Source: Candidatus Brocadia sapporoensis (GTDB lineage Bacteria; Planctomycetota; Brocadiia; Brocadiales; Brocadiaceae). Taken from it: 56,049 bases of DNA. Every line of letters begins with the position of its first letter. The first letter of the stretch is position 1. Positions 1-56,049 of the stretch are shown one piece after another. The stretch covers positions 1-56,049 of the forward strand of contig NZ_MJUW02000040.1 of NCBI RefSeq assembly GCF_001753675.2, written 5' to 3'. Position numbers and translations under genes: made by a program. The notes under the pieces were generated by a model. It was not told where the DNA came from. It saw only the letters and a list, made by a program, of their open reading frames with translations, and ran no database searches.

Positions 1-30
1 TTTCTCGTTTTTCTTGATACCTGTATTACG

Positions 31-80
31 CAATTTCCTAACCGGACAATGCTGATTCGGTGTGTAAAAAAATATAATAT
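31..80. repeat. Remnant of right end of MITE family B
   Basis: A short stretch closely matches the right terminal inverted repeat of the element at 24686-24844 (shared core CTAACCGGACAA), and the similarity continues a little way into the A-rich flank. The left end would lie outside or has been lost. It sits just upstream of the nrdR promoter. The match is by eye and imperfect, so this is a decayed copy at best. Confidence 0.5.
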
Positions 81-166
81 CGCCTAAAAAATGGATCTTG
101 TTGTTAATGTTATTAGTCAGAAAAACCATTAAACTATAGGATTTTTTCTCTTTTTCAAAAATCTCC

Positions 167-217
167 TTGACATATATATATTGTATATTATATATTCTCG
201 CCTGTCGTATATATAGC
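167..217 (+). promoter_or_regulatory. Probable nrdR promoter with AT palindromes
   Basis: TTGACA at 167-172 and TATATT at 191-196 are separated by 18 bp, and the predicted transcript starts about 75 nt before nrdR. The spacer and the stretch after the -10 box carry alternating AT tracts (173-188 and 207-217) about one NrdR-box repeat distance apart. NrdR is known to bind paired AT-rich palindromes at nrd promoters, so autoregulation is plausible. The boxes match the consensus poorly, so the promoter is better supported than the operators. Confidence 0.55.
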
Positions 218-279
218 TTTTTCGAACAAACGAACGTATCCAAAATATCCAGTTCAATAACCATTTCTCGGCAAACTTT

Positions 280-789
280 ATGCAATGTTTATTTTGCAAG
301 GTAGACAACGATAAAGTTATTAACTCCCGAACATCGATAGATGGCCTGAGTATTAAACGAAGGCGGGAATGTTTGGGCTGTGGCCGCCGGTACACAACCT
401 ATGAACGGATCGAAGAGAGTCCGTTGCGTGTCGTTAAGAAGGATGGAACGCGGGAGTCTTTTGATCGCAGAAAGATACTGAAGGGACTGGAGAAGGCATG
501 CGAGAAGAGGCCGATATCGACAGACACCTTGGAAAATATTGTAAACGAAATTGAACGTGAAATTTACAACCAATTCGATCGGGAGGTAACTACGAATTTC
601 ATTGGATCGCTGGTAATGCAAAAACTAAAGATCCTTGATGCTGTGGCTTATGTACGTTTTGCATCGGTGTATCGGGAATTCAAGGACATTTCTGAATTTA
701 TTGACGAATTAAAACCGTTAATGACGAACGAAAAAAAGAAAAAAAAGGACGGGAGTAATAGCTCCCGCAGTATATCTCTTCAACATTAG
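280..789 (+). CDS. nrdR: Transcriptional repressor NrdR
   Basis: NrdR is the nucleotide-sensing repressor of ribonucleotide reductase genes. The 169-residue protein starts with a four-Cys zinc ribbon (MQCLFCK, then CLGCGRR near residue 31) and continues into an ATP-cone domain (about residues 48-138, beginning VVKKDGTRESFDRRKI). The family is usually about 150 residues; the extra length is a Lys/Ser-rich tail. The start is fixed by the canonical N-terminus although no good Shine-Dalgarno precedes it. It lies 17 bp before the nrdD start, the expected target, so the pair is probably co-transcribed. Confidence 0.96.
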   Translation: MQCLFCKVDNDKVINSRTSIDGLSIKRRRECLGCGRRYTTYERIEESPLRVVKKDGTRESFDRRKILKGLEKACEKRPISTDTLENIVNEIEREIYNQFDREVTTNFIGSLVMQKLKILDAVAYVRFASVYREFKDISEFIDELKPLMTNEKKKKKDGSNSSRSISLQH

Positions 790-806
790 ACCAAAGGGAA
801 GGGAAA

Positions 807-3251
807 ATGAATACAACAACAATAGAGTACGTAGTAAAACGCGATGGAAGATTAGTGCCTTTTAATGAAAAAAAGATTGCTGATGCTATCTTCAAGGCGG
901 CACAGGCGGTGGGGGGGAATGACCGCGCACTGGCAGACGAACTAGCGGTTGTTGTTACCATGTTTTTAGAAAAAAAGCATGCAGGACAAAACCCCAGTAT
1001 TGAAGAGATACAGGACGTCGTAGAGAAGGTGCTCATCGAAACAGGACATGCCAAAACGTCCAAAGCATACATCCTTTATCGTGATAAAAGGGCAAGGACC
1101 CGGGAATCCCTTCGGGTGAGAAAACAAACGAAAAAGCGGGCAGACACCACGGATGTTTCCCTTTTGGTCGATACCGAGACAAAAGACGAAACTTTTCCCT
1201 GGGATAAGAGAAAGATTGCGGGTGCCCTGGAGAAGGAAGCAGATCTTTCCGAAGGGATTGCATCTGAAATTGCTGGCGTTGTTGAGCAGCGGGTATTTTC
1301 TTCCGGATTAAATCGCATTTCCACGGCATTGATACGCGAGCTGGTAGATAATGAACTCTTTGAGAGGGGCTACAGTAAGAAACTCGAAAAGCAAGCCGTG
1401 ATCGGTATGCCTAAGTACGATCTCGAAGAGTTAATCATGTCAAAGAACAAGGAGAACAGCAATATTGCCACGAATAATCCGGAGGCAATTAATCTTGCAA
1501 TTGCTGAAAATACCTTAAAGCAGTATGCCCTTCAGGAGGTATTTTCACGAGATGTGGCAGATGCCCATCTTAATGGGATGGTGCACATTCACGACCTTGG
1601 TTATCCGACAAGGGTATATTGCTCTTCCCACTCTCTTGAATATCTGAAAAAATACGGATTGTCGCTCCAAAACCTGGACACAGAATCAGCGCCTGCAAAG
1701 CATGCGCGTACACTGACGGGTCACTTGAATACCTTTCTGGCTTCAATGCAGGCCTATTACGCCGGGGCTCTCGGTGTAGCATATGTCAATATTATGTATG
1801 CCCCTTATCTGGAAGGAATGAGTTATGCAGAGATGAAACAGGAAGCACAGCATCTGATCTTTAGTTGTTCCCAGAGTGCTTTTTCCCGCGGAGGCCAGAC
1901 CTTGTTTCTGGATTTTAATGTCCATACCGGTATCCCGCGATATTTAAGGAATATTCCTGCTATCGGTCCTGGCGGGAAACCGACAGGAAAGACCTATGGG
2001 GAGTACGAAGAAACGGCGCGGCAATTTACCCTGGCAATGCTGGATGTATGGCGTGAAGGAGATTGTTATGGCCATGTCTTTGCTTTTCCGAAATGCGATT
2101 TTCATATCAATGAGGACACCCTTAACGATCCGAAGCAATACGAAATCCTTGAATATGCTTGCCAGATTGCCAGTGAAAATGGCGTTCCCTATTTTATCTT
2201 CGACAGGGATGAAATTACCCTCTCTGCCTGCTGCCGTTTGCGTACCACGATAGATGACAATTATATGATCAAACATCCGGAAAGTATGCGTTTTTGCGGA
2301 TTTCAGAATATTACGGTTAACCTGCCACAGGCATCCTACCGGGCAGGTAGAGGCAATTGGGACGCATTGTACAAAGAGATCGACAAGGGCATTGAGATTG
2401 CCGTCAAGGCGCATATTCAGAAAAAGGCGTTTGTTACGAAATTGATGGCCAGCCCCGAGATGCCCCTTTGGGAAATTGGCAAGAAGGCAAAGGATGGACG
2501 CCCTTATGTGGATCTGGAGACCTCGACCTACATCGTGGGTATCCTGGGATTGAATGAATGTCTGCAATTTATGACCGGAAGGGAATTGCATGAAGGCGAT
2601 GATATGATTAAGCTGGGATTACGGGTCATTTCTCACATGTATATGCGCGTTAAGGAGGCAGGCAGAAAATATAAGCTGAAATTTTCCTTAGAAGAATCCC
2701 CTGCAGAAAGCGCCAGCAGGCGGCTGGCAAAGGTTGATGTTAGGAATTATCCGGAAGCAGCAGAAATGGTTAAAGGGAATATCGAAAAGGATGAATTCTA
2801 TTACACCAATAGCGTACATCTGCGTCCGGATGCTCCGGTGGATATGATTACCAGGATATTCCTTCAGAGCAAGTTCCATACGATGATTGAATCGGGTGCA
2901 ATTATCCATGCATTTGTAGGTGAAGAAAGGCCGCCGGCTTCCAGCATCATGAATCTGGTCAAAAAGACCTTTAAGAATACCCAGGCTGCGCAGGTTACCA
3001 TTTCCCCGGAATTTACTATTTGCAACGATTGCAAGAAGGTTACCCAAAAACTTACCGATACCTGCGGACACTGCGGTTCCAGGAATGTGTACGGGATTTC
3101 ACGGATAGTGGGATATTTCAGCCGTATTAATAACTGGAACAAATCCAAGATTGGTGAACTGGCAGACAGGCACAAGGGCAATTATACGGTAAATGATTTC
3201 TTGCCCAAAAAGGACCGAATGCCTGCGGAACCATGCACAACGAAGTGTTAA
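807..3251 (+). CDS. nrdD: Anaerobic ribonucleoside-triphosphate reductase NrdD
   Basis: Class III ribonucleotide reductase makes dNTPs anaerobically using a glycyl radical. The 814-residue protein begins with an ATP-cone (about residues 5-95) followed by a second, more degenerate cone-like segment (about 115-205), then the catalytic barrel with SQSAFSRGGQT. The C-terminus has the zinc site (CNDC and CGHC) and the radical loop RIVGYF with Gly near residue 769. A strong Shine-Dalgarno (AGGGAAGGG) precedes the ATG. Its regulator lies upstream and its activase NrdG downstream. The double N-terminal cone suggests elaborate allosteric control. Confidence 0.96.
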   Translation: MNTTTIEYVVKRDGRLVPFNEKKIADAIFKAAQAVGGNDRALADELAVVVTMFLEKKHAGQNPSIEEIQDVVEKVLIETGHAKTSKAYILYRDKRARTRESLRVRKQTKKRADTTDVSLLVDTETKDETFPWDKRKIAGALEKEADLSEGIASEIAGVVEQRVFSSGLNRISTALIRELVDNELFERGYSKKLEKQAVIGMPKYDLEELIMSKNKENSNIATNNPEAINLAIAENTLKQYALQEVFSRDVADAHLNGMVHIHDLGYPTRVYCSSHSLEYLKKYGLSLQNLDTESAPAKHARTLTGHLNTFLASMQAYYAGALGVAYVNIMYAPYLEGMSYAEMKQEAQHLIFSCSQSAFSRGGQTLFLDFNVHTGIPRYLRNIPAIGPGGKPTGKTYGEYEETARQFTLAMLDVWREGDCYGHVFAFPKCDFHINEDTLNDPKQYEILEYACQIASENGVPYFIFDRDEITLSACCRLRTTIDDNYMIKHPESMRFCGFQNITVNLPQASYRAGRGNWDALYKEIDKGIEIAVKAHIQKKAFVTKLMASPEMPLWEIGKKAKDGRPYVDLETSTYIVGILGLNECLQFMTGRELHEGDDMIKLGLRVISHMYMRVKEAGRKYKLKFSLEESPAESASRRLAKVDVRNYPEAAEMVKGNIEKDEFYYTNSVHLRPDAPVDMITRIFLQSKFHTMIESGAIIHAFVGEERPPASSIMNLVKKTFKNTQAAQVTISPEFTICNDCKKVTQKLTDTCGHCGSRNVYGISRIVGYFSRINNWNKSKIGELADRHKGNYTVNDFLPKKDRMPAEPCTTKC

Positions 3252-3401
3252 ATTCAGGTACAGAAATTTCAAAACAGGGGTACAAAATTTTGTGCTCCTG
3301 TAAATAGTATGCTGAATGGGTGAAGCGGAGCGCATCCAATAAAAATAGACAAAAAGACGGGTTTTCTCCGTTTAACCCGTTCATTCTAATCGTGACATAG
3401 A

Positions 3402-4136
3402 ATGGTTGTTCCAATTAAGGGATTTATAGAGAATAGTTTAATCGAGTGGGAAGGGAAGATTGTATCAATAGTCTTTTTGCCTACCTGCAACTTTCGTTGC
3501 CCTTATTGTCATGCTCCTCATTTAGTACAATCACCGAATGATTTAGAATCTATTCCCGCTGATGCAGTGATTGACAAGATGAGACAAAATCGTGGGTGGG
3601 TTGACGGCGTTGTTGTTACGGGTGGCGAACCAACCTCACATAAACATCTCGATGGATTTTTGACATCGTTGAAAGATACGGGAGTTGTGGTACGTCTGGA
3701 TACCAATGGCACAAATCCTCATATCTTAAAAGATTTAATTGCTAAAAAACTGCTGGATTGCGTGGCCATGGATATCAAGGCCCCCCTTCAGCAGAGAAAA
3801 TATGAACTGGTTTCTGGGGTGCCTTGTAATATTGATGATATTCAGGAGAGTATCCGGATTATCATGGAAAGCGGTATTGAGTACGAATTTAGGACTACCG
3901 TCTGTCCGACACAGCTTGATGGAGACGATATTGAAGAAATCGCCAGAACTATCCAGGGTGCGTGGCGTTATATTCTCCAGGCTTTTCGACCGAATCATTG
4001 TCTGGATACCGGGATGTTAAAGATTGAACCGTATCCCGCCGAAATGCTAAGGGATTTTGCGGCACGAGCTGGCAAATATGTCGATTACTGCTGTGTGCGC
4101 GGTGAAGAAGGGAAGGTTTTGCAAAGAAATTGGTAA
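3402..4136 (+). CDS. nrdG: Anaerobic RNR-activating radical SAM protein NrdG
   Basis: NrdG uses a [4Fe-4S] cluster and S-adenosylmethionine to install the glycyl radical on NrdD. The 244-residue protein carries the radical-SAM motif CNFRCPYC (Cys29, Cys33, Cys36), followed by a GGEP-type motif (TGGEPTSH) and RLDTNG. It belongs to the longer bacterial activase group. It follows nrdD after a 150-bp gap containing two imperfect hairpins (about 3275-3302 and 3357-3381), which could modulate expression relative to nrdD. The Shine-Dalgarno is weak. Function is secure from motif plus neighbourhood. Confidence 0.93.
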   Translation: MVVPIKGFIENSLIEWEGKIVSIVFLPTCNFRCPYCHAPHLVQSPNDLESIPADAVIDKMRQNRGWVDGVVVTGGEPTSHKHLDGFLTSLKDTGVVVRLDTNGTNPHILKDLIAKKLLDCVAMDIKAPLQQRKYELVSGVPCNIDDIQESIRIIMESGIEYEFRTTVCPTQLDGDDIEEIARTIQGAWRYILQAFRPNHCLDTGMLKIEPYPAEMLRDFAARAGKYVDYCCVRGEEGKVLQRNW

Positions 4137-4190
4137 TTTCATTATACTATTTTGGTCTCATACCAGGTCAGAGAAAGGGGGTGATTGTCT

Positions 4191-4274
4191 ATGGCGGCAA
4201 AGAAGTGTGGAAGTTCTTCAAAGACATCAAAAGGAACTGCAAAGAAAAGTACTAAGAAAACAGCAAAGAAATAA
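4191..4274 (+). CDS. Lys-rich single-Cys microprotein (27 aa)
   Basis: This tiny ORF encodes 27 residues, starting MAAKKCGSSSK and ending in a Lys/Thr/Ser repeat (KKSTKKTAKK). About 40 percent of residues are Lys and there is one Cys at position 6. A very good Shine-Dalgarno (AAAGGGGGTGAT) sits at the right distance from the ATG, much better than that of nrdG just upstream, which argues for real translation. It is the last gene before the intrinsic terminator at 4461. I recognise no family; composition resembles histone-H1-like tails. A similar terminal microprotein ends the kor operon (44003-44095). Confidence 0.6.
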   Translation: MAAKKCGSSSKTSKGTAKKSTKKTAKK

Positions 4275-4460
4275 ATAAACGACAGTGCGTTTGTATAGTA
4301 TTTTAAAAATCTTTTAAGATACTCTTAGATTTAGAAGTTTGCTATTTTAGCAAAAGGTAAAAATTTGTATATCGTATAGGTACTCAATATTCATGGTTAA
4401 TGTATAAAATATTTTCATATTTTCATTTCAGAGACCAAATGTAGTATGTATAATGATAAA

Positions 4461-4493
4461 GGGGTATTTCGCACTAGCGAAATACCCCTTTTT
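4461..4493 (+). terminator. Intrinsic terminator of the nrd operon
   Basis: A perfect 12-bp stem (GGGGTATTTCGC, loop ACTA, then its complement) is followed by TTTTT. It closes the nrdR-nrdD-nrdG-microprotein unit and separates it from smc, which starts 42 bp later. Confidence 0.93.
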
Positions 4494-4534
4494 AGTAACG
4501 GATGTTTCTTTTATTATTTTAAATTGTCAGGATC

Positions 4535-7500
4535 ATGAGACTAAAAAAACTGGAATTATTTGGGTTTAAATCTTTCGCAGAAAAAACTGAAATCGCCTTT
4601 GAGGATGGAATAACCGTCATTGTGGGACCGAATGGATGCGGGAAGAGCAATGTCATTGATGCGCTCAAGTGGGTGCTTGGTGAGCAGAGCGTAAAGTCAC
4701 TTCGGGGCAACGAAATGGCAGATGTGATTTTCAATGGAACGGATAAACGTCCATCCCTGGGTTATGCCGAGGTATCCCTGACCATCCAAAATAATAAAGG
4801 ACTGTTACCTCTCGAATACTCCGAGGTCTGTATAACCCGCCGTTTGTACACCTCGGGAGAATCTGAATATTTTCTCAACAAACAGGCAAGCAGACTAAAA
4901 GATATCCGCGAGCTTTTTCTGGATACTGGTTTTGGAGCAAATGCCTATTCTGTCATTGAGCAGGGCAACGTGGAGGCCATGCTGCAGGCGGATTCTCGTG
5001 AGAGACGGACATTGTTTGAAGAAGCAGCCGGTATCAGCAAGTTTAAATCGCGTAAAAAAACAGCCTTGAGTAAGCTTGAACATGTTGAACAAAATCTCCT
5101 CCGGGTTGGTGACATTGTTGAGGAACTGCAGAAGCAGCTCCGGTCGGTGAAGCTCCAGGCGTCAAAGGCGCGAAAATACCAGGAATATGTAGAACATCTC
5201 AAAAAATTAAAGATCGGTCTCTCGCTACGGAACTATCGTGATTTCAAAGGGAAAAAGACAACTATTTCTGAGCAGGTCAACCAGGCAGTAGAACAAAACA
5301 ACGCGATCGTTGCCGGATTGAACGAGCTTGAAGTGCAAATAACGGCAATTGAGGGCATAGTAGGGCAATTAGAGAAGCAATTGTCGCAGATGCAGACGGA
5401 ACGGATAAATTTGGAGACGCAAATCTCTAAAAATCAGGACAAAATAAAATATAATCACGAACGCATGAAAGAATTGGAAATGCTCCGTGAAAAATATGCT
5501 GAACAACAAAAGGGTCTCGAAAACAAAGTGCTTGAGGTAAACAACAAGATTACAGAGACAAAGGAAATGGTGAATACCGTAACGCAGGAAATGATAAAAT
5601 TTGCTGATATCCAGAAGGCAAAAGAGGTTTTCCAGAAAGAGATCAGCTTCGAATGCGACATGCTGTATCAGGGTATTGACGAAAAGAAGTCCGAGGTTAT
5701 CTCGATCCTTCAACAAGAATCCAGCCTCCAGAATGAAATTGGCAGCCTGACCACCGAAAAAGACGCCTTGAAAGGCAGAAAAATACGGCTTTCCAGAAGA
5801 CAAGAGGAAATTACTTCAGTCGTGGATATCCTGACGTCCAAATATGAGGAGATTACAAAGGAAAAGAATACCCTCGTGGAAGAATTTCATGGCTTAGACC
5901 AGAAACTATCCACCTCAAAAGGACGTATACAAGAACTCGTGAGTATGATGCGTTCTCTGGACGAACAAATCAATCAGCAAAAACAATTGCAGAGCAGTAA
6001 GATCTCCCGCCATGAAGTGCTTATGGATTTTGAAATGCGTGCGGAGGGTGTAGAATCCGGTGCAAAGGCTATTTTGGATGAGTCCAAAAAGGATCCCGCA
6101 GCCGTAAGCGGCATCCGGGGCATGATTGCCGATCTGGTTAAAGTCGACCTCCCATATGCATTGGCTATCGAGACTGCCCTCGGTGAAAGGGTTCAGGGGA
6201 TTATCACCGATACCACCGATAATGCTGTCCAGGCGGTTGCATTCCTGCAGAAGAGTCAAAAAGGACACGCAATCTTTTTCCCGTTGGATAGAACCAATGA
6301 CTACCCCTCTATTCCTGAAGAAATTCTGCAAAAACCCGATGTCGTCGGTGTCGCACGCAAATTCGTTAACAGTACGGAAGCGGTTTGCAAGGTGGTCGAT
6401 GGTTTTCTGAATAATACAATCATTGTAAAGGATCTTACCGCCGCACTTGCCATGGGCTGCAACAATCGTACTGTCCGGTACGTTACCCTTGACGGCGCAC
6501 TGCTAGAACCCGACGGTGCGCTCAGCGGTGGCAAGAAGCAAGGGCAGGTGGGCATCATATCCCGGAAAAGCGAGCTGAAGAAGATCGAGGAGGAATTGAT
6601 TCACATCCGGCAAATCCTTGAGAAATTGGAAATGGACAAACAATATCACATCGAGGAAATTACCGGACTTGAAGTGGAAACTGCCCAGCTGGCAAAGAGA
6701 ATCGAACAGATAAACATCCTGAAGATTTCAAAGGACAATGAGATTACCCAAAATGAACAGAAGCGGGACGAACTCACGGCAGAGAAAAAAATCAATGAAA
6801 ATGAGATGGAAGAGATCGATGTGGAAGTGGAAAACGCTTCTGAACGTGAGCGAAGTTTACAGGCAGAATTAATGCATTTCAATCAGCAACACAAGCAGTT
6901 AGAACAACAGGTTGAAGAGTCTGCTATGCTTGTGGAAGAAAAAGAGCTTTTAAAAAAGAATGTTCAGGAGGAAATAACTGCGGTTAAAATCGGCCTTGCG
7001 CAAAGACAGGAAAAGAAAGACGGTCTGGACAAAGCGTCGCATAAACTCGATGCCGAGTTACTGGAAGCACAAGAACAGATTACCCTGAGCATGCGAGAAC
7101 GCGAGGAGTGTCAGAAAAAAAAGCAGGAAGCTGAAGCGGAGATTAAACACATGGAACTTCTTCTCCGTGAACTCGATACACAAAGGATAGCTTTGGAAGA
7201 GTCGATAGTTTCTTGCAAGACGGAGCGGGATGGCCATAATCTGAAAACCACAGAATTGAAGGAACACCTTGATGAAAAGCGTGCAGAGCAGAAACACTTC
7301 GAGCAACAGATCCAGGAATTAAAACTCAAGGAAAACGAGTATCACATCCGTCTCTCCAATCTTGAAGAGCGTGTACGGGAGGAATATCACGTTGAGTTGT
7401 CAGATTTAGATAATACTACCGATGAAATTAAATTGGAACTCACCACGTCACAGCCGGAATCTACCGATCCAACCCAACTCCAGGTTGATTTTTGGGAGAC

Positions 7501-8158
7501 AGTTTCCAAGGAAATCGAGGAACTGCAGGGAAAGATCGGAAGGCTGGGGAATGTGAACCTGGAGGCCATCAAAGAGCAAGATGAGCTGGAGATTCGCGAG
7601 ACATTTCTGGTAAATCAGAAAGAAGACCTTGAGAAATCCCAGGATGCGCTGCAGAATCTGATAAAAAAGATCAACCATACCAGCCGCGAATTGTTTGAAA
7701 AAGTATTCAACGACATCCGCCAGAATTTCCAGGTGATGTTCCGAAAATTATTTGGCGGGGGTAAAGGCGACATAATCCTGGAGGAAAATGTGGACATCCT
7801 GGAGGCGGGCATTGAGATCATGGCGCAGCCACCCAGTAAAGAACTCCGTTCAATTACCCTCCTCTCCGGTGGTGAAAAGGTAATGACCACCGTAGCGCTC
7901 CTTTTTGCAGTATTCCAATCAAAACCCAGCCCATTCTGCATCCTGGACGAGGCAGATGCCGCCCTGGATGAGAGCAACATAAATAGGTTTACCCACATTC
8001 TGAAGGAATTTACCAAAGACACGCAATTTCTCGTAATTACCCACAACAAGGTGACCATGAGCGTTGCCGATGTAATGTACGGAATTACCATGCAAGAACC
8101 GGGCGTATCTATGAAGGTGGCCGTTAAATTCGAGGAAATCGAGAAGAAGGTTGCGTAA
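4535..8158 (+). CDS. smc: Chromosome segregation protein SMC
   Basis: SMC forms the ATP-driven condensin ring that organises and segregates chromosomes. The 1207-residue protein has an N-terminal ATPase half with Walker A GPNGCGKSN (about residues 32-40), two long coiled-coil arms, a hinge near residues 515-660, and the C-terminal ATPase half with LSGGEK (near residue 1110) and Walker B FCILDEADAALDE. Length and order match bacterial SMC. The start is the usual MRLKKLELFGFKSF. ScpA and ScpB are not adjacent. It is flanked by a terminator upstream and an independent promoter downstream, so it looks monocistronic. Confidence 0.96.
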   Translation: MRLKKLELFGFKSFAEKTEIAFEDGITVIVGPNGCGKSNVIDALKWVLGEQSVKSLRGNEMADVIFNGTDKRPSLGYAEVSLTIQNNKGLLPLEYSEVCITRRLYTSGESEYFLNKQASRLKDIRELFLDTGFGANAYSVIEQGNVEAMLQADSRERRTLFEEAAGISKFKSRKKTALSKLEHVEQNLLRVGDIVEELQKQLRSVKLQASKARKYQEYVEHLKKLKIGLSLRNYRDFKGKKTTISEQVNQAVEQNNAIVAGLNELEVQITAIEGIVGQLEKQLSQMQTERINLETQISKNQDKIKYNHERMKELEMLREKYAEQQKGLENKVLEVNNKITETKEMVNTVTQEMIKFADIQKAKEVFQKEISFECDMLYQGIDEKKSEVISILQQESSLQNEIGSLTTEKDALKGRKIRLSRRQEEITSVVDILTSKYEEITKEKNTLVEEFHGLDQKLSTSKGRIQELVSMMRSLDEQINQQKQLQSSKISRHEVLMDFEMRAEGVESGAKAILDESKKDPAAVSGIRGMIADLVKVDLPYALAIETALGERVQGIITDTTDNAVQAVAFLQKSQKGHAIFFPLDRTNDYPSIPEEILQKPDVVGVARKFVNSTEAVCKVVDGFLNNTIIVKDLTAALAMGCNNRTVRYVTLDGALLEPDGALSGGKKQGQVGIISRKSELKKIEEELIHIRQILEKLEMDKQYHIEEITGLEVETAQLAKRIEQINILKISKDNEITQNEQKRDELTAEKKINENEMEEIDVEVENASERERSLQAELMHFNQQHKQLEQQVEESAMLVEEKELLKKNVQEEITAVKIGLAQRQEKKDGLDKASHKLDAELLEAQEQITLSMREREECQKKKQEAEAEIKHMELLLRELDTQRIALEESIVSCKTERDGHNLKTTELKEHLDEKRAEQKHFEQQIQELKLKENEYHIRLSNLEERVREEYHVELSDLDNTTDEIKLELTTSQPESTDPTQLQVDFWETVSKEIEELQGKIGRLGNVNLEAIKEQDELEIRETFLVNQKEDLEKSQDALQNLIKKINHTSRELFEKVFNDIRQNFQVMFRKLFGGGKGDIILEENVDILEAGIEIMAQPPSKELRSITLLSGGEKVMTTVALLFAVFQSKPSPFCILDEADAALDESNINRFTHILKEFTKDTQFLVITHNKVTMSVADVMYGITMQEPGVSMKVAVKFEEIEKKVA

Positions 8159-8192
8159 AATCTTTAACGACGGTTTACCTTTGTAAATTTGC

Positions 8193-8221
8193 TTGACAAA
8201 AAACTGAGCACTTAGTATATT
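8193..8221 (+). promoter_or_regulatory. Sigma-70 promoter of the riboswitch transcript
   Basis: TTGACA at 8193-8198 and TATATT at 8216-8221 are separated by exactly 17 bp. The predicted start near 8228 lies just ahead of the fluoride aptamer, as expected for a riboswitch leader. Confidence 0.8.
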
Positions 8222-8238
8222 CCAAATCATAATTAAGA

Positions 8239-8321
8239 TTCAGGCGATGGAGTTCGCCTTAATTGCTATGTGATAGCTGATAACTCCTATTGAAGCTAAA
8301 TACTTCGATAGGAGTTTTTTT
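8239..8321 (+). promoter_or_regulatory. Fluoride riboswitch (crcB motif) with terminator
   Basis: The sequence has every landmark of the crcB/fluoride aptamer. Stem GGCG (8243-8246) pairs with CGCC (8255-8258) around the loop ATGGAGTT. A second stem GCTAT/ATAGC (8265-8277) is followed by CTGATAACTCCTA. The loop GGAGTT (8249-8254) can form the diagnostic pseudoknot with AACTCC (8282-8287). That same strand begins the left arm of an intrinsic terminator (8283-8295 with 8303-8315, then a T-run). Binding of fluoride would therefore prevent termination, the ON-switch arrangement known from Bacillus cereus crcB. The next gene is a dynamin-like GTPase rather than a fluoride exporter. Confidence 0.92.
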
Positions 8322-8330
8322 ATTTATAAG

Positions 8331-8368
8331 AACCCCTGTCAAAGACAAAGTCTCGACAGGGGTTTTTT
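8331..8368 (+). terminator. Second intrinsic terminator in the same leader
   Basis: AACCCCTGTC (8331-8340) pairs with GACAGGGGTT (8355-8364), extended inside by AGAC/GTCT, and is followed by a run of six T. No ORF lies between it and the riboswitch terminator. It ends just before the GTPase Shine-Dalgarno, so transcription must pass two terminators to reach the gene. Confidence 0.85.
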
Positions 8369-8387
8369 GTTATGGAGGAATTGTTCC

Positions 8388-10094
8388 ATGTTAGAAGAAT
8401 TTATAAGGCATAAGATCGAAATACTGGGCATCATTGAAAATGTCGAGGCATTGATGAGGAATGATGTGGGGGCCAAGGACAACAGGCTGTTCATGGTCAA
8501 AGAACAGTTGATATCAAATTGTTTTAATCTGGTGGTTTTAGGACAATTTAAAAGGGGCAAGACAACTCTTATTAATAGCCTGATCGGCGAGGAGATACTT
8601 CCCTCTTCCATAGTGCCGCTGACCTCTATCGTGACGATCATAAAGTATGGTGAAGAGATTGGTTGTTTGGTCTCCATGAAGGATGGCAGCGAAAAGAAGA
8701 TTTGCATAGAGGAACTTCCTGAATATGTGACAGAAAAGGGGAATCCTAAAAATATACGAGGCGTACGATGCGCACGCATCGGGTATCCATCCCCTTTCCT
8801 CGAAAAAGGGATACTGCTGGTAGATACGCCGGGAGTGGGATCCACCTTTCTGCACAATACAGAAACGACCTATGAATTTTTAGACCACCTGGATGCGGCA
8901 TTGTTCCTTATGAGCGCCGATGTTCCTGTCTCACAGGTAGAAAAAGAACTCCTCGATACCATCAAAGGCTCTACCCGGAAGATATTCTTTGTCTTGAATA
9001 AGATTGATAATTTTACTGCAAAAGAGATTGAAGAAATAGCCGCCTTCAATAAACAGGTACTGGAGGAGATGGGGTTTACCGTTCAGGAAATCTGGCCTGT
9101 CTCAGCCAGGGAAGCACTGAAGGCGAAAACTGTGAATAATGACATTCAACTTTCGCAGAGCGGTCTTTTGGGGCTGGAAGATGCCTTAGGGAGTTTTCTC
9201 TCTTTCGAGAAAGGTAAAATCGTCCTGAATACCACCATATCCAGGACAAAGCGGTTTGTCTCCCAGAAACTATCCCAGATAGCCATAGAGAAAAAGACTA
9301 TGGAGGCCTCCGGAGAAGAGTTAGAAAATAAGATTAACACATTTCATCAGCTTGTAGGGAACCTGAAGCAGGACAGGGAAGATATGAAATATCTGCTCAA
9401 GGGCGAATCAGACAAGCTGTGTTTCAAGGTGGAGGAGATGTTAAAGATTTTAGAAGAAAAGGAGACTCCAAGAGTCAAGCAGTGTCTCACGGATTTCTAT
9501 GAAAAAAATCCTGATCCCAATCCCACCGTTTTAAGGGACGAAATGCAGAAGGTTATCAAGGAGGAGATCATCAGGGGATTCGATGCATTCAGAAAGGATA
9601 CCGAGAAGGTAATCTCAAATAATATTCAAGAAACCTTTAATCGTTTTACAAGGCGTTCCAATAATATTATCAACGAGTTCAAAACGGCTGCCGAAATACT
9701 CTTTGAGGTATCTATGGAACAATGTGAATTTTCCGTTGAACTAGCCAGGGATACCGGTTTTTATTACATGATCCAGGAATATACCGCCCCTACGGAAGAA
9801 GAAGTCAAGTCCATCCTGCGCATCCTCTTGCCGAAATCCATGAGCAGAAAGATGGTCTTGAACGAGATGATGGAGCGGGTGTCCTCCGATGTGGGCAGGA
9901 ATTGTGGCAGGACACGCTCAGACCTTACAGCAAGGATCAGTAAAACCATTGACCATTATTCGAAACAACTGAAAGAGCTTGGGAATGACCTTATTGCACA
10001 GATAGAACAGGCCATACAAAAAGGACAAGAGAGACGAAGCGCGGGTAGTGAGTCGATACGGCTTGAGCAAGGGGTATTAACGAACAAGACCTGA
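8388..10094 (+). CDS. Dynamin-like GTPase under a fluoride riboswitch
   Basis: Large dynamin-family GTPases remodel or tether membranes. The 568-residue protein has P-loop GQFKRGKTTL (about residues 51-60), a Thr-rich switch I (VPLTSIVTI), G3 motif VDTPG (about 145) and G4 NKID (about 204). A long helical C-terminal part follows, with a hydrophobic paddle-like segment (ILRILLPKSM). The ATG at 8388 is chosen because GGAGGA lies 9 bp upstream; a TTG at 8367 is in the terminator T-run. The frame ends at TGA 10092-10094 but continues open in the same frame for 28 codons to TGA 10179-10181, adding an amphipathic helical tail (ALEEQKENLERVW). The tail may be truncated here. Control by fluoride is inferred from the leader. 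Confidence 0.88.
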   Translation: MLEEFIRHKIEILGIIENVEALMRNDVGAKDNRLFMVKEQLISNCFNLVVLGQFKRGKTTLINSLIGEEILPSSIVPLTSIVTIIKYGEEIGCLVSMKDGSEKKICIEELPEYVTEKGNPKNIRGVRCARIGYPSPFLEKGILLVDTPGVGSTFLHNTETTYEFLDHLDAALFLMSADVPVSQVEKELLDTIKGSTRKIFFVLNKIDNFTAKEIEEIAAFNKQVLEEMGFTVQEIWPVSAREALKAKTVNNDIQLSQSGLLGLEDALGSFLSFEKGKIVLNTTISRTKRFVSQKLSQIAIEKKTMEASGEELENKINTFHQLVGNLKQDREDMKYLLKGESDKLCFKVEEMLKILEEKETPRVKQCLTDFYEKNPDPNPTVLRDEMQKVIKEEIIRGFDAFRKDTEKVISNNIQETFNRFTRRSNNIINEFKTAAEILFEVSMEQCEFSVELARDTGFYYMIQEYTAPTEEEVKSILRILLPKSMSRKMVLNEMMERVSSDVGRNCGRTRSDLTARISKTIDHYSKQLKELGNDLIAQIEQAIQKGQERRSAGSESIRLEQGVLTNKT

Positions 10095-10181
10095 GCTCTG
10101 GAAGAGCAGAAAGAAAATCTGGAAAGGGTGTGGAACTCCGTAAATCTGATGGACGTAAAGACAGAACAGATGGTATTCTGA
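10095..10181 (+). pseudogene. In-frame C-terminal extension after TGA of the GTPase
   Basis: Immediately after the TGA, 28 in-frame sense codons encode a Glu/Lys/Leu-rich helical stretch that looks like the natural C-terminus of dynamin-like proteins, then stop. Just before the TGA the alternative frame reads GINEQDL, so a compensated pair of small indels around the GGGG run at 10070-10073 could also explain the stop. No SECIS-like structure was identified. Confidence 0.5.
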
Positions 10182-10250
10182 CACAAACATGCATAAACAA
10201 ACCTCTCTTTTTAAAGGGGAAGCGGGTATTTCTTTTCGTAAATATTTTTC

Positions 10251-10280
10251 TTGACAGCGTTATGCCTTATATGATATAAC
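10251..10280 (+). promoter_or_regulatory. modE promoter overlapped by ModE-like operator
   Basis: TTGACA at 10251-10256 and TATAAC at 10275-10280 (18-bp spacing) form the promoter. Half-sites GTTAT (10259-10263) and ATAAC (10276-10280) face each other between and over the boxes. A very similar 23-bp block (CGyTATGyC, 5 bp, TGATATAAC) lies at 11309-11331. ModE in E. coli binds CGnTATATA-type sites, so this is a plausible autoregulatory operator. Confidence 0.6.
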
Positions 10281-10291
10281 TCCTCCCGAAT

Positions 10292-10633
10292 ATGAATGTG
10301 AAATGTAAGATATGGTTTGAAAAAAATGGTGGCGTGGCCTTCGCCGAGGGAAGGAGGATGTTATTGGAAGCGGTAGATCGTTTGGGATCTTTGAATGCAG
10401 CGGCGAAGGAGTTGGGGATGTCGTACCGGGCTGCCTGGGGAAAGATCAAGGCCACAGAGAAGGCGTTAGGTATAAAGTTATTGGAGGTTACTACCGGAGG
10501 AAAGGGTGGAGGCGGGGCTACCCTGACGCCAGATGCAAGGGAGCTCATCCGGAAATTCGAAAAATACACAAACCGGATGAACTTATTAATGGAAAGGGAA
10601 TTCAAAAATATTTTCGATAAAAAGAAATCATAG
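10292..10633 (+). CDS. ModE-type molybdate-responsive regulator (DNA-binding domain only)
   Basis: The 113-residue protein is the winged helix-turn-helix domain of ModE (LysR-like HTH: EAVDRLGSLNAAAKELGMSY). It continues with the family-typical AWGKIKATEKALGIKLLEVTTGGKGGGGATLT. It lacks the C-terminal molybdate-binding Mop domains of E. coli ModE; these are encoded separately next door (10793-11200), as known for split ModE systems. The predicted transcription start is about 5 nt before the ATG and no Shine-Dalgarno exists, so the mRNA may be leaderless. It most likely represses or tunes the downstream mod/porin genes. Confidence 0.88.
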   Translation: MNVKCKIWFEKNGGVAFAEGRRMLLEAVDRLGSLNAAAKELGMSYRAAWGKIKATEKALGIKLLEVTTGGKGGGGATLTPDARELIRKFEKYTNRMNLLMEREFKNIFDKKKS

Positions 10634-10792
10634 CGGACAAAAGTATTTTCGCTTTTTTTGCAAGAAATTGTACAAGAAATACGAATATGGGAGAGTGGAG
10701 AAACGAAGGGTATAAAAAAAAAGAATTGAAATATTTCCCCCTTTTTCCTCCTTTCTCCTTGAATATTTTTCTCCGGCTTGTTCGGTTAAAAT

Positions 10793-11200
10793 ATGGCAAA
10801 CAGACTTTGCGGGACAATTATCAGTATAACTCGGGGACAGATTCATGCACATGTACAAATCTTGTGGAAGGACGTTCCTCTGAGCGTCATCATCACAAGG
10901 GCTTCGTGTGATGACATGCACCTTGCGGTGGGTGACACGATTTCTGCGCTTATCAAGGGTACGGACATCATGCTTGCAAAATCCTTTTCAGGAATGCTGA
11001 GCGCGCGAAACAAGGTCAAGTGCGTTGTGAGAGATATTGTTCAGGGAGATGTATTGTCAAAGGTTTTTGTGGAATCTCAAGGTGATATGCTCCATGTTAT
11101 TATTACGAGTACATCGCTAAAGGATATGGGAATTAGCACGGACGATGAAGTCACGGCAATCGTAAAATCGACAGAATTGATATTATCGAAGGAAATTTAA
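10793..11200 (+). CDS. Molybdate-binding protein with two Mop domains
   Basis: The 135 residues form two tandem Mop (TOBE-like molbindin) domains, about 1-67 and 68-135. Each has the pattern of a short beta barrel ending in IKGTDIMLAK or VKSTELILSK. Molbindins store or sense molybdate or tungstate, and a di-Mop protein is equivalent to the C-terminal half of ModE. Placed right after the free ModE HTH domain, it could be that regulator's sensor partner or a cytoplasmic Mo store. No convincing Shine-Dalgarno precedes the ATG; the upstream 160 bp holds a pyrimidine-rich tract (about 10737-10760). Confidence 0.85.
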   Translation: MANRLCGTIISITRGQIHAHVQILWKDVPLSVIITRASCDDMHLAVGDTISALIKGTDIMLAKSFSGMLSARNKVKCVVRDIVQGDVLSKVFVESQGDMLHVIITSTSLKDMGISTDDEVTAIVKSTELILSKEI

Positions 11201-11308
11201 CCGTGAAGAGAATGTGGTGGTATGCACGATAAATGATTTTCAGGTGTGATATTTGAAATACCGCACAGGGCAGGTTGTGTAAATCGGACATCCATTTTTA
11301 TTTATATT

Positions 11309-11331
11309 CGCTATGTCAATAATGATATAAC
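11309..11331 (+). promoter_or_regulatory. ModE-like operator before the porin gene
   Basis: The block CGCTATGTC, five bases, TGATATAAC repeats the modE promoter operator in sequence and spacing (16 of 23 positions or better by eye). TATAAC at 11326-11331 can act as a -10 box, while the matching -35 position (TTATAT) is weak. This ties the porin-modA unit to molybdate control. Confidence 0.55.
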
Positions 11332-11351
11332 AACAACGAAAGGAGGGGTAG

Positions 11352-12818
11352 ATGCGAAGTACCTGGTCTGTATATAGTATGTCTCTGGCTTTGGTATTCT
11401 GTGTTGTATATGCTGATGGTGTGGCGCAGAACGTAAGCGCCCAGGATGTCGTTCAGAACAAGGAGCCAGCTAACGGTGAAACAGATGAGTTAAAAAAGCA
11501 ATTAAACCAAATGGAGAAAGCGTTTCTCGTACAGCAGAAAATGATGAAAGAGATGGAGGCACTGGCATTGAGCCAGCAGGAGCAAATCAAGGAATTGAAA
11601 AACCGTATCGAAGCGGTAAGTGAGAAACCGGTGGCCGTTGCAAAGGAGGAGATTAAAGAAGAGGTAAAGCAGGAAATGAAACAGGAGGTAGGGAACTACC
11701 TCGCATCCGATGAGGCGCGGGAAAAACTGGGATTAGGCTTGCCCGGCAAATACGAATCTGTTAACGGCTACTATACGCCCGACAGAGAAAGAACCTCGAT
11801 AGGCTTTCAAACAAGGGATGGGAAATATTCTTTAAACATGGGTTTCAGAATGCAGATGCGTTTTACCTACAGAGACAGGGACGAGGATTTTCATCAAACG
11901 GATATAGCCGATATTGATTTGCGCAGGGCACGGGTCTGCTTTGGCGGTAACATTTATAGCAAGGACTTGAATTATTACGTGGAACTTAGCGGCGATAGCT
12001 ATAATGTAACTATGTGGGACTATTATGTCTACTGGACACCGCTCGCTGCACTTAATATAAAGACAGGGTATTTTAAAGTGCCGGCCAGCCGCCAGTGGCA
12101 AGCAGCAGCTTTTAAGCTTCTCTTCCAGGACAGGTCAATTGCCACCAATGATTTTAAACAGGACAGGGATTATGGTCTGGACATCTATGGTTTGCCTTTT
12201 GATGGCCACGTGGAATACCATGCGTCCGTTTTTCGCGGCGCTGGTCAGAATCCCTTAAAAACCTATGGAAAGGATGAAAACATTGACAATCATCTCATGT
12301 ATGTGCTCAGTGCACGATACAATCCTTTTGGAATCTATGATTATTATGACGAAACTGACCTGAAATACACAGAAAAATTTAAGGCAACGGCTGGCGCTTC
12401 AGTAATCTATAATGCAAAAGATAATGACACGAAGCTGGCGGATACCAATGTTGTGGTTGGTAACTTTGATCTGGGTATGAGATACAAAGGGTTTACGTGG
12501 GATAGTGGCTATTACATAAGATCGGAAAATCCCGATAAAGATATCGGTGGTGATACGATAAATTCAGACGGTTTCTATACTCAGGCAGGTTATTTTGTAA
12601 TCCCTAAAAAACTGGAGGTCGGGGCCCGTTACTCTTTGTTAGATCCCAATCAAGATGTGCCGGATGATATTCAGAAGGAGTATTCAGCGGGCATCAATTA
12701 TTACTTCCGTGGTCATCGTTCAAAGATACAGACCGATGTGGCTCGCTATGTAACAGAAACCACAGATGGAAACAACAATGAAAACAGATTCAGATTACAG
12801 TATCAATTGATATTTTAG
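11352..12818 (+). CDS. Phosphate-selective-porin-like outer-membrane porin
   Basis: A 488-residue protein with an N-terminal hydrophobic signal segment (about residues 7-25), a Glu/Lys-rich coiled coil (about 40-115, likely periplasmic or trimerising), then a long beta-barrel region rich in alternating aromatic residues and ending RLQYQLIF, a typical outer-membrane C-terminus with final Phe. It resembles the porin O/P superfamily. It sits 9 bp before modA and behind a ModE-like operator, so I infer it admits molybdate (or another oxyanion) across the outer membrane. Substrate is not shown by the sequence itself. The Shine-Dalgarno AAAGGAGGGG is strong. Confidence 0.85.
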   Translation: MRSTWSVYSMSLALVFCVVYADGVAQNVSAQDVVQNKEPANGETDELKKQLNQMEKAFLVQQKMMKEMEALALSQQEQIKELKNRIEAVSEKPVAVAKEEIKEEVKQEMKQEVGNYLASDEAREKLGLGLPGKYESVNGYYTPDRERTSIGFQTRDGKYSLNMGFRMQMRFTYRDRDEDFHQTDIADIDLRRARVCFGGNIYSKDLNYYVELSGDSYNVTMWDYYVYWTPLAALNIKTGYFKVPASRQWQAAAFKLLFQDRSIATNDFKQDRDYGLDIYGLPFDGHVEYHASVFRGAGQNPLKTYGKDENIDNHLMYVLSARYNPFGIYDYYDETDLKYTEKFKATAGASVIYNAKDNDTKLADTNVVVGNFDLGMRYKGFTWDSGYYIRSENPDKDIGGDTINSDGFYTQAGYFVIPKKLEVGARYSLLDPNQDVPDDIQKEYSAGINYYFRGHRSKIQTDVARYVTETTDGNNNENRFRLQYQLIF

Positions 12819-12826
12819 GGGAGGAT

Positions 12827-13639
12827 ATGATGAATTTGAGAAGGTCTAAAGGGCTGGTTACAAAATTTATTCCAGTTGCATGTGTAACGTGGTTGCTGTT
12901 TTTGGTGATGGCTTTTCACAATCCAGTTCTGGCAGAGGAAAAAATCCTTATTGCTGCCGCCGCCAATCTGAACCCTGCCATGAATGATATTATCAAAGGA
13001 TTTAAGAAGGAGCATCCTACCATTGTTGCAGAGGTATCGTATGGTTCTTCCGGTAATTTCTTTGCCCAGATTAAACAGGGGGCGCCTTTTGATATCTTTT
13101 TCTCAGCCGATACAACCTATCCCGTGCGCCTCGAAGATGAAGGTTTGGCGGTAAAGGGTGAGAGCAAGATTTACGCCTTTGGGAGCATTGTGCTCTGGAT
13201 ACCGAGGAGTTCTTCACTAAATCCCCGGAAAGGGTTACCTTTAGTTTCTGATAACAAAGTAAAAAAGCTGGCTATTGCAAATCAAAAACTTGCACCCTAT
13301 GGTATGGCGGCAGAGGAGGCGCTTCGATACTATGGATTGTGGGACAAGGTTCAGGACAAGCTGGTCTTCGGGGAAAATATCTCGCAAACGGCGCAATTCG
13401 TCCTATCAGGTGCGGCTGATGTGGGGATTATCGCCCTGTCTCAGGCAATTTCACCAAAAATGGAGAACGACGGAGATTACTGGATCATCCCCGCCGAATC
13501 GTATAACAAGCTTGGACAAGCTTACACTATTTTACAAAGAGGCAAAGGTAAGTCCGATGTCAAAAAATTCCTGGAATTTGTGCAAGGGAAAAAAGGGGAG
13601 AAAGTATTTTTGAAATATGGTTATTCACTTCCAAAATAG
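12827..13639 (+). CDS. modA: Molybdate ABC transporter substrate-binding protein ModA
   Basis: ModA is the periplasmic binding protein that delivers molybdate or tungstate to ModBC. The 270-residue precursor has an N-terminal signal peptide (hydrophobic stretch to about residue 36, ending near VLAEE), followed by the hallmark ILIAAAANLNPAMNDI. Later come SYGSSGNFFAQIKQGAPFDIFFSAD and the Gly/Ala-rich GAADVGIIALSQA. A second ATG at 12830 fits the GGGGAGG Shine-Dalgarno better than the first. Transcription is likely coupled to the porin. The permease and ATPase genes lie 600 bp further on, separated by a Mop gene and a long palindrome. Confidence 0.93.
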   Translation: MMNLRRSKGLVTKFIPVACVTWLLFLVMAFHNPVLAEEKILIAAAANLNPAMNDIIKGFKKEHPTIVAEVSYGSSGNFFAQIKQGAPFDIFFSADTTYPVRLEDEGLAVKGESKIYAFGSIVLWIPRSSSLNPRKGLPLVSDNKVKKLAIANQKLAPYGMAAEEALRYYGLWDKVQDKLVFGENISQTAQFVLSGAADVGIIALSQAISPKMENDGDYWIIPAESYNKLGQAYTILQRGKGKSDVKKFLEFVQGKKGEKVFLKYGYSLPK

Positions 13640-13775
13640 ATTAGCCATATTTATCATAAAAAATATAGCAAACTTGTTTATAAAGGGGGAATGGTTTTTC
13701 CCAGAGGACCCAGATATCCTAATTTGTCATGGAGATTGGTGATCTGGAACCTTCTCCGCATGAAAGGAGCAAGGT

Positions 13776-13985
13776 ATGAAGATCAGCGCTCGTAATATTT
13801 TAAAAGGTAAGGTCAAGGAAGTGAAGCATGGTATGGTGGACACGGAGGTGGATATAGAATTGCCTGGAGGGGGTGAAATCGTATCAATCATTACGAAACA
13901 CTCTGCAGAAACGATGAAACTGGTAAAAGGCAAAGAAGTTTATGCGGTCATCAAGGCATCCAATGTAATGATTATGGTAGACTAA
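13776..13985 (+). CDS. Single-domain molbindin (Mop)
   Basis: The 69-residue protein is one Mop domain, starting MKISARNILKGKVKEV and ending YAVIKASNVMIMV, the classic molbindin pattern. Known members form hexamers that bind eight oxyanions, buffering cellular molybdate or tungstate. A clear GAAAGGAG lies before the ATG. It sits between modA and modB. It is the second Mop gene of the locus. Confidence 0.92.
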   Translation: MKISARNILKGKVKEVKHGMVDTEVDIELPGGGEIVSIITKHSAETMKLVKGKEVYAVIKASNVMIMVD

Positions 13986-14022
13986 CCACTGAGGAAACAG
14001 ACATCAGGTAAAGAGTAAGAAA

Positions 14023-14072
14023 CGATTCAAATACAGCCACCGCGCTTTCGCGCGGTGGCTGTATTTGAATCG
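14023..14072. terminator. Long perfect hairpin after mop
   Basis: Two 23-nt arms (14023-14045 and 14050-14072) are perfect reverse complements around a TTTC loop; the inner half is GC-rich (CCACCGCGC). It probably ends the porin-modA-mop transcript. The T-tract on the plus side is poor (TCTTGGGG), and the minus side has TTTCTTACTC. The length of the stem is unusual for a simple terminator and would also slow mRNA decay. Confidence 0.7.
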
Positions 14073-14244
14073 TCTTGGGGAATAGCAATATACAAAACTC
14101 TTACAACAACAGGAAAAGTGTGAAAAAAATACGCGACAGAATAATTAACGTAAACTACTTGCATACTAATCGTTATTATGTAAGATACCCATGTGGACAA
14201 ATGCATAGAGACCACATATCCTTTAAACTACAGGACGATTTTTC

Positions 14245-14916
14245 ATGAATTTTGCAGCTCCTTTCCTTTTAACCTTAAAGCTTGCTACCATTACAACACT
14301 TTTCTTGTTTGTCTTAGGTATCCCTTTTGCCTACTGGCTCGCATTCTCGAAGTTGCGATTAAAGTTCATTGTGGAATCCGTAACGGCCCTGCCTCTCGTG
14401 CTTCCACCTACAGTTTTAGGCTTTTACATCCTTATGGCCATTGGAGCAAACGGTTTTGCCGGGCGTTGGTATGCAGGTGTTTTTCATAAGACACTTGCCT
14501 TCTCCTTTCAGGGACTTGTTGTGGGCTCGTTTATCTATAACCTGCCCTTTGCAATACGCCCCTTTCAACTGGCCTTTATCGGGGTGGATAAAAAATTGCT
14601 TGAGGCATCATGGAGTCTGGGCAGGTCTAAATTCTATACCTTCCTTTTTGTTATTTTTCCGCTCTCCCGGCAAGGTATTATAACAGGCTGCATACTCTCC
14701 TTTGCGCATTGCGTAGGAGAATTTGGGGTTGTCCTTATGATCGGGGGAAATATCCCGGGAGTTACCAGGGTTGCATCGGTGGCTATCTACGATGAGGTGC
14801 AGGCGCTGAATTACGGAACTGCGAATATCTACGCAGCCATTCTGCTTGCGTTTTCATTTATAATACTTACGATAGTCTATTTTATCAATAGACGTTTTTT
14901 TATGCGCATGTTCTAA
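14245..14916 (+). CDS. modB: Molybdate ABC transporter permease ModB
   Basis: ModB is the inner-membrane permease. The 223-residue protein has about five to six hydrophobic helices and the family signature (ATITTLFLFVLGIPFAYWLA near the start). The cytoplasmic EAA loop reads ASWSLGRSKFYTFLFVIFPLSRQGI, and HCVGEFGVVLMIGGNIPG is typical of ModB. A CGTTATTATG block at 14171-14180 and a weak -35/-10 pair near 14159-14186 suggest its own promoter. modC follows after 139 bp. Confidence 0.93.
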   Translation: MNFAAPFLLTLKLATITTLFLFVLGIPFAYWLAFSKLRLKFIVESVTALPLVLPPTVLGFYILMAIGANGFAGRWYAGVFHKTLAFSFQGLVVGSFIYNLPFAIRPFQLAFIGVDKKLLEASWSLGRSKFYTFLFVIFPLSRQGIITGCILSFAHCVGEFGVVLMIGGNIPGVTRVASVAIYDEVQALNYGTANIYAAILLAFSFIILTIVYFINRRFFMRMF

Positions 14917-15055
14917 CCCGAACAAGCCGGAAAAGACAAAACACGAAACACGAAATTCGCGAGTCAACCCCGTCCGGGTTAATTTTTCCCATATCATTGC
15001 TAAAAATGTAAAAAATATCTTTGGAGGGTAGTCATGATAATATGGAGGTACTGTT

Positions 15056-15967
15056 TTGCTGAAAGTTAGTATTAAAAAAACCTGGAAAGAATTCAGACTA
15101 AAAGCAGACTTTGAGATTCCTCACGAAAAAATAACAGCCTTGTTTGGCCCCTCGGGGTCTGGAAAGTCGAGTATATTACGACTTATTTCAGGTCTGGAAA
15201 GGGCTGACAGTGGGATGATCCATAAGGGAGAAGAGGTGTGGTATGACGAGTCAAAAACAATCAACATCCCGCCACAGCGGCGTTCCGTGGGGTTCGTATT
15301 CCAGGACTTTGCCTTATTTCCTCATTTAACCGTAGAAAGAAACGTAACGTATGGAATAAAAGAAAAAAAGAGATTGAAAGAAGCAAAAGACCTTTTGTCC
15401 CTGGCGGGATTATCCGGATATGAACGTTACTATCCTGCTCAATTGTCCGGGGGACAAAAGCAAAGGGTTGCCCTGATCCGCGCCCTGGCCAGGAGACCAG
15501 ATATCCTGCTTCTGGACGAACCGCTTTCAGCCCTGGATTGGGAGACACGCAGGCAGTTACAGGAGGATTTAAAAAGGATCATAAAACAGCTTCAAATAAC
15601 CACGCTCTATGTAACTCACGACGTGACTGAGGTGTATAAACTGGCAGACTATGTGATCGTGCTGGAGTCGGGTAAAGTGATTAAACGGGGTACACCGGAA
15701 GAGATATTTATGGGCAGGAGACTAAGCACTCGTATTCAGATTGTGGGTAAGGTGGTAGACGTAGAATCCGACTCTATCATGGCTGCGGTTACCGTTATGC
15801 ATGAAGACCAGTATTTTAAGACACTCATCGACACGGAAGAAGTGCGTCGTTTGAACCTGGTAATAGGTGACGATGTGGTGATTGGTGCCAAATCTTCTGA
15901 CGTAATCTTATGTAAGGTTTTAACAGAGACCCAAGACGTTCTGAACAATATACAACAGATAGCGTAG
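15056..15967 (+). CDS. modC: Molybdate ABC transporter ATPase ModC
   Basis: ModC energises molybdate import. The 303 residues show Walker A FGPSGSGKSS (about 31-40), the ABC signature LSGGQKQR (about 130), Walker B ILLLDEPLSALD, and the switch His (YVTHDV). The C-terminal part (about 228-298) is a TOBE/Mop-like regulatory domain, a bit shorter than E. coli ModC (352 residues). The start is TTG, supported by GGAGG 7 bp upstream; no in-frame ATG fits. Together with ModA and ModB it completes the transporter. Confidence 0.92.
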   Translation: MLKVSIKKTWKEFRLKADFEIPHEKITALFGPSGSGKSSILRLISGLERADSGMIHKGEEVWYDESKTINIPPQRRSVGFVFQDFALFPHLTVERNVTYGIKEKKRLKEAKDLLSLAGLSGYERYYPAQLSGGQKQRVALIRALARRPDILLLDEPLSALDWETRRQLQEDLKRIIKQLQITTLYVTHDVTEVYKLADYVIVLESGKVIKRGTPEEIFMGRRLSTRIQIVGKVVDVESDSIMAAVTVMHEDQYFKTLIDTEEVRRLNLVIGDDVVIGAKSSDVILCKVLTETQDVLNNIQQIA

Positions 15968-16095
15968 ATTTCTGATAATACGGAATTTTTATTGCAAGGA
16001 CAGCTAAGAGAGGATAATATCATCACTGCGGCATTTTACAAGCATTGAAAAAGATTACTGGAAAATGTATCCACCGGAGATTCGGATAATACTTT

Positions 16096-16770
16096 ATGGA
16101 ACGACATTTTGATCAACAATTAGGAGCGCTGAGAAAAAACCTTATTCAGATGGCGTCTTTGGTAGAAACGGCAATTGCCAATGCCATAAAATCTCTGATT
16201 GAGCGGAATAGCGAATTGGCCAGTCTGGTAGTGAAAAGCGATGAACAGGTTGATACTCTGGAGCTGGAACTTGAAAAACAGTGCGTGGACTTGCTTGCGT
16301 TACGACAGCCCATGGCTATCGATCTCCGGTTTATTACCGCCGCAATTAAGATTACCAACAACCTCGAACGTATGGGCGACCTGGCTGTCAACATCGCAGA
16401 ACGGGTGATTCCGCTGAACCAGGAGCCACAACTGAAGCCACTTATTGATATCCCCCGGATGGCAACTATTACCCAAACCATGGTGAAAGACAGCATTGAT
16501 GCGTTTGTGAACAAGGATACGGCGCTTGCCAGGGCTGTCGCTGAACGTGATTCCACCGTAGATTCTTTGAATGACCAGATATTCAGAGAGCTGTTGACCT
16601 ATATGATGCAGGACCCGGCAAACATAACACGAGCAGTGCACCTGATTCTGATTTCCCGTCATCTGGAAAGGATTGCTGATCACTCCACCAATATCGCTGA
16701 AGAAGTCATCTACATCGTAAAGGCCAAGGTTGTCAAGCATCGTAGTACCAGCCTGGAAGAGATTTCATAG
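16096..16770 (+). CDS. phoU: Phosphate-signalling regulator PhoU
   Basis: PhoU links phosphate uptake by PstSCAB to the PhoR/PhoB system. The 224-residue protein starts MERHFDQQLGALRKNLIQMASLVE and consists of two three-helix repeats, each with the metal-binding signature (LERMGDLAVNIAE near residue 95; LERIADHSTNIAEEV near residue 192). Length is normal. No pst genes are nearby; the neighbours are modC and an MBL hydrolase, so here it is an orphan. Confidence 0.95.
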   Translation: MERHFDQQLGALRKNLIQMASLVETAIANAIKSLIERNSELASLVVKSDEQVDTLELELEKQCVDLLALRQPMAIDLRFITAAIKITNNLERMGDLAVNIAERVIPLNQEPQLKPLIDIPRMATITQTMVKDSIDAFVNKDTALARAVAERDSTVDSLNDQIFRELLTYMMQDPANITRAVHLILISRHLERIADHSTNIAEEVIYIVKAKVVKHRSTSLEEIS

Positions 16771-16884
16771 CTCCTTCCAAAGACAGTTTCGGCATTTTTA
16801 GTAATATCGAATACTCCGGAATATTTCCAAAAAGAGGACACTCTATCCACAATTATTTTATGCCGCAGTTTATAAAGAAATAGG

Positions 16885-17015
16885 GTAACAATTTAGTTTT
16901 TTAAAAAATATTTTGCATGAATGGTATTTATTGTAGGGGCAGGTTTCGAGCCTGTCCCTACACGGCATGAGAAACATGGTTATTGTTGGGGATTTTTCGA
17001 AAACCAAATGGTTAC
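16885..17015. repeat. MITE family A, copy 1 (131 bp)
   Basis: The element starts GTAACAATTTAGTTTT and ends with the near-perfect reverse complement AAAACCAAATGGTTAC (14 of 16 positions match). Inside is a hairpin GTAGGGGCAGG / CCTGTCCCTAC around 16934-16961. A 130-bp copy with about 85 percent identity by eye lies at 30785-30914. It carries no ORF of its own; size, terminal repeats and dispersal fit a non-autonomous miniature element. No clear target duplication. Confidence 0.75.
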
Positions 17016-17087
17016 GAAATTCCTTTTCACAAATTCGCGCTCATTCCGACAATGCATGTCATACACGCATTGTCCAAAGAACACCGC

Positions 17088-17660
17088 ATGATGATAAATG
17101 GTCTGATTTTGAAACGTTTTACGGTAGGGAGCTTCCCTGTCAACGGATATTTGGTGGCCGACCCTGTGACACGTGTTGGGGCGTTTATCGATCCGGGCGG
17201 TTTCAGCAAAGAGATTGATGCATTTGTTAAAGAACAAAAAATCCTGCTGCAGTATCTCTTTGTTACGCACGGCCACTGGGACCATACCGAAGGATTTGCT
17301 GAGTTTACCAGCCGCTACCAGGTACAAAGCTATGCCGGAGAGGGGGAGATCCATGCCGTCAGCCATTCGTTGCGGGGTGGTGAGGTCATTGAGGCTGGAC
17401 ATTTACGATTTCACGCACTCCCCACACCGGGGCGCACGCCGTGTGGTATCTCATACTCTGTGCCCGGTTGCGTGTTTACCGGTGACGCCCTCTTTTGCGG
17501 TACGGCCGGCAGCGCCGGTTCGCTAAAAGAGGCCAAACGCCAGATCGACCATATCCGCAGACATATCTTTTCCCTGCCTGACGAAACGATGGTCTTTCCT
17601 GCCCATGGGCCTATGACCACCGTGGGTATTGAAAAATACGCCAACCCCTTTTTTAGATAA
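17088..17660 (+). CDS. MBL-fold metallo-hydrolase (glyoxalase II-like)
   Basis: A 190-residue metallo-beta-lactamase-fold hydrolase with the dinuclear metal motif THGHWDHTEG (HxHxDH), a downstream HALPTPGRTPCGISY with the expected His region, FTGDALF (metal Asp), and terminal FPAHGPMT. It resembles glyoxalase II/YcbL-type thiolesterases; substrate is unknown. An upstream TTG would extend the frame to 16983, but that segment is made from the MITE end, so the MMING start at 17088 is preferred. Shine-Dalgarno is weak (AAAGAA). Confidence 0.85.
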   Translation: MMINGLILKRFTVGSFPVNGYLVADPVTRVGAFIDPGGFSKEIDAFVKEQKILLQYLFVTHGHWDHTEGFAEFTSRYQVQSYAGEGEIHAVSHSLRGGEVIEAGHLRFHALPTPGRTPCGISYSVPGCVFTGDALFCGTAGSAGSLKEAKRQIDHIRRHIFSLPDETMVFPAHGPMTTVGIEKYANPFFR

Positions 17661-19051
<1,391 letters not shown>

Positions 19052-19231
19052 AATTGTTTCAAGGTGAACCACAATCGAATTGCTTTCTTCACAAGGCTTC
19101 GTATACCTGTATCTTCCCGTCTTAGATTATCGTAAAAGCGTTTTTCCTCCATTGCAAGGAGGGAACAAAAAGATAGTACGAGGAGAGGTTTCAATATATT
19201 TTATTCGTAAGAAAGGGAAGTATTCATTTGT

Positions 19232-19819
19232 TTGAATAATTCGAATATGAATCTCGTTAAGGCTGAAAAACGATTACTCGAAATTCTTTTGCAAAAATCC
19301 TTCAAATATAATGAGGAACCTATCTTTAAACTGGTGTCAGGGAGGATGAGTAACTATTACATAAATTGTAAAACAACAACCTTAGACCCGGAGGCAATGT
19401 TGTTAATTGGGCACCTCTTTTATAACAAGGTCAAAGCACTTCATATTAACGCCATTGGCGGCCTGACCCTGGGCGCCGACCCTATTGCATTTGCCACCGC
19501 CATGGTTAGTGGCATGCAGGACGATGCGATTAATGCCTTTGTTGTACGAAAAAAGGCGAAAGAACATGGATTAATGAAATGGCTTGAGGGTAATATAAGG
19601 GAAGGGGATCGGGTGGTAATTGTCGACGATGTAGTAACCACCGGACAATCAACGATAGATGCCATTGACCATGCCAGGGAATCAAAACTGAATGTTCTGA
19701 AGGCTATCGCCCTGGTGGATCGACAGGAAGGCGGACGGGAAAATATTGAAAGAAAGAAAGTTCTTTTTGAGTCAGTCTTTACCAGAGATGATTTAATGAG
19801 TATTTACAAAAGAACGTAA
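19232..19819 (+). CDS. pyrE: Orotate phosphoribosyltransferase
   Basis: Converts orotate and PRPP to orotidine monophosphate in pyrimidine synthesis. The 195-residue protein has FKLVSGRMSNYYINCKTTTLDPEAM near the N-terminus, the loop FVVRKKAKEHG, and the PRPP motif VVIVDDVVTTGQST (about residues 129-142). TTG start at 19232 is preferred because GGGAAG lies 11 bp upstream; the first ATG is 15 bp downstream. A paralogous phosphoribosyltransferase role cannot be fully excluded, but the motif set is that of PyrE. Confidence 0.88.
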   Translation: MNNSNMNLVKAEKRLLEILLQKSFKYNEEPIFKLVSGRMSNYYINCKTTTLDPEAMLLIGHLFYNKVKALHINAIGGLTLGADPIAFATAMVSGMQDDAINAFVVRKKAKEHGLMKWLEGNIREGDRVVIVDDVVTTGQSTIDAIDHARESKLNVLKAIALVDRQEGGRENIERKKVLFESVFTRDDLMSIYKRT

Positions 19820-19851
19820 CGTTCGCCAAAAGGTTGAAGTGTTATTCAAAA

Positions 19852-20217
19852 ATGAATACTGAAAAACGGGGTTTATGGTCATGGTTGTTGCAGAGAATTA
19901 CCGCCTTATTGTTGGTAATAGGGATGGCTGTTCATTTCTTTGTTTTTCATTTCAGCCCCGGCAGATACGCATCCCGTTACTACGAAGAAATTATCCATCG
20001 GTTTTGTACTCCCGGGTGGATTACCTTTCATATCTGTCTCCTTGCGCTCGTTGTTTTTCATGGTCTGAATGGGTTATGGGGTATTTTTGCTGACTATTGT
20101 TGGAGTGAAAGAACCGTGCGATTCGTGAAACGAGCTCTCTGGTTTACGGGGCTTGTTCTCTTTGGTATCGGGGTTTACATCCTTATTTGGTTTGCAACAA
20201 CACGTGATGGTTTTTAG
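19852..20217 (+). CDS. Succinate dehydrogenase membrane anchor (SdhD/SdhC-like)
   Basis: About 121 residues with three hydrophobic helices. The first begins LLQRITALLLVIGMAVHFF; the second carries VFHGLNGLWGIF, matching the anchor family in which a His ligates haem b. The two-gene anchor is the type that holds SdhAB to the membrane and reduces quinone. The next gene is its partner. No flavoprotein (SdhA) or iron-sulfur (SdhB) gene follows, unlike usual operons. A TTG start at 19834 would add six residues; ATG at 19852 gives the natural N-terminus. Confidence 0.75.
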   Translation: MNTEKRGLWSWLLQRITALLLVIGMAVHFFVFHFSPGRYASRYYEEIIHRFCTPGWITFHICLLALVVFHGLNGLWGIFADYCWSERTVRFVKRALWFTGLVLFGIGVYILIWFATTRDGF

Positions 20218-20226
20218 GTCTCAGCA

Positions 20227-20601
20227 ATGAACATCCAAAAGATTAAAGAAGGTTATAAGGATTTCGTAAAGAACAGAAATACAGGTATGTATGCCTTCTG
20301 GATACATCGCATTACCGGCATCATGATTGCCGTATTCTTGTTCTTACATATCTGGACACTGAGTGCTGTCTTTCGAGGGAAAGATGCCTATGATTATGCG
20401 GTTAGTAAATTTGATACGAAATTCGGGTGTCTGTTTCAATATGTTTTGCTCCTCATCGTAGCGATACACTTAGTAAATGGAGTAAGGATAACGGTTGTTG
20501 ATTTTTGTGGCATTACCCGCAGTCAAAAGAAATTGTTATGGATATCGCTTTTCGTTTTGGTCATCATTGCTGCTGTTGGAATTATTACGGTGCTTTTGTG
20601 A
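20227..20601 (+). CDS. sdhC: Succinate dehydrogenase cytochrome b subunit (SdhC-like)
   Basis: 124 residues with three transmembrane helices. The first includes the cytochrome b556 signature WIHRITGIMIAVFLFLHIW; the second includes IVAIHLVNGVRITVVDF. This is the quinone-binding, haem-carrying anchor of succinate dehydrogenase or fumarate reductase. It begins 9 bp after the preceding anchor gene, so the pair is translated together. The catalytic subunits must be encoded elsewhere. Downstream 20602-20770 is empty and converges on the minus-strand amidohydrolase. Confidence 0.82.
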   Translation: MNIQKIKEGYKDFVKNRNTGMYAFWIHRITGIMIAVFLFLHIWTLSAVFRGKDAYDYAVSKFDTKFGCLFQYVLLLIVAIHLVNGVRITVVDFCGITRSQKKLLWISLFVLVIIAAVGIITVLL

Positions 20602-20770
20602 TTATTCAATACTCGGCATATTATTGAGTTCCGTCTTGCTGGGAAAAAATTCACGAGGAGTGAATGCTTTTTTGTTGCGATTCTATTCCTATCTCTGTCT
20701 TTCAAGATTCTCCTCTGGAATTTACGCAGAATTTGTCTGGAATGCCTGTTCAGGACAGGTTCAAGTATTG

Positions 20771-21952
20771 TCATAGGCTACAGGCGATATATGTAAACAG
20801 GGCTGTGCCCATAGAAAGTACATCTTCATCCAGGAGGAACCGGGGGCTGTGTAGCGGTTGGTTCGTGCCCTTTTCGATATTTCCTGCCCCTAAAAAAACA
20901 TAGGCCCCTTTTATCTTTTCCAGATAATAGGAAAAATCCTCACCTCCCATTTTGGGATCTATGTGTTCCACGGATTTATTTCCAAAGAGTCCTATAATCT
21001 TATCCTGTATGAAATCCACCTGTTGCTGTGGATTATTCAGCGGAGGATGACCCTTGAGATACTCAAATTGGTAGGAGGCATTATTGAGTGAAGTAATCCC
21101 CCGAATAGCCTCTTCTATCAGGATCGGCATTTTATACCTTAATTCCTTGGCAAGGGTTCTTACGGTGCCTATAATCCTGACCTTGTCTGGTATAACGTTA
21201 AAGGTTGTTCCACCAGAGATTTGGCATAAAGAAACTACACAAGGAGACAGAGGATTCACCTTGCGCGATACAATTGTTTGAATGGCCAATATTACTTCGG
21301 CAGCGGTAACAATAGGGTCTACACACAAGTGTGGTGTAGAGGCGTGCCCGCCCTTTCCTATGATGGAAATGACAATGCGGTCTGTAGCAGCCATCGTGGC
21401 CCCTGCCCGTACTCCAAAGGTGCCCGAGGGAATATTCGGGTCGATATGCAACCCATAGATTTCGTTCACATCTTTAATGACCCCTTGTTCAACCATGAGC
21501 TTTGCTCCCCCGGGGTGTTGTTCTTCGCAAGGCTGAAAGATAAATTTCACCTGTCGTTTCAGTTTGTGTCTCAACTGTGTCATGAGTTTTGCAGCACCAA
21601 GAAGTATCGCCATGTTTGCGTCATGTCCGCAGGCATGGGACATCCCTTCATTCTGGGATTTAAAGTCAAGGTTGTTTTCCTCGGTTATCGGCAAGGCATC
21701 CATATCAGCCCGGAAGGCAACGGTGCTTGATGCTCCATCGACCTGAAGGGTGCCAAGGACACCTGTTTTTGCGATGTCTGTTTGTACCTGTAATCCCAGT
21801 CGTTTCAATTCTTCAGCGATAATACCGGAAGTACGAATCTCACCAAAACCGGTTTCCGGATATTTGTGAAAATCTCTCCGCATTCCAACAACATAATCAT
21901 GAAGTTCTCTGGCATGGGTCAGGATTTCTTGGGTAAGTGTTTTGTCTGCCAT
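20771..21952 (-). CDS. M20 family amidohydrolase (N-acyl amino acid hydrolase)
   Basis: Zinc-type peptidase family M20 member of 393 residues, closest in pattern to hippurate/IAA-amino-acid/N-acyl-amino-acid hydrolases. It shows RRDFHKYPETGFGE, FRADMDALPI, SHACGHDANMAILLGAA (metal His/Asp), QPCEEQHPGGAKLM and DPKMGGEDFSYYLE near the C-terminus. It lies 65 bp downstream of dgcA- and dgcN-like genes on the same strand. In that setting it could release acetate (or another acyl group) from N-acetyl-glutamate; this is inference from context. Confidence 0.88.
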   Translation of the reverse strand: MADKTLTQEILTHARELHDYVVGMRRDFHKYPETGFGEIRTSGIIAEELKRLGLQVQTDIAKTGVLGTLQVDGASSTVAFRADMDALPITEENNLDFKSQNEGMSHACGHDANMAILLGAAKLMTQLRHKLKRQVKFIFQPCEEQHPGGAKLMVEQGVIKDVNEIYGLHIDPNIPSGTFGVRAGATMAATDRIVISIIGKGGHASTPHLCVDPIVTAAEVILAIQTIVSRKVNPLSPCVVSLCQISGGTTFNVIPDKVRIIGTVRTLAKELRYKMPILIEEAIRGITSLNNASYQFEYLKGHPPLNNPQQQVDFIQDKIIGLFGNKSVEHIDPKMGGEDFSYYLEKIKGAYVFLGAGNIEKGTNQPLHSPRFLLDEDVLSMGTALFTYIACSL

Positions 21953-22017
21953 AGTCTCTCTTCCAGAAAATTTATTTTAGTTTCTCAGAACGGACACTTG
22001 CGTTTTTCATATCATTT

Positions 22018-23058
22018 CTATAAAGATAATAAAGATGCTTCACTACGCGCCACTACCCCTAAGCCATCACCCACAGGTAATGATAATTTTCCCCTATCGA
22101 CCATTACACCGGTGTATGGATCGTTGGTTACAAGGAGATGTCCGTCAAGATCAATATGGTCAACCAATGGCGTTACATGGGAAGCCGCAGTGATTGATAC
22201 GGAACTTTCGATATTGCAACCCATCATTATTTTGAGATCATGGGCACGAGCGGTATGAATCATCCGAATCGCTTCACGAATGCCACCGCATTTCATGAGC
22301 TTGATATTAATTCCGTCTACCACGTTGGAAAATGCAGGTATATCATGTGTATCTTTTACATCTTCGTCAACAAAGATGGGGATTTTTGCCGCGCCTCTGA
22401 TCTTTTGAAGTAATTCAATGCTGCCAACGGGAAATGGTTGTTCCACAAGCTCAACACCAAGGTTTTCCATCAATTTCAGCTTTTTTATTGCTTCATGAAG
22501 CGTCCAGCCGGTGTTAACATCCACGCGAAAGACTGCCCTGGTGATTTTGCGCAGCTCTCTCAGGGTCTCGATGTCTTCTTTAAAACCCGCCTTGATCTTA
22601 AGAATGGGGAAATCTTTTACCTCATCAACCTTTTTGCACATCTTTTCCAAGGTGTCGATTCCGATAGTGAATGACGTTACATTTGCGTTGGGTTTTTTTA
22701 ATCCCAGAAGCTGGTAAAGGGGAATTTTAAGTTTTTTACCAATCATATCGTAAAGGGCAATGTCTATTGCAGCACGGGCAGCGGTGTCTCTGGGAAATCT
22801 GCTTTTGAGAAGATGGGTAGTGTCTTCCAGATGAAAGGGATCCGCCTGTTGTAAAAGGTCGATCGATTGGTCAAGTACCCTGGTAACGCTCTTTGCATCT
22901 TCTCCCAAAAAACGGGTTGGCGCGGCCTCTCCAAAACCAACAACACCATCAGTGTCTCTTAACAGGACTATGATATTATTTTGAATATCGCGGCTTTCTC
23001 TAGCAATCTGAAAGGTGTGTTTCAACTTCAAATCGAGAGGATAAAAAGAGAGATTCAT
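22018..23058 (-). CDS. dgcA: Dipeptide epimerase / N-acetyl-D-Glu racemase (DgcA-like)
   Basis: Enolase-superfamily, muconate-lactonising subgroup enzyme of 346 residues. The catalytic set is complete: LKIKAG (KxK), VDVNTGW, VEQPF, VDEDVKD and INIKLMKCGG. Relatives are L-Ala-D/L-Glu epimerases of murein-peptide recycling and the N-acetyl-D-glutamate racemase DgcA. The stop and start overlap with the upstream DUF1611 gene by 4 nt (ATGA), which favours the DgcN-DgcA interpretation. Either way it epimerises a glutamate derivative. Confidence 0.85.
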   Translation of the reverse strand: MNLSFYPLDLKLKHTFQIARESRDIQNNIIVLLRDTDGVVGFGEAAPTRFLGEDAKSVTRVLDQSIDLLQQADPFHLEDTTHLLKSRFPRDTAARAAIDIALYDMIGKKLKIPLYQLLGLKKPNANVTSFTIGIDTLEKMCKKVDEVKDFPILKIKAGFKEDIETLRELRKITRAVFRVDVNTGWTLHEAIKKLKLMENLGVELVEQPFPVGSIELLQKIRGAAKIPIFVDEDVKDTHDIPAFSNVVDGINIKLMKCGGIREAIRMIHTARAHDLKIMMGCNIESSVSITAASHVTPLVDHIDLDGHLLVTNDPYTGVMVDRGKLSLPVGDGLGVVARSEASLLSL

Positions 23059-24101
23059 GGTAAGAGGGAAAGAACACTGTCCATAAATTTACCCACGCCA
23101 AACTTGATGGGGTCTGTGGCAGGAAGTTTTGTTTCCCGCTCTATTTTTTGTATCTCCTGCAATGCATCACGGTCCGCCATGCCAAAACAATTCAGCGAAA
23201 TGCCAAGCACCCTGCATGGAAAAACGGGTTGTGCCAGTTTCTCATAGAGATCGATCAGATACGAAAGCGGTAAAATGGAAAAATCATTAAAATGACGAAG
23301 TGTCTTTCGCGCTGGTTGATGGCACAAGATAAGTCCCTGAGGGGCAGAGCCATGCAACAGGCCAAGGGTAACACCAGAATATGCCGGGTGGACGATCGTG
23401 CCTTGTCCTTCGATGCTTAAGAGGGGGTACTGGGCGCGGTCAAGCACCAGTTTTTCTGCTGCTCCGGAAATGAAGTCCGAAATAACGTGGTCTACGGCAA
23501 TTCCACTGCCATCGATCATAATACCTGTTTGCCCTGTTGCAACGAAGCGAGCGTTAATGCCCCGGTTTCTGGCGGCATTGGTAATTTCAAGTGAAGTCAC
23601 CATCTTCCCGATATTACAATCAGAGCCTACGGTAAGGATACGTAGCGTCTTGGTATTTTTTGCTTTTCCCGAACCCAACGGAATGTCTTCGGAAGGCTTA
23701 CGGATATCCCAGATTTTTACATGATGCTCGGTTGCCAACTGATGAAATTCCCGGTCTTCGTTTAAATGGCAATGAAGTCCGCTAATAATATGAAGTCCGT
23801 TTCTTAGTGCATCGGCAATATGTTTACGCCATTCGGCCGGAAGCATGCCACCAGGCGGCGCAATGCCGATGAGGAGAGCATTGGGTTTGAGATGAAGGAT
23901 GTCTTCGATGGTATGGACAATAGGAATTCCTTTTCCAATACCGATAATTGATTCAGGATCTTTACCGGCATTAACACTGTCTATCAGCGCAATCACCTCT
24001 TCTTTACAGTAACGAATGACGCTGACAGCGGTTTTTGCAGTAAAGAGATCAAGCCTTCCTTCCGTTAAAATAACAAGTCTGCGATTTTGTATAGATTTCA
24101 T
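23055..24101 (-). CDS. dgcN: DUF1611 family protein, DgcN-like
   Basis: 348-residue protein of the DUF1611 family: an N-terminal Rossmann-like domain (about 1-135, LVILTEGRLD) and a C-terminal P-loop-type domain starting RILTVGSDCNIGKMVTS (about 160-176), with IEGQGTIVHPAYSGVTLGLLHG. In proteobacteria DgcN is described as the N-acetyltransferase that starts D-glutamate catabolism together with DgcA. The neighbouring dgcA-like gene overlaps it by 4 nt. A GcvH-like gene sits 6 bp upstream. Family assignment is firm; the exact reaction here is by analogy. Confidence 0.82.
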   Translation of the reverse strand: MKSIQNRRLVILTEGRLDLFTAKTAVSVIRYCKEEVIALIDSVNAGKDPESIIGIGKGIPIVHTIEDILHLKPNALLIGIAPPGGMLPAEWRKHIADALRNGLHIISGLHCHLNEDREFHQLATEHHVKIWDIRKPSEDIPLGSGKAKNTKTLRILTVGSDCNIGKMVTSLEITNAARNRGINARFVATGQTGIMIDGSGIAVDHVISDFISGAAEKLVLDRAQYPLLSIEGQGTIVHPAYSGVTLGLLHGSAPQGLILCHQPARKTLRHFNDFSILPLSYLIDLYEKLAQPVFPCRVLGISLNCFGMADRDALQEIQKIERETKLPATDPIKFGVGKFMDSVLSLLP

Positions 24102-24107
24102 AAAAAG

Positions 24108-24551
24108 TTATTTTCGACGCTTCCTTTTTATGTTTTTTGCGTATCGTTTCCTTTGGCTGGGTGTGGTAGATTGCAATTTACTCAAATGCGTTTTATATTC
24201 CTTAGCGTCTAGTAATTCATTCAGGAGATGTGTTTCGGTGGTTACAAACTTTACTAACCAACCATGATGATAGGGATCGTTGCTTAAGATATTCAGATTT
24301 TCATAAAGACGTTCGTTTACCGCTACAATCTCACCTGCTATAGGAGAGGTAATATCAATCAGCTTCTCCATTGCCTCTAGCTCTCCAAAAGAAATTCCAG
24401 AGAGTATATCGTCTCCTACCTTTGGGAGATCGAGAAACAAGAGCTCATCAAGTTCATCAACGATAAATTTTGAAAGGCCAATTGTGACTGCTTTCTTATC
24501 CCAAAAGAACCATTCGTGAGTTGATGTATATTTTAAATGCTCTGGAATCAT
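24108..24551 (-). CDS. GcvH-like protein with displaced lipoyl lysine
   Basis: 147 residues with the glycine-cleavage H-protein fold pattern: YTSTHEWFFWDKKAVTIGLSKFIVDEL, LPKVGDDI, SPIAGEIVAVNERL, and YHHGWLVKF. The lipoylation site, usually E-S-V-K-A before SDIYSP, reads EAMEKLIDITSP. Aligned on DI-SP the Lys position is Glu and a Lys follows one residue later. The C-terminus has an unusual basic tail (RKRYAKNIKRKRRK). It heads a four-gene minus-strand unit with dgcN, dgcA and an amidohydrolase. No gcvT or gcvP is present. It may be a specialised or non-lipoylated carrier. Confidence 0.8.
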   Translation of the reverse strand: MIPEHLKYTSTHEWFFWDKKAVTIGLSKFIVDELDELLFLDLPKVGDDILSGISFGELEAMEKLIDITSPIAGEIVAVNERLYENLNILSNDPYHHGWLVKFVTTETHLLNELLDAKEYKTHLSKLQSTTPSQRKRYAKNIKRKRRK

Positions 24552-24685
24552 AACATAATACCTCGCAAGAAATTATAACATATTAATTTTAAAAATCGTA
24601 GCATAGGACATCATTGTTGTCAAGAATAATTGCCAGCAATGCATGCTGATTATTAAGCCATTTTTGACTTTGATTTGCATTCAAC

Positions 24686-24844
24686 GTTGTCCGGTTAGAA
24701 ATTTGCGGGTACGTTTTTGTCATACCCGAACGCTTTTATCGGGTATCCAGTGAACCCTGAACTTCCTGGATTTCCGCTAAAAACATGCGGGAATTACATC
24801 TCGAGAGCAATAAAACAAGACACGCAAATTTCTAACCGGACAAC
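24686..24844. repeat. MITE family B with 22-bp perfect terminal inverted repeats
   Basis: GTTGTCCGGTTAG plus nine bases (24686-24707) is perfectly inverted at 24823-24844. The 159-bp element has no ORF and contains an internal imperfect palindrome (ATACCCGAACGCTTTTATCG). The direct repeat TGATTTGCATT flanks it at 24671-24681 and 24847-24857. A related right end occurs at 31-80. The perfect repeats imply recent activity or selection. Confidence 0.75.
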
Positions 24845-24955
24845 ACTGATTTGCATTAAAAAATATAAACTTCTCATTTATAAGAGTATTTTTTATACTG
24901 TCTTTCCGAATTTTATAACGCAGCAACACGGTATCTCAAGCGTTAGGTACTTTCC

Positions 24956-25360
24956 ATGAAAATAATACATACTTCAAATAAAGGGATATATGGTCTCGTT
25001 GTTCAAGTCCTGCAAAGACATTCTCTGCAGATCGGTCGCTTAGGTAAATTTGACTTTCCGGCAGGTTTTTATGCCTATGTCGGGAGTGCACAAAATAACC
25101 TGCAACACCGAATAAAACGACACTTGCAGCAAGAAAAAAAGGTCCGCTGGCACATCGATTATCTCTTGCAATACGGACGGGTAATTTCTGTTCATACCTA
25201 TGCCGGAGAAAAAAAGAAAGAGTGCATCTTGAGTCATAAAATCGAGCGTATGAAAGAAGCATCAGTGCCAGTGAAAGGGTTTGGCTCATCGGACTGTTCG
25301 TGCAATGCACATCTCTATTATTTTCAGCATATGCCTGCGATGTCCAGGCTCAAGATTTAA
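24956..25360 (+). CDS. DUF123 / GIY-YIG-like nuclease-family protein
   Basis: 134-residue protein with the DUF123 pattern: KGIYGLVVQVL, IGRLGKFDFPAGFYAYVGSAQNNL (GIY-YIG-like), RIKRHLQQEKKVRWHIDYLL and a closing GFGSSDCSCNAHLYYF. Family members are small proteins related to GIY-YIG nucleases, with DNA repair or unknown roles. It has a weak Shine-Dalgarno and sits alone between MITE B and a long gene-poor stretch. Function is not established. Confidence 0.85.
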   Translation: MKIIHTSNKGIYGLVVQVLQRHSLQIGRLGKFDFPAGFYAYVGSAQNNLQHRIKRHLQQEKKVRWHIDYLLQYGRVISVHTYAGEKKKECILSHKIERMKEASVPVKGFGSSDCSCNAHLYYFQHMPAMSRLKI

Positions 25361-26371
25361 ACGAAAAATATCTCTTAGAATCCCTTGTATATCATTGTCA
25401 TCCTTGACCAAATCAGAAGATTGACTGATGTACCGCCGAAATGGGTTTGATGTTAAACTTGCATTGACGACCAAAGCTCTTTTTCCTCTTCTCTCGATTC
25501 TTTGCCCTTTCCCCGCCTTTCTAATAGCAAAGCTCTCATTTTTCGTCACAAGCTTTCCTCTCCTTACTTCAAATATTCAACATTTTTGTCCAATCCCCCA
25601 TCGTCTTCCTTTCCTTGTATTATCAGCCTTCCGTTGGTTTTTGCTCAAACACTAATTAATATGAACCCATTCTCATTATCAATACGATATTATACGGTCA
25701 GAAATGGCAGAAACGGGTCTTCTTTCATCGAGACATATGAGAATTCCTCGTAACATTTGAGAACGATTGGTTCATTGAGTTTGAAGCAACTGCCGCATCC
25801 GTTTGTGTGTTGTGAATGAACAACGGACAACTACCAGAAGCTCCAGGATGCAATATTTCTGGTAATCCGAAGAGATGGCCGGTGTTTTTTTTGTTCGACC
25901 GGAAGGAAATCGCCTTGAGGTGCGGTCAATTTAAAAATGAAGAACAATGCGTGAAATATGTATAAATGCATGTCATTTCAGGCTTACGGTCACCGCCCCA
26001 GAATGAGAAAAACATTTTGTTGACAAAGTGAGATAAATAAGCTATTAAAAACTCATTGTTGTGTGGGTAAAGATATCAAATGTATTGCCTCAGCCAGCGG
26101 CATGGTCACGGCGCCGGACCCATTACTCTAGCCAAGAGGCATGGATTGCCTGCAGTAGCGGTGATGCGGACAATAAAGACAGAATTGCCGTACCACCCCC
26201 TGATAACCGCGGTGCACCCTTTGGAGGGTCTGGCTTACCCTTGAGGAAAACGAAATGTGCTTTTTGATAACAACAGGGCGATCACTTCGGCAGCGAATAC
26301 TTCGTCCACTCGACAAAAGAAATCAAGGTACTCTTTGAGCATCCTTAAGAAGGAAAGGGCGAGTTTTATTT
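25361..26371. other. Gene-poor kilobase with gene debris
   Basis: No intact gene is supported. TTGACA (26020-26025) and TATTAA (26043-26048) with 17-bp spacing could be a promoter for the downstream DUF5752-TreT pair. A decayed trehalose-phosphate-synthase fragment follows (26093-26254). A further open stretch (about 26283-26345) reads HFGSEYFVHSTKEIKVLFEHP-like residues and may be more debris. The part 25361-26000 shows nothing recognisable. Confidence 0.6.
26093..26254 (+). pseudogene. Fragment of trehalose-6-phosphate synthase (GT20)
   Basis: Three short segments in order resemble one piece of OtsA-type GT20 enzymes. ASGMVTAPDPLL (26093-26128) recalls GGLVTALDP. EAWIACSSGDADNKDRIAVPP (from 26136, other frame) recalls GTWIAHGSGDAD...RVPP. 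LWRVWLTLEENE (26219-26254, first frame) recalls LRRVWLTKEEEE. Two compensating frameshifts separate them, and nothing before or after matches. The position just upstream of a TreT-type trehalose synthase suggests loss of a second trehalose gene. Confidence 0.6.
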
Positions 26372-27088
26372 ATGGCCGTTTTAGGAAAATCAAAAGAAGC
26401 ATTCCGATTTTTTACAGAAACACACCTCCTTGAACTCACCGGACTAAAGGCTGCCAATTTGCAAGAACTGTTGTACCATATTAAAACCGTGCCGCCATCG
26501 GTTATCTATTGCCATACTCACAACTTTCTTCAGCAGCACCATTACCTTTCACCGGAACCACCCAATGACTTTGCTTACTGGATTACCGGTATCCTTGGCG
26601 AAGAAGAACTTGGCGAATATCTATTCAGCATAGACACCATTCAATATACCACGATCTATGAACTTCGTGTAGAAATCATCCGTACTATTGAAAACTATAT
26701 GGCAAAACACCCAAGATCGCTTCAAAAATTTGCAACACCGGGGGACGAGTTTCATTTTTTTAAATCGGTAAGTTTCATTTTTCAGACTCCCTATACGGCC
26801 TTTGACCTCAAAGAGTTTCACGCTGCGTTACAAAGAGTAACGCTTGATTCCATATATTTTCACATGTTTGAAGCCCGTCTTCGCATAAAGCAAGGCATTA
26901 ATGACTTTTCCAAATGGCTTAATGACAGCTTACAGGAAGAGAGACTGGCAAATAAAATCTCCTCTCTTGATCCATACACTCACACCCTGGGAGGACTGCG
27001 AACTATTCTCATAAAATTAGTTGAAAAGAGGCTCTCGGAGCCTCTGGAAAAGCCATCTGACACAGCGTTAGCTTTGCCAAAATCATAA
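26372..27088 (+). CDS. DUF5752 family protein
   Basis: 238 residues, mostly helical, no signal or membrane segment. It has FRFFTETHLLELTGLKAANLQELL, VIYCHTHNFLQQHHYLSPEPPNDFAYWI and FHFFKSVSFIF, a pattern I associate with DUF5752 proteins found next to trehalose or sucrose-type glycosyltransferases. It lies 13 bp before treT and is surely co-transcribed. The many His and Phe residues in the CHTHNFLQQHHYL segment could be a ligand site. Function unknown; a partner or regulator of TreT is likely from context. Confidence 0.7.
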   Translation: MAVLGKSKEAFRFFTETHLLELTGLKAANLQELLYHIKTVPPSVIYCHTHNFLQQHHYLSPEPPNDFAYWITGILGEEELGEYLFSIDTIQYTTIYELRVEIIRTIENYMAKHPRSLQKFATPGDEFHFFKSVSFIFQTPYTAFDLKEFHAALQRVTLDSIYFHMFEARLRIKQGINDFSKWLNDSLQEERLANKISSLDPYTHTLGGLRTILIKLVEKRLSEPLEKPSDTALALPKS

Positions 27089-27101
27089 AGGTTGCGGAAT
27101 A

Positions 27102-28325
27102 ATGCCAAAAATCACGGAATATGAACCTATTGTCGGAACCCATACCATTGAAGAGTTGCGGCTATTAGCAAACAGACTCTACGGAAAGGTTATTCAGAAC
27201 ATCAACTCCACTGCTGTAGGCGGGGGTGTTGCAGAAATTTTAAATCGCTTGGTGCCGTTGCTACGGGAATTAGGAGTAGATGTAAAATGGGATGTTATCA
27301 AGGGTGGAGATGACTTTTTTCAGGTCACAAAAAAATTCCACAACGCTCTTCACGGAAAGCCCGAAGAAATTACTCCTCAAATGCTGGAGGTTTTTTTAGA
27401 AACAAGCCAGCGGAATATTGATGAACTCAAAGTTTATGGTGACATCCTGTTTATTCACGACCCTCAACCGATCGCCCTTATCAGGAAGAAACCATCCATG
27501 CCAAATGGCAAATGGATCTGGCGATGCCATATCGACGTGTCAACGCCAATCAAACAGGTATGGGACTTTTTGACACCATTTATCCATCAATACGATGGTG
27601 CCGTCTTTTCTGCTCCGGTTTTTTCACAACCTTTGCCGATACGGCAATTCCTGGAATCGCCTTCTATCGATCCCTTGAGTGACAAAAACAAAGATTTACC
27701 GCAGGAGATCATAGACCAGGTACTGGACAAGTATCGTATCCCGGTAGATAAACCCATTATTACACAAGTTTCACGATTTGATTATTTAAAAGACCCTGTT
27801 GGTGTTATTGAGGCATATCGCATGGTAAAGAAGCGTATTGACTGTCGCCTCATCATTGCCGGTGGAACAGCCACAGACGATCCTGAATCAAACAAGGTCT
27901 TTGAAGATACAAAGGAAGCGGCCGGCGATGATAAAGACATCCACATCCTCCCCATCCCATCGGGTAGTGACACAGAGATTAATGCACTTCAAAGGGCATC
28001 CACGGTCATTGTTCAGAAATCCCTTCGCGAAGGATTTGGGCTTACGGTAACTGAGGCATTATGGAAGGCCAAGCCGGTTGTTGCCTCAAGCACAGGCGGG
28101 ATACCGTTGCAGGTCAAACACAAATACACCGGTCTCTTATGTCATAGTATCCCGGGAACGGCCTTCGCTATTAAACAGCTATTGAACAGCACGGAATACG
28201 CTAAAAAATTGGGAGAAAACGGCAGAGAACACGTCAGGCAAAACTTTCTTCTCACACGTCAGGTGAGAGACTTTATGCTTCTTTCTCTGTGCATGTACCA
28301 CCCGGAAGACATTATTTATTTATAA
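27102..28325 (+). CDS. treT: Trehalose synthase TreT-type glycosyltransferase (GT4)
   Basis: TreT joins an NDP-glucose and glucose to make trehalose (or runs in reverse). The 407-residue GT4 protein begins with a typical INSTAVGGGVAEILNRLVPLLRELG (nucleotide-binding Gly loop) and has IFHDPQP-like FIHDPQPIALI, WRCHIDVSTP, and the C-terminal donor site with SLREGFGLTVTEALWKAKPVVASSTGGIP (E-x7-E). Family members also include related disaccharide synthases, so the acceptor is not certain. It follows DUF5752 and a decayed trehalose-phosphate-synthase fragment, supporting a compatible-solute role. Confidence 0.86.
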   Translation: MPKITEYEPIVGTHTIEELRLLANRLYGKVIQNINSTAVGGGVAEILNRLVPLLRELGVDVKWDVIKGGDDFFQVTKKFHNALHGKPEEITPQMLEVFLETSQRNIDELKVYGDILFIHDPQPIALIRKKPSMPNGKWIWRCHIDVSTPIKQVWDFLTPFIHQYDGAVFSAPVFSQPLPIRQFLESPSIDPLSDKNKDLPQEIIDQVLDKYRIPVDKPIITQVSRFDYLKDPVGVIEAYRMVKKRIDCRLIIAGGTATDDPESNKVFEDTKEAAGDDKDIHILPIPSGSDTEINALQRASTVIVQKSLREGFGLTVTEALWKAKPVVASSTGGIPLQVKHKYTGLLCHSIPGTAFAIKQLLNSTEYAKKLGENGREHVRQNFLLTRQVRDFMLLSLCMYHPEDIIYL

Positions 28326-28463
28326 CGAAGTATTGTAACCGTTTAGCTTTTTGAAAGGAATTTCTCATGCATTTCATGTATACGGTAAGAGACGAAATAT
28401 TTGCTGCAATGGTTACTATATTTTATTGCTTGGAAGAATGATAAAAAGGGATGAATATTACGT

Positions 28464-28946
28464 ATGACACAGTTAACTCATTTTGATGAACAGGGTGCTT
28501 CACGTATGGTGGATGTTGGTAATAAAGAAATTACGGATAGGGTCGCTGTTGCTCATGCAAAAGTTATCATGAAGCCTGAGACATTCCAACTTGTAATGGA
28601 TAAAAAAATACACAAGGGAGATGTGTTGGAAGTAGCAAGAGTAGCCGGGATTATGGCGGCAAAACAGACCTTTGCTTTGATCCCGATGTGTCATCCCCTC
28701 AATCTGACGAGTGTAAAGATTGATTACACAAATAACTCCGTGAATGAAATTGAAATATTTTCAGAGGTCAGGGTGACGGGAAAGACAGGGGTAGAGATGG
28801 AGGCGATCACTGCGGCTGCTGTCTGTGCAATTACGATATACGATATGTGTAAAGCGATAGACAAGGGAATGATAATCAGTGATATTCATTTGATGAAAAA
28901 ATCGGGTGGAAAGAGTGGTGCGTTTGTCTTCGACAAAGATTCCTAA
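28464..28946 (+). CDS. moaC: Cyclic pyranopterin monophosphate synthase MoaC
   Basis: MoaC converts the MoaA product to cyclic pyranopterin monophosphate in molybdenum-cofactor synthesis. The 160-residue protein contains MVDVGNKEITDRVAVAHAKV, PMCHPLNLT (catalytic His), GVEMEAITAAAVCAITIYDMCKAIDK and the terminal KSGGKSG loop. It is a lone moa gene here but fits the strong molybdate uptake capacity of the window. No Moco riboswitch was found upstream. Confidence 0.96.
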   Translation: MTQLTHFDEQGASRMVDVGNKEITDRVAVAHAKVIMKPETFQLVMDKKIHKGDVLEVARVAGIMAAKQTFALIPMCHPLNLTSVKIDYTNNSVNEIEIFSEVRVTGKTGVEMEAITAAAVCAITIYDMCKAIDKGMIISDIHLMKKSGGKSGAFVFDKDS

Positions 28947-28978
28947 CGGTGTTTTTATTATGGGGAGAACAATCCGGC

Positions 28979-29902
28979 TTAAACGCCTTTCGATATCCTT
29001 TCTGCCAATTCTCTCGGCAGTTTTGCCTCTAGTATCTTCTTTGATGCCGCTTCTGTGTTATAAGGTACCCGTTTAAAACTAAGATGTTTTGCCGTAGAAT
29101 CATACACTACGTAACATGCATGCGAATTACCATCTCTTGGCTGGCCTACCGACCCTACGTTGATATAATACTTCCAGTCCTTGTTTGTATTAATAACGAA
29201 AGATTCCACCCTATCCGTTGATTCCTTTTCTATGCGCATAAGCCTCATATCGTAATTATCTGCCGGAACAAGAACGGAGGCATTTACTGTCCTGATTTCT
29301 CTGGTGTAAATATAAGCAGAAGGACGGTGGGTATGACCTCCAAAGGTAACTTTTGACCATAGGGATGTGTAATTTAATGCGCCAGCATTTCTGACATATT
29401 CGTAACTTCGTGGACAAGAAGGTGTGCTGTGTACAATTTCAAATTGTTCTTTATCAAATTTCATCCTCAGAGAAAGGCTTTTTAAAAAATTAAGATTCTC
29501 TTTTGTCAGCACCCTCTTTGTCCAGTCTACGGCGGCTGATGCTATGGGGTTCATTTCACCCGTAAGGGAAGATTCTCCTGCGGTTTCCCTGTCGTGATTC
29601 CCACCGATGGCGAGGCCTTTCTTTTCCAATGCAATAAGGGCATTGAGCTGATCATGCTGTTGATGGGGGTTAAGACATGACTGTATGACACTTTCACGGA
29701 TTTTCTTTAAATCCACTGCCTTTCTGCCATAGATTAAGAAACGTACGATGTTGCAGCACTCATTTGGCGATGCACCATAGCCAACGATATCACCAGCGAT
29801 CAGGAGTCTGGAAATAGGGTATTCCTTTTCAACGATTTCTTTAATCACCGCCAGCAAGGCGTCTGCATTGCTATGGATATCTGATAAAATGATATTTTTC
29901 AT
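28979..29902 (-). CDS. Calcineurin-like metallophosphoesterase
   Basis: 307-residue phosphoesterase with the full metal-site set: SDIHSN (DxH), GDIVGYG, GGNHDRE, IVHSTP, and FGGHTHRP, followed by NVGSVGQPRDGN. This last pattern is typical of YfcE/protein-phosphatase-like family members. It starts 3 nt after the stop of a decayed Ser/Thr-kinase-like gene on the same strand, suggesting an ancestral kinase-phosphatase pair. Substrate unknown; protein or small phosphoester both possible. Confidence 0.88.
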   Translation of the reverse strand: MKNIILSDIHSNADALLAVIKEIVEKEYPISRLLIAGDIVGYGASPNECCNIVRFLIYGRKAVDLKKIRESVIQSCLNPHQQHDQLNALIALEKKGLAIGGNHDRETAGESSLTGEMNPIASAAVDWTKRVLTKENLNFLKSLSLRMKFDKEQFEIVHSTPSCPRSYEYVRNAGALNYTSLWSKVTFGGHTHRPSAYIYTREIRTVNASVLVPADNYDMRLMRIEKESTDRVESFVINTNKDWKYYINVGSVGQPRDGNSHACYVVYDSTAKHLSFKRVPYNTEAASKKILEAKLPRELAERISKGV

Positions 29903-29905
29903 AGG

Positions 29906-30720
29906 TTATCCGCAAAGCATAACAATATGCCTGATATGTACCCATCGGTGTTTGTTTACTCTTTTTGCAGAAGGAATTCTTTGAGAAGGATTTACTTCCA
30001 TGAGATTGCTCAGGATATCTTCGGGTTTCTGTGGGATATGGCTATTTATTTTGCGGGTAAAACCTTTTTTGTCTGCCATAATTTCATTATTACTATTTGA
30101 TAGAATACAAGATACAGAGAATATAAATCTGCTTTGCCGTCTAGCCTGATGATAGAGGTAATCGCATCATAATGCACTTTTCTTGGCAGGTACTTCAGGT
30201 AGTTTAGCATCTGTTTGTTCCGGGAATGCCTCTCCTTTTAAATGACCAATCAAAGCCTATGACTTGCACGAGACCGATTTTTTGATTAAGGATCAGATGG
30301 CTTGGTTTTAAATCGCAACAAATGTAATGTTTGTCATGGATATGCTGCAGGGGACCATAGGCGCTTGCAAATAATTTGATAATCTCATCAATCGTTTTTG
30401 CATTTTTAATATCCTTTTCATTGAAGTAGTTTATCAGATCACATCAGTAAGATATTGTGAGACGATGTAATTATGTTTGATAAAAAACTTGCCATTTCTG
30501 AATAATTCTCCTAGTCCAAGATTACTCGCGGTTGGTATTTGCGGTGGTTAAACTCCTTCATGATGTAATATTTTTCAGAAAAATCAAAGTCAGATGAGCA
30601 TCTTGTTCCCGTATCCGACATATTTGTTAGAACAGCGTAATTGGACTTATGTATACTTGCCAGGCATTTGAATTCGTTAAACTGATAATGGTTAATTTTA
30701 TATAAGAAATGCTGACTGTC
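29906..30720 (-). pseudogene. Decayed protein kinase
   Basis: Read on the minus strand, recognisable kinase pieces appear in order but in different frames with stops: SNYAVLTN and YYIMKEF (N-lobe with the ATP Lys, about 30550-30660); LQHIHDKHYICCDLKPSHLIL (catalytic loop, about 30285-30350); VIGFDWSFKRRG (in place of DFG, about 30235-30262); KADLYSLYLVFYQIV (about 30090-30140); and EVNPSQRIPSAKRV (C-lobe end, about 29960-30000). The last stop is 3 nt before the phosphoesterase start. Multiple frameshifts make it non-functional as sequenced. Confidence 0.72.
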
Positions 30721-30784
30721 TATAGCGTCATTAGTTGCAATATTCGTTTGTATCTCATGGCTGTTTGACCTGTTTAAATTATTT

Positions 30785-30914
30785 GTAATAATTTAGTTTT
30801 TTGAAAATGTTTTGCATGAATGGTATTTATTGTAGGGGCAGGTTTCAAACCGGCTCTTACACGACATGGAAAACATGGTTATTGTTGGGAGTTCTTCAAA
30901 AACTAAATAGTTAC
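30785..30914. repeat. MITE family A, copy 2 (130 bp)
   Basis: GTAATAATTTAGTTTTT at the left is mirrored at the right by AAAAACTAAATAGTTAC. The interior matches the copy at 16885-17015, including TGCATGAATGGTATTTATTG, but the internal hairpin has decayed. It lies between the kinase remnant and a minus-strand membrane-protein gene, ending 2 bp from that gene's stop. Confidence 0.75.
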
Positions 30915-30916
30915 AT

Positions 30917-31261
30917 TTATTTAAGATGTTTAATGATAATGCTAACAACACCGGCGAGGATTATGTAAGTTAGCACACCAATAATGAGAGATTTCAGAAA
31001 TCCCCATCTCGGTAACAATATGATAAGACATAATACGTAAATAATCCACGGAGGGGTCATAAAGAGTAACCCCCTGGCGTAATCCACGGTGGCTGCTTGT
31101 CCTGCCTTGCTGTGAATTAAGGCAAAAGTGAGTATGGTCATGGTAGGAAAAGTTGCCACAAAGGCGGCCAAGAGTCCCCTGCCTTGGGAACCCATTAAGG
31201 TTACGGCACTTACAATGCTACCACCGAGCATGAAATAAAATACAAAGTTCTTTAACTGCAT
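30917..31261 (-). CDS. Small four-helix membrane protein (GlpM/DUF3147-like)
   Basis: 114 residues with four predicted membrane helices (about 5-25, 30-50, 65-85 and 90-110). The pattern FYFMLGGSIVSAVTLMG, RGLLAAFVATFPTMTIL and GLLFMTPPWIIYVLCLIILLPRWGF recalls the GlpM/DUF3147 group, of unknown function. It stands alone with a MITE touching its 3-prime end. Assignment is by pattern only. Confidence 0.6.
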   Translation of the reverse strand: MQLKNFVFYFMLGGSIVSAVTLMGSQGRGLLAAFVATFPTMTILTFALIHSKAGQAATVDYARGLLFMTPPWIIYVLCLIILLPRWGFLKSLIIGVLTYIILAGVVSIIIKHLK

Positions 31262-31644
31262 GATTTGGTACTAATTCTGTTATTATATCTCAGCAAAGAA
31301 CTCTTGACGGTTTAAAAGGAATAGATGTTTTATATTCATTTTAACAATGCGTCATATTTTCTTTGGATAAATTAGTATGGCTTTCTTGATTTTTTCTACC
31401 GGCGTATACTCTGTTTTCTTAATAGTACAAGTATATCTGGGGGTGTCAAGTCTAATTATTTAGTACATTTCATGATCCATTACATAAGGACAGAGACTAC
31501 TACAATAAAATATTTTGAACAGTCTTTTTTATTGACAAATCCAGTTCCGATCAATATAATAGCGGCCGATAATGATGCAAATATAATGATTTAGCAAACT
31601 TATGAATTAAAGTCTAATTATTCACAAAAGTTATAATTTCGTTA
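31262..31644. other. Non-coding gap holding the lpt-run promoter
   Basis: No gene is seen. The gap separates divergent genes. It is AT-rich and includes the perfect promoter at 31532-31560; the rest shows no clear structure. Confidence 0.7.
31532..31560 (+). promoter_or_regulatory. Perfect-consensus sigma-70 promoter
   Basis: TTGACA (31532-31537) and TATAAT (31555-31560) with exactly 17 bp between. It would drive the DegT-lptD-coaD run with an ~80-nt leader. Confidence 0.85.
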
Positions 31645-32751
31645 ATGAAAATAAGTTCACTGGATTTAAAGCGACAATATGAAACTATCCGGGAAGAAAT
31701 AAATGAAGCGGTTCTAGAAGTAATAGGCAGTCAATCTTTTGTTCTAGGGCCTTATGTTGAATCGTTCGAAGCCAAGATTGCGCAATTTTGTTGTATCAAA
31801 CATGCCATTGGGGTGTCTTCAGGTAGCGACGCTTTATTGTTAGCGTTAATGGCCTGCGATATAAAAAATGGTGATGAGGTCATTACTACTCCCTTTACTT
31901 TCTTTGCCACGGCGAGTTCAATTGCGCGGGTGGGGGCGATTCCTGTCTTTGTGGATATAGACCCCGCTACGTACAATATCGATGTTACTAAGATTTCTGC
32001 TGCGATAAATAAAAAGACAAAGGCAATCCTGCCGGTTCATCTTTATGGTCAGTGTGCGAGCATGGATACTATTCTTGATATTGCTCGTGTCCATGGGTTG
32101 TTTGTTATTGAGGATGCCGCACAGGCAATAGGGGCGGCTCACAAAGGGAACAAAGCGGGTTCTTTTGGAAATATTGGATGTTTTTCATTTTACCCCACAA
32201 AAAATCTTGGTGGTTATGGTGACGGGGGGCTCATAACAACGAATGATGACGAACTGGCAGAGTTTATAAAAATCTTAAGGGTGCATGGGTCGAAATCAAA
32301 GTATTATCATTCGCACATTGGCATTAATGGGAGGTTAGATGCGATACAGGCTGCCGTCCTGTCAGTAAAACTCGAATATCTGGACAGTTGGTCTGAGAAA
32401 CGCAGAAAGATTGCGTCATATTATCATGAACATTTAAAGGACTTACCCATTCGACTTCCTCAAATATCTCTTCATAACACTCATATTTTTCATCAATATG
32501 TAATAGCAACGCCAGAAAGAGATGTCTTGGCAAAATACCTCAACAATCAGGGGGTTGAAACTGCTATTTATTATCCTGTTCCACTTCATTTGCAAAAATG
32601 TTTTGAATACTTGGGGTATAAAAGAGGCGATTTCCCTGAGGCAGAAAGAGCTTCAAATGAAACATTGGCTTTGCCAATCTTTCCAGAGATTACCGCGAAA
32701 GAACAAGAACAGGTAATTAGCCATATAAAAAAATTCATTTCACAACGATAA
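31645..32751 (+). CDS. DegT/DnrJ/EryC1/StrS-family aminotransferase
   Basis: PLP-dependent sugar aminotransferase of 368 residues. It shows GVSSGSDALLLALMA, VITTPFTFFATASSI, VIEDAAQAIGA, and the PLP Lys in FYPTKNLGGYGDGG (Lys186), plus NGRLDAIQAAVL. Such enzymes aminate keto-sugars for LPS, O-antigen or secondary glycans. It sits 16 bp before an LptD-like gene, so an LPS-sugar role is sensible but inferred. Sugar specificity cannot be read from sequence alone. Confidence 0.92.
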   Translation: MKISSLDLKRQYETIREEINEAVLEVIGSQSFVLGPYVESFEAKIAQFCCIKHAIGVSSGSDALLLALMACDIKNGDEVITTPFTFFATASSIARVGAIPVFVDIDPATYNIDVTKISAAINKKTKAILPVHLYGQCASMDTILDIARVHGLFVIEDAAQAIGAAHKGNKAGSFGNIGCFSFYPTKNLGGYGDGGLITTNDDELAEFIKILRVHGSKSKYYHSHIGINGRLDAIQAAVLSVKLEYLDSWSEKRRKIASYYHEHLKDLPIRLPQISLHNTHIFHQYVIATPERDVLAKYLNNQGVETAIYYPVPLHLQKCFEYLGYKRGDFPEAERASNETLALPIFPEITAKEQEQVISHIKKFISQR

Positions 32752-32767
32752 CTTTTAACGTTTTCTC

Positions 32768-35557
32768 ATGCGAATACTGTTTTTTCTTCCAGTGCTTACC
32801 GTTTTATTTTTCATATCTGGATATAGTAGCGCGGAAAGTTTGCTTTCTAAGGTCAAAGATGTTGAACAGCGACCCTTTTCCTTGTCGGGGAATCGCATTG
32901 TTGCATGGAAAAAAGAAGGGGTTCGTGTATTTGTTGTTAATAAAGATGCTAGAATATTACAGGGTCCTTTTCAGATTACTGCGGATACCGTGGTTTGTTG
33001 GTTTCATGAGGAAGAGGCCGCTCATCATAAAGAAGCCACGGTAGAAGTGTATTGTGAAGGAAAGGTAACTATTCTGGAAGAAGAAAACTACGAGAATTAC
33101 GAACAAGTTTATCTAAGATTTGAGACCTTGACAGGCATAGTCGTTGATCCTAGTGCCCAGCCAATCGAGACGTATGAGGTTGCGCAGGAAACGGAGGTCG
33201 TTCGCCGGGGTGAAGAAATCCGTTCGATGAAAAAAGAAGAATATTTGTCTTTGGAGATTCCCAAAACAGTCCCCCCTTCAGGAGTTTCTCAAAAAGAAGA
33301 GATGGTTGATATTATCGCTGATAGTATTGACTCGTGGGAGGAAGGAGACAAGCGAATCATTGTAGCCCTTGGAAATGTTGATATCAAAAAAGAAGACATG
33401 ACAATAGCTGCGGACAATGTCATTTTATGGTTTGATAAAACAGGATCGGATGCCTCGAAACATGAAAATTTGCCGTTGAGTGAAATTTACGCAGAGGGAA
33501 ATGTGACAATGCGCCACAAAGACGATGTTCAGGTTGCCGATAAGATATTTGAAAATGTTAAGGAAGACAAGGGGATTCTGATCAATAGCAAGATAAAGAC
33601 AACTATTCAGAAAAAAACGGATAAAAAGGATACTGATGCTGAAAGAAAAAGACTTTCAAGAAAAAGCACAACATTTGCATTAGAAGGGTTGCCAGCCTAT
33701 GTTGCAGGAGAAGAAATCAGACGGGTAGGCAAAGATCGTTATGAAATTAAAAATGGTGCGATAAGCACCTGTGGTTTCGGACATCCACACTACCATTTTA
33801 AAGGGAAAAAGATCCGGTTGGTTCGGAGAGGAGAACATAATTATGTTTCATCTACAAGTAATGCCTTTTATATGGGTGACTATCCGATTGCTTATGTGCC
33901 ATATCTAGCCATAGACGCGAGGAAAACAAAGGAGCATCTTTTAAAAGACTGGGAATTCGGGAGCTCCTCACGTTTCGGTAGGTTTATCAGGACGGATTGG
34001 GATTTGTTTGCACTAACTGGCGGAAGGCAAAAAGATTGGAGTGATCTTACTTTAAATCTTGATTATTTGGAGAAGAGAGGGGTTGGTACCGGACTTGATT
34101 TTGAATACAACAGACAGGATATGCTTGGTTATATCGATTCCTATTATATAAAGGATCATAAGAAAACCGACATTAATAATGTTCCGATCGAACACGAAGA
34201 CCGTGGTACCATTCTTTGGAGGCACCGTCAGCAATTACCTTACGATTGGCGTTTAGAAACGGAGTACTCCTACTTGAGCGATTCACATTTTCTCCGGGAG
34301 TATTTTCAGCGCGAATTTAAGCAAGGAAAAGACCGCGAAACGACGTTGTATTTAAGAAGGATTCACGACACCACGGCGGAAACCTTTATAATTAATGAAC
34401 AGTTTAACGGATTTGACACAACCGTTGATTCGTTACGGGAAAAGCGGTATGCAGAACGTCTGCCTGAGATTTCGTACCGAATTATTGGAGAGCCTATTGG
34501 AGATAACCTGTTAATACTTACTTCGGAATCCGCAGCGACTTATTTTAATGGCTCTCTCGAACAGGGTGAACCGAAAATTCAATCTGAATCCCTTGCAAGA
34601 GTAGACAGTGTAAATCGGGTAAGCATGCCGTTTAAACCAGGGATTTTTAATATAAATCCCTTTGTAGAGGGAAGAGTTACCGGCTATACAGAAAGCATTG
34701 ATACATCAGATGCTGTTGATGAGATGAACGGCCCTGCCAGCGGGCGTTTTATTGGTTCACTTGGTTTTGATTGGAGCTCGACACATTGGAGAAACTATAG
34801 TGTCTACAATGACCTTTTGAGGATTAACCGCCTAAGGCATATCTTCGTCCCGGAACTCCGTTATGTCTATAGCCCTATAGTTACAAAAGACCCGAATGAA
34901 CTCTACCAAAATGATGCAATTGATGCATTGGACTCATCACAGGTTGTCGTTATAGGGGTAAAAAACAAATTGCAGACGAAACGCGGTGAGCCGGGACTTG
35001 AAAAAACGGTGGATTTTATTAATTTTAATGTGGATTATTATATGTTTCCGACAGGAGCAGGCATTTATAATGACGGAATAAATGGCATTATCGTAAGAAA
35101 AGATAACTTTGTGAATATAGATTTCCGGTCTCAACTAACAGATATTATTGCGTTTGTTTCCGAAAGGAATGAGTTTAATACAGAAGAGTTCAAATTTGAT
35201 GTATTTTCCTCCGGTTTAGAGCTTAACAATCCACCCGATTGGCAATGTTTTGTTGGTCATCGCTATATCAGGGATATCAGTTCTACCGTTATGGCGGCGG
35301 CGGAATACACAATTAGTGAAAAGTGGAGGGTAATGGGTGCGGAAAAGTACGATTTCAAGTCTTTCCTAAAAGACAAAAATGGGACCGCGGAATATAAACC
35401 ACAGAACCTCAAGACAAACATTGTATTATTCCGCTATTTTCATGATTGGGTAGGAAGTCTTACCCTGCAACTGGATCCGGTAAGAAATGATAACTCCTAT
35501 CGGATTGATATTACACCAAGAGGGTTGGAGAGAAGACAGAGACGTTTTTGGTTTTAG
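32768..35557 (+). CDS. lptD: LPS-assembly outer-membrane protein LptD-like
   Basis: 929-residue protein with signal peptide (MRILFFLPVLTVLFFISGYSSA). It has two OstA/LptA-like beta-jellyroll segments (about 45-110 with ITADTVVCWF and YCEGKVTI; about 180-275 with IADSIDSWE, LGNVDI, AEGNVTM), then a long barrel region from about residue 330 with KIRLVRRGEHNYV, YFNGSLEQ-type strands and C-terminal RRFWF. LptD inserts LPS into the outer leaflet. Duplication of the N-terminal OstA domain is beyond the E. coli arrangement. LptE and LptA genes are not adjacent. Confidence 0.86.
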   Translation: MRILFFLPVLTVLFFISGYSSAESLLSKVKDVEQRPFSLSGNRIVAWKKEGVRVFVVNKDARILQGPFQITADTVVCWFHEEEAAHHKEATVEVYCEGKVTILEEENYENYEQVYLRFETLTGIVVDPSAQPIETYEVAQETEVVRRGEEIRSMKKEEYLSLEIPKTVPPSGVSQKEEMVDIIADSIDSWEEGDKRIIVALGNVDIKKEDMTIAADNVILWFDKTGSDASKHENLPLSEIYAEGNVTMRHKDDVQVADKIFENVKEDKGILINSKIKTTIQKKTDKKDTDAERKRLSRKSTTFALEGLPAYVAGEEIRRVGKDRYEIKNGAISTCGFGHPHYHFKGKKIRLVRRGEHNYVSSTSNAFYMGDYPIAYVPYLAIDARKTKEHLLKDWEFGSSSRFGRFIRTDWDLFALTGGRQKDWSDLTLNLDYLEKRGVGTGLDFEYNRQDMLGYIDSYYIKDHKKTDINNVPIEHEDRGTILWRHRQQLPYDWRLETEYSYLSDSHFLREYFQREFKQGKDRETTLYLRRIHDTTAETFIINEQFNGFDTTVDSLREKRYAERLPEISYRIIGEPIGDNLLILTSESAATYFNGSLEQGEPKIQSESLARVDSVNRVSMPFKPGIFNINPFVEGRVTGYTESIDTSDAVDEMNGPASGRFIGSLGFDWSSTHWRNYSVYNDLLRINRLRHIFVPELRYVYSPIVTKDPNELYQNDAIDALDSSQVVVIGVKNKLQTKRGEPGLEKTVDFINFNVDYYMFPTGAGIYNDGINGIIVRKDNFVNIDFRSQLTDIIAFVSERNEFNTEEFKFDVFSSGLELNNPPDWQCFVGHRYIRDISSTVMAAAEYTISEKWRVMGAEKYDFKSFLKDKNGTAEYKPQNLKTNIVLFRYFHDWVGSLTLQLDPVRNDNSYRIDITPRGLERRQRRFWF

Positions 35558-35567
35558 AGGTACTCTG

Positions 35568-36071
35568 ATGATGAAAAAAGCAGTATATCCCGGAATGTTT
35601 GACCCTTTCACTCATGGGCATCTTGATGTGATAAAAAGAGGGAGTATGGTTTTTGATACCTTGGTTGTATCCGTGGGATGCAATCCATTAAAAGAAGCTC
35701 TATTCTCTATTGAAGAACGCATGGAGATGATTCAGGAACAAGTTGCAGACTTAGGAAATGTTGAGGTTGATAGCTTTAGCGGGATGTTGGTAGATTATCT
35801 CAAAACACAGCAGACAAACATCATATTGCGTGGCATACGTACGGTGTCGGATTTTGAATATGAATTTCAGAGGGCACTGACGAATCGGGTTCTTGATAGC
35901 AGAGTTGAAACGGTATTTATAATGGCCTGTGAGCAATATTCGTTTTTAAATTCCACGCTCATTAAGGAAATTGTTAGTTTGGGTGGGAGCGTGGGACAAT
36001 TTGTTCCACAGAGTGTTGAAAGGTGTTTGATGCAAAAATTTAAGCAGGTGTATGGAAAGAGTATTGAATGA
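35568..36071 (+). CDS. coaD: Phosphopantetheine adenylyltransferase CoaD
   Basis: Penultimate step of coenzyme A synthesis, 4-phosphopantetheine plus ATP. The protein of about 168 residues starts KAVYPGMFDPFTHGHLDVIKR (HxGH-type TxGH motif), with RGIRTVSDFEYEF and the C-terminal SSTLIKE-like NSTLIKEIVSLGG. The start at 35568 (two tandem ATGs) is fixed by homology; upstream in-frame codons overlap the lptD end and are not part of the protein. Second G of PGMFDP replaces the usual S. Confidence 0.95.
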   Translation: MMKKAVYPGMFDPFTHGHLDVIKRGSMVFDTLVVSVGCNPLKEALFSIEERMEMIQEQVADLGNVEVDSFSGMLVDYLKTQQTNIILRGIRTVSDFEYEFQRALTNRVLDSRVETVFIMACEQYSFLNSTLIKEIVSLGGSVGQFVPQSVERCLMQKFKQVYGKSIE

Positions 36072-36859
36072 AAATTAACGTCTTGGTTATTGGTGATATT
36101 GTTGGGAAGCCAGGTCGTGTGATCTTAAAGGAAAAGCTAAAACCATTTATTGATAAGGAAGAGATCCATTTTTGTATTGCAAATGGAGAAAATGCTGCAG
36201 CGGGGGCAGGCATTACTGCTGAAATAGCCACGGAATTGTTTTCTTACGGAGTCGATGTTATAACTACCGGTGACCACGTATGGGATAAAAAGGAAATATT
36301 GCCTATGCTGGAAACAGATGCAAGCGTGCTGAGACCCGCTAATTATTCCCCTCTGGCAATGGGAAAAGGTTATGTGATCAAGAATTCCAAATTGGGATAT
36401 CCGATCGGAGTTATTAATTTACTGGGTCGGGTATTTATGAAGCCCATAGATTGCCCCTTCCGGATTTCTGATGATATTGTTAAGAATATTTCAAAAGAAA
36501 CAAAGGTAATCTTTGTGGATATGCATGCTGAAGCGACTTCAGAAAAGATTGCCATAGGGCGGTATTTGGATGGTAAAGTAAGCGCCGTGTTGGGTACGCA
36601 TACCCACGTGCCCACTGCGGATGAAAAAATACTACCCAGAGGGACGGCCTTTATCAGCGATTTAGGAATGACGGGTCCCCATGAGTCTGTTCTGGGGAGA
36701 AAGATTGAGTGTGTGTTAAAGGCAATTGTGACACAGATGCCTACCAGATTTGATGTGGCAGAAAAAGACATACGAATAAATGGTGTGAAGGTCGTTGTAA
36801 ATAGCCAGACGGGAAATGCAGAGAGCATTAAAAGGATTGAAATTAAAGAGGATGATTAG
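36068..36859 (+). CDS. YmdB-like metallophosphoesterase (TIGR00282)
   Basis: 263-residue protein with GDIVGKPGR, ANGENAAAGAGIT, TTGDHVWDKKEI, VDMHAEATSEK and GTHTHVPTADE, the complete metal-site set of the YmdB/DR1281 family. In Bacillus YmdB acts on 2',3'-cyclic nucleotides and influences biofilm and RNA turnover. The start overlaps the coaD stop by 4 nt (ATGA), showing translational coupling. Its cellular target here is unknown. Confidence 0.9.
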   Translation: MKINVLVIGDIVGKPGRVILKEKLKPFIDKEEIHFCIANGENAAAGAGITAEIATELFSYGVDVITTGDHVWDKKEILPMLETDASVLRPANYSPLAMGKGYVIKNSKLGYPIGVINLLGRVFMKPIDCPFRISDDIVKNISKETKVIFVDMHAEATSEKIAIGRYLDGKVSAVLGTHTHVPTADEKILPRGTAFISDLGMTGPHESVLGRKIECVLKAIVTQMPTRFDVAEKDIRINGVKVVVNSQTGNAESIKRIEIKEDD

Positions 36860-38104
36860 ATGAGTTTTGCTAGCCCACTGCCTGTTTTCCCAGAGTTAGC
36901 AAGAAGCCGAAATGCAATACTTACGGTCTCTGAGCTTACCCGAAGAATACGGGGTTCCGTTGAACATGAGTTTTTCAATATCTGGGTCATAGGAGAATTA
37001 TCCAATGTGAAGAAGCCGTCATCCGGTCATGTGTATCTGACACTGAAAGACGCACATGCACAGCTTCAGGTTGTCATATTTAAATCCGTTGCAAACAACC
37101 TAAAATTTGAGATACAAGATGGAATGGAGGCGTTGGCTTTTGGTTCCGTTACGGTTTATGAAGCGCGTGGACAGTATCAACTGGTTGTTGAACGAATGGA
37201 GCCAAAAGGAATTGGTGCGTTGCAATTGGCTTTTTTACAATTAAAGGAACGTCTCGAAAAGGAAGGCTTGTTTGACCCGGCACACAAAAAACCTCTTCCC
37301 GTCCTTCCCAAAAAGATTGCCCTTGTGACATCTTTGACAGGTGCTGCAATCAGAGATATCCTGAACGTAATCAACAGGCGTTTTGCCAAAGTGGAGATTC
37401 TTATTTATCCCGTGAAGGTACAGGGAGAGGGTGCAGCATTGGAGATTGCACAGGCGATCCGCGACTTGAATACGATTTCTGGTATTGATGTAATGATTGT
37501 GGGAAGGGGGGGAGGCAGTTTGGAGGATTTGTGGGCCTTTAACGAAGAAGCGGTCGCACGCAGTATTTTTGCCTCTAAAATTCCTGTTATCTCGGCAGTG
37601 GGTCACGAAATTGATGTGACGATTTCAGACCTGGTTGCAGATAAAAGAGCACTAACACCTACCGAGGCTGGTGAACTAGTTGTCCCTCGGTATGATCAGA
37701 TAAAGGATGTCTGTGAGAAAATTAAGACTAGACTTGCACAAGTATTATATAATAAAATATTGCTTATGAGAAGCAGGGTACTGAGGATTGAGAATAGTTT
37801 TTCATTGAAAAGACCCTTCGATAAAGTACTTCGATTACAACAGGATTTGGATGAAATAATACAACGTCTCGTCATGGCGGGGAAACATACTATTGAATTA
37901 GAACGCGAACGGCTCGTTGGTTTTGCAAGTCGGTTGGATAGCATCAGTCCATTAAGAGTGCTGAGCAGAGGATATTCGATTACTACCACGGCAGAAGATG
38001 ATAAACTGGTCAAATCTACTGAAGGATTGAGTGCAGGAAAAATGTTAAAGACACGATTTTTCCATGGTGGTATTGTGTCATCAGTCGTTGAATTATTACC
38101 GTAA
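36860..38104 (+). CDS. xseA: Exodeoxyribonuclease VII large subunit
   Basis: 414-residue XseA: N-terminal OB-fold (VIGELSNVKKPSSGHVYLTLKDAHAQLQVVIF), then the catalytic core with LVTSLTGAAIRDILNVINRRF, VGRGGGSLEDLWAFNEEAVARSIF and SAVGHEIDVTISDLVADKRALTPTEAGEL. The coiled-coil region precedes the terminal LSRGYSIT. Together with XseB it degrades single-stranded DNA. It begins at the base after the YmdB-like stop. Confidence 0.95.
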   Translation: MSFASPLPVFPELARSRNAILTVSELTRRIRGSVEHEFFNIWVIGELSNVKKPSSGHVYLTLKDAHAQLQVVIFKSVANNLKFEIQDGMEALAFGSVTVYEARGQYQLVVERMEPKGIGALQLAFLQLKERLEKEGLFDPAHKKPLPVLPKKIALVTSLTGAAIRDILNVINRRFAKVEILIYPVKVQGEGAALEIAQAIRDLNTISGIDVMIVGRGGGSLEDLWAFNEEAVARSIFASKIPVISAVGHEIDVTISDLVADKRALTPTEAGELVVPRYDQIKDVCEKIKTRLAQVLYNKILLMRSRVLRIENSFSLKRPFDKVLRLQQDLDEIIQRLVMAGKHTIELERERLVGFASRLDSISPLRVLSRGYSITTTAEDDKLVKSTEGLSAGKMLKTRFFHGGIVSSVVELLP

Positions 38105-38217
38105 ATAAGCACGAAGGATTGGTGTGATATTTACAGAATGCAAAAGTAATTAAATACAGCAATGATTCATATATCATACTGGTGCGGAAGATATTATAAA
38201 TGGGGTGATTATTCCCT

Positions 38218-38466
38218 ATGGCAAAGATAAAATTTGAGATTGCAGTAAAAGGATTGGAGGATATTGTAGAGATTCTCGAGAAGGGGGATTTATCGCTCGA
38301 TGAAACTTTGTTAAAATATGAGCAGGGCATTAAACTCTACAAACAGTGTATTGCCCTGTTAGAGGATGCAGAAAAAAGAATTCAAATTCTCGTAAAGAAT
38401 GAAGACGGTGTTTTCCGTACCAGGGATTATGAGATTGAACCTACCAAAAGTAATAATGTAAAATAG
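38218..38466 (+). CDS. xseB: Exodeoxyribonuclease VII small subunit
   Basis: 82 residues of the helical hairpin type: FEIAVKGLEDIVEILEKGDLSLDETLLKYEQGIKLYKQCIALLEDAEKRI, the diagnostic XseB pattern. The rest is a short polar tail. It follows xseA by 113 bp, with a good GGGGTGAT region upstream of the ATG. Confidence 0.93.
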   Translation: MAKIKFEIAVKGLEDIVEILEKGDLSLDETLLKYEQGIKLYKQCIALLEDAEKRIQILVKNEDGVFRTRDYEIEPTKSNNVK

Positions 38467-38516
38467 CTATCTGTTTAAATGGATAACCTTTTTCGATTTA
38501 TCATAATGTGTGAACC

Positions 38517-40451
38517 ATGAGTAAACTATTGGATTCTATTGAATATCCGGAAGATTTAAAGAAGTTAAAACTGGAAGAGCTGCCAAAACTCGCTGCGGAA
38601 ATTCGTGAATTAATCGTGAATGTTGTTTCAAAAAATCCCGGTCATCTTTCTTCAAATCTCGGTGTCGTTGAGTTAACGATGGCGCTCCATTATTGTTTCG
38701 ATTTCAAAAAAGACAGGCTCGTGTGGGATGTAGGGCACCAGGCATATGTTCACAAGATTCTTACGGGTAGAAAAACGAAGTTTCCGACGCTAAGACAATA
38801 TAACGGTCTCAGCGGTTTTCCTGATAAAAACGAGAGTGAGTATGACCCATTTACATGCGGACATAGCGGGGATGCCATATCGTCGGCCTTGGGCATGTCT
38901 TGTGCTTCTGCGATTCTTGGAGAAAAAAAATCGATTGTGGCAATTGTTGGTGATGGCGCTATCGGAGCAGGGATGTCTTTGGAGGCTTTAAATCACGCGG
39001 GTTATCTGAAAAAAAATTTATTGGTGGTATTAAACGATAATGAAATGTCTATCTCCAACACCGTTGGCGCTTTCTCAAAATATCTGAATAAAATCCGGAC
39101 GGCTCCGATCTATATGGATATAAGAAAAGAGGTCCATAATTTATTGAAAGTGTTTCCCGTGCTTGGTAAGCCGGTTGAGAAGACTATGGAACATATTGTT
39201 GAGTTAATTCAGGGCGGCGGTGTTCCCGGTCAAATATTTAAAGATCTTGGTTTTAATTATTTTGGGCCAATTGATGGCCATGATTTCCGAATACTCACTG
39301 ATACTTTGAATAATATTAAGCATCTTGAAGGGCCTGTTTTACTCCACGTGATAACGGAAAAGGGAAGGGGTTTTGAGCCGGCATATCAAAATCCAGCACA
39401 ATACCACAGTGCCGGTAAGTTTGAGATGTGTAACGGAAAAATTAAAGAAATATCCCCTGATTCCAAAAAGATTGCTTATACCAAGGTTTTTGGAAACACC
39501 CTTGTAGAACTGGCAAAAATAGACCCAAAGGTGGTGGGTATTACCGCTGCTATGCCCGATGGAACGGGCATAGTTTCTTTTGGTAAAAAATTTCCAGACA
39601 GATTCTATGACGTTGGAATTTGTGAACAACACGCGGTTGGTTTGGCCAATGGACTGTCAGCAGGGGGACTCAAGCCCGTGGTGGCTATCTATTCGACATT
39701 CTTACAAAGGGCCTATGATCAGGTGTTTCACGATATCTGTTTACAAAGGCATGGTGTTGTATTTGTGCTTGACCGAGCAGGGATTGTAGGGAATGATGGC
39801 CCCACTCATAATGGGATTTTTGACATTGCCTATCTTCGTAATCTGCCCGAGATTATTTTAATGGCGCCAAAAGACGGGGATGAGTTAAAGTCTATGCTAA
39901 AGATTGCCTTAGAATCTGGTAAACCAGCAGCAATCCGATATCCGAAAGAAGACATCCCTGAAGAAAAACTCAGTCCGCATTACAAGAAATTTGAAATTGG
40001 AAAGGCCGAGGTTTTAAGAGAAGGTTCTGATGGTGTTCTTCTGGCTTATGGCGCTATGGTGTATCGGTGTATGCAGGCAGCAGAAAAACTGAATAAAAAA
40101 GGAATTGATGTTACTGTGGTAAATGCAAGGTTTGCGAAACCTCTTGACAAAGAACTTATTTTGAGGTTGGTCAGGAATAACAAATTGATTCTTACCGTGG
40201 AAGACCACGCATTAATGGGTGGTTTTGGTTCCGCCGTGCTGGAACTTGTTTCGGATGCAGGAGAAAATCTTAACAAGATTATGCGTGCGGGTGTTCCTGA
40301 TCGTTTTATGGAGCATGGTCCTCGGAACCTGATCTTAAAAAATATTGGCCTGGATGAAGATGGAATTGCCGGGAGATTTATTGCAATGCTTGGTTTGGCA
40401 GATGTGCGAGGTTCTTTTATCAGTGCTGGGAAGCGACGTTTGACTGTTTAA
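38517..40451 (+). CDS. dxs: 1-deoxy-D-xylulose-5-phosphate synthase
   Basis: First enzyme of the MEP isoprenoid pathway, thiamine-diphosphate dependent. The 644 residues include GHLSSNLGVVELTMALH, WDVGHQAYVHKILTGR, IVGDGAIGAGMSLEALNHAG (TPP motif), YFGPIDGHDF, VGICEQHAVGLANGLS and HNGIFDIAYL. Complete and normal length. It shares the plus-strand run with nadK, 4 nt upstream. The hydrophobic-to-catalytic order shows no abnormality. Confidence 0.96.
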   Translation: MSKLLDSIEYPEDLKKLKLEELPKLAAEIRELIVNVVSKNPGHLSSNLGVVELTMALHYCFDFKKDRLVWDVGHQAYVHKILTGRKTKFPTLRQYNGLSGFPDKNESEYDPFTCGHSGDAISSALGMSCASAILGEKKSIVAIVGDGAIGAGMSLEALNHAGYLKKNLLVVLNDNEMSISNTVGAFSKYLNKIRTAPIYMDIRKEVHNLLKVFPVLGKPVEKTMEHIVELIQGGGVPGQIFKDLGFNYFGPIDGHDFRILTDTLNNIKHLEGPVLLHVITEKGRGFEPAYQNPAQYHSAGKFEMCNGKIKEISPDSKKIAYTKVFGNTLVELAKIDPKVVGITAAMPDGTGIVSFGKKFPDRFYDVGICEQHAVGLANGLSAGGLKPVVAIYSTFLQRAYDQVFHDICLQRHGVVFVLDRAGIVGNDGPTHNGIFDIAYLRNLPEIILMAPKDGDELKSMLKIALESGKPAAIRYPKEDIPEEKLSPHYKKFEIGKAEVLREGSDGVLLAYGAMVYRCMQAAEKLNKKGIDVTVVNARFAKPLDKELILRLVRNNKLILTVEDHALMGGFGSAVLELVSDAGENLNKIMRAGVPDRFMEHGPRNLILKNIGLDEDGIAGRFIAMLGLADVRGSFISAGKRRLTV

Positions 40452-40455
40452 GCAA

Positions 40456-41298
40456 ATGAAAAAAATTCTGGTTCTTGGTGATTTAAATAAAAAAAAGATT
40501 CATGATACGATTTTTGGCTTAAAGCCATGGTTGGACAAGCACGTAGTTGCTGAAATTCTTGATGTCTCGAAAGGGAAGAAAATTGAAAAAATGGAGGCGG
40601 AAATTGCGGTGGTGTTTGGAGGAGACGGAGCTATTCTTTCAACATGCCGGGGGCTAGGAAGAGATCAGATACCGATCATAGGTGTACACATGGGAAGATT
40701 TGGTTTTTTGGCAGAGCTTATGGAAAAGAATGTACTTGCCGCTTTAGAAAAAATATTTATAGGAAACTATCGTGTGCGTAAAAGGATGCTCCTGTTGTCC
40801 CAAGTTGAGCGTGCAGGAAATATGATAAGCGAATCCATGGGTATTAATGATGCTGTGATCTCACGCTCGTCTTTCTCACGATTGATTTCTATAAAATTAA
40901 ATATTAACGGGGAAGATGTTGCAACATACCGGGCAGATGGTTTGATCGTGTCAACTCCCTTAGGCTCGACGGCGCATTCGCTTTCTGCCGGAGGTCCGCT
41001 TTTAACGCCTGATTTGAATGCTTTTATTATTGTGCCAATATGCCCTCATACACTTACAAACCGACCGTTGGTGGTTTCTTCGGATGTGAAGATTGAGATG
41101 GAAATCTTGTCTCAATTAGTTGGTACCGGTTTTACGGTTGATGGACAGGTCTTTATGGAATTGGAGATGGGCGATAAGATAAAGGTTGAAAGGTCTGATG
41201 TCGAAGTTCAGATGATAGATACGGGTGAGAGGACATTTTATGGCGTGTTGCGGGAAAAGTTACATTGGGGAGGACAACCGAATTATGGCCGTAATTAA
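40456..41298 (+). CDS. nadK: NAD kinase
   Basis: Phosphorylates NAD to NADP. The 280 residues contain VVFGGDGAILSTCR (GGDG), IIGVHMGRFGFLAEL, ANYRVRKR-like GNYRVRKRM, NDAVISRSSFSRLI, YRADGLIVSTPLGSTAHSLSAGGPLLTPD and PHTLTNRPLV. A complete ATP-NAD kinase. It starts 4 bp after dxs. Its last 14 bases overlap the start of the ferredoxin-type korD. Confidence 0.95.
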   Translation: MKKILVLGDLNKKKIHDTIFGLKPWLDKHVVAEILDVSKGKKIEKMEAEIAVVFGGDGAILSTCRGLGRDQIPIIGVHMGRFGFLAELMEKNVLAALEKIFIGNYRVRKRMLLLSQVERAGNMISESMGINDAVISRSSFSRLISIKLNINGEDVATYRADGLIVSTPLGSTAHSLSAGGPLLTPDLNAFIIVPICPHTLTNRPLVVSSDVKIEMEILSQLVGTGFTVDGQVFMELEMGDKIKVERSDVEVQMIDTGERTFYGVLREKLHWGGQPNYGRN

Positions 41299-41488
41299 AA
41301 TAAAAGAGAATTATTGTAAAGGATGCCATCTCTGCGTGCCGGTATGCCATAACAATTCATTTGTGATATCTGATACCATAAATGAACAGGGCTTATATCC
41401 AGTGAAGTTCAGGGAAGGCGCAGAATGTGATGGTTGTAAAAAATGTGCAATAATGTGTCCTGATGTAGCGATAGAGATTTATAATTAA
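41285..41488 (+). CDS. korD: 2-oxoacid:ferredoxin oxidoreductase delta subunit (4Fe-4S)
   Basis: 67-residue ferredoxin-like subunit with two Cys motifs (CKGCHLCVPVC and CDGCKKCAIMC), each of the CxxCxxCxxxC type. This is the delta subunit feeding electrons from the KorABC core. The ATG at 41285 is chosen because GGGGAGG lies 11 bp upstream; a longer in-frame extension would run back over nadK. It overlaps nadK by 14 nt. Confidence 0.9.
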   Translation: MAVIKIKENYCKGCHLCVPVCHNNSFVISDTINEQGLYPVKFREGAECDGCKKCAIMCPDVAIEIYN

Positions 41489-41534
41489 AAATTAAGCGTT
41501 ATTTTTAGGGACAATTTACAAGGGGCATGTTTTG

Positions 41535-42623
41535 ATGAAACAGTTAATGACGGGAAATGAGGCCGCTGCGGAAGCAGCTATAGTAGCAGGTTGTAGGTAC
41601 TATTATGGGTATCCCATTACTCCTCAGAATGAACTGATCAATTATATGTCAATGAGGATGCCACAGATTGGTGGCTCCTTTATCCAGGCAGAGAGTGAGA
41701 TTGCAGCTATCAATATGGTTTATGGCAGCGCGGCAGCAGGTGCCCGTGCAATGACATCTTCTTCGAGTCCTGGCATTAGTCTGAAGCAAGAGGGAATATC
41801 ATATCTCGCCGGTAGTGAGTTGCCGTGTGTCATTGTTAATATACAACGGGGAGGACCTGGGCTGGGTGATATTTCTGCATCACAGGCGGACTATTTTCAA
41901 GCAGTCAAGGGTGGTGGACATGGTGATTATCATACCATTGTTCTTGCGCCTAGTTCTGTCCAGGAGATGGCAGATCTTGTATACGATGCCTTTGACCTTG
42001 CCGACAAATACCGAAATCCGGTTATGATCTTGGGAGACGCTCAAATCGGGCAGTTAATGGAACCGATGGAATTTCATAAAAGGCCTAAGAAAAATCTTCC
42101 TCAAAAAACCTGGTCACTGACAGGGGCAGAAGGGAGAAAAAGGAATATTGTAAAGTCTTTCTATCCGGTGAAAGGGCAACTGGAAGAGTTCAATGCTCAT
42201 TTACAGAGAAAATATAAGGCAATAGAAGAGCATGAAGTCCGTTACGAAACGGTTAATACACATAAAGCCGATATTGTGTTGGTTGCTTATGGAACATCTG
42301 CACGGGTATGTGCAGATGTTGTCAGGAAAAGCAGGCAGCTCGAATTCAAAGTTGGTTTGATACGCCCCATTACCCTATGGCCTTTTCCAAAAGAAATCAT
42401 CCGAAAGATATCAGAAAAAGTACAGTGTATTTTAACTGTTGAAATGAGTGCAGGGCAAATGGTAGAAGATGTAAGGCTGGCAGTTGAAGGTAAATGCCCG
42501 GTGCATTTTTATGGGAGGACTGGTGGAGGAGTTCCAACGTCCACGCAAGTAATCAAAAAGATTGTAGAGGTTGTACCAGACAATCTTGCCAATACTTTGT
42601 TACAATTAGCAGAGGTAAGATGA
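41535..42623 (+). CDS. korA: 2-oxoacid:ferredoxin oxidoreductase alpha subunit
   Basis: Pyrimidine-binding side of the TPP enzyme. The 362-residue protein has TGNEAAAEAAIVAGCRYYYGYPITPQNEL (Y-P-I-T-P, typical of KorA/VorA), and SSPGISLKQEGISYLAGSELPCVIVNIQRGGPG. The end contains ILTVEMSAGQMVEDVRLAV. The order D-A-B-C is that of 2-oxoglutarate or 2-ketoisovalerate oxidoreductases; the class fits the reductive or incomplete TCA cycle, supported by mdh and sdh anchors in the window. Substrate cannot be settled. Confidence 0.9.
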   Translation: MKQLMTGNEAAAEAAIVAGCRYYYGYPITPQNELINYMSMRMPQIGGSFIQAESEIAAINMVYGSAAAGARAMTSSSSPGISLKQEGISYLAGSELPCVIVNIQRGGPGLGDISASQADYFQAVKGGGHGDYHTIVLAPSSVQEMADLVYDAFDLADKYRNPVMILGDAQIGQLMEPMEFHKRPKKNLPQKTWSLTGAEGRKRNIVKSFYPVKGQLEEFNAHLQRKYKAIEEHEVRYETVNTHKADIVLVAYGTSARVCADVVRKSRQLEFKVGLIRPITLWPFPKEIIRKISEKVQCILTVEMSAGQMVEDVRLAVEGKCPVHFYGRTGGGVPTSTQVIKKIVEVVPDNLANTLLQLAEVR

Positions 42624-42624
42624 T

Positions 42625-43365
42625 ATGAAGGCTTTGTATGAAAAACCGAAAACATTCATTGATACACCAACACATTTTTGTCCGGGATGTGGACATGGAA
42701 TTGTACTGAGGCTTATTGCCGAAATCATTGATGCATGGGGAATTCGGGGAAAAACTATTGGATTGGCTCCGGTAGGATGCGCTGTACTTGCCTATAATTA
42801 CCTTGATATCGATATGTGTGAAGCTGCACATGGCCGACCTCCTGCTGTAGCCACGGGTATTAAAAGGGTGCATCCAGACCATGTCGTATTTGCCTATCAG
42901 GGGGATGGTGATCTGGCAGCAATCGGAACTGCAGAGATTATTCATGCTGCCAATAGAGGCGAAAATATTACCTTTATTTTTGTTAATAATGCCGTTTATG
43001 GCATGACGAATGGTCAGATGGCGCCGACGACCCTTGTAGGGCAGAAAACGGCAACTACGCCATCAGGCAGGGACTCGATAAACTACGGACATCCTATTCG
43101 TGTATGTGAACTTTTGTCCGTTTTGGGTGGAAGTAGTTACCTTGAACGGGTGAGTCTTTCCTCGCCGGAAAACGTTCGAAAGACGAAAAAAGCCCTCGAA
43201 AAAGGATTTAAGACACAAATAGAGAAAAGGGGGTTTTCCCTGATAGAAATCTTATCTCCATGCCCTATCTACTGGAGGATGGATGCCAACGAGGCGATGC
43301 GACATATTGATGAAGAAATGTCCAAAACCTTCCCGCTCGGAGTGGTAAAAGATTGGACACAATGA
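42625..43365 (+). CDS. korB: 2-oxoacid:ferredoxin oxidoreductase beta subunit
   Basis: 246 residues with THFCPGCGHGIVLRLI, APVGCAVLAYNY, FAYQGDGDLAAIGTAEIIHAANRGENITFIFVNNAVYGMTNGQMAPTT (TPP motif GDGD...NN). This subunit binds the diphosphate of TPP; the Cys residues likely hold a [4Fe-4S] cluster together with neighbours. It begins one base after the korA stop. Confidence 0.93.
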   Translation: MKALYEKPKTFIDTPTHFCPGCGHGIVLRLIAEIIDAWGIRGKTIGLAPVGCAVLAYNYLDIDMCEAAHGRPPAVATGIKRVHPDHVVFAYQGDGDLAAIGTAEIIHAANRGENITFIFVNNAVYGMTNGQMAPTTLVGQKTATTPSGRDSINYGHPIRVCELLSVLGGSSYLERVSLSSPENVRKTKKALEKGFKTQIEKRGFSLIEILSPCPIYWRMDANEAMRHIDEEMSKTFPLGVVKDWTQ

Positions 43366-43943
43366 ATAGTTGTTTACCCACAGATATAACAGAAAGAATA
43401 ATCCTGGCCGGTTTTGGAGGACAGGGCATGATGTTGTTGGGGAAATTAATTGCGCAGGCAGCCATGATTGACGGGAAAAAGGTGACGTATTTTCCTTCCT
43501 ATGGTACCGAAGTAAGAGGCGGAACCGCAGTCTATCACCTCATCATTTCAAACAATGAGATTTTTTCCCCAATTATCGAGGAGGCCGATACCCTTATTGT
43601 TATGAATCAACCTTCGTATCAAAAATTTAAGGGGATGTTAAAGGCAGGCGGATTGCTTCTTTTAAATACCTCTATGATTAAATCAGACAATTTCCCTGAT
43701 GCAAAAATCTATGAAGTGCCTGCCACAGAGATTGCGAGCAAATTAGGAAATGTACTGGTCTCAAACATCGTCATGCTGGGTGCCTATCTGGCAATTAAAA
43801 AATTATTTTCTCCTAATCTCATTTTGGAGCAGTTACAAGGGATGCTAAAAGCAAAAAAGGGAAACTTGTTTGCCATCAATAAACAGGCTCTTGAGAGGGG
43901 TTTGCACCTGATAGAATCTATACATCATCCATACGTACGGTAA
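43353..43943 (+). CDS. korC: 2-oxoacid:ferredoxin oxidoreductase gamma subunit
   Basis: 196 residues with ILAGFGGQGMMLLGKLIAQAAMIDGKKVTYFPSYGTEVRGGTA, the classic gamma-subunit start, and EEADTLIVMNQPSYQKF. It overlaps korB by 13 nt, so korB and korC are translationally coupled. It completes a DABC oxidoreductase operon followed by a microprotein. Confidence 0.93.
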   Translation: MDTMNSCLPTDITERIILAGFGGQGMMLLGKLIAQAAMIDGKKVTYFPSYGTEVRGGTAVYHLIISNNEIFSPIIEEADTLIVMNQPSYQKFKGMLKAGGLLLLNTSMIKSDNFPDAKIYEVPATEIASKLGNVLVSNIVMLGAYLAIKKLFSPNLILEQLQGMLKAKKGNLFAINKQALERGLHLIESIHHPYVR

Positions 43944-44002
43944 AAATTTGCAAAAACGGGATTTTATTTCAGAGAGCATCTTTTTTTGACAGGAGAGGGA
44001 AT

Positions 44003-44095
44003 ATGTGTACGACATGTGCGAAGCACAGCCCCGGCGGAAAAAAGAAGGAAGGATTGGAAAAGAAAAAGAGCGGGGAAAAGGGAAAAAAGAAATAG
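44003..44095 (+). CDS. Cys/Lys-rich microprotein (30 aa) ending the kor operon
   Basis: 30 residues, starting MCTTCAKHSPGGKKKEG and ending in Lys/Gly-rich repeats. A CxxC pair (Cys2, Cys5), one His, then 13 Lys in 30 residues. An AGGAGAGGGA Shine-Dalgarno 4-5 bp upstream and immediate placement after korC (59 bp) and before an intrinsic terminator support real expression. No family is recognised. It parallels the Lys-rich microprotein after nrdG in position and charge. Confidence 0.65.
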   Translation: MCTTCAKHSPGGKKKEGLEKKKSGEKGKKK

Positions 44096-44109
44096 ATTGT
44101 CATAAAAAT

Positions 44110-44153
44110 AAAAACCCCTCCGTCAGGTTATCTTTCAGAGGGGTTTTTATTTT
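44110..44153. terminator. Bidirectional terminator between kor operon and rnpB
   Basis: An arm AAAACCCCTC (44111-44120) pairs with GAGGGGTTTT (44138-44147), with A-tracts on the left and T-tracts on the right. It ends the kor transcript on the plus strand and the rnpB transcript on the minus strand. Confidence 0.88.
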
Positions 44154-44526
44154 GAGTAGACAATAAGCCGAGTCCTGTCGTGGATGGTCATTTATCTAGT
44201 CTCGTTGTTGCCAACGAGATCAAACGGTTCACCCGGAGGTATTACTGAAGCGGACCACTTCATCCCTCCCTATTTAACCTTTCTCCCAGTGGGGTTTGCC
44301 ATGCCTCCGATGTCACCACCAGAGCGGTGGGCTCTTGCATTAAGTCAATAATGACCCCGCCATTTCACCCTTATCCCATGAAAAGATGGGACGGTATATT
44401 TTCTGTTGCACTTTCCTTCCCGTCTCCGGGACTCCGCGTTACGGAGCACTGTGTCCTGTGGAGCTCGGACTTTCCTCCCGCTCTTTCGCGAAGAAGGGAA
44501 AGAGCCGGCGACCACCTTGTCTACTC
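44154..44526 (-). ncRNA. rnpB: RNase P RNA, class A
   Basis: The 373-nt minus-strand RNA processes tRNA 5-prime ends. Read on that strand the conserved blocks occur in order: GGAAAGTCCGAGCTCC (P4 side), GTGCAACAGAAAATATACC, AAGGGTGAAATGGCGGGG, AAGAGCCCACCG, ACATCGGAGGCATGGCAAA, and AGATAAATGACCATCC followed by ACAGGACTCGGCTTA near the 3-prime end. 5-prime (GAGTAGACAAGG) and 3-prime (TTGTCTACTC) ends pair as P1. The 5-prime end overlaps the stop of the zinc-ribbon gene by a few bases. Confidence 0.96.
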
Positions 44527-45249
44527 TTCCTCTAAATCCCCATCGCCATTATTCAGGAATAAAATACGGCCACAACTATGGCAGAAGGTGAGGTCTTTGC
44601 CTGACAAAAGTTGATTAAGCGTTTGAGCTGTAATGGACATAAAACATCCTTGACATACCTTGCTAACAACAGGAACTACTGCAACTGCATCCTTGTGGCT
44701 TACTAAACGATTGTAATGTTGTAAGGTGTCAGCATCAAGCATGGAGGTATATTTATCGCGCTTTTTTTTCATTTCATCTATCTCGGTGTCTATTGTTATC
44801 AGGTCTTTTTCCACATGTTTCTGGAGTTCTTTTAATTGCAAGTTTTCGTGTTCAATCGTTTTTTCAAATGATTTGTATCTCTGATTCATTTCTTCATACT
44901 TCGTCATCATGCCAAGGATTTCATCCTCCAGAATGGATTTATTTGCCTCCTTTCCTCCAATTTCTGTTTTTATTGCGTTATATTCTTTGTTTGTTTTGAC
45001 TTGATTCATCTGTGAGCGTAATTTGATAATCTCTGTTTCCATACTTTTCAAGTCAAGTTCCTTAAATCCGATGTCTTTTTGAAACGTCTTTATCTCTTCG
45101 TTCAGTTTTGACAAATCTGTTTTCTTTTGTTGGATTAAAGTAAGTTTTTTTTGAACATCGTAACTACGGTAGAGTTTATCACCTTCCAATCTTCGCAGTT
45201 TTGTATCTATTGATTGCAACCTCCGGAGTACCTCTATCCTTTCATTCAT
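44521..45249 (-). CDS. C4-type zinc-ribbon coiled-coil protein (COG1579)
   Basis: 242 residues: a long antiparallel coiled coil (about 1-180, rich in Leu, Lys and Glu) and a C-terminal zinc ribbon with CQGCFMSIT and FCHSCGRIL. The pattern is the COG1579 family, found in many bacteria, function unclear. The stop lies within the first bases of rnpB on the same strand, suggesting shared transcription. It is the third member after dnaG and rpoD. Confidence 0.88.
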   Translation of the reverse strand: MNERIEVLRRLQSIDTKLRRLEGDKLYRSYDVQKKLTLIQQKKTDLSKLNEEIKTFQKDIGFKELDLKSMETEIIKLRSQMNQVKTNKEYNAIKTEIGGKEANKSILEDEILGMMTKYEEMNQRYKSFEKTIEHENLQLKELQKHVEKDLITIDTEIDEMKKKRDKYTSMLDADTLQHYNRLVSHKDAVAVVPVVSKVCQGCFMSITAQTLNQLLSGKDLTFCHSCGRILFLNNGDGDLEEE

Positions 45250-45326
45250 AGATTCCTCTCAAACAATAATTTTAAGCGCATAAACGAGAAGCACTTTAAA
45301 GGAGTGGGATGCACAAATCTTGCCTA

Positions 45327-46979
45327 TCAATCAGCACTGACACCGTCCAAAAATCCTTCAAGTTTCCGGCTTCTAATCGGATGTTGCAATTTCCGTACGG
45401 CTTTCGCTTCAATCTGTCGTACCCTCTCCCGTGTAACTTTAAATATTTTGCCAACTTCTTCGAGGGTATAGGTATAGCCATCACCAATACCGTACCGGAG
45501 TTTAATAATCTCTCTTTCGCGGTACGTTAACGTCTCTAATACACTTTCAATCTTGTCTTTAAGCATTTCCTGGGTTGCTGCAGACACAGGTGATTCCGCC
45601 TTTTCATCCTCAATAAAATCACCAAAGGAGCTGTCTTCACTCTCGCCAACAGGTCGGTCCAGCGAGATTTGGTGGCGGGATATTTTAAGAACGCGCCGTG
45701 CCTCTCCCACGGTAATCTTTACTTCTCTTGCAATCTCTTCAATGGTCGGTTCACGACCTTTTTCCTGGAGCAGTTTCTTAGAGACATTTCTTATTTTACT
45801 CATGGTTTCAATCATATGCACAGGGATGCGTATCGTTCTTGCCTGATCTGCAATCGACCGCGTAATTGCCTGACGTATCCACCACGTAGCGTATGTGCTG
45901 AATTTGTATCCGCGCCGGTATTCATATTTATCAACTGCCCGCATGAGACCAGTATTTCCTTCCTGAATCAAATCGAGAAAACTGAGTCCGCGATTCCGGT
46001 ATTTTTTTGCGATGCTTACGACAAGTCGGAGATTTGCACCGGAAAGCTTTCTCTTGGCAGTCTCGTGCTCTTTATAAATGTTTTCAACGGAGCCTACGCG
46101 TCGTTTTAAACTGTTTGAAGATTCCAGGACCAATTCTTCTAATTTTGCGAATTGTAATTCTAATTCTTTGTAATAACCATTAGAACGGGAGCGCTGTTTT
46201 GATTCTGTCATCTGACTTTCTAAAAATTCCATTTCGAAAATGATTTCCTGGAGTCTTTTCAACATTGGCTGTATTCGTTTTGTGCGAATATTGATTTCTT
46301 CGAGCAGATCTATCCCTTTTCTCCTTCTGTTTCTGATCGTTCGGAGAAGTTTTATTCTTTCCTTCCTGGAAATTTGTTTCCGTTTTACCCGGAGATAGTC
46401 TTCTTTATTCTTTTGGAGGAGGGATTTTAATATTTTAGCACTCCGTGGAAACTGTTCTAAAATCTCATCCTTGCAATTGTCAACCATTGCATTCACTTTC
46501 AAGGTACGGTCAAACGATAATTCTCCATTATTGACATCCTCTAATATTCTCAAACAGGTTGCCAGGGAAAGATCAGAATGCAGGACTTTCTTTAAAAATC
46601 TCTTTCTGGTAATTTCTATTTTTTTCGCAAGCATGATTTCTTCGTCACGGGTAAGCAAAGGAATTTCACCCATTTGCGTGAGGTACATACGAACCGGGTC
46701 ATCTATCTTTTCGGTGATGGTTGGAACTTCGCCAAATTCTAATTCAACTTCCGGGTAGGGTTCACCCTCTTCGGTTTCAATAACGTCGCGACTTTCAATC
46801 TCAGTCTCATCGATCAAGTCGATGCCTAATTCATCCAGCATCATCAAGATGTCATCAATCTTCTCGGGGGAAATATCCGCATCATCAGGCAAGATATCAT
46901 TCAGTTCTTCGTAAGTTAAATAGCCCTTTTCCTTACCTTTTTGTACCAGTTGCTTAATTTTTTGATTTAAACTTTCCAT
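45327..46979 (-). CDS. rpoD: Primary sigma factor RpoD
   Basis: 550-residue sigma-70. Regions 1.1 (about 1-75) and 1.2 ([29 protein letters not shown]) lead into region 2 ([67 protein letters not shown]), region 3 and region 4 ([53 protein letters not shown]). Complete, all key residues present. It lies downstream of dnaG on the minus strand, a widely conserved pair. Confidence 0.97.
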
Positions 46980-47088
46980 CTAAGGATAGTCCTCCTCAAC
47001 AATGACCTTTATGTAAATGGAGATAATCGAAGTTACCTTTTTTTCTTTACCTGTCTTACATCAGATGGCACGTAAACAACTCCTCGCG

Positions 47089-48882
47089 TTAGGCGTTATT
47101 TTTCAAGACATGGATATTTTTGTTTTTTTTGTGAAGCTCATTCAGCAAGACAACAATATCTTCTTCGCTGTTGCTGACCCTAATCGTCTGTAGCGTTTTA
47201 ACCTTTGCCTGATATCTTTCTTTCTTGCTGTTCCGCCTTTTAAAAAAATGAATATATGCCTCCAACCTTTCGTTCTGATTGGCAATATTTTGAAACTCCC
47301 TAGTTGTTACAACATCCATGAGCGTTTTGTTGAGTCTTTCGTCTTCTAAGAGATGTAATACATCTTCTTCTCTTACCACATTATTTTTATGGTATAGTTC
47401 AATCACTTTTTCAGCGATCTTAAAAAGATCGTTATTGCTGAATTCTTCCAATCCTATTTCTTCGATGACTTTTGGTATAAGTTCGTTGCATGATAACATT
47501 AAATACAAAAGTTCCCGCTCCGCCATGAAAGAGGCGTCTAATCTATGTTTGACGTCTTGTTTGTTTGGTACAAGAGACGATTGTTTACTGAATTTTTTCA
47601 GATGGGTCCGTAGTGCATCCTCATCAATAGACATTTCTTCGGCGATCCTTTTGATTTGTAAATTACGTTTAATAATATCGGGCATTTTCATTGCTGTTGA
47701 AAGGACGTCATTGATGGCATTTGCCTTTCCATGAATGGTTGACATGTCCCATTTGGATGCAGTCATTTCGACCTTAAAGCTAAAAAAATCTTTGGCGTAA
47801 TTAACATACGACAAAAATTTTTCAGCTCCTTCCGCTACAAGAAAGTCACATGGGTCGTAACCCTTAGGCAGTTGGGCAATTTTGACATCAAATTCTTCTT
47901 CGATAAAGATGTCCAGATTCCTATCTGAAGATTTCCATCCGGCAATGTCAGAATCCAGAAGCAGTATTACCTGATTGCAGTACTGCCTTAATTGCTTTAG
48001 GTGTTGTTTTGATATAGATGTTCCCATTACGGCCACCGACCATTCGATACCGTTCTGGTGTGCCATGATTACATCCGTATACCCTTCCATAAGTATTACT
48101 CGTCGTTGCTTATGAATAGTGCTTTTGGCAATATCAATACCGTAAAGGACATTGCTTTTGTTGAAAAGAACGGTTTCGGGTGAGTTGAGATATTTAGGAA
48201 GTGAATCATCCAGCGACCGGCCTCCAAAACCTATGACCTGCCGCCTGGCATCAAATATTGGGAACATTAATCGATTGCGAAAACGATCATAATAACCGTT
48301 CCCCTCCTTTTTAAGGATAGCCAAACCAGCTTTTTCTAATAGGTTTTCTGGAATTTTTCGTTCTTTACAGATTCGGATTAAGGTATTCCAACTATCAGGA
48401 GCATAGCCAAGACAAAATTTTTTTATGGATTGATCATTTATCTGCCTTTTTTGTAAATAATCTCTTGCCAACCTTCCTTGTTCACTAGTAAGCAAAATTT
48501 TATGATAAAATTTTGCGGCAAAATCGTTTGTGTTTATCAAGCGAGTCTTTTCTGCAAGAGAATAAGTTCCCTTTTGATTGCATAAATAAGAAAGATCGAT
48601 ATGTGACTTGGAAGCCACTAACTTTACAGCCTCCACGAAACCTATCCCTTCTTGCTTCATTATAAACTGGAATACGGCTCCGCCTTCGCCACATCCGAAG
48701 CATTTAAAGAGCTTTTTTTCTGGATTTACCGTGAAGGAAGGGGTTTTTTCCGAATGAAATGGACATAAGCCTAGAAAATTTTTACCGCTTTGCTTTAAAT
48801 TGACATATTCTGATATGATTTGAACGATGTCTGAAGCGCGTTGTATCTCTGCAATCTTCTCTTGTGGGATATTACTCGCCAT
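47089..48882 (-). CDS. dnaG: DNA primase DnaG
   Basis: Synthesises RNA primers for replication. The 597-residue protein has the CHC2 zinc motif (CPFHSEKTPSFTVNPEKKLFKCFGCG), the RNA-polymerase domain with YGIDIAKSTI, VILMEGYTDVIMAHQNG (TOPRIM Glu) and ILLLDSDIAGWKSSDRNL (Asp-x-Asp). The C-terminal part from about residue 430 should bind DnaB. A minus-strand promoter (48932-48959) lies upstream and rpoD downstream. Confidence 0.96.
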   Translation of the reverse strand: MASNIPQEKIAEIQRASDIVQIISEYVNLKQSGKNFLGLCPFHSEKTPSFTVNPEKKLFKCFGCGEGGAVFQFIMKQEGIGFVEAVKLVASKSHIDLSYLCNQKGTYSLAEKTRLINTNDFAAKFYHKILLTSEQGRLARDYLQKRQINDQSIKKFCLGYAPDSWNTLIRICKERKIPENLLEKAGLAILKKEGNGYYDRFRNRLMFPIFDARRQVIGFGGRSLDDSLPKYLNSPETVLFNKSNVLYGIDIAKSTIHKQRRVILMEGYTDVIMAHQNGIEWSVAVMGTSISKQHLKQLRQYCNQVILLLDSDIAGWKSSDRNLDIFIEEEFDVKIAQLPKGYDPCDFLVAEGAEKFLSYVNYAKDFFSFKVEMTASKWDMSTIHGKANAINDVLSTAMKMPDIIKRNLQIKRIAEEMSIDEDALRTHLKKFSKQSSLVPNKQDVKHRLDASFMAERELLYLMLSCNELIPKVIEEIGLEEFSNNDLFKIAEKVIELYHKNNVVREEDVLHLLEDERLNKTLMDVVTTREFQNIANQNERLEAYIHFFKRRNSKKERYQAKVKTLQTIRVSNSEEDIVVLLNELHKKNKNIHVLKNNA

Positions 48883-48931
48883 ACAGCCGGATGGGATAAG
48901 TTATTATTTTAAAATAATAGAAAACCCTAAA

Positions 48932-48959
48932 ATTATATCATTAAATTTAATATTGTCAA
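48932..48959 (-). promoter_or_regulatory. Promoter of the dnaG-rpoD run
   Basis: On the minus strand TTGACA (48959-48954) and TATAAT (48937-48932) are separated by 16 bp. Both boxes match the consensus fully; the start codon of dnaG is about 50 bp downstream. Confidence 0.8.
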
Positions 48960-49029
48960 TAAATTGAAAATAATTATTTCTTTCAGTAGAATGCTGCAAG
49001 GCTATTGTGTAACAGAGAATCATGCACAA

Positions 49030-49806
49030 CTATTTGTAAATTCGTGTCTTAATACCGTTTCTAATTAAATATTCCTTCACGGATTGTATGGAGATCTCTC
49101 TGTAATGAAAGATAGAGGCCGCCAATGCTGCATCTGCCTTTCCTTTTGTAAAAACATCGTAAAAATGTTCTACTTTACCCGCCCCGCCTGATGCGATAAC
49201 TGGGATGTTTACCATTTCGGATATCGTTCTGTTTAATTCAATATCAAACCCGTTTTTTGTGCCATCAAAGTCCATACTGGTCAATAATATTTCGCCAGCT
49301 CCTTTTTTCTCAATGGTTCTTGCCCATGAGATAGCATCTAATCCGGTAGGTATTCTGCCACCGTTTATATAAACTTCCCATTTTTGTGCTTCAGAATTAC
49401 CTTGTATTTTTTTTGCGTCGATTGCGATCACAATGCATTGGCTACCGAAACGCCTGGAGGCTTTTGTAATAAACTCAGGCTCTTTGACTGCTGCTGTATT
49501 GATGGACACCTTGTCTGCACCCGCTGTGAGCAGCCGGCGGATGTCGTCAATGCCACGGATGCCTCCACCAACGGTTAGCGGCATAAATACTTGTTCGGCT
49601 GTCTTTTTTACAACATCAAGAATAATGTTCCTGTTTTCATGGGACGCTGTAATGTCCAGAAAGGTTAATTCATCGGCTCCCTCCTTATCATACAATGATG
49701 CTATTTCTACAGGGTCCCCTGCATCTTTCAGGTTTAAAAAATTTGTTCCTTTGACGACACGTCCGTCCTTAACATCCAGACACGGTATAATTCTTTTGGC
49801 AAGCAT
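49030..49806 (-). CDS. hisF: Imidazole glycerol phosphate synthase cyclase subunit HisF
   Basis: 258-residue TIM barrel that closes the imidazole ring of histidine. It contains [87 protein letters not shown] and [11 protein letters not shown]. HisH is not adjacent; the upstream neighbour is thiG. Complete. Confidence 0.96.
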
Positions 49807-49894
49807 AAGAGATTGAGGATTCCTTTTTTAAAATGAAGCAAGGTCGCAATAAATGTTTTTCTGGTATTAATTTACCCTGGCAGGAAGAACAACG

Positions 49895-50689
49895 TTAGAA
49901 GTCTTTTTCTGGACTACTAGCTTTTGCGTAGAGTCTTTTGGGTATGCGTCCGGAAAGAAATGCAAGTCGTCCTGCCTCACACGCAAGTTTCATTGCCCTT
50001 GCCATGCGGATGGGGTCTTTTGCAAGGGCAATTCCCGTGTTCAGTAATACACCCGCACAGCCAAGTTCCATGGCTATAGAAACATCAGACGCAGTGCCCA
50101 CGCCTGCATCGACGATAACAGGAACCTTTACTGACTCAAGGATAATCTGTATGTTGTTTTTATTTAAAATACCCTGTCCTGATCCAATGGGTGCGCCTGC
50201 TGGCATAACACTGGTTGCACCTGCATTTTCCAGCCTTCGTGCAATAATGGGATCATCAGAGGTATATACAAGCACTGCAAACCCCTCTCTTGCCAGAATC
50301 TCTGTTGCTTTTAGAGTTTCCACCGGGTCTGGCAAAAGGGTCCTTTCATCACCAAGTACTTCTAATTTAATCATATCGGACAGGCCTGCCTCCCGTGCAA
50401 GGCGTGCCGTTCTAATTGCCTCCTCGGCTGAATAACATCCCGCCGTATTGGGTAATATTTTGTATTTCCTGGTATCGATATAATCTAACAGAGACGTCGT
50501 CTCGTTGATCTTTACCCTGCGGACAGCAACGGTAACAACTTCTGCCCCGCTGGCCGCCAGGGCGTCTTTCATTATTTCCATCGAAGGGTACTTGCCTGTA
50601 CCAACAAAAAGTCGGGAAGTAAATTCATGCTTCCCAATTTTTAAGGGGGTATTTTCTATTTTATTTTCGATTTTATCCGCCGCCGACAA
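49895..50689 (-). CDS. thiG: Thiazole synthase ThiG
   Basis: Makes the thiazole phosphate of thiamine from deoxyxylulose phosphate (made by Dxs, also in this window). The 264 residues include [87 protein letters not shown]. It overlaps thiS by 17 nt, the gene for its sulfur carrier. The start coincides with the thiS end. Confidence 0.95.
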
Positions 50690-50873
50690 AGGTCACAACC
50701 TCCAATACGTCCGATTCCCTCAGTATCCTGGTAGAAAGTTCTTTCCCTGGGATGACATGTAAATTTAGTTCCACGACGATACGATTTTTATCGATTTTAT
50801 ACAAATCAAGCAGACGTTCTATCGTTATTCCTTCGGGACATTCTTTTGTCTCGCCGTTTAAAATAATCCTCAT
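50673..50873 (-). CDS. thiS: Sulfur carrier protein ThiS
   Basis: 66-residue ubiquitin-fold protein that carries sulfur as a C-terminal thiocarboxylate. It starts [15 protein letters not shown] and ends VVTFVGGG with the required Gly-Gly. It overlaps thiG and lies 5 bp from the fused flavoprotein gene, so the three are co-transcribed. Confidence 0.94.
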
Positions 50874-50877
50874 GTGT

Positions 50878-53256
50878 CTAGCTCGCCATTGCGGCCGGCT
50901 TTCTCGATCTTACATAGGCGTCAATTGCCTTTGCTGCCTTTTTGCCTGCGCCCATAGCCAGAATTACCGTTGCTGCGCCCGTTACAATGTCACCGCCCGC
51001 AAAAACCCCTTCCTTGCTCGTCTTGCACGTCTCAAGATCAGCAACAATATTACCCCATTTATTTACCTGTATATCGGGTGTTGTGGATTGAACTAAGGGG
51101 TTAGGACCGTTACCAATGGACATAATTAAACACTCGACATCGATCACAAACTCCGATCCCTTGACTGGGATCGGACGTCTTCTCCCTGATTCATCAGGCT
51201 CACCCAACTCCATGCGCACACACTCAAGACCCTTGACCCAGCCTTTTTCATCCCCTAAGATTCGTATAGGATTTGTGAGGAATCTGAATTGCAAACCTTC
51301 TTCCTCTCCATGGTGGATTTCTTCAATTCTTGCGGGCATTTCTTCCCGGGAACGCCGGTACACGACGTACACATTCTCAGCGCCGAGACGTAATGCAGTT
51401 CGTGCAGCATCCATAGCAACGTTTCCAGCTCCAATCACAGCCACATTCTTTCGCATAGCAATAGGAGTGGCGTAAGTTGGATTATAAGCCCTCATCAGGT
51501 TGACCCTCGTCAAGTATTCATTGGCTGAATAAACGCCATTCAGGTTTTCTCCAGGAATTCCCATAAACATGGGTAAGCCGGCGCCAGTACCAACAAAGAC
51601 GGCGTCGAAACCGTTCTGTAACAAATCGTCTACGGTTTGTGCCTTACCAATGACGGCATTTAGTTCGACTTTGACTCCTAATTTCCGGAGATACTCCACC
51701 TCAGAATCCACAATTGTTTTGGGTAATCTGAATTCGGGAATTCCGTATACCAACACCCCGCCTGCCTTATGCAACGCCTCGAAAATCGTTACCTCGTGCC
51801 CCATCTTGATTAATTCACCCGCGCAGGCAAGCCCGGCAGGGCCAGCGCCCACAATGGCTACTTTATAGCCGGTCTTCTCCGGTATTGCGGGTATTTCCAC
51901 AGAACCATGGTTTCGTTCATAGTCAGCAACAAAACGTTCCAGGTTTCCAATGGCCACAGGTTTGAATTTCTTACCTACGATACATACCTTTTCACACTGA
52001 TCTTCCTGTGGGCACACCCGTCCGCAGACAGCCGGCAGTGCGTTTGTTTCTTTGATCTTGCGTGCCGCCGCAAGGAAATCACCTTCTGCAATTAATTTGA
52101 TAAATCCCGGGATGTCTATACTAACGGGGCATCCATCACAACAGAGAGGCTTTTTGCATTGCAGACATCGCAATGCCTCCTGCCGTGCCATTTCCGGCGT
52201 ATATCCATACGGTACCTCATCAAAATTCTTTATCCGGTTTTTGGGTTCTTGTTCAGGCATCTTCTGTCGGGGAATAGCGCCTATCTTTTTTGCAGCCGGT
52301 TTTCCCCCACCGGATTCAACACCGGAAAGACCCGCTGCCAATTGCTCAACAACGGCATGCCCTTCGGAAGCATGCATTGAGACCGCTGGTTTGTGAACTG
52401 TGCCTGAACGGTCTTCTGGCGGTTTCCAGCAGGAGCTATCCTGGCTTACGCTGGGTATTCTGGGCTCTTTATTTGCATATGCTTTCAGACGCTGTGATAA
52501 ATTTTCATAATCCACCTGATGGCCGTCAAACTCCGGGCCATCCACACATACAAACTTGGGTTTATTATCGATTAAGACCCTGCAACAACCACACATTCCG
52601 GTTCCATCCACCATGATAGGATTCAGACTAACTATCGTCTTAATATTATAAGGCTTTGTGAGTTTGCTGACAGCAGCCATGAGCGGTACCGGCCCTACGG
52701 CGAAAACAACGTCTATCTTCCTTCCGCTGTTAATCAGATCCTGGAGTATTTGTGTGGGGAAACCCTTGATACCTTTCGAACCATCGTCCGTGGCAATCAT
52801 AAACTCATCGCTACACGCCTGCATTTCCTTTTCGCAAATCAGCAGATCTTTATTTCTTGCGCTAATAATGGATATTAACGTATTTCCGGCATCATGGAGC
52901 GCCTGCGCTATTGGCATCACTAAAGCAATGCCAAGACCGCCGCCGATACATACAACTGTTCCAAAATTTTCAATATGGGTGGGATGTCCCAAGGGACCTA
53001 CGACGTCAAGCAAGTAATCACCGGCGTTTAACGTAGACAATTGTTGGGTTGTCTCGCCTGCAACTTGGAAAATGATCGTAATTGTGCCGCGAGCAGTGTC
53101 AGAACCAGCTATGGTTAAAGGTATTCTCTCTCCCGGTTCGTCTATACGAAGCATGACAAATTGCCCAGCCTTTCTTTTGCTGGCAATCTTGGGAGCCTCA
53201 ATCTTCATTAAAAAATTAGATTCTGCAATCTTTGTTTTTTCAACAATCCTGAACAT
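50878..53256 (-). CDS. NfnA-NfnB-type fusion (ferredoxin:NADP reductase / GltD-like)
   Basis: 792 residues. The N-terminal part (about 1-280) is an FAD/NAD(P) reductase of the PyrK/sulfide-dehydrogenase beta type, with GPLGHP, VCIGGGLGIALVMPI and a Cys-rich [2Fe-2S] tail (CGCCRVLIDNKPKFVCVDGPEFDGH). A low-complexity linker (about 285-345) follows. The C-terminal part is the GltD-like subunit with CLQCKKPLCCDGCPV, CGRVCPQEDQCEKVC, VGAGPAGLACAGEL and NVAVIGAGNVAMDAARTA. Similar two-gene units (NfnAB) bifurcate electrons between NADH, ferredoxin and NADPH. Here they are one polypeptide. It heads the thiS-thiG-hisF run. Confidence 0.88.
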   Translation of the reverse strand: MFRIVEKTKIAESNFLMKIEAPKIASKRKAGQFVMLRIDEPGERIPLTIAGSDTARGTITIIFQVAGETTQQLSTLNAGDYLLDVVGPLGHPTHIENFGTVVCIGGGLGIALVMPIAQALHDAGNTLISIISARNKDLLICEKEMQACSDEFMIATDDGSKGIKGFPTQILQDLINSGRKIDVVFAVGPVPLMAAVSKLTKPYNIKTIVSLNPIMVDGTGMCGCCRVLIDNKPKFVCVDGPEFDGHQVDYENLSQRLKAYANKEPRIPSVSQDSSCWKPPEDRSGTVHKPAVSMHASEGHAVVEQLAAGLSGVESGGGKPAAKKIGAIPRQKMPEQEPKNRIKNFDEVPYGYTPEMARQEALRCLQCKKPLCCDGCPVSIDIPGFIKLIAEGDFLAAARKIKETNALPAVCGRVCPQEDQCEKVCIVGKKFKPVAIGNLERFVADYERNHGSVEIPAIPEKTGYKVAIVGAGPAGLACAGELIKMGHEVTIFEALHKAGGVLVYGIPEFRLPKTIVDSEVEYLRKLGVKVELNAVIGKAQTVDDLLQNGFDAVFVGTGAGLPMFMGIPGENLNGVYSANEYLTRVNLMRAYNPTYATPIAMRKNVAVIGAGNVAMDAARTALRLGAENVYVVYRRSREEMPARIEEIHHGEEEGLQFRFLTNPIRILGDEKGWVKGLECVRMELGEPDESGRRRPIPVKGSEFVIDVECLIMSIGNGPNPLVQSTTPDIQVNKWGNIVADLETCKTSKEGVFAGGDIVTGAATVILAMGAGKKAAKAIDAYVRSRKPAAMAS

Positions 53257-53380
53257 ATTCCCCTGCCTTTTTTAAACAATAATATCTAAATTTTTGATAA
53301 ATTATAGAAGAAAGAAAACATATAAATTATAAAACTTTATGCTATCGTATAAATAATTAAAATGCAAGGGAAAAGAAGGT

Positions 53381-53409
53381 TTGACAAAGTGCATTGTTTT
53401 GCATATAAT
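53381..53409 (+). promoter_or_regulatory. Perfect-consensus promoter with long leader
   Basis: TTGACA (53381-53386) and TATAAT (53404-53409) are separated by 17 bp. The nearest gene (nrnA-like) starts about 305 nt downstream, with AGGAG just before its ATG. Confidence 0.8.
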
Positions 53410-53720
53410 CCCCTTTTCTGGCAAGCTGAACCTGACAATGATGGTCATCTCGAAAAGAAGTTTTCACACAAACCTCAGCAATAGTAAAGATAATAAATAC
53501 GTATGCATGCAATGTAATTAATAGCCCGAAGCAATTGTTTGACTGAGATACGAAGTGTCTTCAAGTCGAAAATTGTCTCGTGGAATCTATCCTGAGCGAC
53601 GCTAATGTGCTTGCAACGCCCCTTTCTTTGCGTTCACTATTACGTATCATCCTTTTCCTGCTTCACAACCATGGGTGGAGGCAGAAAATCTGCAGTACTG
53701 CTTTATTAGGAGCCTTTTGA
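53410..53720 (+). other. Long untranslated leader or ncRNA region
   Basis: About 300 nt between a perfect promoter and the nrnA-like start. No ORF with a Shine-Dalgarno and no known RNA family was recognised. GAGATACGAAGTGTC and the following GAAAATTGTCTCG allow local pairing. Confidence 0.4.
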
Positions 53721-54707
53721 ATGAAAGATATTGCCGTAAAAATGCACGTGGACAATATCCATAGTATTATAAAACGTTATCAACGGTTTCTTATTACTAC
53801 CCATGTTCGGGCAGATGGGGATGGTATTGGGTCCGAAATAGCCCTATATTATGCACTCATGGGTATGGGAAAAAATGTCTGCATTGCCAACGACTCTCCG
53901 ACTCCACAGGTATACAAATTCATTATTCCTCCCGAAGGAATATATGTATATCCTCAATCTCCGAAAGACTGCACAGAGGTTGTTTTCGCTCTTGATAGTC
54001 CCAATCTTGAACGTCTTGGCAAGGTACGGGAAATCATTCCGGAAGATGCAAAAATCATCAATATAGACCACCATGTCTCGAATGAATACTTTGGCATGGT
54101 CAATTGGGTGGTGGAGGACATGTGCGCCACCGGGGAAGTCATCCTAACTCTTCTGAAGAGCATGGACGTTGCTATTACCCCGGATATCGCCACGGCTTTA
54201 TATGTGGCAATTGTAACGGACACCGGACGGTTTACCCATAGCAATACTACGTCGGAGGCGCTCAGGGCGGCCGCATTTCTCATCGAACATGGCGCAAGGC
54301 ATGAAGAAATTTCCAAAAATGTTTACAACACCAATCCTTATAATTTAATCCAGTTAAATGCCCAGGCGCTTAGCACGGTTACTCTCCATGCCGGGAAGAA
54401 GATTGCCACAATTTGGTTAACGAAAGCAATGTTGGAAAAAGCGAATGTCAATCCGATCGATACGCAGGAATTTGCTGATATTCCCGTGTCAATTGAAGGG
54501 GTGACTGTTGGTGTATTGCTCCGTGAGATGACAAAGCCTGATTGGGTTAAAGTAAGTCTCAGGAGTAGAAACGGGTTTAATGTAAATGACGTTGCCAAAA
54601 AATTTGGAGGTGGTGGCCATAAGTATGCTGCCGGTTGCGAAATACAGGGCAGCATTGATGAGGTGCAACAATGCATCGTTGGAGAACTGGAGAAGGCTTT
54701 ATCGTAA
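53721..54707 (+). CDS. nrnA: DHH-family phosphoesterase, NrnA-like
   Basis: 328-residue DHH/DHHA1 enzyme. Motifs: THVRADGDGIGSEIAL (metal Asp), VFALDSPN, INIDHHVSNEYFG (DHH), AIVTDTGRFTHSNTT, and the C-terminal DHHA1 motif GGGGHKYAAGC. NrnA degrades short oligoribonucleotides and dephosphorylates pAp. Length and motif order are standard. It follows a long leader behind a perfect promoter. Confidence 0.93.
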   Translation: MKDIAVKMHVDNIHSIIKRYQRFLITTHVRADGDGIGSEIALYYALMGMGKNVCIANDSPTPQVYKFIIPPEGIYVYPQSPKDCTEVVFALDSPNLERLGKVREIIPEDAKIINIDHHVSNEYFGMVNWVVEDMCATGEVILTLLKSMDVAITPDIATALYVAIVTDTGRFTHSNTTSEALRAAAFLIEHGARHEEISKNVYNTNPYNLIQLNAQALSTVTLHAGKKIATIWLTKAMLEKANVNPIDTQEFADIPVSIEGVTVGVLLREMTKPDWVKVSLRSRNGFNVNDVAKKFGGGGHKYAAGCEIQGSIDEVQQCIVGELEKALS

Positions 54708-55085
54708 AAAGCGTCGGCGACTCAGACTGATAACAATAGAGCGCAGCGAAGCCATAACCAAACTTCCACCTGGTCATTATAATATTACCGTGTAAAATCT
54801 TTTTTTTGCAAGTTTTTTACCCCCCCTTGACTCTGTCGTGGTGGTTCGACAGGCTCATCATGCACGGTGCAACATCCAGAGCCTGCCGAAGGATCAGCCG
54901 AAAGACAAGAGGAATTTGGTTGCGGCTTTGCTATGTTATAATATCAACCAAAGTTGGTTGACCCGTTCCGGACTGAACAGGGTTGTGAAAAATTCGATAA
55001 AACTTATCCCCGTGAAAATGAAGAAAGGAAGACGTTTGCCAGTAATATTCATATAAAATTGTAAAAAGATACGTGGGACTTTACT
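54708..55085. other. Intergenic gap with REP hairpin and promoter
   Basis: No gene is seen. A poly-T stretch (about 54800-54830), the hairpin at 54845-54890, and an extended -10 element (TGTTATAAT, 54934-54942) occupy it. CAACCAAAGTTGGTTG at 54945-54960 is a perfect short palindrome. Confidence 0.55.
54845..54890. repeat. REP-like hairpin
   Basis: TTCGACAGGCTC (54845-54856) pairs with GAGCCTGCCGAA (54879-54890), with one G-T pair. The sequence is of the TTCGACAGGCTCA type that I recognise as a common intergenic repeat of environmental genomes. Confidence 0.6.
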
Positions 55086-55940
55086 ATGTCTGCAGATGAA
55101 ATAAAAAAAGAATTGGCATCTATACTTCGGGCTGTTAGAATCAGGATTGAAATTGAAAAAGGGTTTGGAATTGATACCATTACCGTTTCCAGACCAAACA
55201 AGCTAAACGTACAGCGGTCATCCAATCTTCTTGCTGAAAAACAATCTATGAAAACCCCTGACATCGACGGACGAAAACGGCAGACGGAAGGAACGAACAA
55301 GCGTTCGTCCAAAGACGCCACAAAACCACTCAGTGATCAAACTTCCGTGACCGAAAAAGGAGAGGGGGTTCAAATGCTCGAAACCCTGCGGAACGAAATG
55401 CTGGTTTGCCACAAGTGCTCACTGGGCAAGGCGCGCACCAACCTTGTCTTTGGCGTCGGTAATCCCCGTGCAACCTTGATGTTTGTGGGTGAGGCGCCGG
55501 GTCGTGACGAAGATCTTCAGGGTGAACCTTTTGTTGGTCGTGCAGGTCAATTACTCACCAAGATTATTGAGGCTATTGGTCTGAAGCGCAATGATGTATA
55601 TATTGCCAATGTCCTGAAATGTCGTCCTCCGGGAAACCGCGCCCCCCTGCCCGAAGAGATCGTTCTTTGTATGCCTTATCTTTTAAAACAAATCGAAATT
55701 ATTCAACCAAAGGTTCTGTGTGCCCTGGGCACCTTTGCCGCACAGACCCTGCTTAGCACAAAGGCTCCCGTTGGCACGTTACGGGGCAGGTTTCATGACT
55801 ACAAGGGTATTCCCATAATGGTCACCTTCCATCCCGCTTATCTCCTGAGAAACCCCAATGACAAAGCAAAAGTATGGGAGGATATGAAAAAAGTACGGGA
55901 TCTTTTGAGTGAATTATCCGGAAAAGACCTGAAAATATAA
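55086..55940 (+). CDS. Family-4 uracil-DNA glycosylase (4Fe-4S)
   Basis: 284 residues: an N-terminal polar segment (about 1-95, low complexity) and a C-terminal UDG domain. Motifs are CHKCSLGKARTNLVFGVGNP, MFVGEAPGRDEDLQGEPFVGRAGQLL, ANVLKCRPPGNRAPLPEEIVLCMPYL and TFHPAYLLRNP. The four Cys (about 107, 110, 184 and 200 by eye) hold the [4Fe-4S] cluster. It removes uracil from DNA. The gene has its own likely promoter (extended -10). Confidence 0.92.
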   Translation: MSADEIKKELASILRAVRIRIEIEKGFGIDTITVSRPNKLNVQRSSNLLAEKQSMKTPDIDGRKRQTEGTNKRSSKDATKPLSDQTSVTEKGEGVQMLETLRNEMLVCHKCSLGKARTNLVFGVGNPRATLMFVGEAPGRDEDLQGEPFVGRAGQLLTKIIEAIGLKRNDVYIANVLKCRPPGNRAPLPEEIVLCMPYLLKQIEIIQPKVLCALGTFAAQTLLSTKAPVGTLRGRFHDYKGIPIMVTFHPAYLLRNPNDKAKVWEDMKKVRDLLSELSGKDLKI

Positions 55941-56009
55941 GTCCATAATATAGAATTTCAGGGTCATCGTGTAGTTGTGTGGGTAAAAGAGAGAGCAAAT
56001 TAGTATAAG

Positions 56010-56049
56010 ATGGCTTTAGATAAAGGGAGAAGAGCTTTTAAAAGGGTCA
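56010..56049 (+). CDS. Possible start of a truncated gene
   Basis: An ATG at 56010 opens 13 codons (MALDKGRRAFKRV) that run off the window edge. No clear Shine-Dalgarno; identity cannot be judged. Confidence 0.25.
   Translation, partial: MALDKGRRAFKRV

Follow-up and report, generated by a model that had tools for sequence, protein, structure and literature searches.

The window analysed here, a stretch of 56,049 nucleotides from Candidatus Brocadia sapporoensis, contains a gene for a dynamin-like GTPase with an SMC gene upstream and a ModE-like/molybdate region downstream. The gene is preceded by a leader in which we computed a promoter, a fluoride (crcB) riboswitch aptamer and two terminators (Table 1). 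The window also carries an RNase P RNA of class A (44149-44527, minus strand, 284.5 bits).

Table 1. Features of the riboswitch-dynamin locus (window coordinates)
Feature	Position	Strand	Details
Sigma-70-like promoter	8193..8221	+	TTGACA-17-TATATT, 11/12 matches
Fluoride (crcB) riboswitch aptamer, RF01734	8234..8296	+	51.3 bits, E 2.3e-11
Pseudoknot 5' strand	8249..8254	+	GGAGTT; partner 8282-8287
Pseudoknot 3' strand (strand A)	8282..8287	+	AACTCC; opens left arm of terminator 1
Terminator 1 (T1, A-B)	8282..8321	+	arms 8282-8295 and 8303-8316, 14 pairs, U-run to 8321, dG -18.1 kcal/mol
Terminator 2 (T2, A2-B2)	8330..8368	+	arms ~8330-8344 and 8355-8364, U-run 8363-8368, dG -20.9 kcal/mol
Shine-Dalgarno	8374..8378	+	GGAGG
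Dynamin-like GTPase, BDLP/mitofusin type	8388..10094	+	568 aa; ATG 8388, TGA 10092-10094; PF00350 97.8 bits
In-frame continuation homologous to C-terminus of relatives	10095..10178	+	profile match to 10175, one TGA inside

The original prediction had recognised a full crcB-motif aptamer with a GGAGTT/AACTCC pseudoknot, and a search with the Rfam covariance model RF01734 accepts it with a score well above the gathering score of 34 bits. It is the single match to this model in the 2.93 Mb genome (99.1% complete). Every invariant column of an alignment of 25 aptamer sequences is present in it, and both pseudoknot strands fall in conserved columns. Sequences similar to the -35 and -10 elements of the window lie 5' of the aptamer in relatives as well, and the leader folds far more stably than its shuffled versions (z -7.5). 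The left arm of T1 includes AACTCC, so the predicted overlap of terminator and pseudoknot is real; in our terminator survey, the pseudoknot strand is used by a terminator in 38 of the 57 leaders. At the level of sequence, the 8193-8368 leader is confirmed as a fluoride riboswitch with a pseudoknot-coupled expression platform, for which we infer the binding of fluoride itself. The crcB-type riboswitch of B. cereus (RF01734) shares with it the aptamer consensus, the pseudoknot, a terminator competing for the pseudoknot 3' strand and the ON logic. The window differs from that system in having a dynamin as target and two terminators with complementary arms.

The encoded protein is a dynamin-family GTPase with its own Shine-Dalgarno sequence, as predicted. 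Its GTPase motifs GQFKRGKT, DTPG and NKID are intact, and G1 to G4 are conserved in alignments. The closest solved sequence is Nostoc BDLP (2j68, E 2.9e-48). According to the predicted model (pLDDT 81.9), a GTPase domain is followed by neck and trunk helical bundles, and the computed fold matches IniA (Z 24.9 over 501 residues) and BDLP (Z 20.7 over 500), and also resembles mitofusins. This combination of GTPase domain and helical bundles is that of Nostoc BDLP (2j68/2j69), mycobacterial IniA (6j72), Campylobacter DLP1/2 (5owv) and mitofusin; unlike these, the window protein is fluoride-switched, and its identity to them in structure alignments is about 15-18%.

A TGA shortens the dynamin by some 30 residues relative to its relatives of about 600 aa, and roughly 29 homologous residues follow in frame. 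The window also lacks a gene for a 66-aa protein of no known family (MEKIIGIKDLQ...) that several congeners (L042, L045, L047, L048) and further members of the family possess; it lies between switch and dynamin at L048:8312-8512, L047:8120-8320 and L045:744-932. It could thus be argued that the locus is decaying in this strain, the switch being left before a non-functional dynamin, and the congener Ca. Brocadia pituitae indeed has an internally deleted dynamin (L042:7943-9233, minus strand, about 135 residues lost and the frame split). However, the 568 codons form an open and conserved frame that includes every GTPase motif, the aptamer and the terminators are intact, and a single assembly base could be in error. 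We find decay rather unlikely.

A search of relatives for crcB motifs in front of dynamin genes, proposed along with the original prediction, showed that the pair is conserved. Among 24 genomes of the anammox family, including that of the window, 18 have both aptamer and dynamin, six have neither, and none is discordant. A wider scan for dynamin relatives gave 80 loci, by their record titles from Planctomycetota, Desulfobacterota, Nitrospirota, Bacillota, Actinomycetota, KSB1, Bacteroidota and other phyla; in 77 of them an upstream aptamer could be tested for, with a covariance model built from the 25 aptamers. In 56 of the 77, an aptamer lies on the same strand and no more than 600 nt upstream, a fraction that may be inflated by the selection of these loci for similarity to aptamer-linked dynamins; it is further upstream in 8 more and absent from 13, most Scalindua loci among them. 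Across 392 Planctomycetota genomes, there are 21 strong dynamin matches for which upstream sequence is available: about 18 of them adjoin an aptamer (two scans joined by eye), one further match lies 1.7 kb downstream of an aptamer, and those in two genomes (G029, G032) have none. Weaker dynamin matches in the same 392 genomes have no adjoining aptamer. Consequently, the association belongs to this dynamin subfamily. Most Scalindua-like loci (L088, L091, L092) have a dynamin without aptamer, while L089 has one; the absence is perhaps linked to the constant fluoride of seawater.

What was first noted for the window, the lack of a fluoride exporter, holds genome-wide for Fluc and CLC-F-like proteins. 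Fluc was not found, the best match having 14.3 bits and a frame broken by stops. The genome encodes two CLC proteins. In a comparison with solved structures, one scores 140 bits with ClcA versus 41 bits with CLC-F; the second was judged, by sequence motif only, not to be CLC-F-like. An exporter elsewhere in the genome was accordingly rejected. Among 39 relatives, the 9 with Fluc all lack a fluoride aptamer and the 20 with aptamers all lack Fluc.

The original description of the leader, correct for aptamer and T1, did not mention the strong second terminator-like hairpin, T2, between T1 and the gene. Here we call A the strand beginning AACUCC, B the right arm of T1, and A2 and B2 the left and right arms of T2. 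In the window, A2 is complementary to B as well as to B2, and this B-A2 complementarity exceeds that of shuffled sequences (p 0.003). T2 recurs at 28 anammox-family aptamers, and in nearly all of them its left arm mimics strand A. B and A2 also match each other better within a locus than when their partners are exchanged among loci (p 0.005, in a fixed-register test whose statistics ignore relatedness), while an energy-based permutation test of the within-locus coupling of T1 and T2 was not significant (p 0.18). The similarity of T1 and T2 could come from a duplication, a possible source which we counted against a functional pairing. With A held in the pseudoknot, most relatives are predicted to form B-A2 for as long as B2 is not yet transcribed. 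Once B2 is made, T2 is more stable, with modelled barriers from B-A2 to T2 of 2-16 kcal/mol (median 9.9); in the window, where B-A2 is weaker than in most relatives, the barrier is 6.8 kcal/mol. At equilibrium, T2 beats B-A2 in the window as in almost every relative, and any relay through B-A2 needs kinetic control for this reason.

We hypothesize that, without fluoride, strand A would join T1 and T2 could form behind it, so that transcription would stop. In the presence of fluoride and Mg2+, the aptamer would dock A into the GGAGUU/AACUCC pseudoknot and thereby block T1. The freed B would then pair with A2, which is transcribed ahead of B2, so that T2 would be delayed as well and the polymerase could reach the dynamin gene. 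The proposal that this four-strand relay opens both terminators at the window locus upon fluoride binding is for us an evenly balanced one.

As for the concern that transcripts might never reach the GTPase gene, T2 does stand before it, but the complementary antiterminator pairing offers a bypass. T2 could alternatively be an independent, constitutive fail-safe terminator, the switch yielding mainly short RNAs and dynamin being made weakly or from another promoter. It is indeed the stablest hairpin and wins the minimum-energy folds of the bound state. However, T2 is kept together with aptamer and T1 at the 28 family aptamers, the mimicry of strand A by its left arm is nearly general there, several non-anammox loci have a predicted terminator only in the second hairpin, and in the window the interval from T2 to the gene contains no sigma-70-like promoter. 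We hold a constitutive T2 to be improbable.

The non-anammox loci deserve further comment. In seven of them (L095, L097, L098, L104, L107, L113 and L127) there is a U-run only after the second hairpin and none after the first. With the arms set by hand, the same B-A2 pairing amounts in these seven to 6-10 contiguous pairs (shuffle p 0.000-0.018), and in all but L104 to 8-10 (p <=0.007). The same shuffle test gave p 0.038 in L099 and was not significant in L103, L115 and L119. To judge by their sequences, these non-anammox dynamin loci appear to follow the same strand logic with the second terminator alone. This logic would be that of anti-antiterminator, antiterminator and terminator, an independent hint for the relay.

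Taking aptamer, platform and conservation together, we consider it quite probable that the leader switches on transcription of a bacterial dynamin gene in response to fluoride, and that it forms part of a widespread and previously undescribed fluoride regulon. The shortened C-terminus of the window dynamin and the 13 loci without aptamer speak against this reading. Targets of the crcB motif named in PMC2864571 and PMC7266159 are crcB, eriC-F, mutS, K+/Cl- transport and formate hydrogen lyase genes, MutS, K+/Cl- transport and formate hydrogen lyase being already present in the former; dynamin is not among the targets in its text. In the open-licence literature, taken without supplements, in which an earlier listing is possible, we found no paper that ties a fluoride riboswitch to dynamin or to anammox bacteria.

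What the dynamin does under fluoride is a separate question. Its fold suggests membrane tethering or remodelling, in keeping with the membrane repair or remodelling first proposed, and it would most likely act on membranes (by tethering, sealing or remodelling) under an HF/F- burden. Since the sole aptamer of the genome precedes a dynamin, no recognised pump is present and the pairing recurs across phyla, we infer that the cell membrane probably has a part in fluoride stress, one that the open-licence literature searched does not describe. An anti-phage function, as in the Eleos system (LeoA/LeoBC), was rejected: the profile likeness to LeoA is weak (52.7 bits over part of the protein), no LeoBC partner lies beside the gene, and, unlike Eleos, the gene is riboswitch-controlled with SMC and ModE-like neighbours.

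The main rival on the role of dynamin starts from fluoride chemistry. Fluoro-metal complexes (AlFx, MgFx, BeFx) occupy the gamma-phosphate site of GTPases, and a replacement logic has been proposed for riboswitch-controlled enolase and pyrophosphatase genes, which encode fluoride-sensitive enzymes. Dynamin could likewise be overproduced since fluoride inhibits it, the switch replacing a poisoned enzyme instead of providing a defence. The intact GTPase motifs allow this, and GTPases do bind GDP.AlF4-, as in the Era structure 7c1o, which is among the fold matches. Yet among the genes that follow these aptamers we recognised no further GTPase, and the subfamily is absent from the aptamer-less genomes of the family. 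Because it is missing where the aptamer is missing, dynamin is not a housekeeping target in this family. Replacement is in our opinion quite unlikely, and we continue to favour a role of dynamin at the membrane.

Other genes with aptamers of their own lie near the dynamin in various loci. They encode CPA antiporters (PF00999), DUF6062 proteins, AAA ATPases, MutS-like proteins and NuoH-like subunits. The aptamer-led antiporter genes (Na+/H+ type), each with its own aptamer as the window dynamin has, occur next to dynamin in several phyla and by themselves in L049, and are absent beside the dynamin of the window. In other phyla, dynamin would work beside these separately fluoride-switched antiporters, DUF6062 proteins and others. 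A membrane-level defence against fluoride, conserved in anaerobic and anammox bacteria, has, we estimate, about an even chance of being the right reading of these data. It would consist of a switched dynamin, accompanied in many phyla by separately switched CPA, DUF6062, AAA, MutS-like and formate-hydrogenlyase-type genes; in the anammox family it would operate where Fluc is absent, and in part of the lineages it would use a four-strand relay and not a simple overlapping terminator.

So far, work on fluoride in bacteria has centred on export (Fluc, CLC-F) and on a small number of sensitive enzymes. That the gene behind a fluoride switch is repeatedly a dynamin, in this case in a family lacking Fluc, directs attention to the membrane as a place where fluoride does harm or is countered. 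For bacterial dynamins, most of which have obscure functions, this would provide a defined and testable inducing signal, and a relay-type expression platform is suggested for a fluoride riboswitch.

Often, a second aptamer in anammox-family genomes is followed by a stalk-only paralogue of dynamin that lacks the GTPase domain, an addition not shared by known bacterial dynamins; examples are L044:12358-13188, L039 (minus strand, 5336-6283), L050 (minus strand, 7286-8113) and L080:8028-8855. Some second-aptamer loci of the family also carry a pair of FNT (formate/nitrite) channels with a P-II protein (L044:13810-15650; L039, minus strand, 4929-5267), possible anion-transport members of the fluoride regulon. 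We considered FNT channels as the real fluoride gene, as they stand behind the second aptamer cluster in several relatives, but set this reading aside, the single FNT of the window genome lying on another contig. In Ca. Kuenenia hertensis (L080:9702-11580), there is a third aptamer with zinc-ribbon, HEAT, DUF6062 and AAA genes behind it. Two fluoride aptamers stand in tandem in one leader at L131:5618-5824 and on the minus strand of L040 (oriented 9353-9539), and five loci (L111, L130, L145, L153 and L157) have back-to-back divergent fluoride aptamers with genes on both strands.
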